From positions 4,117,001 through 4,181,000 of the forward strand of contig NZ_CP014275.1 in the NCBI RefSeq assembly GCF_001578105.1: 64,000 bases of DNA, given 5' to 3'. Of this stretch, positions 1-64,000 are shown one piece after another; the stretch's first letter is position 1, and the number at the start of each line of letters is the position of its first letter. The position numbers and the translations under genes are program-made. The DNA is from Martelella sp. AD-3 (GTDB taxonomy: Bacteria; Pseudomonadota; Alphaproteobacteria; Rhizobiales; Rhizobiaceae). The notes under the pieces were generated by a model. The model was not told the DNA's origin. It ran no database searches and worked only from the letters and a program-made list of their open reading frames with translations.

Positions 1-97
1 AGAGCTGGTGATGGCCTGCTGCTTCAATCCCCCGGTCACCGGTACCGAAGTGCATCGCGAAGACGGATCCTATGCCCCGGCGGAGGAAAATGCCTGA
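1..97 (+). CDS. ectC: L-ectoine synthase, C-terminal end (partial)
   Basis: Only the last 31 codons are inside the window, read in the frame ending at the TGA at 95-97. The peptide contains [19 protein letters not shown], which matches the conserved C-terminal tail of EctC (FNPPxTGxEVHxEDGxY in the family). EctC is the cytoplasmic cupin that cyclises N-gamma-acetyl-diaminobutyrate to the compatible solute ectoine. The aspartokinase of the ectoine type directly follows, so this is the end of an ectABC-ask operon. The call rests on a short peptide plus context; both agree. Confidence 0.88.
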
Positions 98-101
98 ACC
101 C

Positions 102-1526
102 ATGGCCCATACTGTTGAAAAGATTGGCGGGACGTCCATGTCCCGCATCGATGAGCTCAGCGACACGCTGATCATCGGCGACCGCAAGAAGGACGAGCTT
201 TACGGCCGGATCTTCGTGGTCTCCGCCTTTGGCGGCATCACCAACCTGCTGCTGGAGCACAAGAAGACCGGCGAGAACGGCGTCTATGCCGCTTTCGTCA
301 ACAACCAGAGCCATCATGGCTGGCATGACGCGCTCGATCGCGTCGCCGACGCCATGAAGGAAGCCCATTTCAAGGTGCTGGACAATCCGGCCGATATCGA
401 GCGCGCCGATGCCTTCGTGCAGGAACGCATTCTCGGCGCTCGCAATTGCCTGATCGATCTGCAGCGCCTCTGCTCCTACGGCCATTTCCGGCTGTCGGAG
501 CATATGAGCCAGATCCGCGAACTGCTCTCGGGCCTCGGCGAGGCGCATTCGGCCTTCGCGACGACGCTTCTCTTGAAGCGCGCCGGCGTCAATGCCCGCT
601 TCGTCGACCTTTCCGGCTGGCATGACGAGGGCGACCTTTCGCTCGATGACCGTATCCGCCAGGGGATCGATGACATCGACCTTGCAAGCGAAATGCCGAT
701 CGTCACCGGCTATGCGCAGTGCATCGAAGGGCTGATGAGCGAATTCGACCGCGGCTATTCCGAGGTGACCTTCTCGCGTCTTGCCGCCCTTTCCGGCGCC
801 AGCGAGGCGATCATTCACAAGGAATTCCATCTGTCCTCCGCCGATCCGGCGCTTGTCGGCGCCGATGCCGTGCGCAAGCTCGGTCGCACCAATTACGATG
901 TAGCCGACCAGCTTTCCAATCTCGGCATGGAGGCGATCCATCCGAAGGCTGCAAAGACGCTGCGCCGGGCTGCCGTGCCGCTGCGCGTCACCAATGCCTT
1001 CGAGCCGAAGGATCCCGGCACGCTGATCGACGACCAGCCGGCCGAAAAGCCCGGCGTCGAGATCGTCACGGGCCTGGAACTTTACGCGCTGGAACTGTTC
1101 GAGCAGGACATGGTCGGCGTGAAGGGCTATGATGCGGCGATCCTCGAGGTACTGACCCGTCACAAGGTCCGGATCGTATCGAAGGTCTCCAACGCCAACA
1201 CGATCACCCATTATGTCGACAGTTCCCTCAAGGTGCTGCGCCGCGTTGAGAAGGATCTTGCCGAGCGCTGCCCGTCGGCGGAGGTATCCTCGCGCGCGAT
1301 CGCCATGGCCTCGGTCGTCGGCCGGGATCTGAATGGCCTTTCGGTGCTGACGCGTGGCCTTCAGGCGATTGCCGCCGCCGGGCATGAAGCGATCGGCGCG
1401 AGCCAGGGCCCGCGCAATGTCGACGTCCAGTTCATCGTGGACCGCGACGCGCTCGATCCGGTCATCATCGCGCTCCACCGCGCGCTGGCCGAACCGGAAC
1501 GCCCCGCCCTTTCAAAGGCGGCGTGA
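102..1526 (+). CDS. ask: Ectoine-pathway aspartokinase (Ask_Ect)
   Basis: Aspartokinase phosphorylates L-aspartate in the first step towards aspartate semialdehyde, here feeding ectoine synthesis. The 474-residue product starts MAHTVEKIGGTSM, the KxGGTSM nucleotide/substrate motif of the family, and has the kinase core (FVVSAFGG near residue 38, then the GYSEVTFSRLAALSGA region). The C-terminal half has two ACT-like segments (VGVKGYDAAILEVL and IAMASVVGRDLNG). It is the divergent Ask_Ect subtype that sits behind ectC and is thought to escape feedback inhibition. An in-frame ATG at 90 overlaps the ectC stop and lies only 3 nt after GGAGG; the ATG at 102 was chosen because the family begins there. 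Translational coupling to ectC is likely. A terminator follows. Confidence 0.93.
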   Translation: MAHTVEKIGGTSMSRIDELSDTLIIGDRKKDELYGRIFVVSAFGGITNLLLEHKKTGENGVYAAFVNNQSHHGWHDALDRVADAMKEAHFKVLDNPADIERADAFVQERILGARNCLIDLQRLCSYGHFRLSEHMSQIRELLSGLGEAHSAFATTLLLKRAGVNARFVDLSGWHDEGDLSLDDRIRQGIDDIDLASEMPIVTGYAQCIEGLMSEFDRGYSEVTFSRLAALSGASEAIIHKEFHLSSADPALVGADAVRKLGRTNYDVADQLSNLGMEAIHPKAAKTLRRAAVPLRVTNAFEPKDPGTLIDDQPAEKPGVEIVTGLELYALELFEQDMVGVKGYDAAILEVLTRHKVRIVSKVSNANTITHYVDSSLKVLRRVEKDLAERCPSAEVSSRAIAMASVVGRDLNGLSVLTRGLQAIAAAGHEAIGASQGPRNVDVQFIVDRDALDPVIIALHRALAEPERPALSKAA

Positions 1527-1562
1527 GCTCCGGCAGGCGACGAAAAATGACGGAGAGGGATT

Positions 1563-1598
1563 GAGGCCGGTCAGACGACGATCGGCCTCTTCTTTTTT
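1563..1598 (+). terminator. Rho-independent terminator of the ectoine operon
   Basis: GAGGCCGGTC (1563-1572) pairs with GATCGGCCTC (1580-1589) around a 7-nt loop, with one G-U pair, and is followed by TTCTTTTTT. It lies 36 nt after the aspartokinase stop and right before the convergent secreted-protein gene. Confidence 0.8.
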
Positions 1599-1599
1599 G

Positions 1600-2688
1600 T
1601 CAGCGCGCCGCGCAGATGGTGGCGCGGCTGTTCGACCAGCATCCGCCCTTGCCCAGCCGAAAGTCATCCCCCAGCCAGCCCTGGGCATGGGTCGCTCCCG
1701 GCTCGCCGTTCCAGTGGCCCGAGGCAAAGCCGTTTCCGTCCGGACTGAGCTCGGCGAAATAGTCGGGCAGGTCATTCACGCGGTCGGTGTTGATCCAGAG
1801 CCTCCCGGTCCCGTCATTTTCCATCCAGATCGGGCAGTCGCCGCGCCGGTCGATATAGGTCATGCCATCGACGATCAGCCTGCAGCTTCCCTGAATGACG
1901 CTAGGCTCCCTCGCCGCCGGCGAGGCGGACTGGGTCACCGTTTGCGCCGCCGCCTCACGCGCGGCGGCTTGCCGACCGCTGGCGCAATCGAGCATCATGT
2001 CGAGCGCGGCGGCGGAACCCGCAAGCGAATATTCCGGCCCGTCCGGCTCGAAATTCAGGTTCAAGCGGTTGCCACCCTTGACGGCCGCAATGAAATCCTG
2101 TCCCACCGGAGCCGTGACGGCATCGGAAAACTGCTCGAAACGCATGCGGAAGCCGCGCCCGTCCACGAGGACATTGTGCTCGCCTTCGGCGCCGGTGAAA
2201 TCGGAAACCAGACGATACTGCCCGTCGGAGAACTCGAACCGGATCATCCGGCCGAAATAATCCTGTTTCGAATTGTCGGTCAGTTCGGCGTAGCAGACGC
2301 CGGGGATCAAACGCTCGACCATCCATGTCTGGCCGCCGGCAGCCACCTTCGCGGCAAACGCATCCGGGTTGTTTTGCGCCGGGCGCGGGTTTGACGGCGC
2401 GCTGCACTGCTCGGCAAGCTCAGCGATATGCCGGCCGGCGCCGGTCACCGTGTCCTTGGTGTTGCGCATGCACCAGGAAAAATGCATGTCCTTGTTATCA
2501 TGGACGCCGCGCCCGAAGTCGAGACAATCCGGATTCTTCATGATCGCCTCATGAGCGATTGCCGCCGAAAAGGCGGAGTACCAGTCACAGAAATTCTCGT
2601 CCGTCGATTCATCCGCCATCGCCGGGGATACCCCAGCGGCGGAAAGAACCATCAATGCGCACCCCAGAAATCGACCTACTGCTTTCAT
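1600..2688 (-). CDS. Secreted protein of unknown function
   Basis: I do not recognise a family. The start at MKAVGRFLGCALMVL was chosen because it gives a clean signal peptide (basic n-region, hydrophobic core, AMA-D cleavage near residue 23) and because the longer reading frame upstream has no protein-like character. The mature part (about 340 residues) has paired cysteines (NFCDWY, PDCLDF, FSWCMRN, GVCYAEL, GSCRLIV, GDCPIW, GGCWSN), which suggests disulfides and a periplasmic or extracellular place. The C-terminal 100 residues (GSCRLIVDGMTYIDRRGDC onwards) look like a separate small beta domain. The frame faces the ectoine operon tail to tail and has its own upstream spacer. Confidence 0.72.
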   Translation of the reverse strand: MKAVGRFLGCALMVLSAAGVSPAMADESTDENFCDWYSAFSAAIAHEAIMKNPDCLDFGRGVHDNKDMHFSWCMRNTKDTVTGAGRHIAELAEQCSAPSNPRPAQNNPDAFAAKVAAGGQTWMVERLIPGVCYAELTDNSKQDYFGRMIRFEFSDGQYRLVSDFTGAEGEHNVLVDGRGFRMRFEQFSDAVTAPVGQDFIAAVKGGNRLNLNFEPDGPEYSLAGSAAALDMMLDCASGRQAAAREAAAQTVTQSASPAAREPSVIQGSCRLIVDGMTYIDRRGDCPIWMENDGTGRLWINTDRVNDLPDYFAELSPDGNGFASGHWNGEPGATHAQGWLGDDFRLGKGGCWSNSRATICAAR

Positions 2689-2813
2689 TGTTGTCGGGCC
2701 CCCTGCCCCTTTTGAACAGCACCGGAACCAGCTTGCCAGAAAGCCACACTTCCTGACAGCGCAAACACGAAGCTGATAATTGAAAGTTTCAGGCTCGAAC
2801 CTGTTGCGGGCAA

Positions 2814-3785
2814 TCAGGGATTGCCGGCCTTGGCCCCGCCGGTTTCGGCGAGCGGCCCGACAGGGATAGAAATCTCGGCGATCAATCCAAAATGATTGGA
2901 GCCGAGACTGTCCTTCATGCGGGTAAGCGTGTCGATATGGGCCGGCGGCCTGACCAGGATATGGTCGATCGGCAGACCGATCGAAGGGGCGCCGGCCGGC
3001 CATGTACGCGGCTCATGCGCGTGGGAGCGCAGACCGAGCGCCTCGATGAAAGCCCTGATATCAGGAGAAATCAGCGATGAATTGAAGTCTCCGCCGAGAA
3101 TAACCGGCCCCTCGGCCGCTCTGAGAAACCGCCGCGCCTGCATCAGTTCCTCTTGCTGGAAGTTGTCGAAATAGGGCTTGGTCAGATGCATCGCCACAAG
3201 CGTGACCGTGCTGCCCTCAACCTCGATCCTTGAACGGATGAAACGGTTGGACGCGACCTTGCCAAGCGACATTATGCTCACGTCCTGCAGCGGAAACTTG
3301 GAAAGCACAATCAGATCGTCGCTGCGCCCGTCGCGCGTGCAGCCGGCGCAATAGGGATAGGTTTCGGAAAGCGCATCCAGGTGACGCCAGATCGGGTTCG
3401 ATTCCAGCGCGTAGACGATATCCGCGTTCTGGGCTTCAAGCCAGTCGGCGATGGCAGCCCCGTTCCTGTTGCTGTAGAGCATGTTGAATTCGATGAGCTT
3501 CAGCGTGGCATAGCGCTGACCGTCGTCACGCTCGGGCTGCACGATGCCGTAATGCAGCCAGCCGACCCAGGCCGCCAGACAAAGGGCGGCCGCCAGGGGA
3601 AGCGCGCCCCATGGGGAGCGGACAAGAGCGAGAAAGGCGAGGGAGAAGATAGCCGCCGCGATGACGATGTGCACGCGCATGCCGCCGAGAAAGACGAATG
3701 GCCATGCATGCGAAAGAAAAGGCAGAGCACCCAGGATGAGCGCAAGAACGGCGCAAATGCCGAACAGAGACCTGACAAAGCCCAA
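2814..3785 (-). CDS. Membrane-anchored endonuclease/exonuclease/phosphatase family protein
   Basis: The 323-residue product has three hydrophobic segments in the first 85 residues (around 5-25, 35-58 and 60-80), then a soluble EEP domain. Family motifs are present in order: KLIEFNMLYSN (metal-binding Asn), IVYALESNP (metal-binding Glu), VAMHLTKP (His), GGDFNSS (Asp-x-Asn) and LPIDHILV (Asp-His). The same layout of N-terminal helices plus periplasmic EEP domain is common in rhizobia, where substrates are mostly unknown (phosphodiesters or DNA are possible). It appears monocistronic. The fold and the catalytic residues are clear; the substrate cannot be told. Confidence 0.87.
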   Translation of the reverse strand: MGFVRSLFGICAVLALILGALPFLSHAWPFVFLGGMRVHIVIAAAIFSLAFLALVRSPWGALPLAAALCLAAWVGWLHYGIVQPERDDGQRYATLKLIEFNMLYSNRNGAAIADWLEAQNADIVYALESNPIWRHLDALSETYPYCAGCTRDGRSDDLIVLSKFPLQDVSIMSLGKVASNRFIRSRIEVEGSTVTLVAMHLTKPYFDNFQQEELMQARRFLRAAEGPVILGGDFNSSLISPDIRAFIEALGLRSHAHEPRTWPAGAPSIGLPIDHILVRPPAHIDTLTRMKDSLGSNHFGLIAEISIPVGPLAETGGAKAGNP

Positions 3786-3993
3786 ACTGAAACCCTGAGA
3801 AAAAGAGAATTAAATATATCCTGACCCTAGCATCCTGCCGGCGTGGCGGCAATGACGGACAGGGGGCCTCTTTCACCCGTGACGGCATGGGCGGTACATG
3901 CCGGCTGGCGCCGCCATGTGTCCCGGCGGGCCGTGCTTTCCGCCGGTATTCGTATCAGGCAAGGTCCGGTATGCGACGAAAAATCTCCCGCAT
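3786..3993. other. Spacer between rfbA and the EEP-family gene
   Basis: This 208-bp stretch holds the promoter side of the EEP gene (AT-rich AATTAAATATAT at about 3810) and the 3' end of the rfb operon. I see no convincing gene, terminator with a T tract, or repeat in it. Confidence 0.5.
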
Positions 3994-4890
3994 TCACCCC
4001 ACCGGACGGTCAGGCGCGGCGTTCAGAAGGCTGGAGAGATAGGCGCCGTAATCCGTCTTTCTGAAGCGTTCCGCGTGCTTTTCCAGCATTTCGTCATCGA
4101 TCCAGCCCTGGCGATAGGCGATCTCCTCCGGACATCCGGACTGCATGCCCTGCCGAACCGAAAGCGTGCGGACAAAATTGCCGGCGTCGAGCAGGCTCGA
4201 ATGGGTTCCCGTATCGAGCCAGGCATAGCCGCGGCCCATGCGCTCGACGCTCAGCGTTCCGTCGTGAAGATAGCTTTCCAGAAGCGTGACGATCTCGAGT
4301 TCGCCGCGGGGCGAGGGCTTTACCGAACGCGCGCGCGCGGGGGCTTCGCCATCAAGGAAATAAAGCCCGGTCACCGCATAGTTCGACGGCGCCACGTCCG
4401 GTTTCTCGATGATCTCCCTGACGCTGCCGGTCTTGTCGAACGCGACGACGCCGTAGCGCTCGGGATCGGCGACGTAGTAGCCGAAGACCGTTCCGCCCTT
4501 CACCTTGGCATCGGCGCTTTTCAGGATATCCGGAAGGCCATGACCGAAATAGATGTTGTCGCCGAGCACCATGGCGGACGGCGCGCCGGCAAGGAAATCC
4601 TCGGCCAGAATATAGGCCTGGGCAAGCCCGTCGGGCGAGGGTTGAGCGATGTAGGTCAAAGAAAGCCCCCACTGACTGCCGTCGCCCAGCAGCCGGCGGA
4701 ACTGCTCCTGATCGCCCGGCGTGGTGATGACCGCGATCTCGCGAATGCCGCTCAGCATCAGAACGGAGAGCGGATAGTAGATCATCGGCTTGTCGTAGAC
4801 CGGCATGAGCTGCTTGGAAATCGCCAGTGTCAGCGGATAGAGCCGCGTGCCGGAGCCGCCGGCGAGAATAATGCCTTTGCGTTGGTTCAT
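3994..4890 (-). CDS. rfbA: Glucose-1-phosphate thymidylyltransferase
   Basis: This enzyme makes dTDP-glucose from glucose-1-phosphate and dTTP, the first step of dTDP-L-rhamnose synthesis in the cytoplasm. The 298-residue product begins [19 protein letters not shown], the nucleotidyltransferase signature G-G-x-G-T-R-L, followed by KPMIYYPLSVLM and LGDNIYFGHG, which carry nucleotide and metal-binding residues. EKPDVAPSNYAVTGLYFLD and YAWLDTGTHSSLLDA complete the RmlA pattern. It is the last gene of rfbCBDA and its ATG overlaps the rfbD stop by 4 nt, so translation is coupled. Length and motifs are normal for the family. Confidence 0.97.
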   Translation of the reverse strand: MNQRKGIILAGGSGTRLYPLTLAISKQLMPVYDKPMIYYPLSVLMLSGIREIAVITTPGDQEQFRRLLGDGSQWGLSLTYIAQPSPDGLAQAYILAEDFLAGAPSAMVLGDNIYFGHGLPDILKSADAKVKGGTVFGYYVADPERYGVVAFDKTGSVREIIEKPDVAPSNYAVTGLYFLDGEAPARARSVKPSPRGELEIVTLLESYLHDGTLSVERMGRGYAWLDTGTHSSLLDAGNFVRTLSVRQGMQSGCPEEIAYRQGWIDDEMLEKHAERFRKTDYGAYLSSLLNAAPDRPVG

Positions 4891-5735
4891 CGCTTTGCTC
4901 CGAGCGTTTCCAGAACGGCGTTCATGTCCTCGTTCCAGTCCGGCCGCCGCAGGCCGAAGGCCGACAGGGCCGCGCAGTCGAGACGGGAATTCAGCGGGCG
5001 GGCGGCCGGCGTCGGATAATCGGATGTCGGAATGTCGTTGACGGCAACGGCCTTGCCGGCGGCCGTGAAGATCGCGCGCGCGAATTCGGCCCAGCTGACA
5101 TCCGGCGCGCCGGAGAAATGGTAGATGCCCGATTTCTCCGGCTCGGTTGTCAATTGCCCGGCAATCGTCTTGCAGGCTGCGGCAATCGCTTTCGCAGACG
5201 TCGGCCCGCCGACCTGGTCGCTGACCACGTTGAGCGTATCGCGGGTCTCGGCGAGGCGCAGCATGGTCTTCACGAAATTGCTGCCATGGGCGGAAAACAC
5301 CCAGCTTGTGCGCAGGATCGCATGGGAAGGTCCGGCTTCGGCGATGGCGCGTTCGCCGGCAAGCTTTGTCCGGCCATAGGCGCTAAGCGGCGCCGGTTGC
5401 CGGTCGGTCGCAAACGGCGTCTCCCCCGTTCCGTCAAAGACGTAATCGGTGGAGATATGGACCAGCGGAATGCCCAGTTCCGCGCAGGCGCGCGCCATCG
5501 CGCCGGGTGCTGCGCCATTGATCCTGAGCGCGACCTCTTCTTCGCTTTCCGCCTTGTCGACGGCCGTATAGGCGGCGGCATTGATGACCGCCGCCGGGCC
5601 AAGGCGCCTGATCGCCTCCCCGCAAGCTGCCGGATCGGCGAGATCCGCCTCCGCGCGCGCGAGGAAACGGGCGTCGGGCAGAATGGCCCGCAATTCGCGC
5701 GCGACCTGGCCGGTACTGCCGAAAACGAGGATCAT
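4887..5735 (-). CDS. rfbD: dTDP-4-dehydrorhamnose reductase
   Basis: The product catalyses the last step to dTDP-L-rhamnose, an NAD(P)H-dependent reduction of the 4-keto group. It is 282 residues from [19 protein letters not shown], a Rossmann GxxGQxx start. Further motifs are [23 protein letters not shown] and the catalytic YGRTKLAGE (Tyr-x3-Lys) near residue 125. The upstream in-frame extension was rejected because it overlaps rfbB and lacks homology; the chosen ATG overlaps the rfbB stop by 4 nt, matching the coupled style of the operon. Confidence 0.96.
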
Positions 5736-6775
5736 GCCTTCACTCCCAGTCTCGTGCCGACGCCCTTGCGGCTTTGCAGGGCGCGCCACCAGTCTTCATT
5801 GTCGAGATACCACTGCACCGTCTTCTCAAGCCCTTCCTCGACCGTCACGGAAGGCCGCCAGCCAAGCTCTGCCGTGATACGGCTCGGATCGATGGCATAG
5901 CGCAGATCATGGCCGGGACGGTCGGCCACGAAGGTGATCTGGTCCGCATAGGAACCGTGCGCAAGCGGCCGCTTCCCGTCCAGAAGCGCGCAGATCGTCC
6001 TCACCAGATCGAGATTGGTGCGCTCGTTCTCGCCGCCGATATTATAACTGCGTCCGGGCTTTCCCTTTTCGACGACCGTCAGAAGCGCTTCGGCATGATC
6101 TTCGACAAACAGCCAGTCGCGGATGTTCTCGCCCTTGCCATAGACCGGGATCGGCTTGCCGGCGAGCGCATTGAGGATCACGACCGGAATCAGCTTTTCG
6201 GGAAAATGATAAGGGCCGTAATTGTTGGAACAGTTGGTGACAAGAACCGGCAGGCCGTAGGTCTCGTGCCAGGCGCGCACGAGGTGATCGGAGGCGGCCT
6301 TCGAGGCGGAGTACGGCGAACGCGGGTCGTAGGGCGTGGTCTCGGTGAACATGCCCGTCGGGCCGAGCGAGCCGAACACCTCGTCGGTGGAGATGTGATG
6401 GAAGCGGAAGCCCTCCGGCCGACCCTTGCCGGCCCAGTAGCTGCGCGCCGCCTCCAGCATGTTGTACGTGCCGTTGATATTGGTCTCGATGAAATCGCCC
6501 GGCCCGTCGATCGAGCGGTCGACATGGCTTTCGGCGGCAAGATGCATCACCGCATCCGGCGCATGCGTTTCGAAAACCCTGTCGAGCGCCGCGCGGTCGC
6601 GGATATCGGCATGCTCGAACGCATAGAGCGGGCTTTCGGCGACACTCGCGACATTATCGAGGCAGGCCGCATAGGTCAGCGCATCCAGATTGACGACATG
6701 CATGCCGCGGGAAACGGCAAGACGCACGACCGCGGATCCGATGAAACCGGCGCCGCCGGTAACGAGCAATTTCAT
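5732..6775 (-). CDS. rfbB: dTDP-glucose 4,6-dehydratase
   Basis: This short-chain dehydrogenase-type enzyme converts dTDP-glucose to dTDP-4-keto-6-deoxyglucose with bound NAD+. The 347-residue sequence begins [18 protein letters not shown] (GxxGxxG Rossmann motif). It has [25 protein letters not shown] (catalytic Thr-Asp-Glu) and [14 protein letters not shown] (Tyr-x3-Lys), then [14 protein letters not shown] for substrate binding. All RmlB hallmarks are in place. Second gene of the rfbCBDA operon, 9 nt after rfbC. Confidence 0.97.
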
Positions 6776-6784
6776 GGCGAAGCC

Positions 6785-7342
6785 TCAATAGCTGAAGGGG
6801 CTCTGGAAGTCACTGAAGGACCGGGCATCCCTGTCCTTTGCCGAAACGGTGAATTGAACACCGGAGAGCGGCCATTCAATGCCGATATCCGGGTCATCGA
6901 AACGGACCGATCCGTCGCATTCCGGGGCATAATAGTCGGAACATTTGTAGATGATCTCGCTGTCGGGCTCGAGCGTCATGAAACCGTGCAGGAAACCCTC
7001 CGGGATCATCAGTTGCCTGCCGTTTTCGAAGGAGAGTTCGAGGCCATACCATTGGCCGAAGGTCGGCGATCCCTCGCGGACATCGACGGCGACATCGAAA
7101 ATGCGTCCGCGTCCGCAGCGGACCAGCTTGGCCTGCGCATGCGGCGGCGACTGGTAGTGCAATCCTCTCACCGTGCCAACCGCACGCGACAGGGAATGAT
7201 TGTCCTGCACGAAATCGATCTCGATCCCCAGACCGGACAGGACCTTCCTGTTCCAGCTCTCGGAAAAAAAACCGCGCTCGTCTCCGAAGCGCCTGGGCGT
7301 CAGAATAACGAGGCCGGGAATATGCGTTTTCACAATATCCAT
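6785..7342 (-). CDS. rfbC: dTDP-4-dehydrorhamnose 3,5-epimerase
   Basis: RmlC is a cupin that epimerises C3 and C5 of dTDP-4-keto-6-deoxyglucose. The 185-residue product, started at MDIVKTHIPGLVILTPRRFG, has the signature motifs DERGFFSESW, VQDNHSLS, VRGLHYQ (catalytic His) and FDVAVDVREGSPTFGQW, and ends normally. The longer frame upstream starts in poorly conserved sequence and was dropped. It is the promoter-proximal gene of rfbCBDA; the product dTDP-rhamnose would serve surface polysaccharide synthesis, with no glycosyltransferases in this window. Confidence 0.95.
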   Translation of the reverse strand: MDIVKTHIPGLVILTPRRFGDERGFFSESWNRKVLSGLGIEIDFVQDNHSLSRAVGTVRGLHYQSPPHAQAKLVRCGRGRIFDVAVDVREGSPTFGQWYGLELSFENGRQLMIPEGFLHGFMTLEPDSEIIYKCSDYYAPECDGSVRFDDPDIGIEWPLSGVQFTVSAKDRDARSFSDFQSPFSY

Positions 7343-7820
7343 TTCAAAATACACTCTTAAACGTTCGAGTCTGCGCCGGACGATCAGGCTGCCCGACAAG
7401 GCAGGACAGTCGATCTCAACGGTATTACGGCAAATCGCCGCAATGTCAAAAGCGTATAAGGCCGGGATCGCCGCCCATCGTCGGGACGGCCTACCAGCTT
7501 TACGCCCGGATTCTGAGCAGAAGACGGATGCCGAGGAGCGGGATATTTGTGCAGGGAGACCAAACTAGCCGGCCAGGCAGCCCCGAGAGCCCCGGGTGAG
7601 CGAAGGTCTGGTTGCGGTTTGAGGGTCAGCATTGAGGTGTCGCGGCGCAAGCTGTGTCCCCGACGCTGGCCGGGGGCATCAGGCCCGTCAGACCCGCAGA
7701 CCTCTATCCAGATACCGGCAACAAACGGCAGCGCAAAGCCGGAAGGGCAGAACAGCCGCGATGGCCAGCGCTGCCGGCGTTTGTCCCGCGCTCAACCGAT
7801 AGCGCGACGCCGGGCCTTTT
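7343..7820. other. Intergenic region upstream of rfbC
   Basis: About 480 bp lie between the rfbC start and the bacterioferritin stop, both on the minus strand. It should contain the rfb promoter. Small open frames exist on both strands but none has a ribosome binding site, a recognisable domain or neighbours that support it. I see no clear operator, riboswitch or tRNA. Confidence 0.5.
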
Positions 7821-8312
7821 TCAGCCCTCGTCTTCCTCGTCGTCGGCGAAGGAAACCAGCTTGGAACTATAGGTCTTTTCTCCGAGACGGTCGATCAGGT
7901 CGAGCTGGAGCTCAAGCCAGTCCTTGTGGCCTTCCTCGTCGAGCACGATCTTCTCGAACAGCATCCGCGTGCCGATATCGCCAAGCTCCGCGGCATGCAG
8001 CGCCGCCTCGGTATAGACGGCGATCGCCTCTTCCTCGTCGGCCTTGTCGGCCTTGAACATCTCGGGCAGGCTTTCAGCCTTCTGCGGCGGCTTGTCGAAG
8101 GCAATCTTCGGCGAAGCCTTGAGGAAGAACAGCCGCTCGATGAACTGGTCGGAATGCCCGAGTTCCTCCGCCATTTCCGCGCGCATCTTCGCCGCCATTT
8201 TCGTCAGGCCCCAGTCCTCGAGCGTGTGCGCATGCAACTGATACTGATGGGCAGCGCTCATCTCCATGTTTACCGCGCGCTGGAGATATTCGATTAGTTT
8301 GGTATTTTTCAT
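7821..8312 (-). CDS. bfr: Bacterioferritin-type ferritin lacking the haem-ligand methionine
   Basis: The 163-residue four-helix protein aligns without gaps to the N-terminal half of bacterioferritin. Ferroxidase residues are visible: Glu17 (NMEMSAAHQY), Glu50 and His53 (EELGHSD), the Glu in DEEEAIAVY and EEGH near the C-terminus. The residue equal to E. coli Met52, which binds haem between subunits, is Leu51 here. The acidic tail ADDEEDEG is an extra. It stores iron as a cytoplasmic 24-mer by family knowledge. The start at 8312 was preferred over 8321 because AGGAAAGG sits at better spacing. Bacterioferritin is clear; haem-free behaviour is inferred. Confidence 0.9.
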   Translation of the reverse strand: MKNTKLIEYLQRAVNMEMSAAHQYQLHAHTLEDWGLTKMAAKMRAEMAEELGHSDQFIERLFFLKASPKIAFDKPPQKAESLPEMFKADKADEEEAIAVYTEAALHAAELGDIGTRMLFEKIVLDEEGHKDWLELQLDLIDRLGEKTYSSKLVSFADDEEDEG

Positions 8313-8412
8313 CGCTGTCATCCTTTCCTGATTGGCGGTCCACGGTGGTCGCCGCCCGCCACAGGGTGCGCAGCGGCAAGTGCTCGTTGGACCGAGCTTA
8401 AGACACATATGG

Positions 8413-8435
8413 CCTTGCCGAACGCTCCGGCAAGG
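8413..8435. repeat. Short perfect hairpin between the flavoprotein and bacterioferritin genes
   Basis: CCTTGCCG and CGGCAAGG form a perfect 8-bp stem with a 7-nt loop in the 146-bp spacer. There is no T tract on either strand, so it may be an mRNA-end or processing hairpin rather than a classic terminator. Confidence 0.45.
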
Positions 8436-8458
8436 GCCCGGCGTCAGGCGCGACAGCC

Positions 8459-9604
8459 TCAGCGCTGCGGCGAGGCGTCGCGAAAGGCCTTGAGGTAATG
8501 CCGTTCGAAATAGCGCTTCAGCCAGTGGAATATTCGGCTCTTCGGCAGAAGGATACTGCGCCGCGCGTTGCGGAAGACGAGTATGCCTGCATCGAGCGTA
8601 TCGACGATACAGATGAGTTCCGGCTTGAAGGCGCGGCGCGGCGCCTCGCCCTTCAGCGCGCAGGCGATGTTTTCCGCAGCCGCCACGCCCTGCAGGTCCG
8701 CCTGATGGGCCTGTTTCGGCATCCATTCCGGACCGGGAAAGGAGCCGCTGTCGCCGACGACCCAGAGACCTTCGCGTCCCTTGACCCTGCACATCTCGTC
8801 GGCCGCGATCATGCCGCCGGGCGAAAGCGGCAGATCGGTGTTTTCGAGCCAGGCCGGGCCGGTCAGTCCCGGCATGAACAGGATCAGGTCGGCGGCAAAG
8901 GCGCCGCCTTCGGTCACCACCTGGTCCTCCTCGAAGCGGACCATCTTGTGTCCGAGACGGGTCTCGATATCGCGCCGCTTCATCTCCTTCAGGAGGCCGT
9001 CGACGGCCTTGTCGCCAAGCCTCTGGCCCGGCCTGTCGGAGGGATTGAAGAAGACAAGGTGGAACCTGTCGCGCCGCTTCTGTTTCCTGAGCAGGGTGTC
9101 GATGATGAACAGGAACTCGAACATCGGCCCGCCGCGCACCGCGCCCTGCTCCTTCGGGTTGGACGCAAAACCGACGGCGATCGTGCCGCCCTCCAGCGCC
9201 TCCAGCCGCCGGGCGATCTCCTCACCCACGGCGATCCCCTCGCAGGGCACCAGGGCATGTTCTATGCCGGGAAGTCTTCTGATGAACCGCGCGCCGGAAG
9301 CGATCACCACATGGTCGGCCCGGTAGGTGCCGTTGTCGGTCAGGACCGTGCGGCCGTCCTCGCCAAGACCGGTGACGCTGGCGGGCACATAGTCGATGCG
9401 ATACCGGTCGAAGAAGCCTGCAAGCGGCACTTTCAGCTTTTCGCCCTGCCGCAGGTGCGCCGGCAGCCAGATCGTGCTCGGAAGGTAATGGAGCGCGTCG
9501 CGCGGCGAGATCATCCTGATCGTCACCGCACTGTCGCGCCTGCGCAACTCCCGCGCGGTGGTGAGAGCCGCAAACCCTGTTCCGATGATGGTCACATTGG
9601 TCAT
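8459..9604 (-). CDS. Sulfide:quinone oxidoreductase-like FAD-dependent oxidoreductase
   Basis: The 381-residue protein begins MTNVTIIGTGFAALTTARELRR, a GxGxxA FAD-binding motif with an early ADP-binding fold, and has VVIASGARF, GLWVVGDSGSFPG (the second FAD motif) and a basic, aromatic C-terminus (RIFHWLKRYFERHYLKAF) that resembles the membrane-attaching amphipathic tail of SQR proteins. Cysteines occur at about 119 (LVPCEGIA), 267 and 336 (ELICIVDT). I cannot tell whether they form the SQR redox pair, so NADH dehydrogenase II or another SQR subtype remains possible. An AT-rich palindrome upstream resembles the operator of the persulfide-sensing regulator BigR. It appears monocistronic. Confidence 0.75.
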   Translation of the reverse strand: MTNVTIIGTGFAALTTARELRRRDSAVTIRMISPRDALHYLPSTIWLPAHLRQGEKLKVPLAGFFDRYRIDYVPASVTGLGEDGRTVLTDNGTYRADHVVIASGARFIRRLPGIEHALVPCEGIAVGEEIARRLEALEGGTIAVGFASNPKEQGAVRGGPMFEFLFIIDTLLRKQKRRDRFHLVFFNPSDRPGQRLGDKAVDGLLKEMKRRDIETRLGHKMVRFEEDQVVTEGGAFAADLILFMPGLTGPAWLENTDLPLSPGGMIAADEMCRVKGREGLWVVGDSGSFPGPEWMPKQAHQADLQGVAAAENIACALKGEAPRRAFKPELICIVDTLDAGILVFRNARRSILLPKSRIFHWLKRYFERHYLKAFRDASPQR

Positions 9605-9633
9605 ATCGATACGCCTGTAATCTGTGTTTCTTC

Positions 9634-9651
9634 ATATATACGCATATATAT
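9634..9651 (-). promoter_or_regulatory. AT-rich palindrome upstream of the SQR-like gene (possible ArsR/BigR-type operator)
   Basis: ATATATACGCATATATAT is an 18-bp palindrome with a single mismatched pair (16 of 18 positions symmetric), 30 bp upstream of the SQR-like start codon. ArsR-family sulfur sensors of rhizobia bind AT-rich alternating palindromes near sulfide-oxidation genes. No regulator gene lies beside it, so the identity of the binding protein is inference. Confidence 0.4.
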
Positions 9652-9812
9652 CATAATGGCAAATGAATTTTCAGGCGCGTTCGGGCCGATGACCTTCGGG
9701 ACCGACAAAAGGACCAACAGGACACGTTGAACGAGGCCCGGGACAGAGCCGGGTCATGTCACGGTGCATCAGGGGCCCGCCGAACCGGAAACCGCAAACC
9801 GGACTCCTTTGC

Positions 9813-9833
9813 GAATTTTATTGCAAATAATTC
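9813..9833 (+). promoter_or_regulatory. Candidate Fur/Mur-type operator upstream of sitA
   Basis: A 21-bp imperfect palindrome runs from GAATT at 9813 to AATTC at 9833 (14 of 21 positions symmetric) and is nested with a wider TTTGC(N10)GCAAA repeat at 9808-9827. It lies about 70 bp before the sitA start in an otherwise GC-rich sequence. Fur-family repressors bind AT-rich palindromes of about this size, and such a regulator is encoded at the end of this gene cluster. Confidence 0.45.
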
Positions 9834-9900
9834 TTAATTACATTATGAACGAGGCTTGCTGGTCAATGTTTCCAAAATTCATTTGCAACGGGAGAGAAAG

Positions 9901-10821
9901 ATGTTCGATACGACCCGGCGGTCGATACTGACCGCCATGGCAATTCTGGCAGTCACAGCGGCAACGGCCGTCATGCCGGCGGCGGCCGCCGAAGACGGCA
10001 AGTTCAAGGCCGTGACCACCTTCACGGTGATCGCCGATATCGCCCGCAATGTCGCCGGCGACGCGGCGATCGTCGAATCGATCACCAAGCCGGGCGCGGA
10101 GATCCACAACTACGCTCCCACGCCGCGCGATATCCTTCGGGCGCAGGGCGCCGACCTTATTCTGTGGAACGGTCTCAACCTCGAACTCTGGTTCGAGAAA
10201 TTCTTCCAGAACCTCGACGATGTGCCGAGCGTCATCGTCTCCGAGGGCGTGGAGCCGATGAGCATTGCCGACGGCCCCTATGAAGGCAAGCCCAATCCGC
10301 ATGCCTGGATGTCGCCGACTTCGGCCCTGATCTATGTCGACAATATCCGCGACGCGTTCGTGGAGTATGATCCGGACAATGCGGACGCCTATGCCGCCAA
10401 TGCCGAGGCCTACAAGGAGAAGATCCGCGCCGTCGTCGACCCGATTCAGGCGGAAATCGATGCCGTTCCGGAGGACAAGCGCTGGCTCGTCTCCAGCGAA
10501 GGCGCATTCTCCTATCTTGCCCGCGATTTCGGCCTGAAGGAGCTCTACCTCTGGCCGATCAATGCCGACCAGCAGGGCACGCCGCAGCAGGTTCGCCACG
10601 TCATCGACGTCGTGCGCGAGAATGATATCCCGGTGGTCTTCTCCGAAAGCACGATCTCGCCCGCGCCGGCCCAGCAGGTCGCCCGCGAGACCGGCGCCGA
10701 ATATGGCGGCGTTCTCTATGTGGATTCGCTGAGCGACCCGGATGGCCCGGTTCCGACCTATATCGATCTTCTGAAGGTGACGTCGGACCGCATCGCCAAG
10801 GGACTTTCGGCCCATTCGTAG
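9901..10821 (+). CDS. sitA: Manganese/iron ABC transporter substrate-binding protein
   Basis: This is the periplasmic metal-binding component of a cluster A-I transporter. The start at MFDTTRR follows GGAGAGAAAG and gives a signal peptide ending near AAAAED (residue 30). Four metal ligands can be placed: His in GAEIHNY, His in NPHAWMSP, Glu in SSEGAFSYLARDFG and Asp in VLYVDSLSD. Glu at the third position, where zinc-type ZnuA has His, and the lack of a His-rich loop point to manganese or iron rather than zinc. The gene leads sitABCD. 306 residues is normal. A Fur/Mur-like palindrome upstream suggests metal repression. Confidence 0.92.
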   Translation: MFDTTRRSILTAMAILAVTAATAVMPAAAAEDGKFKAVTTFTVIADIARNVAGDAAIVESITKPGAEIHNYAPTPRDILRAQGADLILWNGLNLELWFEKFFQNLDDVPSVIVSEGVEPMSIADGPYEGKPNPHAWMSPTSALIYVDNIRDAFVEYDPDNADAYAANAEAYKEKIRAVVDPIQAEIDAVPEDKRWLVSSEGAFSYLARDFGLKELYLWPINADQQGTPQQVRHVIDVVRENDIPVVFSESTISPAPAQQVARETGAEYGGVLYVDSLSDPDGPVPTYIDLLKVTSDRIAKGLSAHS

Positions 10822-10892
10822 TCCATGGGACGGTCTGGCCGCGCGCCATGGCTTTCCTTGTCGGGCCCCTGCCCTATCCTTGACAGCAATTG

Positions 10893-10917
10893 CAACGCCG
10901 CGCCTTATGCGGCGTTG
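10893..10917 (+). repeat. Perfect stem-loop between sitA and sitB
   Basis: CAACGCCGC and GCGGCGTTG form a 9-bp perfect stem with a 7-nt loop in the 127-bp sitA-sitB gap. There is no T tract. A hairpin placed after the binding-protein gene often protects the 3' end of its mRNA, giving more binding protein than permease; that role is inferred. Confidence 0.6.
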
Positions 10918-10948
10918 CCGCGCATTCTAACCCAAAGGTATTGTCGGA

Positions 10949-11857
10949 ATGAACAATCTTGCGGACCGGCGCCCCGACCAGACGGGGAAGGACCACGCAA
11001 CCGGTATTGCCGTCAGCCACGCGACCGTGACCTATCGCAACGGCCATACGGCGCTGACCGACGCCACCTTCGCCATACCCTCCGGCACGATCGCCGCCCT
11101 TGTCGGGGTCAACGGCGCAGGCAAATCCACCCTCTTCAAGGCGATCATGGGCTTCGTCCGGCTGGCGAAGGGCGACATCTCCGTTCTCGGCATGCCCGTC
11201 AACGCGGCGCTGAAGAAGAACCTCGTGGCCTATGTGCCGCAGTCGGAGGAGGTTGACTGGAATTTCCCGGTTCTCGTCGAAGACGTGGTGATGATGGGCC
11301 GCTACGGCCATATGGGCCCGTTGCGACGCGCGAAGAAGGCCGATCACGAGGCCGTCGACAAGGCCCTCGCCCGCGTCAACATGAGCGAATTCCGCCACCG
11401 CCAGATCGGCGAGCTTTCCGGCGGGCAGAAGAAGCGCGTGTTCCTGGCCCGCGCGCTGGCGCAGGACGGCTGGGTCATCCTCCTCGACGAGCCCTTCACC
11501 GGCGTTGACGTCAAGACCGAGGACCAGATCATCAGGCTTCTGCGGGACCTGCGCGACGAGGGCCGGGTGATGCTGGTGTCGACCCACAACCTCGGTTCCG
11601 TGCCGGAATTCTGCGACCAGACGGTGCTGGTCAAGGGCACCGTGCTCGCCTATGGCCCGACGGAGACAACCTTCACCGAGGCGAATCTGGAACAGGCCTT
11701 CGGTGGCGTTCTGCGTCATTTCATGCTCCACAACGGCGCGAAGCACGAACAGCCGAACCCCGTCGGCATCTTCTCCGACGATGAACGACCGCTGATCTTT
11801 CGCGACGGCATCGCGCAAAAGCGGGACGAGGATGAGAAAGCGGAGGGCAGGCGATGA
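10949..11857 (+). CDS. sitB: Manganese/iron ABC transporter ATP-binding protein
   Basis: This is the cytoplasmic ATPase of the Sit transporter, 302 residues. It has Walker [10 protein letters not shown] near residue 52, the Q-loop [13 protein letters not shown] signature [15 protein letters not shown], Walker [13 protein letters not shown] and the H-loop VSTHNLGS. A tail of about 50 residues beyond the ABC core (to AEGRR) is longer than usual. Its stop overlaps the sitC start by 4 nt, so the two are coupled. The VPQSxxVDWxFP segment is typical of metal-type cluster A-I ATPases. Confidence 0.94.
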
Positions 11858-12714
11858 CGTCCGTAGTCCTCGAACCCTTCAGCTATGCCTACATGACCAA
11901 TGCCATGTGGGTCTCCGCGCTCGTCGGCGGGGTCTGCGCCTTTCTCTCCTGTTTCCTGATGCTGAAAGGCTGGTCGCTGATCGGCGATGCGCTTTCCCAT
12001 TCGATCGTGCCGGGCGTTGCCGGCGCCTTCATGCTTGGCCTGCCCTTTTCGGTCGGCGCCTTCTTCTCCGGCGGGCTGGCAGCGGCCGCGATGCTGTTTC
12101 TCAACCAGCGCACAAAGCTGAAGGAGGATGCGATCATCGGCCTGATCTTCTCCTCCTTCTTCGGCCTCGGCCTGTTCATGGCCTCGGTCTCTCCGACATC
12201 GGTCAACATCCAGACCATCGTGCTCGGCAATATCCTGGCGATCACGCCGGAAGACACGCTGCAGCTGGCTATCATCGGCTTCGTGTCGCTGGCCATTCTT
12301 CTCGCCAAATGGAAGGACATGATGGTCACCTTCTTTGACGAGAACCATGCGCGCTCCATCGGCCTGAGGCCGGGCCTGCTGAAGGCCGTCTTCTTCACGC
12401 TTCTCGCCGCCTCCACCGTCGCGGCGCTGCAGACCGTCGGCGCCTTTCTGGTGATCTGCATGGTCGTCACCCCCGGCGCCACGGCCTATCTCCTGACCGA
12501 CCGCTTTCCCCGTCTTCTGGTTCTCGCCGTTCTCATCGGCACGCTGACCAGCTTTTTCGGAGCCTATGCGAGCTATTTCCTCGACGGCGCGACCGGCGGC
12601 ATCATCGTGGTCCTGCAGACGGCGATCTTCCTTCTCGCCTTCTTCCTGGCGCCCAAACACGGCCTGCGGGCTGCAAGACGGCGCGCCAGACAGGCCCTGG
12701 AGGCAGGCCGATGA
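11854..12714 (+). CDS. sitC: Manganese/iron ABC transporter permease
   Basis: A 286-residue integral membrane protein of the ABC-3 family with about eight hydrophobic segments, beginning after a short cytoplasmic lead ([14 protein letters not shown]). The family motif [19 protein letters not shown] is present near residue 38 and [18 protein letters not shown] near residue 193. It forms the inner-membrane channel together with SitD. Both start and stop overlap the neighbouring genes by 4 nt. The C-terminus is Arg-rich ([15 protein letters not shown]), a likely cytoplasmic tail. Confidence 0.94.
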
Positions 12715-13568
12715 CCATCGTCGACACGCTCCTCATGCCGTTCCAGTTCTCCTTCATGGTCCGCGCCCTGATCATCTCGATGACGGTCGCCGTGCCCATG
12801 GCGCTGCTCTCCTGCTTTCTCGTGCTCAAGGGCTGGTCGCTGATGGGCGATGCGATCTCGCACGCCGTCTTTCCCGGCGTCGTCATCGCCTATATCATCG
12901 GCTTTCCATACGCGATCGGGGCGTTTGCGGCGGGCATGGCCTGCGCGCTCGCCACCGGCTACCTCAGCGAAAACAGCCGGATCAAGCAGGACACGATCAT
13001 GGGCATCGTCTTTGCCGGCATGTTCGGCCTCGGCCTCGTCATGTATGTGAAGATCCAGTCCTCGGTCCATCTCGACCATATCCTGTTCGGCGACATGCTG
13101 GGCGTGTCGTTGGCCGATATCGCCGAAACGGCGGCGATTTCCGTTCTTGTCGCCGCCGTGCTCGCCGTCAAGTGGAAGGACTTTCTGCTCCACGCCTTCG
13201 ATCCAGCCCAGGCGCGCGCCGTCGGGCTGCGCGTCAATCTCCTGCATTACGGCCTGCTCTGCATGATCTCGCTCACCGTGGTGGCGGCGCTGAAGGCCGT
13301 CGGCATCATTCTCGCCATCGCCATGATGATCGCGCCGGGCGCCATCGCCTTTCTGCTGACGCGGAACTTCTCGGCCATGCTGCTCCTGTCGGTCATCATC
13401 GCCGTCGCCTCCTCCTTTCTTGGCATCTACCTGTCCTTCTTCATCGACAGTTCGCCGGCGCCGACGATCGTGCTTCTGCTGTCCGCCGTCTTTGTCGCCG
13501 TGTTCATATATTCAACCCGGAAGGCGGCGCGGACGGAAGCCGGGCAAGAGCAGCCGACGGCGCAATAG
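12711..13568 (+). CDS. sitD: Manganese/iron ABC transporter permease
   Basis: The second ABC-3 permease, 285 residues, homologous to its neighbour: LKGWSLMGDAISHAVFPGV and VGIILAIAMMIAPGAIAF repeat the SitC motifs almost exactly, as expected for the SitC/SitD pair that arose by duplication. About eight membrane segments are visible. It ends in a polar tail (ARTEAGQEQPTAQ). The start overlaps the sitC stop by 4 nt. A regulator gene follows after a 103-bp spacer holding an inverted repeat. Confidence 0.94.
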   Translation: MTIVDTLLMPFQFSFMVRALIISMTVAVPMALLSCFLVLKGWSLMGDAISHAVFPGVVIAYIIGFPYAIGAFAAGMACALATGYLSENSRIKQDTIMGIVFAGMFGLGLVMYVKIQSSVHLDHILFGDMLGVSLADIAETAAISVLVAAVLAVKWKDFLLHAFDPAQARAVGLRVNLLHYGLLCMISLTVVAALKAVGIILAIAMMIAPGAIAFLLTRNFSAMLLLSVIIAVASSFLGIYLSFFIDSSPAPTIVLLLSAVFVAVFIYSTRKAARTEAGQEQPTAQ

Positions 13569-13591
13569 GCTCGATGACATTGCAATTGCGA

Positions 13592-13610
13592 CGCAACTGG
13601 CTTAGTTGCG
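13592..13610 (+). promoter_or_regulatory. Inverted repeat between sitD and the Fur-family gene
   Basis: CGCAACT and AGTTGCG form a perfect 7-bp inverted repeat with a 5-nt spacer, preceded by TTGCAATTGCG. It may be an operator for autoregulation or a transcript hairpin; there is no T tract. The role is not decided by sequence. Confidence 0.35.
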
Positions 13611-13671
13611 AAAGCCGGCGCTCGCTCGAAAGGCGCGGCGCCGGCCCGCAGGCAATGGAAGAGAGGATCGA

Positions 13672-14073
13672 ATGGACATCGAAGCCCTGTGCGCCGAAAA
13701 CGGCCTTCGCCTGACCAAGCCGCGCCGGGTCATTCTGCAGGTGCTCGCAAGCATGGATGATCACCCCGACGCCGCCGAACTGCACCGGCGCGTGATCGAG
13801 ATCGATCCGGGAATTGCGCTCGCGACCGTCTATCGCACGCTCAGGCTGCTTGAAGAAAAGGGCATTCTGGAAAAGCACAGGTTCGGCGACGGTCCCGCCC
13901 GCTTCGAAAGCGCGGACCATCCGCACCACGACCATCTGATCAATATCGACACCGGAGAGGTCATCGAATTCCGCTCCGACGAGATCGAGCGGCTTCAGGA
14001 AGAAATCGCGAAGAAACACGGCTTCTCCATCGTCAGCCATAAACTCGAGATCTACGTCAAGCGCCGTCGATAG
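13672..14073 (+). CDS. Fur-family metalloregulator (Mur/Fur type)
   Basis: The 133-residue protein has the Fur layout: a winged helix (LRLTKPRRVILQVL, then IALATVYRTLRLLEEKGIL) and a dimerisation domain with the metal motif HPHHDHLINIDTG and VIEFRSDEIERLQEEIA. There are no CxxC pairs, so it lacks the structural zinc site of classical Fur, as in the rhizobial manganese-sensing Mur subgroup. The start at MDIEALC follows GAGAGGATCGA. It lies directly behind sitABCD, so a role as manganese/iron-dependent repressor of that operon is likely; Irr or Zur identity fits less well, given the motifs and the Glu-type SitA. Confidence 0.85.
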   Translation: MDIEALCAENGLRLTKPRRVILQVLASMDDHPDAAELHRRVIEIDPGIALATVYRTLRLLEEKGILEKHRFGDGPARFESADHPHHDHLINIDTGEVIEFRSDEIERLQEEIAKKHGFSIVSHKLEIYVKRRR

Positions 14074-14167
14074 GCTCTCTCATCCGGGCCGTTCCCGCGA
14101 CCGGTATGGCAGGCGTCTGCGAGCCACGTCACGCCGGCGGGATGTATACATTTCATCGAAACATGAC

Positions 14168-14180
14168 GAAATGACATTTC
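14168..14180 (+). promoter_or_regulatory. Perfect short palindrome in the promoter region of the MetE-like gene
   Basis: GAAATG-A-CATTTC is a perfect 6-bp inverted repeat 58 bp before the start codon, and the same half-sites recur just upstream (CATTTCATCGAAACATGACGAAATG). It could be a regulator site. I do not recognise a SAM riboswitch here. Confidence 0.3.
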
Positions 14181-14237
14181 CCATTTTCGACCAATGACCG
14201 TATGACATCTATACCGCAACGCAACCCAGGTCGCTCC

Positions 14238-15332
14238 ATGCCCACACCGCCTTTCCGCGCCGATCATGTCGGCAGTCTTCTCCGCCCCCGCTCCGTTGCG
14301 GAGGCGCGCAATGCCCATGTTCCCGCCGAAGAACGCCGCGCCATCGAAGATGCGGCGATCCCGGCGCTGATCAGGATGCAGGAGGATGTGGGTCTGAAGG
14401 TCGTCACCGACGGCGAGGCGCGCCGCGCCTTCTGGCACTTCGATTTCATGGGCATGCTTGACGGCATGGAGATGCAGACGCGCGAGGAAGGCGTTCAGTT
14501 TCACGGCACCAAGATCCCGCCGGTCCGCCCGGTGATCAACGGCAAGCTCGGGTTCCCCGCCGATCACCCCATGCTGGAGCACTTCACCTTCGTGAAGGAC
14601 CACACGACCGTCTGCCCGAAGATCTCGATCCCCGGACCGTCCTGCGTCCATTTCCGCACCGATCCGGCCGACGTGATGCCTGCCGCGTACAAGGATCCGG
14701 ACGTCCTCTTCGCCGACATTGCGGCGACCTACAAGCAGGCCGTCGACGCCTATTATGCCATCGGCTGCCGCTACCTGCAGCTCGACGACATCTTCTTCGC
14801 CTATCTCGGCGATCCCGAGCAGCGCGCCGAGCGCAAGGCCATGGGCCAGGACCCCGACTGGCTGATCGACCGCTATGCGTGGATGCTGAACGAGGCGATC
14901 AAGGACCGCCCGGCCGACATGCTGATCGGCATGCATATGTGCCGCGGCAATTTCCGCTCCACCTATGCCGCATCCGGCGGGTACGACGCAGCGGCGGACG
15001 CGATCTTCAACAAGACCGGCGTCGACATCTATTTCATGGAATATGACACCGACCGCGCCGGCGGCCTCGAGCCGCTGAAGCTTCTGCCCAAGGGAAAGAA
15101 GCGCGTCATGGCCGGCTTCATCACCACCAAGACGCCTGAACTGGAAAGCATGGACTGGATTCGCAGCCAGTTCGACAAGGCCGCCGAATATGTCGACATG
15201 GACCAGCTCGGCATCGCGCCTCAATGCGGCTTCGCCTCCACCGAACACGGCAATGCGCTGACCGAGGACGACCAGCGCCGCAAGCTCGAACTCGTCGTCA
15301 AGGTGGCGGAGGATCTCTGGGGCGAGGCCTGA
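14238..15332 (+). CDS. MetE-like cobalamin-independent methionine synthase family protein
   Basis: A 364-residue protein of the short MetE C-terminal-domain family (YxjG/YxjH type), which has only the catalytic TIM barrel and not the N-terminal half of full MetE. Visible motifs are FRADHVGSLLRP at the start, LQLDDIFFAYL, IGMHMCRGNF (zinc-binding His-x-Cys) and APQCGFASTEHG (second zinc Cys). It may transfer a methyl group from a folate or other donor to homocysteine or a related thiol. The start used here follows CCAGGTCGCTCC; an ATG 36 nt upstream has no ribosome binding site. The real methyl donor is unknown for most members. Confidence 0.82.
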   Translation: MPTPPFRADHVGSLLRPRSVAEARNAHVPAEERRAIEDAAIPALIRMQEDVGLKVVTDGEARRAFWHFDFMGMLDGMEMQTREEGVQFHGTKIPPVRPVINGKLGFPADHPMLEHFTFVKDHTTVCPKISIPGPSCVHFRTDPADVMPAAYKDPDVLFADIAATYKQAVDAYYAIGCRYLQLDDIFFAYLGDPEQRAERKAMGQDPDWLIDRYAWMLNEAIKDRPADMLIGMHMCRGNFRSTYAASGGYDAAADAIFNKTGVDIYFMEYDTDRAGGLEPLKLLPKGKKRVMAGFITTKTPELESMDWIRSQFDKAAEYVDMDQLGIAPQCGFASTEHGNALTEDDQRRKLELVVKVAEDLWGEA

Positions 15333-15407
15333 GACGGCCACGACGCTCGCCGCGCGGCCTCTCGGGCCGTCCGGTCGGGACCGAGCGGGTCAGGCCAGCC
15401 ATATTTG

Positions 15408-15431
15408 ACTTGACTACACTTATAGACAAGT
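15408..15431 (+). promoter_or_regulatory. Palindromic operator A upstream of the FGGY kinase gene
   Basis: A 24-bp palindrome starts ACTTGACTA and ends TAGACAAGT (18 of 24 positions symmetric), 13 bp before the kinase ATG. The same pattern (CTTGACTRCA, 22 bp wide) occurs upstream of the solute-binding-protein gene and of the TIM-barrel gene in this locus. It is the probable binding site of the GntR/UTRA regulator encoded next door; GntR proteins of this subgroup bind short palindromes of this kind. Confidence 0.7.
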
Positions 15432-15444
15432 CATAGTGGCCGTC

Positions 15445-16947
15445 ATGTATCTTGGAATTGACATCGGCACCTCGGTCATCAAGGCCGCGCTCTTTGACCG
15501 CAAAGGGCATCAGCAGGCCGAGGCAAGCGAACGCATGTCGCTGCTCGAGGCCCCCATCGGCTGGTCGGAACTCGACGGCGAGGCGACCTGGGAGACCGCG
15601 GCGCGGGTGATTCGCAGCCTTCTGCGCGAAGCCACCGCCGCACCGTCTTCGATCAGGTCGATCGGCATCACGGGCGTCATGGTCGGGGTCTGGGCACTCG
15701 ATGAGAATGATCGCCTTCTGCGCCCGCCAATCCTGTGGAACGATGCCCGCGCGCGGGACCTCGTTGACAGGCTTCAAGCCGCAAAGCCGGGCCTGATCTC
15801 CGCCGTCTTCGCCCGTTCCGGCTCGGTGATGCAGCTTGGCTGCACGCTGCCGGTGATGGCCTGGCTCGCCGAACATGAACCGGATGTGCTGGCAAAGGCC
15901 CGCCATATCCTGACGGCCAAGGATTTTATCCGCTTCCGGCTGACCGGCGCGATCGCCACCGATGAATCGGAAGCCGCCATGGCCCCCGGTTCGGCGGTGA
16001 CGCGCGATTTTCATCACGAACAGGCCGCGCTTCTCGGCATCGAGGATCATATCCGCCTGCTTTCGCCAGTGGCCCGCGGAGAGGCGCTGGCGGGCACGGT
16101 GACCGAGGCTGCAGCACAGGCAACCGGGCTGAAGGCCGGAACGCCCGTTGCCGTCGGCACCGGCGACACCAGCGCCTGCGTGCTCGGCGCCGGCGCCCAC
16201 AAGCCGGGCCAGGCCGTCACCGTGCTTGGCACGACCTGCCTCAACGGCGTCATCTTCGACCACGCCGTCTATGAGCCACGCGATCTCGGGCTCTTGTTCA
16301 TCGTTCCGGGAAAGCGCTGGATGAAATCGATGGTCAATGTCGCCGGCACGACGGTGCTCGACTGGGCGCTCGAAACGCTCTGCCCGGATATTCTCGCGGG
16401 CGAGGCTCCCTATGAGACCCTTGGCGCACTCGCCGAGCAAAGCCCGGCGGGCGCGAACGGCGTCTCCTTCATCCCCTATCTCTCGGCTTCCGGCGTCATC
16501 GCGCCGCGTATCGAGCCGAAGGCCCGCGCCGGCTTCCATGGCCTCGCGCCGCATCACCGCCGCGCCGACATGGTCCGCGCCGTCTATGAGGGACTGGCCT
16601 ATGCGATCCGGGATTGCTTTGAGGCGATCGGCGGCGTCAAATCCTCCATTCGGCTTGTCGGCGGCGGCGCGCGCAGCCCGTTCTGGTCGCAGATGATTGC
16701 CGACGTCACCGGCGCGCCGGTCGAAGTGCCGGAAGGCACGCAATTCGGCGCCAAGGGTGCTGCGCTCTGCGCGGCCGTTGCCCTTGGCGACTATGCCTCC
16801 CTGGACGAGGCCTGTGAAACGACGTTCGCGCTCAAGGCCCGCTTTGCGCCGTCTGCGGAAACCAGACCGGCCTATGATGCCGGCTTTGCCCGGTTCAAGG
16901 CCGGCAGCGAGGCCGCACTCGGCGCGCTGAGGGCGGTCGCCGACTGA
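15445..16947 (+). CDS. FGGY-family carbohydrate kinase (xylulokinase-like)
   Basis: The 500-residue protein carries both FGGY halves: MYLGIDIGTSVIKAALFD (phosphate 1 loop), SIGITGVMVGVWALDENDR, the catalytic-Asp motif VAVGTGDTSACVLG near residue 232, and IRLVGGGARSPFWSQMIADV with VPEGTQFGAKGAALCA for ATP binding. It should phosphorylate a sugar, polyol or sugar-like compound imported by the adjacent ribose-type transporter. A GTG 9 nt upstream is an alternative start. The palindromic operator right upstream ties it to the regulon. It converges on the GntR gene with a strong terminator between. Substrate identity is not visible. Confidence 0.9.
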   Translation: MYLGIDIGTSVIKAALFDRKGHQQAEASERMSLLEAPIGWSELDGEATWETAARVIRSLLREATAAPSSIRSIGITGVMVGVWALDENDRLLRPPILWNDARARDLVDRLQAAKPGLISAVFARSGSVMQLGCTLPVMAWLAEHEPDVLAKARHILTAKDFIRFRLTGAIATDESEAAMAPGSAVTRDFHHEQAALLGIEDHIRLLSPVARGEALAGTVTEAAAQATGLKAGTPVAVGTGDTSACVLGAGAHKPGQAVTVLGTTCLNGVIFDHAVYEPRDLGLLFIVPGKRWMKSMVNVAGTTVLDWALETLCPDILAGEAPYETLGALAEQSPAGANGVSFIPYLSASGVIAPRIEPKARAGFHGLAPHHRRADMVRAVYEGLAYAIRDCFEAIGGVKSSIRLVGGGARSPFWSQMIADVTGAPVEVPEGTQFGAKGAALCAAVALGDYASLDEACETTFALKARFAPSAETRPAYDAGFARFKAGSEAALGALRAVAD

Positions 16948-16959
16948 TCGAAACCTCTA

Positions 16960-16995
16960 GATCATCGGGCGGTTAATCTGAACCGCCCGATGATC
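16960..16995. terminator. Strong bidirectional hairpin between convergent kinase and GntR genes
   Basis: GATCATCGGGCGGTT and AACCGCCCGATGATC form a perfect 15-bp stem with a 6-nt loop (AATCTG). It lies 13 nt after the kinase stop. The flanks are only partly T-rich, but position and strength fit termination from one or both sides. Confidence 0.8.
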
Positions 16996-17026
16996 CATCT
17001 CTTTGTTCAGGCACATCGGGTTATCA

Positions 17027-17050
17027 AAAAACCGGTAACCACTTTTTCGC
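17027..17050 (+). repeat. Copy 1 of an AAAACCGG-N-CCACTTTT intergenic motif
   Basis: AAAACCGGTAACCACTTTTT occurs in the spacer after the kinase terminator. Close relatives lie at about 45169 and 46162 in other spacers. It looks like a fragment of a dispersed rhizobial intergenic repeat. Confidence 0.5.
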
Positions 17051-17058
17051 CCGATACT

Positions 17059-17880
17059 CTAGTCTTCGCCGTCTCGCCGAAAATCGCCGAAGCCGACCGT
17101 ATAGGTCCACTCCTTGGCGGCAGGACTGCGGTTGTCCGGCTCGGCGGCCGGAAAACCGACATTGCGGATGGAAATGTCGAGCGGCACGGGCAGCATGACG
17201 ATGCGTGACACTTCGAGCGGCGCCCCCGTCTGGTCGCGTCCTTCCCTGACGGCAAGAAACACAGGCGCGCCTTCTTCCAGCTTCAGAAGCGAAGCAATCT
17301 CGGCATCAGCAGCGACGGGCATGTACTTGTCGTCGGCGAAGACGACCGTGCGGCCGAATCTCTCACGCAACACCCTGTAGAGCGAACCGGACAGCGCGGA
17401 GAGTTCGACGCCTTCCAGAAGGCCGAGATTGAGGCTGGTGGAAACCACGGCAAGCGGCTTGCCGCCGGTAACCGCCAGCCGCTTGTGGCGATAGACCATG
17501 GCATCGCCGGCGAGCCCGAAGAAGCGCCTTTCCTGCTCGCCCGCCGCGACAGGCCCGCTTTCCAGCACCGAATAATCCGGCTTCAGCCCCTGGCCGACAA
17601 GGCTTTCGGTGATCGAGGCAATGGCGTGATAGCGCTTTTCGACGCCCTTGCGGTTGATGAAGGTGCCCATGCCGTGCTGACGCACGAGCAGGCCCTCGCG
17701 CACCAGGATTTCCAGCGCCTGCTGGATTGTCCGGCGGCTGACCTGCCACTGCGCGGCAAGCTTCAGTTCACCGTCGATCTTGTCATCGTAATAGCCTGAG
17801 ACGATCCGGGCTCTCAGCGTTTCGGCAATCTGGATATAGACCGGGCGATGGTCCTTCGCCACGGGGGCATCTGCGCGCAA
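17059..17880 (-). CDS. GntR-family transcriptional regulator with UTRA domain
   Basis: The 273-residue protein has an N-terminal winged helix (PVYIQIAETLRARIVSGYY, AAQWQVSRRTIQQALEILVREGLL, RQHGMGTFI) and a UTRA ligand-binding domain of the HutC/FarR subgroup that senses small metabolites. Translation most likely begins at a TTG placed 6 nt after AGGAG. It is the last gene of the operon that starts with the solute-binding protein. Three matching palindromes in the locus are its likely operators. Repression relieved by the pathway's substrate or a phosphorylated intermediate is the expected mode; this is inference from the family. Confidence 0.88.
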   Translation of the reverse strand: MRADAPVAKDHRPVYIQIAETLRARIVSGYYDDKIDGELKLAAQWQVSRRTIQQALEILVREGLLVRQHGMGTFINRKGVEKRYHAIASITESLVGQGLKPDYSVLESGPVAAGEQERRFFGLAGDAMVYRHKRLAVTGGKPLAVVSTSLNLGLLEGVELSALSGSLYRVLRERFGRTVVFADDKYMPVAADAEIASLLKLEEGAPVFLAVREGRDQTGAPLEVSRIVMLPVPLDISIRNVGFPAAEPDNRSPAAKEWTYTVGFGDFRRDGED

Positions 17881-17943
17881 GAGCGGCTCCTGAAAAAGCG
17901 TCTATTTCATGCTTTGGCGCAGTTCCGGAGAAATCCGGCGCTC

Positions 17944-18720
17944 TCAGGAACTGCCGTCGAACTGCCTAGCATAAAGGACGGCTATCTGCTTTGCCATATT
18001 GGCGAGGACAGCCTTCAGGATTTTTTCGCCCTTTTCCGCGGTCGCGGCACGGGCATCGCCGAGAACCGGGCTTTTGGAAAAATCGGTCCAGCGATAGGCG
18101 ACCGTCGCGAAATCCTCCGGAAATTCCGGATAGTTTTCAATGGCTTTATCCATATCGACGGAATCGGGCGCCAGATGCAGCACGTAGGACGTCTCGATCT
18201 CGCAGGCATGCATGTAGGAGGCGTGGGCTTCGCGTTTCTCGCGCACCGCCTCGATCACCGGACCGGCGCCGGGATAGAAGAAATTCGCCAGCATGATGCC
18301 CTTCTCCCTCAGCCGCCGCTGCGCATCGCGAATGGCAACGGCGTTGCCAAGATGCGCGTTGACGACGACCACGGTGCGGATGCCCTTGCCCGCGGCGCTT
18401 TCGGCAATCTCGGTGATGGTATTGCTGACGGTTTCGTTGCTGACGCCGAAAGACCCCGCGGCCTCGGCAAGCGACCAGACCTGACCGAAAGGCAGCACCG
18501 GCAGCCTGAGCACCGGCGTTTCGCCGTCAATCGTCTTGACCAGTTCCTCGACCAGCCTTGCCGCCAGAATATTATCGGTGCCCGCCGGCAGGTGGTCACC
18601 ATGGCTTTCCACCGCGCCGATGGGCAGAAGAAGCACCGGAATTTTGGCCAGCGCCGCTTCCATGTCGCTGTCGTTCAGTCGCGAGATATCGGTCTTATCA
18701 TATGCCAAGGGGATGCTCAC
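17944..18720 (-). CDS. Creatininase-family amidohydrolase
   Basis: The 258-residue protein has the creatininase signature LLLPIGAVESHGDHLPAGTD (metal-binding Glu, His and Asp) and VVVVNAHLGNAVAIRDA, where most relatives have NGHGGN; the last metal Glu is in the HACEIETSYVLHLAP segment. Family members hydrolyse cyclic amides, pterin-type precursors or cyclic ketones (inosose hydrolases). Its ATG overlaps the stop of the phosphotriesterase-like gene by 4 nt, so both enzymes act in one pathway. Creatinine itself is unlikely because the neighbours are sugar-type. Substrate unknown. Confidence 0.85.
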   Translation of the reverse strand: MSIPLAYDKTDISRLNDSDMEAALAKIPVLLLPIGAVESHGDHLPAGTDNILAARLVEELVKTIDGETPVLRLPVLPFGQVWSLAEAAGSFGVSNETVSNTITEIAESAAGKGIRTVVVVNAHLGNAVAIRDAQRRLREKGIMLANFFYPGAGPVIEAVREKREAHASYMHACEIETSYVLHLAPDSVDMDKAIENYPEFPEDFATVAYRWTDFSKSPVLGDARAATAEKGEKILKAVLANMAKQIAVLYARQFDGSS

Positions 18721-19691
18721 TGCTTGAAGACAAAGGCGCGCTGCGGGTTCTTGACGAAGAATTTGTCAAACAGCGCCTTGCCGTCGAACCCGGCGTCGCC
18801 GGCCTGCTCCATGAAACGCGGAGCCCAGCTGCCGAGGATATAACCGAGTCCGAGGCCGCCCTCGCCGTAATTGCGGTACATGGTGCGCCGGGCGATATCG
18901 CCGCCGACGACGATCTGGTCTTCGTGACCATGACGGACGAGATTGAGGATGCAGTCGATCAGCACGCTTTCGGGGTGGTACTTGATCCGGCTGATGCCGT
19001 CGAAGCACATGAACAGGCCTGTTTCAGCCGCCTTCAGATGCAGCCAGTGGTCCGGATTGCGGTCGACATGGGCCATGGTGAGCCGGGTCGGATCGACGCC
19101 TTCCTGCTTCAGGATGGCAAGCTGTTCGAGGATCAGCGTGCCGAGTTCGGTATGGGAATGCAGCGGGCAGCCGGTTTCCTTGTGGGCGTCCAGAACGGCG
19201 CGGGTGACCTTGTCCTCGGCCTCCGAAATCGTGTTGTAGCCGGTTCCGAACTTGGCGACGCCGCCCTTGAGGTCCGTGCCATCCATGCCGACGGTCAGTT
19301 CCGCGACCACATGGTCGCGGATTTCGGCGCGCGAGCGGCTGTCGATCCACTCCTGGAACGTGCCGCCGGTGCCCGGCATCTGGCCCGGCCACATGATCGC
19401 CTTGTTGAAACCGGCGGTGGCGATGATCTTGATGCCGGTGCGGTCGGAGATTTCCTTCAGTTCGGCGGGTTTGCGGCCGTAATCGATCGCGGTCGCATCA
19501 TAGACGGCCTGGCCGCCTTCCGCGACGAACAGTTCGACGTCCTTGATCGAGGCTTCGATGTCATCGATCATGAAATCGTCGATCTTCTTTTCCTGCCAGA
19601 GCGGGGGAATGCAGTAGAGGTGATCATGCGAATAGGTGACGCCGAGGTCCTCCGGCGCGATATCGCCATTGAGCGTGCGAATGAATTCCAT
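18717..19691 (-). CDS. Phosphotriesterase-family (lactonase-like) metalloenzyme
   Basis: The 324-residue TIM-barrel protein has GVTYSHDHLYC (HxH metal pair at about 22-24), PLHSHTELG and TMAHVDRN (two further His) and VVGGDIARR (Asp). The bridging position seems to be a glutamate (VVAELTVGMDG near 130), as in E. coli Php, rather than the carboxylated lysine of true phosphotriesterase. Many family members open lactones, so a sugar lactone released during catabolism is a reasonable substrate. No signal peptide, so it acts in the cytoplasm. It sits between the permease and creatininase genes with 2-nt and 4-nt junctions. Confidence 0.85.
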   Translation of the reverse strand: MEFIRTLNGDIAPEDLGVTYSHDHLYCIPPLWQEKKIDDFMIDDIEASIKDVELFVAEGGQAVYDATAIDYGRKPAELKEISDRTGIKIIATAGFNKAIMWPGQMPGTGGTFQEWIDSRSRAEIRDHVVAELTVGMDGTDLKGGVAKFGTGYNTISEAEDKVTRAVLDAHKETGCPLHSHTELGTLILEQLAILKQEGVDPTRLTMAHVDRNPDHWLHLKAAETGLFMCFDGISRIKYHPESVLIDCILNLVRHGHEDQIVVGGDIARRTMYRNYGEGGLGLGYILGSWAPRFMEQAGDAGFDGKALFDKFFVKNPQRAFVFKQ

Positions 19692-19693
19692 CT

Positions 19694-20647
19694 TCAGCGA
19701 TCCTTTTTGAAGTTTGAGAGCGCAAGCGCGAGAATGATGATCGAGCCCTGGAGAACGAAGCGCGCCGCCGGCGGCAGCGACAGCACGTAGAGCAGGCTCT
19801 GAAGGAAGAAGAGGATAAGGCTGCCGGCAGCCGCCCCCAGCGGCAGGAATACGCCGCCGGTGAACAGCGCCCCGCCGATGACGGCCGCGGCGATCGAATC
19901 CACCGTATAGGTATCGGCTATGCCGATCGAGGCCATGCCGGTGATCGACGACAGCATGATGCCGCCAAGCGTCGCCATGAAGCTCGCCAGCACGAAGGAG
20001 AAAATCACCATGCGGTCGGCGGCGATGCCGTTGCGGCGCGCGGCGGCGGCATTGGCGCCGGCAAGCAGCATTTTACGGCCGGAGAGCGAGTAATGCACAT
20101 AGGCAAGCAAAATCAGGCTGCAGATGAGCCACAGCACCACCGACCACGGCAGGATGCCGAACAGCCAGCCCTCCGAGATGACCCGGAAACCGGCCGGGAT
20201 CGATCCGCGCGGGCTTCCGCCGGTATAGACGAGGATCGCGCCAGACAATACCAGCGAGGTGGCGAGCGTGGCGAGAAACGCCGGGATGCGCAGCACCACG
20301 ACCAGCACGCCATTGGCAAGGCCGACGAGAAGACCGAAGAACACGGTGATCGCAAGCGCTGCCGCCATATTGTCCATGTTGCCGGCAAAGCTTGCGGCAA
20401 GCACGATATTGGCGAGCCCTGCCGTCGCGCCGACGGAAAGGTCGAGCCGGCCCATCATCAGGATCAGCGCCTGACCGAGCGCGATCAGCCCGAGGGGCGC
20501 GGCCTGGCGGGCATTGTCCATGATCTGCACCACTGAGACGCGCCCCGAAAACACGAAGAGCACGACAAGCAGGATTGCGAGAAGCGCCAGTGCGCGCCAA
20601 GTTGCGCCTGCGGGCCTTGCGTTGGAAAGGAAAGCCGAAACCGCCAT
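19694..20647 (-). CDS. Ribose-type ABC transporter permease (second)
   Basis: A 317-residue RbsC-type inner-membrane permease with about eight to ten hydrophobic segments. The motif LIALGQALILMMGRLDLSVG matches the conserved substrate-path helix of the family, and DTYTVDSIAAAVIGGALFTGG is the usual second landmark. It ends 2 nt before the hydrolase gene and starts 1 nt after the other permease stop, so the two form a heterodimeric channel made from one message. Confidence 0.92.
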   Translation of the reverse strand: MAVSAFLSNARPAGATWRALALLAILLVVLFVFSGRVSVVQIMDNARQAAPLGLIALGQALILMMGRLDLSVGATAGLANIVLAASFAGNMDNMAAALAITVFFGLLVGLANGVLVVVLRIPAFLATLATSLVLSGAILVYTGGSPRGSIPAGFRVISEGWLFGILPWSVVLWLICSLILLAYVHYSLSGRKMLLAGANAAAARRNGIAADRMVIFSFVLASFMATLGGIMLSSITGMASIGIADTYTVDSIAAAVIGGALFTGGVFLPLGAAAGSLILFFLQSLLYVLSLPPAARFVLQGSIIILALALSNFKKDR

Positions 20648-20648
20648 T

Positions 20649-21581
20649 TCAGTTCTCCTTACCGCGCATGAAGAACACCAGCGCGACGATGAAGATCAGC
20701 CCCTTGGCGATGTTTTGCAGGCTGGTATCGAGGTCGAGCAGGTTGAACATGTTGTTGATGAGTACGAGCGAGAGGGCTGCGAAGAACACGCCGACGGCAT
20801 TGCCGCGGCCGCCCTGCAGCGCCACGCCGCCAAGGATCGCCGCCGAGACGGCATCGAGCGTATAGGATTCGCCGATCAGCGGATCGCCGGAGAGGATGCG
20901 GATGGACAGCACGATACCGGCGGCCGACGCCAGCACGCCCGACAGGCCGAAGACCATGAGATCGACGCGCAACGCCGAAATGCCGTTGGCAAAGGCCGCG
21001 CGCGGATCGGAGCCGAAAGCGTAGATCGACCGGCCGAGCCGCGTCCAGTTCATGGCGATCGCGATTGCGACGAAGACGGCAAGCGAGATCACAAGCGGCG
21101 CGGAAAACAGGCGCTCGGCGCCGAAAAGCGCCTCGTAGAACGCATAGTCCACCTCGCCGCCCGGCGAGGGCAGCAGGAGCATTGTGATGCCCTTGACGAT
21201 GGCCGCCGTCGCCAGCGTCATCACCAGCGGATTGATCCTGAGAAAGTTGACGCCGCAGGCCGTGAAGATTCCGCAGGCAAGGCCTGCCGCAAGCGCCAGC
21301 GGAACCGAGAGCCAGCCAAGGCTTGACGAAGTCAGCGCCATGATCGCCGTCGCAAGGCTCATGATCGAGCCGACGGAAAGATCGATGCGGCCGGCAAACA
21401 GGACCAGCGCCTCGCCCAGCGCAACAAGCCCGAGCGGCAGAAGCCGGGTGGAAAGGTTGGTCAGATTCGAATCGCTGAAGAAATTCGGCGAGAGAAAGCC
21501 CGTCACCGCGATCAGCAGAGCCGCGAGCGCAAGCGCCGGCAGGCTGAGGAGCAGGTTGGAGCGAAGAGAACCTTCAAACAA
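20649..21581 (-). CDS. Ribose-type ABC transporter permease (first)
   Basis: A 310-residue RbsC-type permease. It carries GLVALGEALVLFAGRIDLSVG and ESYTLDAVSAAILGGVALQGG, the same landmarks as its partner. Translation probably begins at a TTG that overlaps the end of the ATPase gene, 6 nt after GGGGAGG; the longer frame upstream overlaps the ATPase and has no better site. The heteromeric pair imports the unknown substrate of this locus. Confidence 0.9.
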   Translation of the reverse strand: MFEGSLRSNLLLSLPALALAALLIAVTGFLSPNFFSDSNLTNLSTRLLPLGLVALGEALVLFAGRIDLSVGSIMSLATAIMALTSSSLGWLSVPLALAAGLACGIFTACGVNFLRINPLVMTLATAAIVKGITMLLLPSPGGEVDYAFYEALFGAERLFSAPLVISLAVFVAIAIAMNWTRLGRSIYAFGSDPRAAFANGISALRVDLMVFGLSGVLASAAGIVLSIRILSGDPLIGESYTLDAVSAAILGGVALQGGRGNAVGVFFAALSLVLINNMFNLLDLDTSLQNIAKGLIFIVALVFFMRGKEN

Positions 21582-23130
21582 GGGCCGCCTCCCCGTTTTC
21601 AGCACTGCCCTGTCCGTGAGACGGCAGGCCCGCGGCATAGCGCATGATCTTTTCCTCGGAGAAGTCTGGACGGGCGATCTCGCCGGTGATGCGACCTTCG
21701 TAGAGCGCCAGAATGCGATCGGAGAGGCCGATCAGTTCCATCAGATCGGAGGAGATGAGAATGACGGAGACGCCTTTTTTCGAAAGCGCGTCGACCAGAT
21801 GGTAGATTTCGCTCTTCGACTGGACATCGACGCCCTTGGTCGGCTCGTAGAGCACCAGAAGCTTGGGCGTATGCGCGAGCCAGCGGGCGAAGACGACCTT
21901 CTGCTGGTTGCCGCCGGAGAGTTCGCCGACCGGCTGCTCCATATCGGTGGAGCGGATCGAGAAGCGCTCGCGCGCGCCCTCGACGAACTGCCGCTCGTAG
22001 CCGAGCGGCAGGACGCCGGCGCGCGAGCGTTCCGAGATCGCAAACAGGCTCATATTGAGGCGGATCGGCAATGACAGCGCCAGGCCCTCATGCTTGCGGT
22101 CATCGGGAATGCTGGCAATGCCGGCGCCGATGGCGGCCGCCGGCGATTTGAGCGTCGCCGCCTTGCCGTCGAGCTCCACCGCGCCGGAACGGAACGGCGC
22201 GATGCCGCACAGCGCATCCGCCAGCGGTTTCTGCCCCTGCCCTTCGAGACCGGCAATGCCGAGCACCTCGCCGCGCCGCACCGAAAAGTCGATTTCCGGC
22301 AGGTCGGCATTTGTCCCGCCAGTCACGGAAAAGCGGACCGGTAGATCGGCGAGCGCCGGGCGCTCCGGAAAGATGTTTTCCAGCTTGCGGCCGACCATGG
22401 CCTGGATCAGATCGTCTTCGGCAAAGGCGCCGCGCTCCGCTTCCAGCGTGAGCGCGCCATCCTTCAGAACCACGACGCGGTCGGCCGCCGTCATGATCTC
22501 TCCCATGCGGTGGGAAATGAAAATGACCGATGTGCCTTCCCGCTTCAGCTCGTTCATCAGCTTCAAGACGGACTGCGCCGCTTCGGCGGAGAGCGATGCC
22601 GTCGGCTCGTCAAGGATCAGCAGATCGGGCTTGGCCGCGATCGCGCGCGCTATCTCGACCAGTTGCCGTTCGGCCGCGCTCAGGCGGCGACCGAGACGCT
22701 TTCCGTCCAGGCTGAAGCCGAGAGACGCGGAAAGGTCGGCGAAATCGGCATGAAGCCGCTTCTGCCGGATCAGGCCGAGCGCATTGCGCGGCTCGCGGCG
22801 GAAGAAGGTGTTTTCGGCCACCGTCAGGTCCGGCATGATCGCCGTTTCCTGGTGCGCGATGGCGACGCCCTTCGCGGCAGCCTCAGCCGGGCTTGCCGGA
22901 TGATAGCCCTCGCCGGCGAGGCGGATCTCGCCGCTGTCATAAGGAAGATTGCCGGACAGGATGTTCATGAGGGTGGACTTGCCGGCTCCGTTTTCGCCGA
23001 CAAGCGCCAGAACTTCCCCCCGGCCAAGCGAGAAAGAAACGTCCTGCAGGACGGCGTTGCGCCCGAAGGACTTCGACAGACCCGTGACCGCCAGCAGAGG
23101 GGGGTGTTGTGCGGAAGTATGGCTCGTCAC
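21574..23130 (-). CDS. Ribose-type ABC transporter ATP-binding protein (two NBDs)
   Basis: A 518-residue fused double ATPase of the RbsA/MglA class. Domain 1 has Walker A VGENGAGKST near 40, signature LSAAERQLVEIARAI and Walker B LLILDEPTASL. Domain 2 has a degenerate Walker A (GLEGQGQKPLADAL), signature LSGGNQQKVVFARWL and a Walker B in which Tyr replaces the usual Asp (LLVLYEPTKGVDV). Asymmetry of this kind is normal in the class. It follows the binding-protein gene after a 130-bp gap that holds a dispersed repeat, and overlaps the next permease gene. Confidence 0.93.
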   Translation of the reverse strand: MTSHTSAQHPPLLAVTGLSKSFGRNAVLQDVSFSLGRGEVLALVGENGAGKSTLMNILSGNLPYDSGEIRLAGEGYHPASPAEAAAKGVAIAHQETAIMPDLTVAENTFFRREPRNALGLIRQKRLHADFADLSASLGFSLDGKRLGRRLSAAERQLVEIARAIAAKPDLLILDEPTASLSAEAAQSVLKLMNELKREGTSVIFISHRMGEIMTAADRVVVLKDGALTLEAERGAFAEDDLIQAMVGRKLENIFPERPALADLPVRFSVTGGTNADLPEIDFSVRRGEVLGIAGLEGQGQKPLADALCGIAPFRSGAVELDGKAATLKSPAAAIGAGIASIPDDRKHEGLALSLPIRLNMSLFAISERSRAGVLPLGYERQFVEGARERFSIRSTDMEQPVGELSGGNQQKVVFARWLAHTPKLLVLYEPTKGVDVQSKSEIYHLVDALSKKGVSVILISSDLMELIGLSDRILALYEGRITGEIARPDFSEEKIMRYAAGLPSHGQGSAENGEAALV

Positions 23131-23149
23131 TGTTTCTCTCTCGCTTGCT

Positions 23150-23251
23150 GGAGCGCCGAGCGTCTATTCGAACGCACAAAGAACGCTCCAACTCATTGAA
23201 TCCACGAATCGTGCCTTCCGAAAGTCGTTTCCGATTTTCGGGCCGATGCGC
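23150..23251 (-). repeat. Dispersed ~100-bp intergenic repeat, copy 1
   Basis: The minus strand of this segment aligns without gaps to 43956-44057 over about 100 bp at roughly 85-90% identity, from GCGCATCGGCCCGAAAATCG through GTGCGTTCGAATAGACGC. It lies inside the transporter operon, between the binding-protein and ATPase genes. It contains two hairpins (CCGAAAATCGG / CGACTTTCGG type, and GCGTTCGAATAGACGC). Repeats of this style are common between genes in Rhizobiales. Confidence 0.8.
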
Positions 23252-23260
23252 CAAGCCCGC

Positions 23261-24256
23261 TCAATCCTGGAAGGTTGCCCGGACCTGTTCGTCGCTGAGC
23301 CGGGTATTGGCCCAGAACGAGTCGGAGAGGTCGTCGCGCGTGAACTCGGACAGGTTCTCCGACGTGATCATCGGGACCTCGTAGAGCTTGTTCTTTTCGA
23401 CCTCTTCGCCCTGAAGCAGATCGAGCGCCACCAGAAGGGCTTCCGAACCGAGCCAGGTCGGCTTCGACGGCGCAACGGATTCAAAGCCGTCGGCCTCGAG
23501 CGCGGTCCAGCGCTTCAGGTAGCCGTTATTGTCCTCGCCGGTCATCGGCACCAGCGGACGCTGCGCCGCCTCGAAGGCGTCGATCGCGCCGAGCGTCATG
23601 CTGCCGCCCTGCGACCAGACGCCGTCGATCTCCGGATTGGCGGCGAGAAGGTTGGAAACCGCGACCTTGGCCTTGGCATAATCCCAGCCAGCGTCAACCA
23701 CGCTGATGACCTCGATATCGGGATACTCGTCGAACACCGCCTTGGCGCCCTTCCAGCGGTCATCGCTGGCGGAGATGCCGGAAATGCCGTTGAGCGCGAT
23801 GATCCTGCCCTTGCCGTCCAGCTTGTCGGCCAGCCATTCGGCGCCGGCCTTGCCGAAATCGACGTCATCGACGGTGACCAGAGCGTCATAGTCATCGCTG
23901 CGGATGGTCGAGGCGAGCAGAACGATCTTGATGTCCTGGGCTTCCGCCTTCTTCAGAACCGGAATGACGGCGGTCGGCGAGATCGGCGTGAGGATGATGG
24001 CGTCGACGCCGCGCGTGATCATGTCCTCGATGTTGGAGACCTGCTTGTCGGCCTTAAGCTCCGATTCCGTGTAGACGACATCGACCGTATCCTGATGCCG
24101 TTCGGCTTCGGCCTCGAATTCCTTCGAGAGCTGAACCGACCAGGAATTGCCGTTGAAATAATTGTCATAGCCGATGGTGAACTTGTCCTCGGCCATCGCG
24201 GGAGCCGCCATGCCCGCAAAGACGGAGGCGACGAGCAGCAGTTTCTTCAGTTTCAT
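23261..24256 (-). CDS. Ribose-type ABC transporter substrate-binding protein
   Basis: A 331-residue periplasmic-binding-protein-like I protein. The N-terminus MKLKKLLLVASVFAGMAAPAMA-E is a clear signal peptide. FTIGYDNYFNGNSWSVQL, then VDAIILTPISPTAVIPVLKKA and MTLGAIDAFEAA show the two-lobe sugar-binder pattern, and MTGEDNNGYLKRW is the usual hinge region. It is the first gene of the seven-gene operon ending in the GntR regulator. A palindromic operator lies 51-72 nt upstream. The ligand is not known. Confidence 0.92.
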   Translation of the reverse strand: MKLKKLLLVASVFAGMAAPAMAEDKFTIGYDNYFNGNSWSVQLSKEFEAEAERHQDTVDVVYTESELKADKQVSNIEDMITRGVDAIILTPISPTAVIPVLKKAEAQDIKIVLLASTIRSDDYDALVTVDDVDFGKAGAEWLADKLDGKGRIIALNGISGISASDDRWKGAKAVFDEYPDIEVISVVDAGWDYAKAKVAVSNLLAANPEIDGVWSQGGSMTLGAIDAFEAAQRPLVPMTGEDNNGYLKRWTALEADGFESVAPSKPTWLGSEALLVALDLLQGEEVEKNKLYEVPMITSENLSEFTRDDLSDSFWANTRLSDEQVRATFQD

Positions 24257-24306
24257 GTTTTTCCCCTTTTTCGAGAGAACCTGTTTTGCTTATGCCCTAT
24301 TGTTAT

Positions 24307-24328
24307 CTTGTATACTCATGTAGTCAAG
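24307..24328 (-). promoter_or_regulatory. Palindromic operator C upstream of the transporter operon
   Basis: Read on the minus strand, the sequence is CTTGACTACA followed by TGAGTATACAAG: a 22-bp imperfect palindrome with CTTG/CAAG ends. It agrees with operator A at 17 of 22 positions. It lies 51 nt before the binding-protein start codon, where a repressor would block the promoter. Confidence 0.68.
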
Positions 24329-24378
24329 TTGGAATCCGTAACGCCCGACCAATCCTTCACGGCTCGCCGTCCAGCCCG

Positions 24379-25569
24379 TCACTTCGGCAGGACGTCCACG
24401 GCCCGGCGCACCCAGTCCAGTCTCTTTTCCGGGATGAGGCCGTAATTGTAGAAGTTGATGCCGTCGGCGCCGGCTTCGATCGCGGCCTTGGCGCGCGCGG
24501 CAAGGGCGTCGGCCGAGGTCACTTCCGGATAGAAGACCCGGTAGCCCGCGCCGAGATACTTGTTCGGCCCCAGCGCCGCGCGGCCGGTCTTCATCAGCGC
24601 GGTCACGGCCTCCGGCTCCATGAAATAGCAGCACAGGATCGCGCCGTCGCAGACCTCGCCGACCGCCTGCAGATCGACGCCGCCCATCCAGCCATCGGCA
24701 AGATCGATGAGCACGACCCTGCTTTCCGGGTCGGCCGCAGCGCGGATCTCGGCGATCAAACTGGTGACGGGCTCGGAGCGCCATTCCAGAAAGGCCCTGA
24801 GAGCGGCATAGGCACTGAAGGCATCATTGCCCGCCTGGGGGAAATCCGGAAACTGTTTCGCCGGCACTTCGCGTTCGCAGATATCCGCGATGAGGCCGCG
24901 CACCGTCTCGCGGGCTTCCTCCATCGGCACGCCGGCCAGCTTGCCGCGCGCCATGCAATGGTCGCAGAAGCAGAGCGACAGCAGGAAATCATCCTCGGCA
25001 TTGAGCCCGACGCCGTCCTTCTCGTGGTGGAACTCATGGGCAAAACCCATGAAATTCGGGCTTTCTAGCTCGACCATGTCGGGCTTGTAACGCGTCGTCA
25101 TATCCCGAACCAGGGTGACGACGTAATCGCGCGCCGCCGGGCTCGACGGGCAGAGGTTGTAATAGTTGGGATTGCCGAAAGCATTGCGCGTCACATGCTC
25201 GGGATGAAGCGTGCCGAGCCGCGTGTTGTGCAGGCACACCGTCCAGCAATTGACCTTCATGCCGTCGCCGGCATCACGCGCCGTCGTCAGCGCCTCCAGC
25301 ATGTCGCCGCGCTCCGCCACATTGTCGGCCATCAGCGGACGGATCGTCTTGCCCGCCCACAGCGCCGCGTCGGGGCGAAAATAGATCGTGCCGTCCTGCG
25401 GGAAATAGGCCTTCTGCGCAGGGCTGCGCGGCTGCAGAAAGCGGCCCGCGTGATAGGACGATGCCAGAGAGACCGTATTCAGGCCCGCCCGACCCGCCAG
25501 ATCGGAAAATGCCCGCTCAAGCCCCTGGTCCTGAATGTCCCAGGGATAGGTCCACATGGAAAGTTGCAT
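24379..25569 (-). CDS. Putative TIM-barrel (glycoside-hydrolase-like) protein of unknown function
   Basis: A 396-residue cytoplasmic protein without a signal peptide, starting at MQLSMWTYPWDIQ after AGGGAG. Features include MKVNCWTVCLHNTRLG, a cysteine cluster LCFCDHCMARG near residue 190 that could bind a metal, DMVELESPNFMGFAHEFHH with acidic and His residues on a predicted strand end, and GADGINFYNYGLIPEKRL at the C-terminus. The alternation of strands and helices and the ends suggest a beta/alpha barrel, possibly related to glycoside hydrolases or epimerases. It has its own operator and is divergent from the next transporter. I do not recognise its exact family. Confidence 0.75.
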   Translation of the reverse strand: MQLSMWTYPWDIQDQGLERAFSDLAGRAGLNTVSLASSYHAGRFLQPRSPAQKAYFPQDGTIYFRPDAALWAGKTIRPLMADNVAERGDMLEALTTARDAGDGMKVNCWTVCLHNTRLGTLHPEHVTRNAFGNPNYYNLCPSSPAARDYVVTLVRDMTTRYKPDMVELESPNFMGFAHEFHHEKDGVGLNAEDDFLLSLCFCDHCMARGKLAGVPMEEARETVRGLIADICEREVPAKQFPDFPQAGNDAFSAYAALRAFLEWRSEPVTSLIAEIRAAADPESRVVLIDLADGWMGGVDLQAVGEVCDGAILCCYFMEPEAVTALMKTGRAALGPNKYLGAGYRVFYPEVTSADALAARAKAAIEAGADGINFYNYGLIPEKRLDWVRRAVDVLPK

Positions 25570-25591
25570 TTCGCGCTCCCTGCTGTTCACT

Positions 25592-25609
25592 TGACTGCAC
25601 ATGTAGTCA
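25592..25609 (-). promoter_or_regulatory. Palindromic operator B upstream of the TIM-barrel gene
   Basis: TGACTGCA-CA-TGTAGTCA is a palindrome symmetric at 14 of 18 positions, extended on one side to CTTGACT as in operators A and C. It lies 23 nt upstream of the TIM-barrel start codon. It is the third member of the proposed GntR operator set. Confidence 0.66.
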
Positions 25610-25722
25610 TATTGTGGGCGAACAAGTCAACGTCGACGCCATCGCTTTGCCGGTTCTCGACAGCGGCGGGTCAGGGCAATTGCGCAGCCTACATTTTAGG
25701 CATTTTTTTTAATGCATAAAAA

Positions 25723-25751
25723 TTGACAGGCCAACGGAATTTCTCTAACTG
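25723..25751 (+). promoter_or_regulatory. Candidate sigma-70 promoter of the polyamine-type transporter operon
   Basis: TTGACA (25723-25728) and TAACTG (25746-25751) are separated by 17 bp, 41 bp before the start of the binding-protein gene, in an AT-rich patch. The -10 box is a weak match. Confidence 0.45.
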
Positions 25752-25792
25752 GAAAAAAAGATTTCCTTTTCGAGATATGAGGGACCTCCCGA

Positions 25793-26830
25793 ATGCCGCA
25801 CTCCAAGTCTCTTCTCCGGTCAGGCGCGCTTGCCGCGCTGTTCTGCCTGCCTGTCTTTTCGGCCCAGGCTCAGGAAACCTTCGTCGTTTCCAACTGGGGT
25901 TATTCCAACGATTTCTATGAACCCTTCATTTTCGAGCCTTTCGAAAAGGAGCACAATGTCAGGATCGTCACGGAGACCGGCGGCGCGCCCGAGCGGCTTA
26001 ACAAGGCGCGCATCCGCGGCGGCGTCGACGTCATCCTGCTGACCGACAAGTTCTCGCAGATCGGCATCAACCAAGGCGCTTTCGAGACGATCGACTCCTC
26101 CAAGCTCTCCAATTTTGATGAGCTCTACGATGCCGCCAAGAACCCGCAGGGCGATTACGGGCCGGCATACACCTTCGGCCGCTATGGCATCGTCTACGAC
26201 AAGACCCGCACCGACACCCCGATCACCTCGTGGTGCGATCTGTGGCGCGACGACTTCGCCGGCGCCATCGCCATGCCGGCCTTCAACACGACCGGCGGCC
26301 CGCTGACGGTGATGATGGCGGGCAAATGCGCCGGTTCCGACGCCTTCGAGGATCCGGATACCGCCTTCGCCAAGATGGCCGAGCTGAAGCCGAACATCGT
26401 CAAGACCTTCTCTTCGGGCTCGGAGCTCACCAATCTGCTTTCGACTGGCGAGGCCTTTATCGGTCTGGCGCAGGACTATGCCTTTCCGGCGATCCAGGCC
26501 GCCAACCCGAATATCGGCTGGGCCGAGCTTTCGGAAGGCGACTTCCGGATGATGAACACCTACAACATCCCGAAGAACGCCAAGCACAAGGAGCTGGCGC
26601 TCGCCTTCATCGACTTCTCGATCTCGATGCAGGCCCAGAAGGATGCGGCGATCGAACTGGTCAGCGGCTCCGGCCCGGTCAACAAGACCGTGGAACTGAC
26701 GCCGGAGCAGGCCTCCCAGCTCGTCTATGGCGAGAAGGCCGTGCTGAGCATGCAGCCGACCCCCTACGACAAGCTGCTCGAGGTCAATGACGACTGGGAG
26801 CGCCGCTGGAACGACGTCTTCGGGCGCTGA
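25793..26830 (+). CDS. Spermidine/putrescine-type ABC transporter substrate-binding protein
   Basis: A 345-residue extracellular solute-binding protein (type II, PotD-like). It has a signal peptide (KSLLRSGALAALFCLPVFSAQA-Q) and the PotD-type motifs FVVSNWGYSNDFYEPFIFEP, GGVDVILLTDKF and YGPAYTFGRYGIVYDK. First gene of a four-gene transporter set followed by an N-carbamoyl-D-amino-acid hydrolase. The family includes binders of polyamines, but also of amino-acid and aromatic ligands, so the class does not fix the ligand. Confidence 0.9.
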   Translation: MPHSKSLLRSGALAALFCLPVFSAQAQETFVVSNWGYSNDFYEPFIFEPFEKEHNVRIVTETGGAPERLNKARIRGGVDVILLTDKFSQIGINQGAFETIDSSKLSNFDELYDAAKNPQGDYGPAYTFGRYGIVYDKTRTDTPITSWCDLWRDDFAGAIAMPAFNTTGGPLTVMMAGKCAGSDAFEDPDTAFAKMAELKPNIVKTFSSGSELTNLLSTGEAFIGLAQDYAFPAIQAANPNIGWAELSEGDFRMMNTYNIPKNAKHKELALAFIDFSISMQAQKDAAIELVSGSGPVNKTVELTPEQASQLVYGEKAVLSMQPTPYDKLLEVNDDWERRWNDVFGR

Positions 26831-26841
26831 CGGAATACCAA

Positions 26842-27702
26842 TTGACTTCCCGCGTCTCCCTCGTGCAGCGCCTCAGCGCGCTTGGCCCGTGGTTGCTGGT
26901 TCTGCCGGCAACCGCGGTTCTGCTTTTCATCCTGATCATTCCGGTCGCGGGCACGCTTGCCGAAAGCTTCTCCAATCCGGCCGGGCTGTTCGCCAACTAC
27001 CGGGATTTCTTCGCCGACAGCTATAATCGCACGGTGATGATCCGCTCCTTCCGCATCGCCTTCCTGTCGACGCTGACGGCGCTCATCCTCGGCTTCGGCG
27101 GCGCCTACATGATCGCCAATTCTTCGCAAGGTCTGAAGCGCGTGCTGCTGATCCTGTCGGTCTTTCCGCTTCTGACGAGCGTGGTCGTCCGTTCCTTCTC
27201 CTTCATGGCGATCCTCGGCCGCAACGGCGTGGTCAACACCGCGCTGATGAAGCTCGGGCTGATCAGCGAGCCGATGGAAATGCTGTTCACGCAGGGCGCG
27301 GTGATTGCCGGTCTCGCCTATCTGTTCACGCCGCTGATGATCCTGTCGCTCGTCGGTGTGCTCGAGAACATCGAAGATGACCTTTATCTCGCGGCCGGCT
27401 CGCTCGGCGCCGCGCCGGTCGCCGTCTTCTTCCAGGTGACGCTGCCGCTCGCCGTGCCCGGCATGATCGTCGGCTCGGTTCTGGTGTTCACCGGGTCGCT
27501 CGCCACCTTCGTCACGCCGACGCTTCTCGGCGGCGAACCGCAGATGACGCTGGCAACGCTGCTTTACCAGAAGGCGATGATCTCCTTCGACTGGGGGGTG
27601 GCCAACACGATCGCCGCGATCATGATGGGAACCGCGATCTTCTGCGTCGTCGTGCTGGGCACCATTGCCGGCAGAATTTCGGCACGGAGGGCTGTCCATT
27701 GA
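26842..27702 (+). CDS. Polyamine-type ABC transporter permease (PotB-like)
   Basis: A 286-residue inner-membrane permease with six hydrophobic segments and the ABC permease EAA motif (LAAGSLGAAPVAVFFQVTLP near 190). The start is most likely TTG, 11 nt after the binding-protein stop; no ATG is present nearby in frame. Its stop codon overlaps the TTG start of the next permease, so both subunits of the channel are translated together. Confidence 0.9.
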   Translation: MTSRVSLVQRLSALGPWLLVLPATAVLLFILIIPVAGTLAESFSNPAGLFANYRDFFADSYNRTVMIRSFRIAFLSTLTALILGFGGAYMIANSSQGLKRVLLILSVFPLLTSVVVRSFSFMAILGRNGVVNTALMKLGLISEPMEMLFTQGAVIAGLAYLFTPLMILSLVGVLENIEDDLYLAAGSLGAAPVAVFFQVTLPLAVPGMIVGSVLVFTGSLATFVTPTLLGGEPQMTLATLLYQKAMISFDWGVANTIAAIMMGTAIFCVVVLGTIAGRISARRAVH

Positions 27703-28490
27703 CCGGTCGTCGCATTCATCCGCTTTCGAAACTGTTCGGCTGGCTGGTCATCCTGTTCCTGGCGGGGCCGATCGTGATCGTCATCGGCACGTCCGTGTCC
27801 GACACGCCTTATCTCGCCTTCCCGCCGCAGGGCTTCACGCTCAAATGGTATGCCAATGTGTTCAATCACAGCGGCTTTCTCGATACATTCATCATATCGA
27901 TGCAGGTGGCCATTGGCGGCACGCTGATCGCGCTCGTCACCGGACTTGCGGCTGCCTATGCGCTGACGCGATACAGGATGAAGATCCCCGGCTGGTACGG
28001 CTCGGTGTTCTTCCTGCCGTTCTTCATTCCGGAAATCGTCTTCGGCTTTTCGCTCCTGAAGACGCTGATCGTCCAGTTTCAGCTGCCGATCCTGCCCTCG
28101 CTCATCCTTGGCCATGCGATCCTGTGCCTGCCCTATATGGTGCGGGTGATCGGCGCGAGCCTTGCGGGCTTCGACTTCTCGATCCAGGAGGCCGCCATCA
28201 GCCTCGGCATGCATCCGGTCAAGGCGTTCTGGACCATCGTCCTGCCCAATATCCGCTCCGGCGTGATCGCCGGCATGGTGCTCGCCTTCATCACCTCGCT
28301 GAATGATATGGCCGTGGCGCTGTTCCTGACCGGGCCCGGCATCTCGACGCTGCCGATCGAGGTCTTCACTTACGTGCAGCAGTTTTTCGACCCGACCGTC
28401 AGCGCCGTTTCCGTGCTGCTGATGGGCGTCACCATTCTCGTCATGATGCTGATCGAGCGCAGCCTCGGTCTGTCGAAGACCGTTCAATAG
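27699..28490 (+). CDS. Polyamine-type ABC transporter permease (PotC-like)
   Basis: A 263-residue permease with six membrane segments and the EAA motif EAAISLGMHPVKAFWTIVLP. It starts at a TTG in a TTGA overlap with the preceding permease. PotC features are LAFPPQGFTLKWYANVF in the first loop. The ATPase gene begins 8 nt after its stop. Confidence 0.9.
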   Translation: MTGRRIHPLSKLFGWLVILFLAGPIVIVIGTSVSDTPYLAFPPQGFTLKWYANVFNHSGFLDTFIISMQVAIGGTLIALVTGLAAAYALTRYRMKIPGWYGSVFFLPFFIPEIVFGFSLLKTLIVQFQLPILPSLILGHAILCLPYMVRVIGASLAGFDFSIQEAAISLGMHPVKAFWTIVLPNIRSGVIAGMVLAFITSLNDMAVALFLTGPGISTLPIEVFTYVQQFFDPTVSAVSVLLMGVTILVMMLIERSLGLSKTVQ

Positions 28491-28498
28491 GAGTTTTC

Positions 28499-29575
28499 AT
28501 GGCTGAGAACGCCGTCATCCTGAACAATGTCACCGCCCATTACGGCGCGACCCAGGTTCTGCACGGGCTGAACCTATCCGTTGGCGAGGGCGAACTGGTC
28601 TCGCTTCTCGGCTCCAGCGGCTGCGGCAAGACCACCACGCTGCGGCTGCTTGCCGGCTTCCTGCAGCCGACGGGCGGGCACATCTCGGTCGCCGGGCGCG
28701 ATGTCACCGGTCTGCCGCCGCACAAGCGCGATGCCGGCATTGTGTTCCAGAACTATGCACTGTTCCCGCATCTGACCGTCGCCGAAAATGTCGGCTTCGG
28801 ACTGAAGCAGCGCAAGGTGGCAGCGGCCGAACGCGAGAAACGCGTTGCCGGGATGCTTGAGCGCGTCGGGCTTTCAAACTTTGCCGACCGCCTGCCCGCC
28901 GCGCTTTCCGGCGGACAGCGCCAGCGCGTCGCCGTCGCCCGCGCGCTCGCCATCGACCCGCCGCTCCTGATGTTCGACGAGCCGCTTTCCAACCTCGACG
29001 CCAAGCTGCGCGTCGATATGCGGGTGGAAATCCGCGAGTTGCAGAAGGCCAACGGCCGCACCGCCATCTATGTGACCCACGACCAGGAAGAGGCCTTTTC
29101 CATTTCCGACCGCGTGGCGATCATGAATGCCGGCAATATCGTCCAGCTCGACACGCCGGAAATGCTTTACACTCGCCCGGTCAACGCCTTCGTCGCCCGC
29201 TTTGTCGGCTTCGACAACCTGATCGCCATGCGCGTCATCGCCCGCAATGGCGCGATCGTGACGGCCGAGCTTGAAGGCGGCGAGCGGATCGACCTTGACG
29301 AGGCCGAGACCGGTCCGCTGCCGGAGCGCTTCGTCATCGGCGCCCGCCCGGAAGGCCTGACCCTGACGGATGCGGGCAATGCCGATGCGATTGCCGGAAA
29401 GACCCATATGCGCTCCTACCTCGGCCGCGCCTACCAGTACAAGATCGAGACCGCCACGGGCATTCTGGTCGCCAATGGCCCGCTCTCCAACCCGATCGAA
29501 GCCGAGCAGAATGTCGGTCTTGCCTTCGATTTCGCCCATTGCTGCATTCTGGACGACGAAGGGCAGAAGCCATGA
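28499..29575 (+). CDS. Polyamine-type ABC transporter ATP-binding protein (PotA-like)
   Basis: A 358-residue ATPase. It has Walker A LLGSSGCGKTTTLRLLAGF, the Q-loop VFQNYALFPHLTV, ABC signature LSGGQRQRVAVARAL, Walker B LLMFDEPLSNLD, an H-loop YVTHDQEEA, and a C-terminal TOBE domain (VIGARPEGLTL, MRSYLGRAYQYKIE). A ribosome binding site (AGGAG) precedes the ATG. Its stop overlaps the start of the carbamoylase gene as ATGA, which places transport and hydrolysis in one operon. Confidence 0.95.
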   Translation: MAENAVILNNVTAHYGATQVLHGLNLSVGEGELVSLLGSSGCGKTTTLRLLAGFLQPTGGHISVAGRDVTGLPPHKRDAGIVFQNYALFPHLTVAENVGFGLKQRKVAAAEREKRVAGMLERVGLSNFADRLPAALSGGQRQRVAVARALAIDPPLLMFDEPLSNLDAKLRVDMRVEIRELQKANGRTAIYVTHDQEEAFSISDRVAIMNAGNIVQLDTPEMLYTRPVNAFVARFVGFDNLIAMRVIARNGAIVTAELEGGERIDLDEAETGPLPERFVIGARPEGLTLTDAGNADAIAGKTHMRSYLGRAYQYKIETATGILVANGPLSNPIEAEQNVGLAFDFAHCCILDDEGQKP

Positions 29576-30504
29576 GCCGGTCGATTGTCGCCGCCGCCGC
29601 CCAGATGGGCCCGATCGCCCGCTCGGACACCCGCAAGGCCGTTGTCGAGCGCCTGATCGCCCTTCTTGGCGAGGCTGCCGCCAGAGGCGCGGAGCTCGTC
29701 GTCTTTCCGGAACTGACGCTGACGACCTTCTTTCCGCGCTGGCACATGACCGACCCGGATGAAATCGACGCCTTTTACGAGACGGAGATGCCGGGGCCGG
29801 ACACACGGCCTCTGTTCGAGGCGGCCAGGCGGCTGAAGATCGGGTTCTATCTGGGTTATGCGGAACTGGCGGTCGAGAACGGCGTGAAGCACCGCTATAA
29901 CACGGCCATTCTCGTCGGCAGGGACGGCGAAATCGTCGGCAAATACCGCAAGATCCACCTGCCGGGATGGGACCGGCCGCAACCGGACATGGTCTCGCAG
30001 CACCTCGAAAAATACTATTTCGAGCCCGGCAATCTCGGCTTCAATGTGTTCGAGACCATGGGAACGCGCATCGGCATGGCGATCTGCAACGATCGCCGCT
30101 GGCCGGAGACCTATCGGGTGATGGCGCTGAAGGGCTCGGAGATGATCCTCGTCGGCTACAACACGCCCGACGACCATACCGGCGATTTCGATTTCGACAG
30201 CCTGACGCAGTTCCACAACCAGCTTTCCCTCCAGGCCGGTGCCTACCAGAATTCCAACTGGGTCGTTGCCACGGCAAAAGCCGGCCACGAGGAAGGCTCG
30301 AACCTGATCGGCCAGTCGATGATCGTCGCTCCTTCCGGCCAGATCGTCGCCATGGCAACCTCCACCGCCGACGAGGTGATCGTGGCGAAATGCGATCTCG
30401 ACATGGCGGCCCTTTACCGCAAGACGATTTTCGATTTCGCCCGCCACCGCGAACCGGAAGCCTACCGGCTGATCGTCGAGACCAAAGGTCCGGTAACAGG
30501 CTGA
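29572..30504 (+). CDS. N-carbamoyl-D-amino-acid hydrolase (nitrilase superfamily)
   Basis: The 310-residue protein hydrolyses an N-carbamoyl group to ammonia, CO2 and a free amino acid. The catalytic triad falls at Glu47 (VVFPELTL), Lys127 (KYRKIHLPG) and Cys172 (AICNDRRWPE), exactly the numbering of the well-studied Agrobacterium D-carbamoylase (304 residues), and the CNDRRWPE signature is specific to that subgroup. Other nitrilase types such as N-carbamoylputrescine amidase have a different Cys motif. It lies in the transporter operon with ATGA overlap. The D-stereospecificity is from family knowledge. Confidence 0.9.
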   Translation: MSRSIVAAAAQMGPIARSDTRKAVVERLIALLGEAAARGAELVVFPELTLTTFFPRWHMTDPDEIDAFYETEMPGPDTRPLFEAARRLKIGFYLGYAELAVENGVKHRYNTAILVGRDGEIVGKYRKIHLPGWDRPQPDMVSQHLEKYYFEPGNLGFNVFETMGTRIGMAICNDRRWPETYRVMALKGSEMILVGYNTPDDHTGDFDFDSLTQFHNQLSLQAGAYQNSNWVVATAKAGHEEGSNLIGQSMIVAPSGQIVAMATSTADEVIVAKCDLDMAALYRKTIFDFARHREPEAYRLIVETKGPVTG

Positions 30505-30539
30505 ACGCATGACAGATTTATCGAGTGGGGGAGAGAAAA

Positions 30540-31172
30540 TTGATTGAGCCGGACACAGCGGAAAAGAGCGAGCAGAACGAGACAAGCTCTGTTTCCCGCC
30601 TCCTGTCGGAGCTGCGCCGCGAAAACGGCTGGACGCTTGCCGAGCTTTCAAGGCGCACCGGCGTTTCGATTTCGGCGCTTTCCAAGATCGAGAACGGCCA
30701 GAGCCAGCCCGCCTATTCCGTGCTGACGCGGCTCTCGGGCGGGCTCGGCCTCGACTTTGCCGACCTTCTGGAGGGCCGGTCAACCCGCCCGCGCTTCGCC
30801 CGCGCAGCCCGCACCATCAATCGCCGGGGGGAGGGCAAACGGCTTGAGAACGACATGGGCGTCTACCGCCTGCTTTCCACCGAGCTTGCCGACAAGGCCC
30901 TGACGCCGATGGTGATCGACATCCCGCCGCGCGCAGACAAAGCCGAGCCGGCCCGCAGCGCCCACAGCGGCGAGGAATTCGTCTATGTGCTCGCAGGCGA
31001 CGTGATCTTCGAGATGGCGCCATATGCGCCGATCGTCCTGGCCGAAGGCGATACCGTCTATTTCGACGCGGCTTCGGAGCACGGCTTCTATTCCGCCGGC
31101 CCCGGCAATGCCCGTATTCTGTCCATCTGCTATTCCGGCTCCGGCGAGGCGCCGGACCACCTCACGGTGTGA
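30540..31172 (+). CDS. XRE-family regulator with C-terminal cupin domain
   Basis: A 210-residue protein. The helix-turn-helix comprises LLSELRRENGWTLAELSRR, GVSISALSKIENGQSQPAY and VLTRLSGGLGLDFADLL; the cupin domain has HSGEEFVYVLAGDVIFEM and LAEGDTVYFDAASEHGFYSA. Cupin-XRE proteins often control amino acid or polyamine catabolism and sense a pathway metabolite. The start is taken as a TTG 6 nt after GGGGGAG; a GTG 15 nt upstream lacks a site. It lies in the middle of the operon, which suggests it regulates this locus. Confidence 0.87.
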   Translation: MIEPDTAEKSEQNETSSVSRLLSELRRENGWTLAELSRRTGVSISALSKIENGQSQPAYSVLTRLSGGLGLDFADLLEGRSTRPRFARAARTINRRGEGKRLENDMGVYRLLSTELADKALTPMVIDIPPRADKAEPARSAHSGEEFVYVLAGDVIFEMAPYAPIVLAEGDTVYFDAASEHGFYSAGPGNARILSICYSGSGEAPDHLTV

Positions 31173-31174
31173 TC

Positions 31175-33016
31175 ATGATCGATGCAAAATCCGAAGTCCG
31201 GCTGCGCCAGCGGCTGACCCTTGTCGCTCTTGGAAAGGCGCCGGCCGACCGTATCCTGCGTGTTGGCCGGCTGCTCGACACCGCAACCCGCACATGGAGC
31301 GACAATCAGGAAATCATCATCTCCGGCGACCGGATCGCCTATGTCGGACCCGCCGGATCATGGCCGGGGACATGCACTGTGGTCGACGAGCGCCCCGACC
31401 TGATGGCCGTTCCAGGGCTCGGCGAAGTGCACAAGCATATCGAAAGCTCGCATCTGACGCCGGAATGGGAGGCCGCGCTGGTGATGCCGCGCGGCAATAC
31501 CTGGACCTGCGAGGCAAGCCACGAATTCTCCAATGTGCGCGGCGCGAAGACGCTCGATTTCTGGATGACGGCGCGCCAGCACGGCTCGCCGCTGAAGATC
31601 TTCCCGCTGCCCGGCTCCGCCGTTCCGCCGACGGCCTACGAGCATGGCGGCGGCTGGCTTGGCCATGACGAGCAGCGCGATTTTCTGGCCGGCAGCCTGA
31701 TGGTCGCGGGCCTCGACGAGGTGATGGACTGGCCGGCGGTCTGGAACCCGGAGAATGGCTCCCACGACCGGCTCTGGGGCATGATCGAGGCGACCTTCGC
31801 CGCGCGCGGCGTGGTCGAGGGCCATGCCGCCGGCATCCGGGACCTGCCAACGATCAATGCCTTTGCCGCCGCGGGCCTGGCATCCGACCACGAGGCGTGG
31901 ACGGCGGAGGAGTTCTGGGACAAGCTCACCCACGGGCTTTTTGCGGAGCTCCGGCCCCATTCCATGCCCGATGTGATCAAGGGCCTGCTGGAACGCGGTC
32001 TTGCCGACTGGTCGCAGATCGCCTTCGCCACCGATGATCGCTCGGCTTCGGAGACGCTGGAGAAGGGCGCGACCGATTACAATGTCCGCCTTGCGATCCA
32101 GACCGGCCTCGCGCCCGAGATCGCCATTCAGTGCGTCACCATCAACCCGGCCCGGCACATGCGGCTCACGCCCTGGGTCGGCACGATCGCGCCCGGCCGG
32201 TTTGCCGATGTTGTGCTTCTCTCCGATCTCGAGAGTTTCGAGATCACCGAAGTCTGGGCCGATGGAAAACAGGTTTCCCAGGGCAAGGACTACATTCTTC
32301 CCGTCCCCGCAATCGACTGGCCGGACTGGGCCCGCGACACGGTCAATACCGGCGGCACTTTCGAGGCTGCCGACTTCGCAATTCCTGCCGAGGCCGGTCG
32401 CGAGACGATGACGGCGGCGGTGCTGCGCCCGTTCCACTGGGAAGACGATTTCCTGACCTATGACCTTCCGGTGGATGGCGGAGAGGTGCAGCGCGACACG
32501 GCGCAGACCATCACCAAATTCGCCATCGTCGACCGGTTTTCCGGTAAAAAATCCGTCTCGAAAATGTTCTGGGCCGGCACGGGACCGAAGACGCCGGACT
32601 GCGCGCTGGCAAGCTCGCTTGCCCATGACAAGCATAATATCTGGTGCGTCGGCTCCTCCGATCAGGCAATGGCGGCGGCCGTCAATGCGCTGGTCGAAAC
32701 TGGCGGCGGCTGGGCGCTGGTGCGTGACAACAGGGTGGTCGCCACCGTGCGCTACGAGATCGCCGGACTGATGTCGCAGCGTTCCGCCGAAGACCTCGAT
32801 GCCGACATGCAGGCGCTCTATGCGGAAGGCGAAAAGATCGAATGGATGTTCGAGCCGTCCTCCTCGCCCCGCTGGTGGGCCGGGTTCCCCGAACGCCTCG
32901 CCTTCGCGACGCTGACCTGCGCGCCCTGGCGCTGGGTTCTGGTCGCACCATCGGATTATGCGCCGGAGGGGCTCGTCAATGTGGCGACGGGCGAAACGCA
33001 CAGGATCGTCTGGTAA
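31175..33016 (+). CDS. Adenine-deaminase-like amidohydrolase
   Basis: A 613-residue two-domain amidohydrolase of the AdeC type. The metal motif is GEVHKHIESSHLTP (family: DAHxHIESSMxTP), followed by EASHEFSNVRG (family: DPHEIANV), FATDDRSASETLEKGATDY and TINPARHMRL. The C-terminal half (VVGSSDQAMAAAVNAL type) is the AdeC C-terminal domain. The His pair is kept but the Asp before it is Glu, so the substrate may not be adenine; its operon partners act on carbamoylated or D-amino acids. A GTG 6 nt upstream overlaps the regulator stop and is an alternative start. Confidence 0.8.
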   Translation: MIDAKSEVRLRQRLTLVALGKAPADRILRVGRLLDTATRTWSDNQEIIISGDRIAYVGPAGSWPGTCTVVDERPDLMAVPGLGEVHKHIESSHLTPEWEAALVMPRGNTWTCEASHEFSNVRGAKTLDFWMTARQHGSPLKIFPLPGSAVPPTAYEHGGGWLGHDEQRDFLAGSLMVAGLDEVMDWPAVWNPENGSHDRLWGMIEATFAARGVVEGHAAGIRDLPTINAFAAAGLASDHEAWTAEEFWDKLTHGLFAELRPHSMPDVIKGLLERGLADWSQIAFATDDRSASETLEKGATDYNVRLAIQTGLAPEIAIQCVTINPARHMRLTPWVGTIAPGRFADVVLLSDLESFEITEVWADGKQVSQGKDYILPVPAIDWPDWARDTVNTGGTFEAADFAIPAEAGRETMTAAVLRPFHWEDDFLTYDLPVDGGEVQRDTAQTITKFAIVDRFSGKKSVSKMFWAGTGPKTPDCALASSLAHDKHNIWCVGSSDQAMAAAVNALVETGGGWALVRDNRVVATVRYEIAGLMSQRSAEDLDADMQALYAEGEKIEWMFEPSSSPRWWAGFPERLAFATLTCAPWRWVLVAPSDYAPEGLVNVATGETHRIVW

Positions 33017-33020
33017 AGTT

Positions 33021-34178
33021 ATGAGCATCACTGCGGAAACCGCCGCCCGTCCGGCATTTGAAGGCATGGAACGGCTCGAAACGCCCTCGGTCGTTGTCGA
33101 CGCGGCGCGCCTGAAAGCCAATATCGCGCGCATGCAGGCGATTGCCGCAGACGGCGGCGTCGCGCTTCATCCGCACATCAAGACCCATAAATCGCTCGCC
33201 ATTGCCGGCATGCAGCGCGATGCCGGCGCCAGCGGCGTGACGGCCTCGCATCCGGGCGAAGCGGCCGTGTTCATCCGTGCCGGTTTCTCTCCGGTCACGC
33301 TCGCCTATCCGCTGGTCCGCCCGGAACCGGTATCGCGCCTTCTCACACTTGCTAACGAACACAGCGTCCGGGTCCGCTTTATCGCCGACAGCATGACGGG
33401 CCTCGCGGCTCTGGAGCGCGGCGCAGAAACAGCGGGACGAACGACCGACGTCTTCATCAAGGTCGATGTGGGTCTGCATCGCTGCGGCGTCGATCCGCTG
33501 GCCGAAACCGGCGTCGCCCTGGCGCAGAAGCTTGACGCGTCCAGGCTGAGGTTCTGCGGGCTGCTTTCCCATGCCGGCCAGGCCTATGGCGCCGGTAACG
33601 CGGATGGCGTTCGTGCCGTGGCCGCCACGGAGCGGCGCATTCTTCTCGACCTCAAGGAAAGGCTCCGGCGCAGCGGCATCGCAGTGCCGCTGATTTCGGT
33701 CGGCAGCACGCCGTCCCTCATCGCCAATGACGGTTTTGACGGCATCGATGAAATCCGGCCGGGCAATTATGTCTTCTTCGACATGACCGCCGTCCGCCTC
33801 GGCATTGTCGGGCGCGACAGCCTGTCGCTCGCCGTATCCGCGACGATCATCTCGAAGAACCGCGATTACTACATCGTCGACGCGGGCTCGAAGACGCTGA
33901 GCTCCGATCTCGGCGCGCACAGCACCGGCTCTGGCACAGGCTTCGGCGAGGCATGGAGCGCGGATCTCGACCGGCCGCTTGCCGTCGAAAAGCTGTCGGA
34001 GGAGCACGGCATGGTCGCGCGCAAGGGCAGCGACCTTGAAATCGGCCAGCGCCTGCTGATCTATCCCAACCACGCCTGCGTCGTCGTCAATCTCGCGCCG
34101 CGCCTGCTCTTGCTCGAAGGCGGCGCGGCGGCGTCGCTTGCTGTCGATGCCAGACGCGGGGCGGCGATCGCCTCCTGA
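33021..34178 (+). CDS. Fold-type III PLP enzyme (D-threonine aldolase / D-serine dehydratase-like)
   Basis: The 385-residue protein starts after a 4-nt gap at MSITAETAA. The PLP lysine lies in LHPHIKTHKS near residue 54, as in D-threonine aldolase and DSD1-type D-serine dehydratase. RPGNYVFFDM, SVGSTPSL and the C-terminal metal site PNHACVVVNL (His and Cys that bind Zn or Mn) complete the family pattern. It probably breaks down a beta-hydroxy-D-amino acid in the cytoplasm. It is the last gene of the six-to-eight-gene operon that starts with the polyamine-type binding protein, and its D-specificity agrees with the carbamoylase. Confidence 0.87.
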   Translation: MSITAETAARPAFEGMERLETPSVVVDAARLKANIARMQAIAADGGVALHPHIKTHKSLAIAGMQRDAGASGVTASHPGEAAVFIRAGFSPVTLAYPLVRPEPVSRLLTLANEHSVRVRFIADSMTGLAALERGAETAGRTTDVFIKVDVGLHRCGVDPLAETGVALAQKLDASRLRFCGLLSHAGQAYGAGNADGVRAVAATERRILLDLKERLRRSGIAVPLISVGSTPSLIANDGFDGIDEIRPGNYVFFDMTAVRLGIVGRDSLSLAVSATIISKNRDYYIVDAGSKTLSSDLGAHSTGSGTGFGEAWSADLDRPLAVEKLSEEHGMVARKGSDLEIGQRLLIYPNHACVVVNLAPRLLLLEGGAAASLAVDARRGAAIAS

Positions 34179-34378
34179 TATTCCGAAGGTCACGCGCCGG
34201 ATACGGCGTGTCGTGCAGCGGGCCGGTCACCATGCCGGCGCGAACGCCCCGGCCTGCGCCCGTTTCCGGGCGGCAGTGCGCTTGGCGGCGGCGCTGCCCG
34301 CGCTTTAAGATTTCATTACATAACATTTGACATTTCCAGAATAGGATTCAAACATGTTTTCGGCAGGAGATCGCGCGC
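34179..34378. other. Spacer before the FCD-type GntR gene
   Basis: About 200 bp. The right half becomes AT-rich (ATTTCATTACATAACATTTG) and has a TTGACA at 34327-34332 with only a poor -10 partner. A promoter for the downstream regulator is likely here. No gene is visible. Confidence 0.45.
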
Positions 34379-35206
34379 ATGTATGACGATAATTCCCCGT
34401 TTTCACCCGGGACCCGAAAGCCCGAAGCGCTGAAGCCCGTGCAGAAGGCGGCCTTCGCCGAAGAAAGGCTGATGCAGGCCATTCTATGGTGCGAGCTTGA
34501 GCCGGGGCTGATGATCGCCGAGGCAACGCTTGCGACACGCTTCGGCCTTGGCCGGGCGGCAACCCGTGTGGCCCTGGCGAAGCTTTCCACGCTCGGTTTC
34601 ATGCTGCCGATCCCGCGCGAGGGCTGGCGGGTGCTGCCGATGAGCGGCGCGCTTGTGGGACAGGTTGTCGACGCCCGCCGCATGGCCGAGCCGACGCTGG
34701 CGACGCTTGCGGTCGACCGCGAAAAAAATGCGCGCCTGTTCGAGCTTGCCGGAATGATCGAGGCGGCGGGCGCTGCCGCGGAGGATGCGGCGCGCAGCAC
34801 GCGCAGCGGCTACGAACGGCGTTTCCGCACCGAGCTCGCCTCCGGGCTCAATCCTTTCGTCGCCGGCTTCGTGGAACGGCTCTGGGACCACTCGGACCGG
34901 ATCGTCCGCTTCTTCGAGAGCGAGGGCGCAACGCCGATGCCGCCGCTGAAGGCCGCGGCCATTGCCCGCGCCCTCGATGCCGGCCGCACAGATGAGGTCC
35001 GCACGCTTCTCGATGAGGCGATCGACCGGTTCAGAACCTTTGCCGGCAACGCGCTCTTGAACAACCGGAGCGAACTGGCACTGGACGGAGGCACCAAACC
35101 TCGGGAGAAAACGTCGACACAAAAACAATATGACGGTTCTCTCAAACAAGGTACAGACCGCGCGGCCTCCCGCGGCTGGACCGTCAGCAAGGGGAACAGT
35201 TCATGA
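34379..35206 (+). CDS. GntR-family regulator (FadR/FCD type, degenerate ligand domain)
   Basis: A 275-residue protein. The winged helix (AEERLMQAILWCELEPGLMI, ATLATRFGLGRAATRVALAKL, TLGFMLPIPREGWRVLPM) is clear. The C-terminal FCD-like domain (LVGQVVDARRMAEPTLATLA, MPPLKAAAIARALDAGRTDE) is recognisable by layout, but the His residues that bind metal in typical FCD domains (FHxxL and EHxAI) are not there. An unusual polar tail of about 40 residues follows. It precedes the dipeptide transporter operon, so it is the probable regulator of that operon. Confidence 0.8.
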   Translation: MYDDNSPFSPGTRKPEALKPVQKAAFAEERLMQAILWCELEPGLMIAEATLATRFGLGRAATRVALAKLSTLGFMLPIPREGWRVLPMSGALVGQVVDARRMAEPTLATLAVDREKNARLFELAGMIEAAGAAAEDAARSTRSGYERRFRTELASGLNPFVAGFVERLWDHSDRIVRFFESEGATPMPPLKAAAIARALDAGRTDEVRTLLDEAIDRFRTFAGNALLNNRSELALDGGTKPREKTSTQKQYDGSLKQGTDRAASRGWTVSKGNSS

Positions 35207-35448
35207 CCTATGTATCCGGCATGGCGCCGCACCGCGCCCGCTCTGTCGCGGCTCGAGCAGGCCGCCATCATCTCCAGCGCTGCAGACGACCTCGGACAAA
35301 AGCGTGCCGCCCAACCGCATGAGCCGGTCGGAACAGTCTTTGCGGCAGCGCTTCGATTGCCGTTTTGGTGGCCGGCCGAGGCCGCAGGCCATCGTCATCA
35401 TCGATCCCGAACACTTGGACGCCTTTTGAAAAAACACGGAGTCAGATC
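35207..35448. other. Leader region of the dipeptide-type operon
   Basis: About 240 bp between the GntR stop and the binding-protein start. It should hold the operon promoter and operator. Open frames here run through on more than one frame but lack any family signal; I see no clear palindrome that I would name. Confidence 0.4.
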
Positions 35449-36945
35449 TTGTCTATCAGAACGACTGTAGCCATTGCCGCCGTCGCAGCCGCGCTGAGCG
35501 CCGGCATTGCGCACGCCAAAGACCAGCTCGTGGTTGACCTCGTCAACGAGCCGTCGACGCTCGATCCCCACATGCAGTGGAACCCGGACAGCTATTACGT
35601 CTACCGCAATATCTTCGACAACATCGTCACCCGCGACAATGACGGCGAGATTGCGCCACAGGTCGCCACGCAATGGAACTGGCTGTCGGACACCGAACTG
35701 GAGCTCACCATCCGCGATGGCATCACCTTCCATGACGGCGAGGCGCTGACCGCCGACGACGTGGTCTATTCCGTCAAGCGCATCACCGACCCCGAGCTCG
35801 CGAGCCCGCAGCTCGGCCAGTTTGCCGCGATCATCGATGCGCGGAAGACGGCTGACAACAAGGTCGTGCTGACCACAGATGGCCCCTATCCGGTCCTTCT
35901 CGCCCAGCTCGTCAAGCTCTCGGTCGTGCCCGAACATGTCCTCGCTACCGTGAGCGAGCAGGACTTCAACGCCAATCCGATCGGCTCCGGCCCCTACAAG
36001 TTCGAGACCTGGGACCGCGGCGTTTCCGTCACGCTCGACAAGAATGACGATTACTGGGGCGACCAGGGCGAATTCGAAACTGTCGAGTTCATGGCCGTTC
36101 CCGATGCCTCCACCCGCGTTGCCAATCTGCGCGCCGGCACGGCCGACCTTATTGTCTCCATCGACAGCGACCAGGCCATGCAACTTGAGAGCGCGGCAAA
36201 GGTGAAGGTGCTGACAGCCCCGACCGAACGGGTCGCCTTCATGGGCATGAACACGCTGGTGCCGCCGCTCGACGATCCGGAACTGCGTCGCGCTGCCGCC
36301 ATGGCGGTGGACCGCGAAGGCATCGCGCTCGGCCTACTCGGCGGCGGCGAACAGGTCGTCGGCCAGATGGCGACCTCGGCGCATTTCGGCTATGTCGACG
36401 GTATCGACCCGATCCCCTACGATCCCGAACAGGCGGCGGAAATCGTCGCGGCCAAGGGCGACGCAGCCGCGGTTCCGATGACCTTCGCCACCTCGCCGGT
36501 CTTCGACCAGCGCATCGTCCAGGCCATCCAGCAGATGCTGAACGAGGCGGGCTTCAACGTCGACATCGGACTCACCGACATGGCGACCTACCTGAAGAAG
36601 GCCCAGAACGCCGACCCCGCACAGCGTCCGCAGCTCAATTTCGGCCGCTGGTCCTGCGCCTGCCAGGATGTCGACGGCGTTGCGTTCCCGCTTCTGCACT
36701 CCTCATCCAACTGGTCGCGCGTCAACGATCCCGAGCTTGACGCTCTCCTGGAAAATGCCCGCACCACGGTCGACAGCGACCAGCGGCTCGAAGACTATGC
36801 CCGGGTTGCCGAGATCGTGAAGGACAACACCTATATCCTGCCGCTCTATCAGGCGACCGCCCTTTACGGTGCGGCCGATGCACTGGAATGGCAGCCGACG
36901 GCCAATGAGAGCATGTTCTTGAACCGCATGAGCTGGTCGCAATAG
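35449..36945 (+). CDS. Dipeptide/oligopeptide ABC transporter substrate-binding protein
   Basis: A 498-residue SBP family 5 protein. The start is a TTG placed 7 nt after GGAG, giving a signal peptide (SIRTTVAIAAVAAALSAGIAHA-K). The family motifs are LVNEPSTLDPHMQWNPDSYY, IRDGITFHDGEALTADDVVY and PIGSGPYKFETWDRGV. First gene of a peptide transporter operon that continues through two permeases, three enzymes and two ATPases. Family 5 proteins bind di- to oligopeptides, also nickel, glutathione or opines; the neighbouring gamma-glutamyltranspeptidase favours a peptide-like ligand. Confidence 0.92.
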   Translation: MSIRTTVAIAAVAAALSAGIAHAKDQLVVDLVNEPSTLDPHMQWNPDSYYVYRNIFDNIVTRDNDGEIAPQVATQWNWLSDTELELTIRDGITFHDGEALTADDVVYSVKRITDPELASPQLGQFAAIIDARKTADNKVVLTTDGPYPVLLAQLVKLSVVPEHVLATVSEQDFNANPIGSGPYKFETWDRGVSVTLDKNDDYWGDQGEFETVEFMAVPDASTRVANLRAGTADLIVSIDSDQAMQLESAAKVKVLTAPTERVAFMGMNTLVPPLDDPELRRAAAMAVDREGIALGLLGGGEQVVGQMATSAHFGYVDGIDPIPYDPEQAAEIVAAKGDAAAVPMTFATSPVFDQRIVQAIQQMLNEAGFNVDIGLTDMATYLKKAQNADPAQRPQLNFGRWSCACQDVDGVAFPLLHSSSNWSRVNDPELDALLENARTTVDSDQRLEDYARVAEIVKDNTYILPLYQATALYGAADALEWQPTANESMFLNRMSWSQ

Positions 36946-36954
36946 GCTTTTTCC

Positions 36955-37884
36955 ATGGGCTATTTCCTTCTGCGTCGCCTCTGGCAATCCCTCATCACGC
37001 TTTTCGGCGTGATGACGCTGATCTTCTTCATTCAGCGGCTGACGGGTGATCCGACCTATCTTCTGGTGCCGGAAACGGCGACGCAGCAGGATATCGAGGC
37101 GCTTCGCCATGCGCTGCGCCTCGACCGTCCGCTTGTCGTGCAATATCTCGACTTCCTCTGGCAGATGGCCCGGTTCGATCTCGGCACCTCCTATGTCCAG
37201 AACGTGCCGGTCTCGACCATCATCCTGTCGCGTCTGCCCTATACGCTCCAGCTTGCCGGCGGCGCCCTTCTGGTCGCCCTCGCCCTCGGTCTGCCGCTCG
37301 GCCTGTTGCTGGCCATCGGCAACCGCTCGCGGCTGACAAGCCCGCTGATGGGCGTGGTGCTGGCTGCCCAGAGCCTGCCGACCTTCTGGAGCGGCATATT
37401 GATGATCATGTTCTTCGGCGTGTTCCTCGGCTGGCTGCCGCCGTCCGGCACCGGGTCCTGGCTCAACCTGATCATGCCGTCCATAGCACTCGGGCTGTTG
37501 TCGATGGCGACCTTCGCCCGGATCATGCGCAGCTCGGTGATCGATGAAATGTCGAAGGATTATATCCGCTCGGCCCGCGCGCGCGGCGTCGGCACCAAAC
37601 GGCTTGTGGTCCGCCACCTTCTGAGAAATTCCGCAATTCCGGTGATCTCGATCACCGCAATCGAGATCTCGCAGCTGCTTGCCGGCGCGGTGATTGTCGA
37701 GACGGTGTTCGCTTGGCCGGGGCTTGGGCTTTTGACCGTGCAGTCGGTCGTCGCCCGCGACTTCGTCATCGTCCAGGGGGTCGTCATGCTCGGCGCGGTG
37801 GTGACGATCGCCATGAATTTCCTTGCCGACCTGCTCTACAGCCTCGTCGACCCGAGGATCAGACTTGACGGAGCGACCCGTTGA
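36955..37884 (+). CDS. Dipeptide ABC transporter permease (DppB-like)
   Basis: A 309-residue permease with six membrane segments. The N-terminal MGYFLLRRLWQSLITLFGVM is typical of DppB, followed by FFIQRLTGDPTYLL, and the EAA region RSARARGVGTKRLVVRHLLR. It starts 9 nt after the binding-protein stop and its stop overlaps the TTG start of the next gene. Confidence 0.93.
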   Translation: MGYFLLRRLWQSLITLFGVMTLIFFIQRLTGDPTYLLVPETATQQDIEALRHALRLDRPLVVQYLDFLWQMARFDLGTSYVQNVPVSTIILSRLPYTLQLAGGALLVALALGLPLGLLLAIGNRSRLTSPLMGVVLAAQSLPTFWSGILMIMFFGVFLGWLPPSGTGSWLNLIMPSIALGLLSMATFARIMRSSVIDEMSKDYIRSARARGVGTKRLVVRHLLRNSAIPVISITAIEISQLLAGAVIVETVFAWPGLGLLTVQSVVARDFVIVQGVVMLGAVVTIAMNFLADLLYSLVDPRIRLDGATR

Positions 37885-38747
37885 AATCGTCTTCCCGCTT
37901 CTTCAAGGCCCTCTTCGCGCCGGCCTCAGGCCGATCGATCCCGGTCGGCGTTTTCGTCATCATCGTGCTCTGTCTGGTCGCAATGGCGATCTTCGCGCCA
38001 TGGCTTGCCCCGGTAGACCCCAACAAGCAGAACCTGCTCGAACGGCTGAAACCGCCGGGCACGGAGATCCGCGGCACCACTTTCCTGCTCGGTTCAGACG
38101 AACTCGGCCGCGACCTCCTGAGCCGCGTCATTTACGGCGCGCGGATTTCACTGTCCGTCGCCGTGCTCTCGGTCCTGCTCTCGGGCATCACCGGCACGCT
38201 GCTCGGCATGGCCGCCGGCTATTTCCGCGGCACGGTCGAGACCGTGATCATGCGTCTGGTCGACATCTTCCTGTCGATCCCGGCCATTCTTCTCGCCATC
38301 ATCACTGTCGCCGTTCTCGGTCCCGGTTTCATCAATGTCGTTCTGGTTCTGGGTCTCACCCGCTGGCCGCGTTATGCGCGCGTTGCCTATGGCCAGACGC
38401 TCTCGGTTGCCAACATGCCCTATGTCCGGCTTTCGCGCGCCATGGGGGCGAGCTGGATCCGGGTGCTCGGCCTTCATGTCCTGCCCAATATCGTTGCCGC
38501 CCTTTCCGTGGTCGCCACGCTGGAATTCGGGCTGATGGTGCTGTTTGAGGCCGGCCTCTCCTTCCTCGGCCTCGGCGTGCAGCCGCCGACGGCAAGCTGG
38601 GGCGCGATGCTCTCGGTCGGGCGCAATTATGTCTCCAATGCCTGGTGGATCGCGACCTTCCCCGGCATTTGTCTCTTCCTCCTGGTGCTGTCGATCAACC
38701 TGATCGGCGACGCGCTCAGCGACTATCTCAATCCGAAATCACGGTAG
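37881..38747 (+). CDS. Dipeptide ABC transporter permease (DppC-like)
   Basis: A 288-residue permease. DppC landmarks are LGSDELGRDLLSRVIYGARI, LGMAAGYFRGTVETVIMRL and the EAA region RLSRAMGASWIRVLGLHVLP. Translation starts at a TTG overlapping the DppB stop (TTGA). It forms the membrane channel with DppB. The SDR gene begins 6 nt after its stop. Confidence 0.93.
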   Translation: MKSSSRFFKALFAPASGRSIPVGVFVIIVLCLVAMAIFAPWLAPVDPNKQNLLERLKPPGTEIRGTTFLLGSDELGRDLLSRVIYGARISLSVAVLSVLLSGITGTLLGMAAGYFRGTVETVIMRLVDIFLSIPAILLAIITVAVLGPGFINVVLVLGLTRWPRYARVAYGQTLSVANMPYVRLSRAMGASWIRVLGLHVLPNIVAALSVVATLEFGLMVLFEAGLSFLGLGVQPPTASWGAMLSVGRNYVSNAWWIATFPGICLFLLVLSINLIGDALSDYLNPKSR

Positions 38748-38753
38748 AAAATC

Positions 38754-39542
38754 ATGGAAACAGCGAAACAGTTTGCAGGAAAAGGCGTCGTCGTCACCGG
38801 CGCGCTCGGCGTTTTTGGCCTCGGCATCGCCAAAGCCTTTGCCGAGGCCGGCGCGAAGGTCTGCGTCACCGATCGTGACCAGGCCGCCCTCGATGCGCTT
38901 GCTCGCGAACTTGGCACGGAAGGCTCGTTTGGCTGCGCTGCCGAACTGACCTCGAAAGAGGAACTCGAAACCCTGATTGCCGCCGTCGGCGAAAAATGGG
39001 GCCATGCCGATGTGCTGATCAACAATGCCGGCGTCTATCCGAGCGGCTTCCTGCTCGATATCGACGCCGATGAATGGGACCGCATCTTCGACGTCAACCT
39101 GCGCGCTCCCTTCATCCTGACGCGCGGCTTCGCCCGGCAGATGATCGACAAGGGCGCCAAGGGCTCTATCATCAACATTTCCTCGGGCGCTGCCCGCAAG
39201 ATGCGCCGCACGGTCGTGCCCTACTGCACCTCAAAGACCGCGCTGGACCGGATGACCAAGGGTTTTGCGCTGGAACTCGCCGAATTCGGCATCCGCGTCA
39301 ACGCGCTGGAGCCCGGCTTTGCCGCCGGCAGCACCGCCAGCCCGCTCACCGACGCGCATGTGAAGAACACCGTCTCCAACATACCCCTGGGACGCGCCAG
39401 CACGATCGAGGATATCGCGCCGGGGCTCTTCTATCTGGCCTCGGATGCCTCGTCCTATGTCACCGGTTCGACGCTGACGATCGACGGCGGCAATTCCGCC
39501 GGCACGATGACAGTCACGCAGGACAAGAAGTCGCCGCTATGA
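38754..39542 (+). CDS. Short-chain dehydrogenase/reductase
   Basis: A 262-residue classical SDR: VVVTGALGVFGLGIAKAFAE (cofactor-binding GxxxGxG), an NNAGVYPSG structural motif, and the catalytic Ser-Tyr-Lys in ISSGAARKM and VPYCTSKTALDRM. An aspartate after strand 2 (CVTDRD) indicates a preference for NAD. It lies inside the peptide-transport operon, overlapping the next gene by ATGA, so it probably oxidises or reduces a hydroxyl/keto group formed from the imported compound. The substrate is unknown. Confidence 0.88.
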   Translation: METAKQFAGKGVVVTGALGVFGLGIAKAFAEAGAKVCVTDRDQAALDALARELGTEGSFGCAAELTSKEELETLIAAVGEKWGHADVLINNAGVYPSGFLLDIDADEWDRIFDVNLRAPFILTRGFARQMIDKGAKGSIINISSGAARKMRRTVVPYCTSKTALDRMTKGFALELAEFGIRVNALEPGFAAGSTASPLTDAHVKNTVSNIPLGRASTIEDIAPGLFYLASDASSYVTGSTLTIDGGNSAGTMTVTQDKKSPL

Positions 39543-40426
39543 GCCCGCTCGCCCTTCCTGAACCCTATCCCTGGCCGGAGGGCAGGCAATCGGCCTTTTG
39601 CTTTTCCATCGACGTCGATGCCCATGCGCCGTGGATGTGGAGCAACCGCAACGATGTGCCGGAACTGCTTTCGCATCTGGAGCAGCGCCGCTACGGGCCG
39701 CGTATCGGCATCCACCGCATTGCCGATCTTCTCGCCCGTCATGGAGTGAAGGCAAGCTTCTTCGTGCCGGCCGCAGTCGCCGAGGAAAATCCGTGGATGT
39801 TGCCGGCGCTCACGGAAGCCGGTCATGAAATCGGCCTGCACGGCTATTTCCACGAGATCGTCAACGAAACGCGCGATGAGGAATTCACCCGCGTTCTCGA
39901 GGCGTCCATCGCGCTGTTTGAAAGCCAGACGGGCAGGAAACCGGCCGGCTTCCGCTCGCCGGCCTGGGAAATGACGCCGCATATGCTGGCCGAGGTCAAG
40001 CGCCACGGCTTTTACGACAGCTCGCTGATGGGCTTCGACACACCCTATTCGGTTGACGGCGTCACGGAAGTGCCGGTCAACTGGGCAACGGACGATGCCA
40101 TCTTCTTCAAGTTTCTCGACGGACGCGACGCGCGCGCGCCGCTCGGCACCAACCAGATGCTCGAAGCATGGAAAGAGGAGCTCGCCGCCAGCCGCCGGTT
40201 CTCGACGCTGTTCATGCTGACCGTGCATGACTGGATCTCGGGTCGGGGTTCACGCATCACCATGCTCGACCGGCTTCTGGAAGACGTGCTTGCGGACAGG
40301 AACATCTGGATCGCAACGGCAGGGGAGATCGCGGCCCACTACCGTGACCATGGCGCGGGCCGCGGTGCCGTTTCGCCGGAAATCCCGGCCTCGCTTTTTG
40401 ACCACCCGGCCTGGAAAGGCGCATGA
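39539..40426 (+). CDS. Polysaccharide-deacetylase-fold (NodB homology) protein
   Basis: A 295-residue cytoplasmic protein of the PuuE/HpPgdA-type subgroup. Metal and catalytic motifs are visible: FCFSIDVDAHAPW (Asp), EIGLHGYFHEIV (His-x3-His), GFRSPAWEMTP and MLTVHDWISG near the C-terminus. There is no signal peptide, which argues against peptidoglycan in the wall and for a soluble amide or ureide such as an allantoin-like or N-acyl compound. It overlaps both neighbours (ATGA), in the middle of the operon. Confidence 0.85.
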   Translation: MSPLALPEPYPWPEGRQSAFCFSIDVDAHAPWMWSNRNDVPELLSHLEQRRYGPRIGIHRIADLLARHGVKASFFVPAAVAEENPWMLPALTEAGHEIGLHGYFHEIVNETRDEEFTRVLEASIALFESQTGRKPAGFRSPAWEMTPHMLAEVKRHGFYDSSLMGFDTPYSVDGVTEVPVNWATDDAIFFKFLDGRDARAPLGTNQMLEAWKEELAASRRFSTLFMLTVHDWISGRGSRITMLDRLLEDVLADRNIWIATAGEIAAHYRDHGAGRGAVSPEIPASLFDHPAWKGA

Positions 40427-41976
40427 TGCAAACCTGGAATATCAAGAAACCGGCGGTTGCGAGCGACAAGGGCATTGTCGCCGCCCAGCATTTCGAAGCG
40501 GCGGAAGCCGGGGCAAGGGTGCTGGCTGCCGGCGGCAATGCCATGGATGCGGCGGTCACGGCCGCCTTCGTTCTCTCGATTGTCGAGCCCTGGCTGAGCG
40601 GCATCGGCGGCGGCGGATTTCTGCTCTGGAGCGATGCCGATGGCGGCCCCGTCGAAGCGCTCGATTTCAACGTGCGCTCCAGCCGAAACATGGCCCCGGA
40701 ACAGTATCCGCTGATCGGCGGCAATGACGGCGACTGGTTCGACTGGCCCGCGGTCAAGGACGATCGCAACATTATCGGCTATTCCTCGATCTGCGTGCCG
40801 GGCTCGGTCGCAGGACTTGCCGAAGCGCTTGAAAAACACGGAACGCTCGGCCTTGCCGAAGCCCTGCAGCCGGCCATCGCGATTGCCGAGCGCGGCATGC
40901 TGGTCGACTGGTTTACCTCGCTCTGCCTGGCCATCGATCAACGCGGCCTTTCGATGTTTCCAGAGACCGCCCGTCTCTTCCTCGATGAGGACGGCCATGC
41001 GCTGAAGGCGAAGAACGGCGCGGAAACCTATCTGCCGATGCCCGCCAAGGCGAAGCTTCTGAAGCGACTGGCCAAGGCCGGCGCGCGCGACTTCTACGAG
41101 GGCGAGATCGCCGCCGGCCTGGTGCGCGACCTCAATGCTGGCGGCTCGGTGATCGATGCCGCAGACCTTGCCGATTACCGGCCTGAATGGATCGCGGCCA
41201 GGGCGCATGACTACCGGGGCCACGAGGTCAACGTCGCCTCCGGCCTTGGCGGCGGGCCGAGCCTTCTTGATACGCTGAAACGGCTCGAAACCACGCTGCC
41301 GGTTTCCGCCATTCCCGGCGCCCCTGCGGCAAAGGCCTATGCCCGCGCCATCCGCGCCACCTATGCCGACCGGCTGACGCATATGGGCCATGCCGGGGAA
41401 GGTCAGGACTGCACCAGCCATCTCTCCGTGGTCGACGCCGCCGGCAACATGGTCTCGCTTACCAACACGCTGCTGTCGCGATTCGGCTCCAAGGTGGTTC
41501 TGCCGGAAAGCGGCATGCTGATGAACAACGGCATGATGTGGTTCGATCCGCGTCCCGGCGTTCCCAACCGCATCGCGCCGGATGTGAAACCGCTTGCCAA
41601 CATGGCGCCGGTGATCGTTCGCAAGGCGGGTCGGCCGTGGATGGCGATCGGCGCGGCCGGCGGGCGCCAGATCTTCCCGGCGCTGACGCAAATCCTCTCC
41701 TATGTGATTGATGGCGGCATGGATCTCTCCGCGGCCTTCCACACGCCGCGCATCGACGCCAGCGCGCCGACCATTGCCGTCGACCGTGCGGCCGATGCCG
41801 ATGTCGCGGCCGCCATTGCCGAGGATTTTGCCGTCAACCTTGTGACCAACACCCTGCACCCGGTCAATTTCTCCATCCCGTCCGCGGTGATGGCGGGGGA
41901 AGACGGGCATGTCGGCATGGTCCATCCGGTCAACCCGTGGGCGAAGGCCGTGGCGGAGGATGATCTGGATGGCTGA
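40423..41976 (+). CDS. Gamma-glutamyltranspeptidase-family protein without signal peptide
   Basis: A 517-residue Ntn-hydrolase. Motifs in order: VAAQHFEAAEAGARVLAAGG, NAMDAAVTAAFVLSIVEP, SGIGGGGFLLW, the self-cleavage and nucleophile site DCTSHLSVVDAAGNMVSL (Thr near 329; family TTHxSVVD), and LMNNGMMWFDPRPGVPN. The start MMQTWNIKKP is not a signal peptide, unlike the periplasmic E. coli GGT, so it should act in the cytoplasm on an imported gamma-glutamyl compound or on related amides; cephalosporin-acylase-like members also look like this. It overlaps the deacetylase and ATPase genes. Confidence 0.88.
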   Translation: MMQTWNIKKPAVASDKGIVAAQHFEAAEAGARVLAAGGNAMDAAVTAAFVLSIVEPWLSGIGGGGFLLWSDADGGPVEALDFNVRSSRNMAPEQYPLIGGNDGDWFDWPAVKDDRNIIGYSSICVPGSVAGLAEALEKHGTLGLAEALQPAIAIAERGMLVDWFTSLCLAIDQRGLSMFPETARLFLDEDGHALKAKNGAETYLPMPAKAKLLKRLAKAGARDFYEGEIAAGLVRDLNAGGSVIDAADLADYRPEWIAARAHDYRGHEVNVASGLGGGPSLLDTLKRLETTLPVSAIPGAPAAKAYARAIRATYADRLTHMGHAGEGQDCTSHLSVVDAAGNMVSLTNTLLSRFGSKVVLPESGMLMNNGMMWFDPRPGVPNRIAPDVKPLANMAPVIVRKAGRPWMAIGAAGGRQIFPALTQILSYVIDGGMDLSAAFHTPRIDASAPTIAVDRAADADVAAAIAEDFAVNLVTNTLHPVNFSIPSAVMAGEDGHVGMVHPVNPWAKAVAEDDLDG

Positions 41977-42961
41977 AAGCCGGAAAGCGCCCACATTGGA
42001 AGTCTCAGGCCTTGAAATCTCCGTCGGCCCCTATTCCGTGGTCGACGGTGTGGATCTCGACATCGGCAAGGGCGAGATCGTTGCGCTTGTCGGCGAATCC
42101 GGGTCCGGCAAGAGCCTGACGGCGCTTTCGCTGCTAGGCCTGCTTGGCGGGCGCGTCGCCCAGACCGGCGGTGCGATCCGCCTCAACGCCGCCGCTCTCG
42201 ATACAGCTGATGAGATCGCGATGCGAAAGCTGCGCGGAACGGCGGTGTCGATGATCTTCCAGGAGCCTGTCGCCTCCCTCAACCCCCTCATGAGCGTCGG
42301 CGCGCAGGTGGCCGAAAGCCTCGTCGTTCATGGCCGCGCCAGCGAGCGCGACGCCTATCGGCAGGCCGTCGCCATGCTCGCCGATGTCGGCATTCCGGAA
42401 CCGGAAAAGCGCGCGAAGCAATTCCCCTCCTCCCTTTCGGGCGGCATGTGCCAGCGCGTGATGATCGCCTCGGCGCTCATCGCCCGCCCGGACCTTCTGG
42501 TTGCCGACGAGCCGACGACCGCGCTCGATGTCACGGTGCAGGCGCAGATCCTGCAGCTGATGCGGCGGCTGCGCGATGAAACCGGAACCTCGATCCTGAT
42601 CATAACGCACGACATGGGCGTGGTCGCTTCCGTCGCCGACCGGGTCTGCGTCATGTATGGCGGCCGGATCGTCGAGCAGGCCGATGTCGAGACGCTGTTT
42701 GCCGGGCCCCGCCATCCTTATACGAAACTCCTGCTGACCACGATCCCGAAGATCACCGACGAACCGAAGCGCGAGCTCTTTTCCATCAGCGGCACCGTAC
42801 CGGATATCAGCGCCTTTCCGCAGGGCTGCCGCTTTCGCACCCGCTGTCCGCTGGCGGCCGATATCTGCGCCCGGACCCCGCCGCTCGCCTTCCCCTCCGA
42901 GGGCGAAACCGGACGCAAGGTTGCCTGCTGGCGTCACGAAGAAACCGGAACACTGATATGA
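41969..42961 (+). CDS. Dipeptide ABC transporter ATP-binding protein (DppD-like)
   Basis: A 330-residue ATPase starting at MAESRKAP, overlapping the preceding gene by 8 nt with GGAGG upstream. It has Walker A VGESGSGKSLTALSLLG, signature LSGGMCQRVMIASAL (Cys in place of the usual Arg/Gln), Walker B LLVADEPTTALD, and a H-loop ITHDMGVVA. The C-terminal oligopeptide-transporter domain has CRFRTRCPLAADIC, a cysteine cluster that in this subfamily may bind an iron-sulfur cluster. It pairs with the following ATPase through an ATGA overlap. Confidence 0.93.
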   Translation: MAESRKAPTLEVSGLEISVGPYSVVDGVDLDIGKGEIVALVGESGSGKSLTALSLLGLLGGRVAQTGGAIRLNAAALDTADEIAMRKLRGTAVSMIFQEPVASLNPLMSVGAQVAESLVVHGRASERDAYRQAVAMLADVGIPEPEKRAKQFPSSLSGGMCQRVMIASALIARPDLLVADEPTTALDVTVQAQILQLMRRLRDETGTSILIITHDMGVVASVADRVCVMYGGRIVEQADVETLFAGPRHPYTKLLLTTIPKITDEPKRELFSISGTVPDISAFPQGCRFRTRCPLAADICARTPPLAFPSEGETGRKVACWRHEETGTLI

Positions 42962-43956
42962 GCGCGAAGACCGAGACCGGCCACACCCCTCTGCTTCGGG
43001 TCGAGGAACTGAAGGTTCACTTCCCTGCCGGCCGGAAGACGCTGTTCTCGAAGGAGCCGCAACAGGTGGTGAAGGCCGTCGACGGCGTGTCTTTTCATGT
43101 CTGTGAAGGCGAGACGCTGGCAATCGTCGGGGAATCCGGATGCGGCAAGTCGACCACCGGCAACGCCATTCTGGGGCTGGAGCCGGCAACCGAAGGCCGC
43201 ATCTTCTTCCGCGGCCGCGACCTGACGGAGATGAATGCGATGGAGCGGGCCGCCATGTGGCGCAATCTCCAGGTCGTCTTTCAGGATCCGGTGTCGGCCC
43301 TTGATCCCAAGCGCACCATCGCCCAGTCGATTGCCGAACCGCTTGCCATCCACAATGTCCCCGCCCGCGAGCGCAGGGCGCGCGTGGATGAGCTTCTGGA
43401 GCAGGTCGGCCTCAATCCCGGCCAGCGTGACCGCTACCCGAACGAGCTTTCCGGCGGCCAGCGCCAGCGCGTGGTCATTGCAAGGGCGCTGGCGCTGAAG
43501 CCCGACGTGATCATCTGCGACGAGGCGGTCTCCGCCCTCGACGTCTCGATCCAGTCGCAGATCCTGAACCTCCTGATGCGGCTCCAGCGCGAGTTGGGCC
43601 TTGCCTATATCTTCATCTCCCACGACCTCTCGGTCGTCCGCCATATCGCTGACCGGGTGGTGGTGATGTATCTCGGCACGATCGTCGAGGAAGGACCGGC
43701 GGCAACGCTTTTTGCCGACCCGCGTCACCCTTACACGCAGGCGCTCCTGGCCGCCATTCCGTTGCCCGACCCCGTGGCCGAACGCAACAAGGTCGTTCAG
43801 CTTCTGGAAGGCGATCTGCCGAGCCCGCTCGATCCGCCGAAAGGCTGTCCCTTCGTCACGCGCTGCCCCATTGCAGAAAGCCGCTGCGCGGACGACCGCC
43901 CGCCCGCCCGTCACACCGACGCGGGCGCCAGGCGACTTGCCTGCTTCCTGCGCTAG
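42958..43956 (+). CDS. Dipeptide ABC transporter ATP-binding protein (DppF-like)
   Basis: A 332-residue ATPase: Walker A VGESGCGKSTTGNAILGLEP, signature LSGGQRQRVVIARAL, Walker B VIICDEAVSALD (Ala in place of the Pro seen in most relatives), H-loop ISHDLSVVRHI, and the C-terminal cysteine region CPFVTRCPIAESRC. It is the last gene of the peptide operon. A dispersed repeat begins at its stop codon and an IS element follows. Confidence 0.94.
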   Translation: MSAKTETGHTPLLRVEELKVHFPAGRKTLFSKEPQQVVKAVDGVSFHVCEGETLAIVGESGCGKSTTGNAILGLEPATEGRIFFRGRDLTEMNAMERAAMWRNLQVVFQDPVSALDPKRTIAQSIAEPLAIHNVPARERRARVDELLEQVGLNPGQRDRYPNELSGGQRQRVVIARALALKPDVIICDEAVSALDVSIQSQILNLLMRLQRELGLAYIFISHDLSVVRHIADRVVVMYLGTIVEEGPAATLFADPRHPYTQALLAAIPLPDPVAERNKVVQLLEGDLPSPLDPPKGCPFVTRCPIAESRCADDRPPARHTDAGARRLACFLR

Positions 43957-44060
43957 CGCATCGGCCCGAAAATCGGAATCGATTTTCGGAAAGCACGATG
44001 CGTAGATTCAATAGTTTAGAGCGTCCTTTGTGCGTCCGAATGGACGCACGGCGCTCTAGA
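43956..44060 (+). repeat. Dispersed ~100-bp intergenic repeat, copy 2 (interrupted by the IS element)
   Basis: This copy starts right at the DppF stop and aligns with the minus strand of 23150-23251. Internal hairpins are CCGAAAATCGG with CGATTTTCGG, and GCGTCCGAATGGACGC. Its right end (GGCGCTCTAGA) is the target into which the IS481-type element inserted. Confidence 0.8.
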
Positions 44061-45012
44061 TGTGGAGCCTCAAGAGGTTGTCTCGGTTCATGCCGAGTCG
44101 ACTGATCGGTGTTTTTGACTTTATGCCGCCATGCGGACGGTGCCAATTGTACATGTGGTTCCAGTTCGGCAGATGCCGTTTTCGGTGCTCTGAGGATGGA
44201 TAGGCGCGCGCATAGGCCCATTCGCGCAATGCTGTCTGGATGAAGCGCTCGGCCTTGCCGTTTGTCTTTGGCGTGTAAGGTTTGGTACGAATATGTTTCA
44301 GATGGAGCGCCTTGCAGGCTTTCGCGAAATCCCCGGCAATGTAGCACGAGCCATTGTCGGTCATGACCCGCTTCACCGTGATGCCGAGGCTTTGATAATA
44401 GGCGACTGCCGCCTTGAGAAATGCGACGGCGCTTTCAGCCTTCTCGTTGGGCAAGATGTCAGTGAATGCGATCCGGGATGCATCGTCGATACACACATGC
44501 ACATATTCCCAGCCGATGCCGCGTGAATTGCTCTGGCCGGTCCTGTCACCTGTGATGCGGTGGCCGACGCGATTAAAGCGGCCAAGGCGCTTGATGTCGA
44601 GATGGATCAGGCCGCCCGGCTCGTCATATTCGTAACGCACGACCGGTTCGGCTGGAGCAATGTCCTTCATCCGGGACAAACCGACCCGCTTGAGAACGCG
44701 GCTGACGGTGGCCGGTGACACGCCTGTCTCCATGGCGATGTGCCTGCCGGTCAGGCGCTGACGACGAAGGGCGGCAATGCGCTCGCACAAGATGGCATCG
44801 GTCTGCCGGGGACTGTTCCTGGGCCGCGACGACCGGTCAGCCATTGCAGCGCGTCCACCCTTTCTGAAGCGCTCGACCCAACGAGACACGATCTTGTGGG
44901 AAACGGCATAGACTAAAGCCGCCTGCGCTTTCGTGAGCGCGCCAGACAGAACGGCAACAGCCATCTCCTCTCGACGCAGCGGGGTCAGTCGGGCATTCTT
45001 GTGAATGTTCAT
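44056..45012 (-). CDS. IS481-family transposase
   Basis: A 318-residue transposase starting at MNIHKNARLTPLRREEM. An N-terminal helix-turn-helix (AQAALVYAVSHKIVSRWVER, then MAIETGVSPATV-type region around 75-90) precedes a DDE catalytic core: Asp in LIHLDIKRLG, Asp in VMTDNGSCY and Glu in KTNGKAERFIQ. The C-terminus HMYNWHRPHGG is typical of the rve family. The last Ile codon is split by the element end and the TAG stop lies in the flanking TCTAGA target copy, so the insertion site supplies the stop. An upstream frame extension to 45096 was not used because it begins outside the element end. Confidence 0.93.
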   Translation of the reverse strand: MNIHKNARLTPLRREEMAVAVLSGALTKAQAALVYAVSHKIVSRWVERFRKGGRAAMADRSSRPRNSPRQTDAILCERIAALRRQRLTGRHIAMETGVSPATVSRVLKRVGLSRMKDIAPAEPVVRYEYDEPGGLIHLDIKRLGRFNRVGHRITGDRTGQSNSRGIGWEYVHVCIDDASRIAFTDILPNEKAESAVAFLKAAVAYYQSLGITVKRVMTDNGSCYIAGDFAKACKALHLKHIRTKPYTPKTNGKAERFIQTALREWAYARAYPSSEHRKRHLPNWNHMYNWHRPHGGIKSKTPISRLGMNRDNLLRLHI

Positions 45013-45095
45013 TCGGAGCCTCCGGTGAGTGCTGAAGCGTGGTAACTCCAGTCTCCTCGGTACGCTCCGAATGGACAACCTCCTGAAAGCCCACA
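44061..45095 (-). mobile_element. IS481-family insertion sequence
   Basis: A 1,035-bp element with related inverted ends. The left end TGTGGAGCCTCAAGAGGTTG and the right end (minus strand) TGTGGGCTTTCAGGAGGTTG agree at 18 of 24 positions, extended by GTC. It is flanked by a direct repeat of TCTAGA (44055-44060 and 45096-45101), the size and sequence (NCTAGN) known for IS481-type target duplications. One transposase gene fills it. The intact ends and perfect duplication indicate a fairly recent insertion. Confidence 0.92.
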
Positions 45096-45101
45096 TCTAG
45101 A
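45096..45101 (+). repeat. Target site duplication (right copy) of the IS element
   Basis: TCTAGA directly abuts the right IS end and matches the left copy at 44055-44060 exactly. Confidence 0.85.
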
Positions 45102-45168
45102 TCGCTTCCGCTTCTCTCTGAATCGCGCAGGCGTTCTATCTCTTTGTTTTTACGCATTTGCGGATGGA

Positions 45169-45190
45169 AAACCGGTATCCACCTTTCCTG
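45169..45190 (+). repeat. Copy 2 of the AAAACCGG-N-CCAC intergenic motif
   Basis: AAAACCGGTATCCACCTTTCC lies in the spacer between the IS element and tRNA-Thr. The same spacer also has a direct repeat of TTCCTGCAACCAC (about 45186 and 45214). The left part of this spacer probably continues the repeat cluster that the IS element split. I see no gene in 45102-45317. Confidence 0.5.
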
Positions 45191-45317
45191 CAACCACTTT
45201 GGCGCTTCGTCCTTCCTGCAACCACATGGATGCGCAAGGAACGCCGCGGAATTCAGGTCCCAGGGCGAGGCGCCGAAAGCGGCAGCGAAACTTTGATGCA
45301 AAGATACGAACTTATGG

Positions 45318-45393
45318 TGGTGCCGCTTACGTGACTCGAACACGTGACCCCATCATTACGAATGATGTGCTCTACCAACTGAGCTAAAGCGGC
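45318..45393 (-). tRNA. tRNA-Thr (anticodon CGT)
   Basis: The minus strand folds into a full cloverleaf of 76 nt: acceptor GCCGCTT / AAGCGGC, D arm GCTC-AGTTGGTA-GAGC, anticodon arm CATCA-TTCGTAA-TGATG, variable GGGTC, T arm ACGTG-TTCGAGT-CACGT, and an encoded ACCA end. The loop places CGT at positions 34-36, which reads the threonine codon ACG. Confidence 0.97.
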
Positions 45394-45506
45394 CCGAACG
45401 CGGCTGGCGCGTTGCGATGCATGGGGCTGTTACAGGCTCTTGGCGGTTTTTTCAAGCGTCTTTGCCTGCAGCGCGGCAAAAAAAGATACAGGACGGGCGG
45501 TCTTCG

Positions 45507-46103
45507 TCAGACGGGGCCGCGCAGAAGGGCAAGGGTCTCGGCGCGCTGTGCGGGATCGGTCTTGAAGACGCCGCGCGAAACCAGCGTGACGGTATTGGCG
45601 CCATGAGCCTTGATGCCGCGCATCTCCATGCACATGTGGCGCGCCTCTGCCAGCACCATGACGCCCTTCGGCCTGAGGACGGTTTCGATCGCGTCGGCGA
45701 TCTGGTCGGTCAACCGCTCCTGAAGCTGCGGCCGGCGGGCAAGCGTTTCGACCACGCGGGCGAGCTTGGAAAGGCCGGTCAGTCGTCCGCCATCCGGCAG
45801 ATAGGCGATATGCGCCCTTCCGAAGAACGGCAGGAGGTGATGCTCGCACATGGTGTGAAAGGCGATCTCCCTGACGATGACGATCTCGTTGTGTCCGTCT
45901 TCGGTGAAGACCGTCTTCAGGTGTTCCGAAGCATCTTCATGGAGGCCGGAAAAGACGTCCATGTACATTTTCGCCACCCGCGAGGGCGTGTCTCTGAGGC
46001 CCTCGCGCGCCGGATCCTCGCCGAGCGCCGCCAGAATCTCGCTCACGGCCTTCATGATCGTCTCGCGCCGCTGATCATCGATATGTCTCGGAATGTCGTT
46101 CAC
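45507..46103 (-). CDS. folE: GTP cyclohydrolase I
   Basis: FolE converts GTP to 7,8-dihydroneopterin triphosphate, the first step of tetrahydrofolate synthesis. The 198-residue protein has the family motifs [36 protein letters not shown] (zinc-binding Cys and catalytic His) and [20 protein letters not shown], then [15 protein letters not shown] with the second zinc Cys. Length matches FolE type IA. The gene runs towards tRNA-Thr on the same strand and has its own spacer upstream holding a repeat. Confidence 0.97.
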
Positions 46104-46156
46104 GCTTCACCCTTTGCTTGCCGAACACGCTTGTCTTTTGTTTTCCCGCGCGTCCG

Positions 46157-46185
46157 GACGGAAAACCGGTCTCCACTTTTCCCGG
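46157..46185 (+). repeat. Copy 3 of the AAAACCGG-N-CCAC intergenic motif
   Basis: GACGGAAAACCGGTCTCCAC followed by TTTTCCCGG lies 54 bp upstream of folE. It closely matches the copies near 17027 and 45169 and fits a short dispersed repeat of Rhizobiales. Confidence 0.55.
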
Positions 46186-46215
46186 ACCCGCTTTAGACCC
46201 TGGCGGATGTCAAGT

Positions 46216-47103
46216 TCAAGACCTTTCCGGCAGGGCGCTCCTCTGGCTCCCGGCAGACAGCACGCAGGCGGCCACGATCAGCGCGCCGCCGGCGAGGGTG
46301 GGCCATGTGGGGATTTCGTCGAAGAAGACAAAACCGTAGAACCCCGCCCAGACAAGCGAGGAGTAATCGACCACCGCATAAAGCGAGGCCGGCATGCGGT
46401 TCAGCCCGGCGACCAGGAAGATGAAGCCGAGCGCGCCGCAAAGCCCGATCAGGGCGATCTGCCAGGAAAGCGCCGGATCGGGCGCCTGCCACAGCAAGAG
46501 CGCCATCGGCGCCGAGAAAAGCGCGGCAAAGGCTGTCTGCATCATGCTCAGCGTGATCGGATGGTCATTGGCCGACGAGCGCTTCATCGCGATCGCGGTG
46601 AATGCATAGGCGAGCGGCGCGGCAAGCCCGGCTGCGATGGCGGCAAGCGAGACCGGCGGTCCGGCAAGCCCCGAGCCCCTCGCCGCAACGATGAGCCCCG
46701 ATCCCGACACCGCCAGCAGAAGCGCCAGATAGGTCGCCCGCCCTGGCCGCTCGCCGAAGACCAGCGCGCCAAGCAGAGCCATGTAGATCGGCGCGGTCAT
46801 GGCCAGCGCGAGCGCCATGACCAGCGGCATGCCGGCAATGCCGTAGAAGAACAGGCTGGCGGTGGCGGCCGCCAGAAACCCCTTGAGCGCGTGGTCGCCG
46901 ATGAAACCGGGTTTGGGGCGGCGACGCACGAAAACGGCAACGAACAGGCCAAGAAACAGCGCCGAGACCGTGTAGCGCAGGAACGTGACCTGAAAGCTCG
47001 ACATCTCCGCCCCGAGGCTTTTCGCCAGCGCATCGACGCCCGACAGCGTCGCGACCGCCGCCACGGCAAAGCCGATGCCCGAAGTGCGGGTCAGTGACGC
47101 CAT
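46216..47103 (-). CDS. EamA-family (DMT superfamily) transporter
   Basis: A 295-residue membrane protein with ten predicted segments arranged as two EamA repeats, the second beginning near residue 150 after a charged loop. Motifs include SFQVTFLRYTVSALFL and MALLGALVFGERPGRATYL in repeat 1 and SSLVWAGFYGFVFFDEIPTW in repeat 2. Such proteins export amino acids, nucleosides or related metabolites; nothing here fixes the substrate. It is upstream of folE on the same strand but separated by 112 bp. Confidence 0.88.
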   Translation of the reverse strand: MASLTRTSGIGFAVAAVATLSGVDALAKSLGAEMSSFQVTFLRYTVSALFLGLFVAVFVRRRPKPGFIGDHALKGFLAAATASLFFYGIAGMPLVMALALAMTAPIYMALLGALVFGERPGRATYLALLLAVSGSGLIVAARGSGLAGPPVSLAAIAAGLAAPLAYAFTAIAMKRSSANDHPITLSMMQTAFAALFSAPMALLLWQAPDPALSWQIALIGLCGALGFIFLVAGLNRMPASLYAVVDYSSLVWAGFYGFVFFDEIPTWPTLAGGALIVAACVLSAGSQRSALPERS

Positions 47104-47290
47104 GCTCTCCCCCTTCCCGGCGCGCCCGGGGTGCTCCGGGCAGCGCGCTCAATCACCGGCGATAGACCCGGTCCCTCGGGCGGTCAAGCCATCGAAGGCG
47201 CAGAACGGTTCGCCTTCTGAAAATGCCTCCAGGCCTTTTCCGGCGATCGCAAATGACCTATGGAAGGACAAAACCAAGGGAGCCGCCGCC

Positions 47291-47686
47291 ATGGCCAAGA
47301 TGATCCATTCGATGATCCGCGTGCTGGATGAGACCCGGTCGATCGATTTCTACCACCGGCTGTTCGGCCTTGAGGTGGTGGACCGTTTCCCGTTTGACGG
47401 CTTCACGCTCATCTATCTCGCCAATGCCGAGACCGGTTTCGAACTGGAACTGACGGTCAATGCAGGCCAGAGCGAGGCCTATGATCTCGGCAATGGCTAT
47501 GGCCATCTCGCCGTCAGCGTGGCAGACATCGAGGCCGAACATCGGCGTCTGACCGAACTCGGCATTCCCGTCGGCAGCCTGGTCGCCATGAAGCGCGAGG
47601 GCGCGCCCTTTGCCCGCTTCTTCTTCGTGACGGACCCCGACGGCTACAAGATCGAGGTGCTCGAACGCGGCGGCCGCTTTCAGTAG
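47291..47686 (+). CDS. gloA: VOC-family protein, glyoxalase I-like
   Basis: A 131-residue protein. The metal-binding set expected for glyoxalase I is present: His6 (MAKMIHSMIRV), Glu near 54 (FELELTVN), His near 70 (GYGHLAVSV) and Glu near 123 (YKIEVLERG). DFYHRLFGLEVVDR is the usual start of the first beta-alpha-beta module. It would convert the methylglyoxal-glutathione hemithioacetal to lactoylglutathione. The start ATG was taken where homology begins, after GGGAGCCGCC. Its 3' end overlaps the convergent ATPase gene by 7 nt. Confidence 0.85.
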   Translation: MAKMIHSMIRVLDETRSIDFYHRLFGLEVVDRFPFDGFTLIYLANAETGFELELTVNAGQSEAYDLGNGYGHLAVSVADIEAEHRRLTELGIPVGSLVAMKREGAPFARFFFVTDPDGYKIEVLERGGRFQ

Positions 47687-48213
47687 GCGCCGATCTGTTG
47701 CAGAATGAAGCGCGTGCGGGTCTCGATATCGGCCTTGGGCAGGAGCACCGGGCGGTAACCGAGTTTCGGGTAGAAATCCAGCAATCGCTCATATTCGGCG
47801 ATTCCCTCCTCCAGCCCGTGGCGGCGTTCGGCGTCGTTGACATAGATTTCCGGCCATGGCGGGACCATGAAAACGGTCTCGTTGTAGCGAAGCTTCCTGA
47901 CGATATCGGGGATAGCGACTGTTCCGGTCGCATGGCCGAGGCCCGCCACGGCATCAACCAAGCCGCGATCGAAGAAAACGGGCCCGGCTGTATCGTGCAT
48001 TGCCCGGTGGTCGGCGGCGGCCATTGCGACCGCCCTTCGGGCAAAGGCTGCCATGTCCACCCATGGCAGCGCCTTGCCCTCGCCGGCCTGTTCCTCCGCC
48101 ACAATCCGGCGGCCGGGCTCGGGAACCACGGAAAAGCCCAGGGCGGCAAGCGCCTCGATCAGGCTCGACTTGCCGCCGCCCGAACAGCCGGAAATGGCGA
48201 AGAACCGTTCCAT
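47680..48213 (-). CDS. AAA/P-loop ATPase of unknown role
   Basis: A 177-residue protein with a Walker A GCSGGGKSSLIEAL at residues 9-22 and PVFFDRGLVDAV as a probable Walker B-like site; the rest (FSVVPEPGRRIVAEEQ, ETVFMVPPWPEIYVNDAERR) fits the AAA_28 group of small nucleotide kinase-like proteins. A kinase of a small metabolite is one possibility. A secreted small protein gene sits 6 nt upstream on the same strand, which may be chance. Confidence 0.8.
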   Translation of the reverse strand: MERFFAISGCSGGGKSSLIEALAALGFSVVPEPGRRIVAEEQAGEGKALPWVDMAAFARRAVAMAAADHRAMHDTAGPVFFDRGLVDAVAGLGHATGTVAIPDIVRKLRYNETVFMVPPWPEIYVNDAERRHGLEEGIAEYERLLDFYPKLGYRPVLLPKADIETRTRFILQQIGAY

Positions 48214-48219
48214 TGGCGT

Positions 48220-48582
48220 TCAGGATGCGGTTTCGCAGGCAATGCCCGGATCGTTCTCGCCGTTCATCACGTTATAGAGCGTCGCCCCGTCACCCTTCGT
48301 CCACCAGACATAGGGACCGGCCGCATAGCGCGCGCCGGAAGCGGAAATCACCTGGGCGGCGATGGTCAGGTGATCCGGCCACTCGAGCCGCGCCAGCGAA
48401 ACCTCGCCGCTCGTCACGTAACGCGCCTTCAGCGTGAAGCCGCCGCAATCGTACACGGCCTCGGTGTCGATCGCGTCCGGACCGCCCGGCACCTTGATCG
48501 ACAGCGCGCTCTGCGCCTGCGCCGCGCCGGCCATAAGCCCGGCAAACATGACGGACATCAATACTTTTCTTTTCCTCGACAT
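48220..48582 (-). CDS. Small secreted protein of unknown function
   Basis: A 120-residue protein starting MSRKRKVLMSVMFAGLMAGAA, a signal peptide with cleavage near AQA-QS (residue 25). Two cysteines (VYDCGGFTL and GIACETAS) could form a disulfide. GARYAAGPYVWWTKGDGATLY resembles the MliC (lysozyme inhibitor) fold region, which often has a C-x-x-G start and a WWTKGDxA motif, so a membrane-bound lysozyme inhibitor-like function is the best guess. There is no lipobox cysteine. It precedes the ATPase gene by 6 nt. Confidence 0.72.
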   Translation of the reverse strand: MSRKRKVLMSVMFAGLMAGAAQAQSALSIKVPGGPDAIDTEAVYDCGGFTLKARYVTSGEVSLARLEWPDHLTIAAQVISASGARYAAGPYVWWTKGDGATLYNVMNGENDPGIACETAS

Positions 48583-48981
48583 GAACCTTCCCTATCATTG
48601 GTTTGATTTGAAGCGCCCAACCGGCTGGGGGTGCCGTTTGGGATAGCCGCGGCAGACTAATATGCCAGATTGATCTTGCTCAAGGCCGCGCTAAAAACTT
48701 AGCCTTAAGTCGTAGGCGTCTTGCGGCGGCATCCGGGCAGAAGCGGGTTCACGATAACCGTCAGCTTTGCCGAAGTCCACCCGGCCGGCTTGCGCATGAC
48801 GGAAACCGGAAGAGACCGATATGGCAGAAGAAGCGGACCAAAGCCTTGCCCTCCCAAAGGCCTCAGTCTGCCCGGCACGCCGTGCGGACGCGGGAACGCG
48901 CGGGTTCGCAATGAACACTCTTCAGCCCTTCTCAGCACGAACCTCCCGAGCATAACCCGATCACCCAAGGAGTATTCCACG
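48583..48981. other. Divergent regulatory region upstream of the phosphotransacetylase gene
   Basis: About 400 bp between a minus-strand and a plus-strand gene. It contains an FNR/FixK-like palindrome (annotated separately) and a Shine-Dalgarno AAGGAG at 48967-48972. An open frame runs in phase upstream of the chosen start but its sequence is not protein-like. Confidence 0.5.
48670..48683 (+). promoter_or_regulatory. FNR/FixK-like box
   Basis: TTGATCTTGCTCAA fits the FixK consensus TTGA-N6-TCAA exactly and the FNR consensus TTGAT-N4-ATCAA with one mismatch. It lies about 300 bp upstream of the phosphotransacetylase start and 88 bp upstream of the secreted-protein start on the other strand. 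Either gene could be the target; oxygen control of acetate metabolism would be a normal use. Confidence 0.5.
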
Positions 48982-49935
48982 ATGGCCGACAAATTCGACG
49001 TCGCAGGCTTCAACAAGAATTTCATCGAGCGCGCCGCGCAGAAGCCGGCGATCGCGACCGCCGTTGTGCACCCCTGCAGCCGCGACGCGCTCTTGGGCGC
49101 CGTCGAGGCCGCGCATGAAAACCTGATCGAGCCGATTCTCGTCGGCCCGGAAAGCAAGATCAAGGCCATCGCCGATGAGAACGAGATCGACATTTCCGGC
49201 TACAGGATGATCGACACGCCGCACAGCCATGCCTCCGCCGCGCAGGCCGTCGCCCTTGCCAGCAAGGGCGAGGCCGAGGCCCTGATGAAAGGCAGCCTGC
49301 ACACGGATGAATACATGGGCGCCGTCATCAAGAAGGATGCCGGGCTGCGGACCGGCCGGCGCATATCCCACGTCTTCGCCATGGTTGATCCGGAATATCC
49401 CAAGCCCTTCTTCATCACCGACGCGGCGATGAACATCAAGCCGGACCTCGCCGCCAAGGTCGACATCGCCCAGAACGCCATCGATCTGATGATCGCGATC
49501 TCCGATGTCGAGATCACGCCGAAGGTCGCCGTGCTTTCGGCCGTTGAAACCGTCAATCCCGCGATCCAGTCGACCATAGACGCCGCCTGCCTGTCGAAGA
49601 TGGCCGATCGCGGACAGATCACCAATGCCATCGTTGACGGACCGCTAGCCTTCGACAATGCGATCAGCCTCGAGGCCGCCAAGATCAAGGGCATTTCCTC
49701 CGTCGTCTCCGGCGATGCCGATATCCTGCTGACGCCTGATCTGGAATCGGGAAACATGCTGGCCAAGCAGCTGGTGCTTCTCGGCGGCGCGACCTCCTCG
49801 GGCATCATCCTCGGCGCCCGCATCCCGATCATCCTGACGAGCCGCGCCGACGGCGCGCAGGCCCGGATCGGCTCCTGCGCCATCGCGGCCCTGATGGCGG
49901 ATGCCCGCCGCAACGGCCGGTTCCCGGCGCTCTGA
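48982..49935 (+). CDS. pta: Phosphate acetyltransferase family protein
   Basis: A 317-residue phosphotransacetylase of the short class (PF01515). It has LIEPILVGPESKIKAIAD, HSHASAAQAVALASKGEAEA, MKGSLHTDEYMGAVIKKDAG, and GATSSGIILGARIPIILTSR near the C-terminus, the family's acetyl-CoA and phosphate contacts. It would interconvert acetyl-CoA and acetyl phosphate (or act on butyryl/propionyl groups, as in Ptb relatives). No acetate kinase follows: a strong terminator closes the gene. AAGGAG lies 9 nt before the start. Confidence 0.88.
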   Translation: MADKFDVAGFNKNFIERAAQKPAIATAVVHPCSRDALLGAVEAAHENLIEPILVGPESKIKAIADENEIDISGYRMIDTPHSHASAAQAVALASKGEAEALMKGSLHTDEYMGAVIKKDAGLRTGRRISHVFAMVDPEYPKPFFITDAAMNIKPDLAAKVDIAQNAIDLMIAISDVEITPKVAVLSAVETVNPAIQSTIDAACLSKMADRGQITNAIVDGPLAFDNAISLEAAKIKGISSVVSGDADILLTPDLESGNMLAKQLVLLGGATSSGIILGARIPIILTSRADGAQARIGSCAIAALMADARRNGRFPAL

Positions 49936-49960
49936 GCAGCGACGAACCGACGACCCCCAA

Positions 49961-49991
49961 GCCGCCGCGGCGAAAGCCGCGGCGGCTTTTT
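49961..49991 (+). terminator. Rho-independent terminator after pta
   Basis: GCCGCCGCGGC pairs perfectly with GCCGCGGCGGC around a GAAA tetraloop and is followed by TTTTT, 25 nt after the stop codon. Confidence 0.95.
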
Positions 49992-50075
49992 CATGTCCGC
50001 GTCTTGCCATGACGCCCCAAAGGCGTATAACCGCCGCCCTTCGCAAGACATTCCCTCAGATCAAAGGACGGCGTC

Positions 50076-51368
50076 ATGACCGCGCTCGGCTTGGACTTCG
50101 GCACGACCAATACCGTGATCGCGCTTCCCGCGGAAGGTGAAGGCGAAACCCGCTCGCTGAGTTTCGATAGCCTGGCGGGCACGACCGACACGATGCGGAC
50201 CTGCCTCTCCTTCATGAAGGACCGCAAAGCCGCCGTCGGCGCGCCGCTTGTCACGGAAGCGGGCGCCGCGGCGATCCGCACGCTGATCGACCACCCCGGC
50301 GAATGCCGTTTCCTGCAGTCGATCAAGACCTATGCGGCAAGTCCGCTATTTACGGAAACCGCCGTGCTTGGCCGCCGACACTCCTTTCCGGACCTGATGG
50401 CGGTGTTTCTTGAAAAACTGATGGTCTATGCGGGCGACGGCTGGCCGGGCGCCGTCAGCCGCGTGGTTGCCGGACGTCCGGTGCGCTTTGCCGGCATCGG
50501 CGCCGACGAGGCGCTTGCGCTCGAGCGCTACAATGACGCGCTCTCACGCTTCGGCTTTCCGGAAATCCGCTTCGTTCTGGAGCCGGTCGCCGCGGCCTGG
50601 TATTTCGCAAACCGGCTGAAGACGGACGCCAATGTTCTAGTCGCCGATTTCGGCGGCGGCACCACCGACTATTCGATCATCCGTTTTTCGAAAAACGCAG
50701 GCAGGCTTTCCGCCGAGCCGCTGTCGCATTCCGGCGTCGGCGTGGCCGGCGACATGTTCGACTACCGCATCATCGACAATGTGGTGAGCCCGATGCTCGG
50801 CAAGGGCACGACCTACAGGAGCTTCGGCAAAAACCTCGACGTGCCGTCGAACTATTACGCGAGCTTCGGCCGCTGGAGCCAGCTCTCGATCTTCAAGACC
50901 ACGCGCGATTTCGCCGACCTGAAGAGCCTGGTGCGGGACGCAAGCGACCCGGACGCGCTCGAGCTCTTCATCGAGCTCATCGAGAACGACGAGGGCTATC
51001 CGCTCTATGAGGCGGTCTCGGCCGCCAAACGGGCGCTCTCGGAGAACGAGGTAGCGGAATTCTTCTTCGCGCCGCTCGGCCGCGACAGCCGCCGCATCGT
51101 GCGCCGGGCCGATTTCGAGGGTTGGATCTCGGGCGAGTTGCGGCAGATGGAGGACGCGCTCGACGAGGCGATCGCGGGGGCAGGCATCGCCGCAACCGAG
51201 ATCGACAAGGTGTTCCTGACCGGCGGCTCCTCCTTCGTGCCGGCCGTCAGGACCATCTTCGAAAACCGCTTCGACAGATCCCGCATCGAAACCGGCGGCG
51301 AGCTCCTGTCCATCGCCCACGGCCTGGCGCTGATCGGCACGGAGGAGAATTTCCCGTGGGCGGCATGA
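50076..51368 (+). CDS. Hsp70-family protein (YegD-like)
   Basis: A 430-residue protein with only the actin/Hsp70 ATPase fold: ALGLDFGTTNTVIALP (phosphate 1), RFVLEPVAAAWYFAN, VLVADFGGGTTDYSIIRF (phosphate 2) and VFLTGGSSFVPAVRTIFE (adenosine). The DnaK substrate-binding domain and lid are absent, as in E. coli YegD. The C-terminal residues (GTEENFPWAA) end soon after the fold. It is preceded by a 140-bp spacer with the pta terminator and appears monocistronic. Exact function is unknown for this group. Confidence 0.9.
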   Translation: MTALGLDFGTTNTVIALPAEGEGETRSLSFDSLAGTTDTMRTCLSFMKDRKAAVGAPLVTEAGAAAIRTLIDHPGECRFLQSIKTYAASPLFTETAVLGRRHSFPDLMAVFLEKLMVYAGDGWPGAVSRVVAGRPVRFAGIGADEALALERYNDALSRFGFPEIRFVLEPVAAAWYFANRLKTDANVLVADFGGGTTDYSIIRFSKNAGRLSAEPLSHSGVGVAGDMFDYRIIDNVVSPMLGKGTTYRSFGKNLDVPSNYYASFGRWSQLSIFKTTRDFADLKSLVRDASDPDALELFIELIENDEGYPLYEAVSAAKRALSENEVAEFFFAPLGRDSRRIVRRADFEGWISGELRQMEDALDEAIAGAGIAATEIDKVFLTGGSSFVPAVRTIFENRFDRSRIETGGELLSIAHGLALIGTEENFPWAA

Positions 51369-51397
51369 GCGCCCGTTCGCCGCGCCTGCGCCCAACG

Positions 51398-51421
51398 AAA
51401 AACCCGGCGCAAAGTCCGGGT
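51398..51421 (-). terminator. Terminator of secB (also between convergent genes)
   Basis: On the minus strand ACCCGG pairs with CCGGGT around an 8-nt loop and is followed by TTTTTC, 27 nt after the secB stop. It may also work weakly for the Hsp70-like gene on the other strand (TCTTTCC). Confidence 0.75.
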
Positions 51422-51447
51422 CTTTCCTGAAGCTCTTGTCCGTCCGC

Positions 51448-51930
51448 TCAGTTGGCGGGTTGCTGAACCTTGGCGCGCGCCTGTTCCTCGGCCATGCGCT
51501 TCTGGAACATCTGCGCGAAGTCGATCGGGTCGACCAGCAGCGGCGGATAGCCGCCATTGCGGGTGGCGTCCGCCACGATCTGGCGGGCAAAAGGGAAGAG
51601 CAGGCGCGGGCATTCGATGAACAGCATCGGCAGCACGTGTTCCTTGGGGAAGTTCGCCACCCGGAAGACGCCGCCATAGACCAGCTCGCACAGGAACAGC
51701 GTCTTGTCTTTGGCCTTGGCCTCGGCCTTCAGCGACAAGAGAACATCGTAATTGTCCTCGCCGAGCGGATTGGCGTTGACATTGACACTGATGTTGATGT
51801 TCGGCTGGCCTTCGCGCTTCTGCAGCGAAGCCGGGGCGCCGGGATTTTCGAAGGAAAGATCCTTGATGTACTGCGTCAGAATGCTGAGCGACGGGCTCTG
51901 CTTCTTCTCAGCGCCGTTTTCCTCTGCCAT
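51448..51930 (-). CDS. secB: Protein-export chaperone SecB
   Basis: SecB is a cytoplasmic tetrameric chaperone that keeps precursor proteins unfolded and hands them to SecA. The 160-residue protein shows the family core: [50 protein letters not shown] and [20 protein letters not shown], with a short acidic/Gln-rich N-terminus. Length is normal for alphaproteobacteria. The secB-fxsA-Tim44-Smr-gyrB order is the usual origin-proximal neighbourhood in rhizobia. Confidence 0.97.
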
Positions 51931-52095
51931 TTCGCGTCCTTTCGAGTGGTCAATTTGGATTGCCAGTTAGCATTTAGGGCGCAAGCGCACAACCCTTGGC
52001 CACCGCTGTAGCGCCCGCCACGCAAGGCCCGCGACCGAAAGCGCAGGTTTTTCGACCGCCAGCAGCGGCGCGGCTGCGCAGCGATGCCCGCGCGC

Positions 52096-52656
52096 CTAGC
52101 GGTCCTTACCATCTCGCTTGTCGTCGTCGGAGCGATCGTCGTCCAGCCTGTCGCGTTCCGCCCACGGTGAGTTCGGGTCGGAGGCGCCGGAGGAAAAGTC
52201 CTCTGCATCGAGGTCGACCACGGTCGGCCCTCGCCCGCCCGGCTTGCGCGGACCGCCGGGACCGCCCGGTCCGGGTCCGGCGCGGAAGAAGCCGGAGCCC
52301 TGCGAGACCACGACCATGTTCCTGCTGATCCGCCGCCAGACGAAATCCCTGAAGGGCGGGATGAAGAGCAGAAAACCGATGATGTCGGTGACGAAGCCGG
52401 GAATGAGCAACAGGATGCCGGCAAGCACGATCATCGCGCCATGCACCATTTCGCGGCCCGGATCGCCGCCGTCGCGCACATCCGTCTGCAGCCGTTGCAG
52501 CACGGAGAAGCCCTGCACGCGCAGAAGGATCGCGCCGATCACGGCGGTCAGGACAATCAGGCCCAGCGTCGGAAACAGGCCGATGGCCCGCCCGACGATG
52601 ATGAATCCGGCGATTTCCACGAAGGGGAAGAGAATGATGGCAATCAGAAGCGGCAA
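52096..52656 (-). CDS. fxsA: FxsA family membrane protein
   Basis: A 186-residue protein with an FxsA domain at the N-terminus: MPLLIAIILFPFVEIAGFI, then LFPTLGLIVLTAVIGAILL and the VQGFSVLQRLQTDVRDGGDP linker, MVHGAMIVLAGILLLIPGF and VTDIIGFLLFIPPFRDFV. Three to four membrane segments are followed by a disordered tail rich in Gly, Pro and charged residues (SQGSGFFRAGPGPGGPGGPR). The E. coli relative affects phage exclusion; the general role is not known. Confidence 0.92.
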   Translation of the reverse strand: MPLLIAIILFPFVEIAGFIIVGRAIGLFPTLGLIVLTAVIGAILLRVQGFSVLQRLQTDVRDGGDPGREMVHGAMIVLAGILLLIPGFVTDIIGFLLFIPPFRDFVWRRISRNMVVVSQGSGFFRAGPGPGGPGGPRKPGGRGPTVVDLDAEDFSSGASDPNSPWAERDRLDDDRSDDDKRDGKDR

Positions 52657-52797
52657 ATCGGTTTCCTGTTCGGTCCGTCTTCGTTTATGATCATGACGAA
52701 ATGAACGCCTTCCGACGAAGTGTTACATTTGAATCATGGCCCTGTGAAGTCTATATGGGGATTGGAAACAACAGGGAAAACGGCGGTTAGCACCAAA

Positions 52798-53499
52798 ATG
52801 GGCACAAGCGATCTGATTACACTCTTCTTCCTGATTGCTGCGGTGGTGATTTTTTTCCAGCTCCGCAATGTTCTGGGCCGCCGCACCGGCAATGAGAAAC
52901 CACGCTACGAGCAGAGCCCGGTTCGCTCGCGCACCGAAGCGGCGGAAGCTGCACGGCAGGACGGCAACGTGATCACGCTGCCCGGCGCGGAAAAGGACAA
53001 CAAGACGGACCGGCTCGCCGCCGTCGACAAGATCGCGCCGGCGGGCACCGAGGCGAACAAGGGCCTGAAGGAAATTGTCGAGGCCGATCCGCAATTCGAG
53101 CCGACCGCCTTCATGAAGGGCGCGAACGCGGCCTATGAGATGATTGTCATGGCCTTTGCCGATGGCGATCGCCGCACGCTGAAGGGCCTCCTGTCGAAGG
53201 AGGTCTATGAGGGCTTCAACGCCGCCATCAGCGAGCGCGAGGCGAACGGCGAATCCGTCAAGGCGAGCTTTGTCGGCATCGAGAAGGCCGAGATCACGGA
53301 AGCGGAGGTCGACAAGACCGAGGCCCGGATCACGCTCCGGATCGTCAGCCAGATGATTTCCGCGACCTATGGCAAGGACGGCGAGATCGTCGATGGCGAT
53401 GCCGAGCAGATTGCCGAGATCCGGGATCTGTGGACCTTCGCGCGCGACACGCGGGCGCGCGATCCGAACTGGAAGCTGATCGCCACCGCGTCCGAATAG
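52798..53499 (+). CDS. Tim44/TimA family protein
   Basis: A 233-residue protein: an N-terminal membrane anchor (DLITLFFLIAAVVIFFQL, residues 5-22), a charged low-complexity linker, and a C-terminal Tim44-like domain (FMKGANAAYEMIVMAFADGD, LKGLLSKEVYEGFNAAISER, DLWTFARDTRARDPNWKLIA). The start at MGTSDLITLFF was chosen because homology begins there. It is divergent from fxsA and leads the Smr-XRE direction. Alphaproteobacterial members are related to the mitochondrial import motor subunit; here it is probably a membrane-associated adaptor. Confidence 0.9.
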   Translation: MGTSDLITLFFLIAAVVIFFQLRNVLGRRTGNEKPRYEQSPVRSRTEAAEAARQDGNVITLPGAEKDNKTDRLAAVDKIAPAGTEANKGLKEIVEADPQFEPTAFMKGANAAYEMIVMAFADGDRRTLKGLLSKEVYEGFNAAISEREANGESVKASFVGIEKAEITEAEVDKTEARITLRIVSQMISATYGKDGEIVDGDAEQIAEIRDLWTFARDTRARDPNWKLIATASE

Positions 53500-53565
53500 G
53501 CCGAGCATTGTCTGACGAGAGCGGCGTTTCGGCGCCGCTTCTTCTTGCCGGGAGTTTCTTTCAAG

Positions 53566-54159
53566 ATGAGCCGCCGGAAGCTCTCCGCAGAAGAACGGGA
53601 CTTGTGGATGAAGGTCGCGCGAACGGCCCGCCCGCTTCCCGGCAAGAAACTGGAAAAGCCCGCTTCCGGCCCGGAAAGTTTTTCCGACCTGATGAATGGC
53701 ATAGCCGCCGAGGGCAAGAAGACCGACACGGGAAAGACCAGCGTCTCGCCGCTGGCGCTGCCGAAAAAGCCGGAAGGGGAGAAGCCCCGCAGGCACCATC
53801 CGCTGGAGCGGCCGGTCAAGCGCAAGCTGGCGAGCGGGCGGCTTGCAATCGATGCCAGGATAGACCTGCACGGCCTGTTCCAGGACGAGGCGCATGCCCT
53901 GCTTCTGGCCTTCCTGCGCCGCGCACATGAGAGGGGACACCGCCATATCCTCGTTATCACCGGCAAGGGCGGGTCGATCGGCAGCGACGGGGCGCTGAAG
54001 CGGGCGGTGCCGATCTGGTTCTCGCTGCCGGATTTTCGGTCGCTGATCTCGTCCTACGAGACGGCGGCCCGTCAGCATGGCGGCGAGGGCGCGCTTTACG
54101 TGCGCCTTGCCCGAAGGAAGGGACACGACCATGACGCCGTTCGGAGAAGCCGTTCGTAA
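53566..54159 (+). CDS. Smr/MutS2-domain protein
   Basis: A 197-residue protein. The N-terminal 90 residues are charged and poorly ordered (MSRRKLSAEERDLWMKVA). The C-terminal Smr domain has the family motifs RIDLHGLFQDEAHALLLAFL (DLHG) and ILVITGKGGSIGSDGALKRA (TGKG), then GGEGALYVRLARRK (GGxGALYVxLRR). Smr domains bind or nick nucleic acids. It begins 66 nt after the Tim44-like gene and overlaps the XRE gene by 29 nt. In related genomes a murein transglycosylase gene (mltA) usually sits between the two; it is absent here. Confidence 0.92.
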   Translation: MSRRKLSAEERDLWMKVARTARPLPGKKLEKPASGPESFSDLMNGIAAEGKKTDTGKTSVSPLALPKKPEGEKPRRHHPLERPVKRKLASGRLAIDARIDLHGLFQDEAHALLLAFLRRAHERGHRHILVITGKGGSIGSDGALKRAVPIWFSLPDFRSLISSYETAARQHGGEGALYVRLARRKGHDHDAVRRSRS

Positions 54160-54493
54160 GCTGAGGGCAGAGCGCGGCGTTTCGCAGAAAGAGATGGCCG
54201 AAGCCATCGGCGTTTCGGCGGCCTATCTCTCCGCGCTTGAGCATGGCCGGCGCGGCAAGCCAAGTTTCGACTTTCTCCAGCGCGTGGCCGGCTATTTTCA
54301 TATTATCTGGGACGATGCCGAGGCGTTGTTCGCCATCGCCGACCAGTCCGATCCGCGCGTCGTGATCGACACGGCAGGCCTCTCGGCCGCCCACACCGCC
54401 TTTGCCAACCGCCTGTCGCGCATCATCGGACAGCTCGACGAAGAAGCGATCGGCGAACTCGACGGCCTGCTCGACCGGAGACTTGGCCGCTGA
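54131..54493 (+). CDS. XRE-family transcriptional regulator
   Basis: A 120-residue protein with an N-terminal helix-turn-helix: FGEAVRKLRAERGVSQKEMA, EAIGVSAAYLSALEHGRRGK and SFDFLQRVAGYFHIIWDDAE, followed by a short helical tail that ends LDEEAIGELDGLLDRRLGR. The gene overlaps the Smr gene by 29 nt, so it is coupled to it. This regulator is conserved between smr and gyrB in rhizobia; targets are unknown to me. Confidence 0.93.
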   Translation: MTPFGEAVRKLRAERGVSQKEMAEAIGVSAAYLSALEHGRRGKPSFDFLQRVAGYFHIIWDDAEALFAIADQSDPRVVIDTAGLSAAHTAFANRLSRIIGQLDEEAIGELDGLLDRRLGR

Positions 54494-54570
54494 CGCCTCA
54501 AAAGTGACGATCTTCACGAAATTTGAGGGAGATCAAAGAAGTGCCGGCACGGTTTTACTACGGTGAAACT

Positions 54571-54651
54571 GCATTCGGGGCCTCGATACAGCTTCTGGCC
54601 AAGAGGTTCTCTGCATCCGGCCCTGCAAGACTTGTATGGGGCCTCGAATGC
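54571..54651 (+). ncRNA. Candidate structured RNA upstream of a small ORF and gyrB
   Basis: GCATTCGGGGCC (54571-54582) can pair with GGCCTCGAATGC (54640-54651) with one mismatch, and ATACA just inside (54586-54590) pairs with TGTAT (54633-54637). This gives a long interrupted stem of about 16 pairs around a 42-nt apical part that has its own GGCC/GGCC pairing. The 218-bp gap after the XRE gene contains no other convincing gene. It could be an independent sRNA or a 5' leader of the small ORF. I cannot match it to a known RNA family. Confidence 0.4.
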
Positions 54652-54711
54652 GAAGACGTTTCCCGCCGGTAAGCGCCTCCCGAACATTGCAAGCATTCCA
54701 TGGAGAAGGTC

Positions 54712-54918
54712 ATGGCCCCGACGGCCGCCCATTCCAATCGCGTCCGCAGCACTGCGGCCAATATTCCCTCGACCAACCAGATCATCCGCGAAAGCTATCT
54801 CTACCTTCACTGGAACGGCATCCTGACACAGGACAGGGCCGAGCACGAGATGGCCACCTTTGCCGATGCAGCGCTGATCGAGCCCAACGAACGCTGGACC
54901 CGGCGCAAGACGGGTTGA
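54712..54918 (+). CDS. Small protein of unknown function
   Basis: A 68-residue frame, MAPTAAHSNRVRSTAANIPS onwards, with NQIIRESYLYLHWNGILTQD and HEMATFADAALIEPNERWTR. It starts 3-4 nt after GGAGAAGG (an ATG 12 nt upstream lies inside the site). A strong terminator lies 40 nt after its stop, which supports a real gene with its own transcript. No membrane segment. I do not recognise a family. It fills the gap between the XRE gene and gyrB. Confidence 0.6.
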   Translation: MAPTAAHSNRVRSTAANIPSTNQIIRESYLYLHWNGILTQDRAEHEMATFADAALIEPNERWTRRKTG

Positions 54919-54957
54919 ACGCGTCCCGATCGCGCAAACAGACCGATTCTCGCATTC

Positions 54958-54994
54958 CAGGCGGCGCTCGACCGGAGCGCCGCCTGTTTTTTTT
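54958..54994 (+). terminator. Strong rho-independent terminator upstream of gyrB
   Basis: CAGGCGGCGCTC pairs perfectly with GAGCGCCGCCTG around a 5-nt loop and is followed by eight T residues. It isolates gyrB from the genes before it. Confidence 0.95.
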
Positions 54995-55175
54995 GGCATG
55001 ACGGCAAGGCCGCTTGCCCAGGACGCCGCCCCCTCGTTGAAACGGTCTAGGTTTATCCCCAATTAGGCTGTAAAAGGGGCCGCAGTGATTTGAGCGGAAA
55101 CGGCTTTTCCCCTAAGCTCGGCGCTTGAAAAAGCAGTGATTCGGCGGCGTTTTGCGGGACCCGCCCGACCCCTGA

Positions 55176-57632
<2,457 letters not shown>

Positions 57633-57680
57633 TCGGGGCAACTGTTTTATCGGGCGCAACCCATCGCTTCACTCTGCGTC

Positions 57681-57703
57681 ATCCTCGGGCTTGACCCGAG
57701 GAT
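57681..57703 (+). repeat. Short palindromic repeat behind gyrB
   Basis: ATCCTCGGG-CTTGA-CCCGAGGAT is a perfect 9-bp stem-loop 48 nt after the gyrB stop. The surrounding sequence (CGTCATCCTCGGGCTTGACC) is a widespread intergenic repeat in Rhizobiales and relatives and may help end the gyrB message. Confidence 0.6.
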
Positions 57704-57763
57704 CCAGGCGACATGTCGCAGGCCCTGGCGACGCCGGAGCAATGTGCGGATTACCGCCAGTCA

Positions 57764-57896
57764 ATCTCCCCCTTGAGGGGGAGATGTCGCGAAAGCGACA
57801 GAGGGGGGTAGCAGACCCCTCTGTCGCTTTGCCGACTTGCAGGTTTTTCACCCCTCTCTGCTCCTCTCGGGGCATCTCCCCCTCAAGGGGGGAGAT
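57764..57896. repeat. Large palindromic (MITE-like) repeat between gyrB and the hydratase operon
   Basis: Outer arms ATCTCCCCCTTGAGGGGGAG on the left and, on the other strand, ATCTCCCCCCTTGAGGGGGA on the right enclose the element. Inside it, AAAGCGACAGAGGGG (57792-57806) pairs perfectly over 15 bp with CCCCTCTGTCGCTTT (57816-57830) around a 9-nt loop. The right half repeats the pattern less perfectly. It lies between two convergent genes and probably stops both transcripts. No protein-coding gene is credible in 57633-57962. Confidence 0.75.
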
Positions 57897-57962
57897 CGGT
57901 TTTCGGCAGAGTTCTCGCACAAGGCGAGCAGGGTTTTCTCACACGGCGGAGCGGCGGCCGCG

Positions 57963-59627
57963 TCACCCCTCAAGCGGCAAATACCCGACGTTTCCGCGTT
58001 CAGCCGCCGCCTCTGCAAGCTCATACCCCGCATCCGCATAGCGGATGATCCCCAGCGACGTATCGTTGGTGAGCGCATGCTCCAGCCGCTCGGCGCCCTC
58101 GGCCGTGCCGTCGGCGATAATGGTGACGCCGGCGCTGGTCATATAGCCGGCATAGCCGCCGCCGCCGGAATGGATGACGACGAGATCGGCCATCGAGGCG
58201 CACATGGTCATGGCGTTGATCAGCGGCCAGTCTGCGATCGCGTCGGACCCGTCCGTCATGTTCTCGGTCATGATGTTCGGATGGGCCATGGCGCCGGCAT
58301 CGAGGTGATCGCGGGAGAAGGCGACGGGTCCCGCAAGTTCGCCCTTCGCCACCAGTTCGTTGACCGCGACCGCCAGCCGTGTGCGCTCGCCATGGCCGAG
58401 CCAGGCGATGCGAGCGGGAAGCCCCTCGAAAGGCACGTTTTCACGGGCGAGCCGGATCCAGTTGGTGACGATGAAATTGTCGGGAAACATCTCCAGCACA
58501 AGGTCGTCGATGCGGGCGATATCGCTTGCCTCGCCCGAAAGCGCCATCCAGCGGAACGGCCCGATGGCTTCGCAAAACAGCGGCCGTAGATAAGCCTCTG
58601 TGAAGATCGGAATATCGAAGGCGTTGGCCACGCCGCCCTCGCGCGCCTGGGTGCGGATCAGATTGCCGTTGTCGAATACCTCCGCGCCCTTTTGCTGGAA
58701 TGTCAGCATGGCGCGAACGTGATCGGCGATCGAGGCGCGGCTTGCGGCCATCAGCTGCGCCGGGCCTTCCTCGCGCAGACGTTTCACGTCCGCCAGGCTC
58801 ATGCCCTTCGGCACATAGCCATAGATGAGATCGTGCGCCGAGGTCTGATCGGTGACGATATCCGGCGTGATGCCGCGCCGGGCGATCTCGGGATAAATAT
58901 CGGCGGCATTGCCGACGAGGCCGACGGAGACCGCCTTCTTCGCCGCCACCGCCGCGTTGATCATCTGAAGCGCGGCATCAAGGTCCGGCGCAATCTCGTC
59001 AAGGAAGCCGATTTCATGACGTTTTTTCGCCCGCTCGGCATCGATATCGACCACCAGGATGGCAGCGCCCGCCATGCGACCGGCAAGCGGCTGGGCGCCG
59101 CCCATGCCGCCGAGCCCCGCCGTCAGAATGAAACGGCCGGCCAGCGAACCGTCGAAGCGCTTTTCGGCAATCCGCATGAAGATTTCATAGGTGCCCTGGA
59201 TGACGCCTTGCGAGCCGATATACTGCCAGGCGCCGGCCGTCAGCCCGCCCCAGCAGATCAGCCCCTTGCGCTCCAGTTCGTAGAACACATCCGCCTTCGC
59301 CCACTGGCCGACGATATTGCAGTTCGCCATGATGACGAGCGGCGCTTTCGCGTGGGTCTTCAACAGGCCGACCGGCTTGCCGGACTGGATGACGAGCGTC
59401 TGGTTCTCGTCCATTTCCAGCAGCGTTTTCACGATCATCGCATGGGACGGCCAGTTGCGCGCGGCCTTGCCGAGGGCGGCGTAGACCACAAGATTGTCGG
59501 GGTCCTCGCCCACGGAGAGCACGTTTTCCATCAACCTGAGCAGCGCTTCCTGCCGCCAACCCTTTGCACGGACTTCAGGCCCGCCGGGAATCGGAAAATT
59601 CGGATGGCGCGGATTGTCTTTCGGCAT
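57963..59627 (-). CDS. Urocanate hydratase-family protein, probably thiourocanate hydratase
   Basis: The 554-residue protein adds water to urocanate-like imidazole acrylates using tightly bound NAD+. Family landmarks are LVVYAALGKAARNWPSHAMI, VIQSGKPVGLLKTH, ILTAGLGGMGGAQPLAGRMA (NAD+ site), DIVTDQTSAHDLIYGYVP and FCEAIGPFRWMALSG. The active-site loop near residues 485-500 reads IHSGGGGYAGYMTSAG, whereas histidine-pathway HutU has HHGGGVGMGFSQHSG, so the substrate pocket differs. No hutH, hutI or hutG is nearby; the partners are desulfurase, hydantoinase and carbamoylase. A thiourocanate-type substrate is therefore inferred. GAGGAGG precedes the ATG. Last gene of the operon. Confidence 0.85.
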   Translation of the reverse strand: MPKDNPRHPNFPIPGGPEVRAKGWRQEALLRLMENVLSVGEDPDNLVVYAALGKAARNWPSHAMIVKTLLEMDENQTLVIQSGKPVGLLKTHAKAPLVIMANCNIVGQWAKADVFYELERKGLICWGGLTAGAWQYIGSQGVIQGTYEIFMRIAEKRFDGSLAGRFILTAGLGGMGGAQPLAGRMAGAAILVVDIDAERAKKRHEIGFLDEIAPDLDAALQMINAAVAAKKAVSVGLVGNAADIYPEIARRGITPDIVTDQTSAHDLIYGYVPKGMSLADVKRLREEGPAQLMAASRASIADHVRAMLTFQQKGAEVFDNGNLIRTQAREGGVANAFDIPIFTEAYLRPLFCEAIGPFRWMALSGEASDIARIDDLVLEMFPDNFIVTNWIRLARENVPFEGLPARIAWLGHGERTRLAVAVNELVAKGELAGPVAFSRDHLDAGAMAHPNIMTENMTDGSDAIADWPLINAMTMCASMADLVVIHSGGGGYAGYMTSAGVTIIADGTAEGAERLEHALTNDTSLGIIRYADAGYELAEAAAERGNVGYLPLEG

Positions 59628-59637
59628 GGTTTCCTCC

Positions 59638-60726
59638 TCAGGCCAGCGCGTAATCGGCGATCGAGATGCCGAGCGCCTTTTCCACCACCGGATAGACGGC
59701 GGGATCTTTCACGCTGGACGAAAGCGGAATGACCGTCTTCGGCACATGCAGGACAAAGATGGTCATGCCCTCTTGCAGCTGGCCGACGCTCAGCGGTTCG
59801 CCCTCCGGCGAGAGCGTGGTGATGACATCGGGAAAGGTCGCGATCCGATTGCCGCCGGCATCCTCGACCGCCATGTATTCGTTCATCACATGCAGCACCA
59901 TCGCCCTGTCGCCCGAGCCGACGGTGACCGTGCCGACATCGAAGGCCTCATTGGTATAGACCACAGCCTTCTTCGTCACCTTGCCCTCGGTCAGGATCGC
60001 GCCATTGGTGGTTTTCACAATCGCATCGATCACGGCCGATCCGCCCTTGGCCTCCGCCGCGATGATCGCCTCGCCGAGCGCCAGCGCCATCGAGATGCCA
60101 CCGAGCGCCGCATTCACCTTCACATAGGATGCCCTGAGCGGATTGCGACAGGAGGCGATGAAGCCGCCGGACTGGTCGGCTGCGGTTCTGAGCACCGGCG
60201 AGATCTTCGCCGTCGCGCCCTTGACCACCAGTTCGATATAGCGGTTTTCGGCGCGGTTGCCGCCGACGGCGGTCTGGATCATCCGCTCCGGCGAGCTCGC
60301 CATGCCGATCGCACCCATGTCACCGGTCGGATGCGCGCGGATATCGCCGACGGCGTCGACCACCTTGGTGCCGAGCACGGCGGACGGCAGCCAGCCGTTC
60401 AGCGTCGAGGATTTGCCGTTCTGGCCAACGATCAGGCCCGAGAGTTTTTCGCCGAGCGCATTCTGCAGCAATTCGGCAGCCTTGATATAGTCGATGCCCT
60501 GCATTTCCCACGGCGTGGTGGAAGCCGGCGCGCCGATGGCGGCTGCGGTCGCCACCCAGTCGTCATCGGAGAGTTCCTCCACCGAAACCAGTTCCGGCTT
60601 GCCGACATTGACGGCGGCATAGCCGAGCATGCGGCCATGATCGGCCCATCCGCCGCCGCCTGCGGCATAGACCGAGCCGCCCTTGACGGCGGGTTCCACA
60701 TCTTTGGTCGTCAGGATACGGCCCAT
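59638..60726 (-). CDS. DUF917 / S-methyl-thiohydantoin desulfurase-family protein
   Basis: A 362-residue protein with the DUF917 layout: N-terminal GRILTTKDVEPAVKGGSVYA, AAGGGGWADHGRMLG, PELVSVEELSDDDWVATAAA, IGAPASTTPWEM, and a C-terminal half containing VVKGATAKISPVLRTAADQS and VLHVMNEYMAVEDAGGNRIA. Members of this family remove sulfur from the thiohydantoin formed in ergothioneine breakdown; others sit in hydantoin operons with no assigned role. It starts 1 nt after the carbamoylase stop and ends 10 nt before the hydratase, so it is central to this operon. Family is clear; the desulfurase activity is inferred. Confidence 0.85.
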   Translation of the reverse strand: MGRILTTKDVEPAVKGGSVYAAGGGGWADHGRMLGYAAVNVGKPELVSVEELSDDDWVATAAAIGAPASTTPWEMQGIDYIKAAELLQNALGEKLSGLIVGQNGKSSTLNGWLPSAVLGTKVVDAVGDIRAHPTGDMGAIGMASSPERMIQTAVGGNRAENRYIELVVKGATAKISPVLRTAADQSGGFIASCRNPLRASYVKVNAALGGISMALALGEAIIAAEAKGGSAVIDAIVKTTNGAILTEGKVTKKAVVYTNEAFDVGTVTVGSGDRAMVLHVMNEYMAVEDAGGNRIATFPDVITTLSPEGEPLSVGQLQEGMTIFVLHVPKTVIPLSSSVKDPAVYPVVEKALGISIADYALA

Positions 60727-60727
60727 C

Positions 60728-61981
60728 TCATTGCTCCATCAGTTGTGTGTCGAGCCGCTTCACCGCTTGAAGCAGCACCTCGGCTCCGAGCGCGATATCG
60801 GCGTTTTCCGCGAATTCTTCCGGCGCATGAGAACGCCCGTCCCGGCAGGGGATGAACACCATGCCGGCCCTGGCAATGCGCGCCATGAAGGCGGCGTCGT
60901 GGCCGGCACCCGATGCCATGCGGCGATGGCCGGCGCCGGTCGTTTGGCAGGCCGCATCAAGCGCATCCATCACCAGGTCATCCATCGGCATGGCCGGATT
61001 GTCGGAGACGAGGCGCGGCGGCGCGATGCTGACGCCATTGTCCCGCGCGATGCCTTCAAGAACCGCTTCAAGCGATGTCAGGAAATCACCGAGATCGTCG
61101 CGGTGTTCCGAGCGGATATCGAGCAGCATGCGCACCCTGGACGGCACGACGTTGGCGGCGTTGGGCCACATCTCGAATTCGCCGGTGGTGGCGGCAAAAT
61201 GGCCGGGCGTCGCCGCAAGCGCGCTGGAAAGGGTCTCGACAGCGAGCACCGCATGGGCGGCGGCGGCGAGCGCATCGGCGCGGCGGTTCATCGGCGTCGT
61301 GCCGGCATGGTCGGCCCGGCCCTCGACAATGATCTCGACGCGGGTGATGCCGGCAATGGCGGTGACGACGCCGATGTCCAACGTCTCGCCTTCCAGCACC
61401 GGCCCCTGCTCGATGTGAAGCTCGAGAAAGGCGCGGATATCGTCGCGGGCTTTCTGTTCGGCGTCCGGATCGCCGCCAACGTCTCTGATGCCTTCGGCCA
61501 GCGTCATGCTATCTGCTTTCCGCCCCAGCCATTCATCCGGGCGAACACCGGCCATGCCGCGCGAACCGATACAGGAGACGCCGAAGATCGAGACTTCCTC
61601 GGCGAGAAAGTCCGTCACTTCCAGATCGTGTTCGAGTTCTATGCCCGCCTCCTCAAGACCGCGCGCCACTTCGAGCGCGACGACAACGCCGGCAACCCCG
61701 TCGAAACGCCCTCCATCCGGGACGGTGTCCGAATGCGATCCGAGCATGATCGTGCCGATGCCGGGCGTCCTGCCCTTGCGCGCGCCGACCAGATTACCCG
61801 CCGCATCGATCCGGGTTTCAAGACCTGCGGCGCGAAACGCGTTTTCAAGATAGGCACGGCCTTCGAGAAAGAGCGGCGAGAAGGCACGGCGCGTCCACGG
61901 CCGGTTCGGGTCGGTGATCGCGGCCAGCGCGTCGATATCGGCGGCGATGCGCGCCGGAGAAACAGCGAGATTGCGGCTCAT
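60728..61981 (-). CDS. N-carbamoyl-L-amino-acid hydrolase-family (M20) amidohydrolase
   Basis: A 417-residue zinc enzyme of the AllC/HyuC group. Metal ligands are His83 and Asp (LGSHSDTVPDGGRFDGVAG), Glu129-130 (FLAEEVSIFG), His near 191 (LELHIEQGPVLE) and a C-terminal His (RSHAPEEFA). RADHAGTTPMNRRADALAAA is the dimerisation and substrate region typical of L-carbamoylases and allantoate amidohydrolases. In this operon it would release L-glutamate from N-carbamoyl-L-glutamate; beta-ureidopropionate or allantoate are alternatives. It overlaps the hydantoinase stop/start by 4 nt. Confidence 0.9.
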   Translation of the reverse strand: MSRNLAVSPARIAADIDALAAITDPNRPWTRRAFSPLFLEGRAYLENAFRAAGLETRIDAAGNLVGARKGRTPGIGTIMLGSHSDTVPDGGRFDGVAGVVVALEVARGLEEAGIELEHDLEVTDFLAEEVSIFGVSCIGSRGMAGVRPDEWLGRKADSMTLAEGIRDVGGDPDAEQKARDDIRAFLELHIEQGPVLEGETLDIGVVTAIAGITRVEIIVEGRADHAGTTPMNRRADALAAAAHAVLAVETLSSALAATPGHFAATTGEFEMWPNAANVVPSRVRMLLDIRSEHRDDLGDFLTSLEAVLEGIARDNGVSIAPPRLVSDNPAMPMDDLVMDALDAACQTTGAGHRRMASGAGHDAAFMARIARAGMVFIPCRDGRSHAPEEFAENADIALGAEVLLQAVKRLDTQLMEQ

Positions 61982-63357
61982 CGGATCATCTCCCGAAGCG
62001 GCAGGCTCGCCTCGGGGCGCACGAAAGCGCCCGTGCCGGGCTCGACGACGGCCTTTCCGTCAAAGACCTGTTTTCCGCGCAGCCATGTCGCCGCCACCCT
62101 GTAGGGCAGCCGCATGCCGTTATAGGGTGACCAGCCGACGACATTATTGCCGCTTTCGCCCGCGTCATAGACGAAATCGCCCGGTTCCAGCACGGCAATA
62201 TCGGCGTGCTTGCCGATCTCAAGCGCGCCTTTTAAATGGTCGATACGGAAATGCTTCGCCGGGTTTGCCGCCATCAGTCTTGCAGCCCAGAAGAGCGGCA
62301 CGCCATGCTCGAGCGCGCCCTTGATGAAGAGCGGCATCATCACCTCAAGCCCCGGAACGCCCGAGGCATTCGCCAGCATCTCGGGATTGGTCTTGCGGTC
62401 CTCCGACCAGCTCACATGATCTGTGGAGACCAGCGTGACATTGCCTGAAGCCACATGCCGCCAGAGTTTTTCGACCTCGGCGCGCGGACGCACCGGCGGG
62501 TTGATCTTGGCCTTGCCGCCAAGCCGCTTCACATCATTTTCCTCGTCCAGCGTCAGATAATGAATGCAGCATTCGACCGTGGCATTGTGGCCCTCAGCCC
62601 GATAACCGGCGGCGATTTCGTAGCCGCGGCCAAGCGAGCAGTGCACCACATGGGCCGGGCAGCCGGTTGCCGCCCCGGTCTCGTAGATCTGGTGCATGGC
62701 GAGCAGCTCGGTCAACGGCGGGCGCGACAGGCCGTGGGCGCGGTAATCGGTGACGCCGGAGGCCTTGACCTTCGCGATTGCGGCGTTGACGAATTCATCG
62801 TCTTCATTGTGAACGCCGGCGGCAAGGCCGGTGGGCGCGATCGCTGCAAAGCATTCTTCCAGAAGCGCGGCGGGGATGCGGGGAAAACGGGTTGGATGGG
62901 TGCCGAAGGTGGAAAACTTGAAAGCGGCAACCCCGGCGTCTACCTGCTCGGCGATGCGGGCGGCGCCTTCAGCGGGATCAACTGTGCCATAGAGCGCGAA
63001 ATCGACGCGCGCCTGCGGCGAAGCGTGGGCGATCTTCTTTTTGACTGCTTCGGCCGAATTCACCACATTGCCCTCGTCATAGGGCATGTCGATGATGGTG
63101 GTGACGCCGCCGCCGGCGGCCGAGCGCGTCGACCAGATGAAATCCTCCTGGTCCTTCTGACTCAGTGAATGCACCTGCGCGTCGATGGCGCCTGGCAGGA
63201 TCAGGGCGTCGCCGAGATCATGGCGCTCGCGGGCGGTGGGGGCGATGCCCTGGCCGATGGCGGCGATCAGCCCGTCTCGGACGGCGACGTAGCCGCCCCT
63301 GACCACCCGATCGGAAAGCACCAGCGTGCCTTTCAGAACGAGATCGAAATCCGACAT
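61978..63357 (-). CDS. Hydantoinase/dihydropyrimidinase-like amidohydrolase with altered metal site
   Basis: A 459-residue cyclic amidohydrolase. The metal motif reads ILPGAIDAQVHSLSQ, so the first His of the usual HxH pair is Gln61 with His63 kept. Further ligands are the carboxylated Lys147 (AAFKFSTFGTH), His183 (GVHNEDDEF), His239 (VVHCSLGRG) and Asp in VSTDHVSW. NPPVRPRAEVEKLWRH is typical of hydantoinases and allantoinases. It would open a hydantoin ring to an N-carbamoyl amino acid for the next enzyme. AGGAGA precedes the ATG. A single-metal or altered two-metal centre is inferred from Gln61. Confidence 0.87.
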   Translation of the reverse strand: MSDFDLVLKGTLVLSDRVVRGGYVAVRDGLIAAIGQGIAPTARERHDLGDALILPGAIDAQVHSLSQKDQEDFIWSTRSAAGGGVTTIIDMPYDEGNVVNSAEAVKKKIAHASPQARVDFALYGTVDPAEGAARIAEQVDAGVAAFKFSTFGTHPTRFPRIPAALLEECFAAIAPTGLAAGVHNEDDEFVNAAIAKVKASGVTDYRAHGLSRPPLTELLAMHQIYETGAATGCPAHVVHCSLGRGYEIAAGYRAEGHNATVECCIHYLTLDEENDVKRLGGKAKINPPVRPRAEVEKLWRHVASGNVTLVSTDHVSWSEDRKTNPEMLANASGVPGLEVMMPLFIKGALEHGVPLFWAARLMAANPAKHFRIDHLKGALEIGKHADIAVLEPGDFVYDAGESGNNVVGWSPYNGMRLPYRVAATWLRGKQVFDGKAVVEPGTGAFVRPEASLPLREMIR

Positions 63358-63367
63358 TTGATGTCTC

Positions 63368-64000
63368 CTAGTAGAAGCGGCCGGTGCGCCGCGCGGTTGC
63401 CCGCTCGAACATCACGAAACCATCGTGAATGAGGAGCGCCAGAACCCCGACCACGAGGCCGCCTTGCAGAACGAAAGCGGTGTTGTTCGACAACAGCCCG
63501 GCGATGATCACCTCCCCGAGCGTCTTGGCGGCAACCGTCGAGCCGATCGTCGCCGTCGCCAGCGAGATGACGACCGAAAGGCGGATGCCGGCGAGAATGA
63601 CGGGAAAGGCCAGCGGAAACTCGACCTGCATCAGGCGCTGCGTGCCGGTCATGCCAACCCCGCGCGCGGCCTCCGAGACATTGCCCGGCAAATTGGTCAG
63701 CCCCGTCAGCGCGTTTTCGAAGATCGGCAGAAGGCCATAGAGAAAGAGCGCGATCAGCGTCGGAATCGGCCCGAAGCCGAACATCGGCACGGCAAGCGCC
63801 AGCACGGCGACCGGCGGAAAGGTCTGGCCGATATTGGCGATCGAGCGCGACAGCGGCAGGAACTCGACGCCGAAGGGCCGTGTGACGATGATGGCGAGAC
63901 CGACGGAAAAGAGCGTCGCCGCAACCGTCGCCACGCCGACAATGGCGAGGTGGCTCAGCGTCAGGGAGAGCAGGCTGGTCTGGGTATAGATCGCCGGCGC
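63368..64000 (-). CDS. OpuB/ProW-type ABC transporter permease (partial, 5' end outside the window)
   Basis: The visible 210 C-terminal residues run to the window edge (first codons read APAIYTQTSLLSLTLSHLAI). Hallmarks of the glycine-betaine/choline/osmoprotectant permease family are LIALFLYGLLPIFENALTGL, EAARGVGMTGTQRLMQVEFP (EAA loop) and LGEVIIAGLLSNNTAFVLQG. About five membrane segments are visible. The stop is 10 nt before the hydantoinase start, so it is in the same operon. OpuB-type transporters import quaternary amines, and ergothioneine (a betaine) is carried by a member of this class in other bacteria. Confidence 0.9.
   Translation of the reverse strand, partial: APAIYTQTSLLSLTLSHLAIVGVATVAATLFSVGLAIIVTRPFGVEFLPLSRSIANIGQTFPPVAVLALAVPMFGFGPIPTLIALFLYGLLPIFENALTGLTNLPGNVSEAARGVGMTGTQRLMQVEFPLAFPVILAGIRLSVVISLATATIGSTVAAKTLGEVIIAGLLSNNTAFVLQGGLVVGVLALLIHDGFVMFERATARRTGRFY

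Follow-up and report, generated by a model that had tools for sequence, protein, structure and literature searches.

Ergothioneine is a mushroom antioxidant produced by fungi and some bacteria; to our knowledge, its consumers in soil, in the sea and on plant roots are poorly mapped. Its bacterial catabolism reportedly proceeds in five steps, catalysed by an ergothionase, a thiourocanate hydratase, a thiohydantoin desulfurase, a hydantoin-5-propionate amidohydrolase (ErtD) and an N-carbamoyl-L-glutamate amidohydrolase (ErtE). Tyr53, Lys63, Lys383 and Glu411 are the essential residues of the ergothionase of Treponema denticola (6s7j, 6s7q), which reportedly also accepts the sulfonic acid. Two importers bear on uptake: EgtU, the ergothioneine importer of Streptococcus pneumoniae (7txk, 9egi), is a fusion of permease and binding domain, as its construct names suggest, and the YehZYXW/OsmF importer (4wep, 5teu, 4nd9) is laid out as binding protein, long permease, ATPase and short permease. 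The five-step pathway was reconstituted by Beliaeva, Leisinger and Seebeck in 2021, as cited in PMC9732360. The catabolic pathway considered here is therefore already known, and the Martelella operon would be a further member.

We analysed a 64,000-nucleotide stretch of DNA (the window) from a Martelella-like rhizobial bacterium, together with the adjoining part of the contig (Table 1). From its sequence, a minus-strand operon at the window's end very probably encodes both the uptake and the complete catabolism of ergothioneine. All five enzyme classes of the 2021 pathway, as known from its citation and the NCBIfam models (NF058529, NF058530, NF058538 and NF058540), lie in this one operon, which carries an ABC importer in its middle. 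The initial annotation had described five minus-strand genes in the window, encoding a permease, a hydantoinase-like enzyme, an M20 hydrolase, a DUF917/S-Me-THD protein and a urocanase-like enzyme, no more than 10 nt apart. This order was confirmed, with intergenic gaps of 10, -4 (an overlap), 1 and 10 nt from permease 2 to the hydratase. The ring-releasing lyase, expected outside the window, was found upstream, past base 64000. The binding protein and ATPase sought there are likewise present, with a second permease, directly upstream of the window genes. The whole cluster occupies positions 4174963-4186009 of the contig, and the same arrangement of genes is found again in further genera and families. 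Because this order recurs and four curated equivalog models are exceeded, we consider the cluster to be more than a chance assembly.

Table 1. Genes of the cluster, in window numbering; coordinates above 64000 lie past the window end.
Feature	Position	Strand	Length
Thiourocanate hydratase (urocanase family)	57963..59627	-	554 aa
Thiohydantoin desulfurase (DUF917 / S-Me-THD family)	59638..60726	-	362 aa
ErtE, N-carbamoyl-L-glutamate amidohydrolase (M20 family)	60728..61981	-	417 aa
ErtD, hydantoin-5-propionate amidohydrolase	61978..63357	-	459 aa
Permease 2, OsmF/YehZYXW-type ABC importer	63368..64108 (window ends at 64000)	-	
ATPase of importer	64105-65043	-	
Permease 1 of importer	65040-66242	-	
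Binding protein of importer	66474-67391 (start chosen in analysis)	-	
Ergothionase (putative)	67447-69009 (start chosen in analysis)	-	
LysR-type regulator, divergent	69138-70313	+	

We identified the enzymes by family-specific sequence tests and took over their chemistry from the named families. In the route this predicts, the OsmF/YehZYXW-type importer would take up ergothioneine, a substrate suggested by its gene neighbourhood, and the ergothionase would split it into thiourocanate and trimethylamine. The hydratase would then convert thiourocanate to thiohydantoin propionate, from which the DUF917 desulfurase would yield hydantoin-5-propionate and sulfide. Ring opening by ErtD would give N-carbamoyl-L-glutamate, and ErtE would release L-glutamate, ammonia and carbon dioxide.

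The lyase had been expected in the aspartase/fumarase superfamily, a point on which the initial annotation was mistaken: it belongs to PF00221, the aromatic amino acid lyase fold. Its best PDB match was T. denticola ergothionase (6s7j, E 1.2e-51), with histidine ammonia-lyase behind (5.3e-37), and NCBIfam ergothionase models gave no match to it. The Ala-Ser-Gly triad that forms MIO is missing (GSIGCA-D, compared with GSVGASGD in HutH), and ergothionase is described as lacking MIO in PMC13405746. Tyr53, Lys63, Asp64, Lys383 and Glu411 (T. denticola numbering) were conserved in 70/70 aligned homologues, and the Martelella lyase has all four of the essential T. denticola residues named above; 22 further lyases share these residues with one exception, an Arg for Lys63. 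In contrast, Ala and Val replace the two lysines in the HutH of the same genome. The Martelella and T. denticola lyases belong to one family, lack the MIO triad and have the Tyr, two Lys and Glu positions in common, although they are distant, differ in length (497 aa in T. denticola, 520 aa here with the chosen start) and have Glu-Gly in T. denticola where the Martelella enzyme has Cys-Ala. The lyase lies within the cluster at 66 of 80 named desulfurase loci. Among 40 genomes with the hydratase, 31 have a lyase that is 51% identical or more, and the other 9 have only distant matches (26-32%).

All four steps from thiourocanate to glutamate, as initially proposed, have a gene that passes a specific test. 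The hydratase scored 1027 bits against the NCBIfam thiourocanate hydratase model NF058530 (cut-off 930), and the desulfurase, with domains PF06032 and PF20906, scored 604 bits against NF058529 (cut-off 440). ErtD scored 777 bits against NF058538 (cut-off 600), its closest solved structure being the L-selective hydantoinase 1gkr. ErtE exceeded NF058540 (599 bits, cut-off 520) and, with a higher score, the unspecific Zn hydrolase model NF009531 (654 bits, cut-off 486); its His83, Asp85, Glu128, Glu129, His189 and His361 were conserved in 84/84 aligned homologues. In a phylum-wide sample of 398 genomes, 6 had a desulfurase over the cut-off, and these 6 all belong to Martelella's own order.

The hydratase also exceeded the hutU model (687 bits, cut-off 375), as would be expected if the operon were a second copy of the histidine-utilisation pathway, with urocanate as its substrate. 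We rejected this explanation, to which we assign a negligible probability: hydratase scores split in two, with 40 of 297 genomes over the NF058530 cut-off, all above 1000 bits, and the next among the matches listed at 717, and urocanate breakdown needs no desulfurase. The initial annotation had named the lack of a nearby lyase, together with normal hydratase activity on urocanate and an adjacent hut set, as evidence against its own proposal; the lyase is in the cluster, and the genome's HutH and HutU matches lie at positions 111382-114879 of the same contig, approximately 4.06 Mb away. A second alternative, that the substrate of the lyase is not ergothioneine but its sulfonate or some other thioimidazole betaine, draws on the sulfonic acid activity of the T. 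denticola enzyme. An ergothioneine sulfonate pathway of Agrobacterium radiobacter, cited in PMC13405746, points the same way. However, the operon's hydratase and desulfurase both exceed the cut-offs specific to thiourocanate and thiohydantoin enzymes, and S-methyl models stayed under theirs (750 bits against 880 for S-methyl thiourocanate hydratase), which makes this alternative very improbable.

With ergothioneine as the predicted substrate, we considered its source. The EgtD model found no match in the genome and the EgtB model found two, both under the cut-off, so ergothioneine should come from outside; this is a weak negative, as the control genomes likewise had no match over the cut-off. 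The initial annotation's betaine-type importer proved to be a complete OsmF/YehZYXW-type set, sited between the lyase and ErtD. Its binding protein scored 498 bits against NF049931 (OsmF, cut-off 400; labelled glycine betaine OsmF in NCBIfam) and its four-gene order matches that of YehZYXW, from which it differs in lying within an ergothioneine operon. In Martelella's order, with its own family left out, the importer was inside the cluster at 16 of 25 fetched loci, these 16 falling in four families, and was always flanked by the lyase on one side and the following ert gene on the other.

Its position beside a known pathway suggests a new substrate for a family labelled glycine betaine, and from the gene neighbourhood we think this substrate is probably ergothioneine. 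Alternatively, the catabolic operon is as described and the importer serves betaines or osmoprotectants in general, glycine betaine among them, and simply happens to be co-transcribed. The family name and model favour such a transporter, as do relatives in three lineages that retain the importer at the same site with the catabolic genes missing on both flanks, and OsmF proteins over the cut-off in 60 of 365 order genomes without a desulfurase over its cut-off (a hand count combining two draws, apparently of the same 397 genomes). By hand count, 20 of 40 hydratase genomes of Martelella's own family have OsmF over the cut-off, and the importer adjoins the cluster in only 3 of the 40, which also speaks for a general transporter. 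Because of this count and its presence at only 4 of the 80 named desulfurase loci, the importer is not obligatory for the pathway. However, it sits within the operon in five families, and in three more genomes it adjoins the lyase without the other ert genes; together with a residue preference described below, these placements lead us to consider a general betaine importer unlikely, though appreciably less so than either alternative above.

If the importer does carry ergothioneine, transporters that owe their family name to glycine betaine gain a physiological substrate, and the relatives that retain it without ert genes would be ergothioneine hoarders, not eaters. The operon itself appears to provide a full, self-contained ergothioneine route in Martelella and relatives of several families. 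More tentatively, and with slightly more doubt than belief, we propose that the glycine betaine label is wrong for OsmF/YehZYXW importers and that they take up ergothioneine, at the least within this bacterial order and perhaps throughout the family, E. coli YehZ included. Under this proposal, strains switch between import only, as an antioxidant, and import with breakdown, as food, by losing or gaining the flanking catabolic genes while the importer stays put. No published link between ergothioneine and YehZ or OsmF was found in the open-access literature searched; both words occur in one nutrition review (PMC12328183).

Finally, we compared the binding proteins themselves. A tree was searched for an ergothioneine-specific clade and none was found: cluster-linked and unlinked proteins were intermixed, with 16 label changes, so no ergothioneine-specific subfamily is seen. 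Cage residues are identical among linked proteins, unlinked proteins and E. coli OsmF, as a general betaine importer would predict. The Martelella protein shares a superfamily with EgtU (9egi, E 1.9e-26), although binding protein and permease are separate genes here. Mapping the EgtUC ligand contacts given in PMC9732360 by motif and spacing, we found 7 of 13 identical (K242, I243, T275, N339, E375, Y419 and Y443) and 2 of 13 aromatic in both proteins (Phe293 to Tyr and Tyr341 to Trp). G244, T274, T296 and R379 differ, including two carboxylate-binding residues (Arg379 to Ser and Thr296 to Asn). Against a general betaine importer, residue 63, picked after a scan of all alignment columns, was Gly in 22 of the 25 linked proteins and in 19 of the 78 unlinked ones, an association reached in 0 of 1000 within-group shuffles (55 proteins in six groups; post hoc, with kinship inside groups ignored). 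This residue adjoins the conserved Thr64 and aligns with Thr274 of EgtU, which touches the thione sulfur.

The window (C1:4117001-4181000, from a 5.04-Mb genome) has, at its right end, five consecutive minus-strand genes separated by 10, −4, 1 and 10 nt, in the families and order claimed in the initial annotation: a permease, a hydantoinase-like enzyme, an N-carbamoyl-L-amino-acid hydrolase, a DUF917 protein and a urocanate-hydratase-like enzyme. That annotation had proposed an ergothioneine catabolic operon whose lyase would lie outside the window, and extension past base 64000 recovered the lyase, a binding protein and an ATPase upstream. Judged from sequence, the genes, their order and the predicted pathway all appear to be as first read, with the lyase where expected. 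From upstream, the order is lyase, binding protein, permease 1, ATPase, permease 2 and the four enzymes. The lyase and binding protein genes are 55 nt apart, a 231-nt gap containing a palindrome follows the binding protein, and permease 1/ATPase and ATPase/permease 2 each overlap by 4 nt. A LysR-type regulator is divergent from the lyase, 128 bp from its start. The genes probably form a single transcript; a simple scan for promoter sites found 2 against a shuffled mean of 1.9, no excess over shuffles. The best named relatives are from Martelella (97% identity to M. lutilitoris for the desulfurase).

Features of the ergothioneine locus and of the hut genes (L003, the stretch of the window locus running past the window end; C1, the contig holding the window; plain numbers, window positions)
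Feature	Coordinates	Length	Position and remarks
Lyase	L003:10447-12009		upstream of importer; start codon our choice
Binding protein	L003:9474-10391		between lyase and permease 1; start codon our choice
Permease 1		400 aa	between binding protein and ATPase
Permease 2		246 aa	cut by window end; then four enzyme genes
ErtD	61978-63357		
LysR-type regulator	L003:12138-13313		divergent from lyase
Palindrome, copy 1	57875-57893		after hydratase gene
Palindrome, copy 2	L003:9421-9439		binding protein/permease 1 gap
Second urocanase and HutH	C1:111382-114879		

The two copies of the palindrome, TCTCCCCCTCAAGGGGGGA, are identical and may represent a dispersed intergenic repeat. The regulator contains two tandem LysR-type helix-turn-helix domains, each above the Pfam cut-off when scanned separately; among loci whose match reached 35% identity, the N-terminal domain was covered in 26/29 and 9/14.

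The claimed pathway steps are each predicted by a score above an NCBIfam equivalog cut-off: thiourocanate hydratase (1027 bits versus 930), thiohydantoin desulfurase (604 versus 440), ErtD (777 versus 600) and ErtE (599 versus 520; a less specific hydrolase model outscores it on this protein, at 654 bits). Hydratase scores in the family sample were bimodal, with 40/297 genomes above the cut-off, all at more than 1000 bits, and 717 the next among the matches listed. The genome's second urocanase is close to a HutH whose MIO motif is intact, and these hut genes lie about 4.06 Mb from the ert cluster on the 4.55-Mb contig (about 0.48 Mb if it is circular). The HxH metal motif of ErtD begins with Gln61 in place of His (DAQVH), whereas a hydantoinase and an allantoinase, the two best solved relatives shown, keep the His (DEHVH and DVHVH); Gln61 was kept in 78/78 aligned ErtD homologues. 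Because these enzymes are named in NCBIfam and PMC9732360 refers to an in vitro reconstitution of ergothioneine breakdown in five steps, the pathway was already known, and the operon is an additional case of it.

The lyase belongs to the Pfam aromatic amino acid lyase family. Its NCBIfam matches included no ergothionase model, and the top histidine ammonia-lyase models scored well under threshold (211 versus 524). Among solved structures, Treponema denticola ergothionase came first (E = 1.2e-51), followed by histidine ammonia-lyases (5.3e-37). We aligned T. denticola ergothionase and the genome's HutH with 70 homologues, the window lyase among them. These were the sequences covered to more than 85%, drawn from the window locus, from 80 named desulfurase loci (the top 80 of 373, hence the closest) and from 5 more; at least one genome entered twice (L031 and L138). 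Tyr53, Lys63, Asp64, Lys383 and Glu411 (T. denticola numbering) were conserved in 70/70, and the MIO tripeptide was absent at the columns examined, with Cys and Ala in 70/70. In HutH, by contrast, Ala and Val replace the two Lys residues. A 2019 ergothionase paper reportedly found Tyr53, Lys63, Lys383 and Glu411 to be essential. The same residues were found in 22 additional lyases, except for one with Arg at 63. A divergent lyase adjoining another ert cluster (L143:15002-16684; 32% identity, best piece) keeps the ergothionase residues and lacks the MIO triad. In its accessible text, PMC13405746 describes ergothionase as lacking MIO and as found by BLAST in few genera, with divergent homologues left uncounted.

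The loci here suggest that ergothionase is not rare within the window's order. Desulfurase exceeded its cut-off in 6/398 genomes of a phylum-wide sample, all from that order, and in 32/397 of an order-level sample. Within up to 10 kb per side of the best 80 of 373 named desulfurase loci, the cluster contained the lyase in 66 and the importer in 4, three titled Martelella and one Marinicella sp. W31. In the last record (L028:11100), no single hydratase piece exceeds 46% coverage, which points to either a broken gene or an assembly error; with a desulfurase 95% identical to the window's, the record seems nearer to Martelella than its title indicates. A lyase at least 51% identical was found anywhere in the genome in 31 of the 40 hydratase genomes; six of these matches are interrupted by a stop, and one is split in two pieces. 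Matches in the remaining nine were only 26–32% identical, and four of these have a 31–32% lyase near the cluster.

The binding protein scores 498 bits on the OsmF model (cut-off 400), and the four-gene importer has the YehZYXW layout. Within the window's own family, linkage to the cluster is rare: by hand count, OsmF exceeded its cut-off in 20/40 hydratase genomes, and the importer lay beside the cluster in only 3/40 (G000, G161 and G088; some contigs are short). Outside the family, represented by 25 of the 32 desulfurase genomes in the order-level sample, lyase, binding protein, permease, ATPase and permease occurred together in the cluster in 16 loci (families f91, f96, f101 and f110); in one more, a contig end cuts the cluster with 3/4 importer genes in place. 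The other eight lack this arrangement, one being a 6.1-kb contig too short to show it. Two of these eight, G931 (lyase 38% identical) and G995, have the importer beside a lyase, away from the remaining ert genes, as does G842. The last (L251) has no desulfurase match; it perhaps takes just trimethylamine or handles thiourocanate by another route. OsmF exceeded its cut-off in 25/32 desulfurase genomes versus 60/365 others, a raw hand count that ignores kinship and joins two order-level searches that apparently sampled the same genomes. From these associations we infer that the importer carries ergothioneine, and this is the part that deserves a bench test. Searches of open-access text yielded no link between ergothioneine and YehZ/OsmF. 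Elsewhere, a 614-aa protein (L107:1453-3297) has an OsmF-like stretch below the cut-off (111 bits), and upstream of it lies a membrane protein gene that by eye resembles a BCCT-type transporter.

To examine the binding pocket, we mapped the contact residues of EgtUC, the binding domain of the Streptococcus pneumoniae importer EgtU, from the accessible text of PMC9732360; the inter-motif spacing fits. The cage (Tyr82, Asn128, Trp130, Tyr219 and Tyr243) and Lys32, Asp34 and Thr64 were conserved in all 25 linked and 78 unlinked binding proteins, one genome being counted twice (L127 and L156), and Ile33 and Glu167 varied in at most 2. Such a pocket would suit a quaternary amine and alone does not point to ergothioneine. 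The best separator of linked from unlinked proteins was column 63 (Gly in 22/25 versus 19/78), which aligns with EgtU Thr274, a thione contact described as "not strongly" conserved among EgtU sequences in the part of PMC9732360 available. With labels shuffled within six groups (55 proteins), column 63 stayed first (0/1000, and likewise for the top column overall). Ala occurs here in three linked proteins, and Gly in several same-family unlinked relatives (6/9 in f96); as a mark of linked proteins, Gly at column 63 is suggestive only. In Escherichia coli OsmF, position 63 is Thr and position 171 is Arg, as in EgtU.

Comparison of twelve linked/unlinked locus pairs at the DNA level revealed matches on both flanks in eight, involving 6 distinct ert-less genomes from three lineages (f96, f91 and Martelella); one or both flanks were unmatched in the other four. 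At the matching sites, the importer either stands alone or lies between the lyase and the remaining ert genes. In the window's genus (L003 versus L140), the site is bordered by gyrB and a baeRF12 gene. In a 102-member tree of binding proteins, linked and unlinked members interleave; the label changes 16 times versus a shuffled mean of 22.5, and supported branches require at least 11 changes, although the bootstrap was not settled. This interleaving is consistent with a retained importer and variable ert genes, and either repeated ert loss or whole-locus exchange by recombination would explain this pattern. One ert-less locus, L242, has 1.6 kb on the lyase side.
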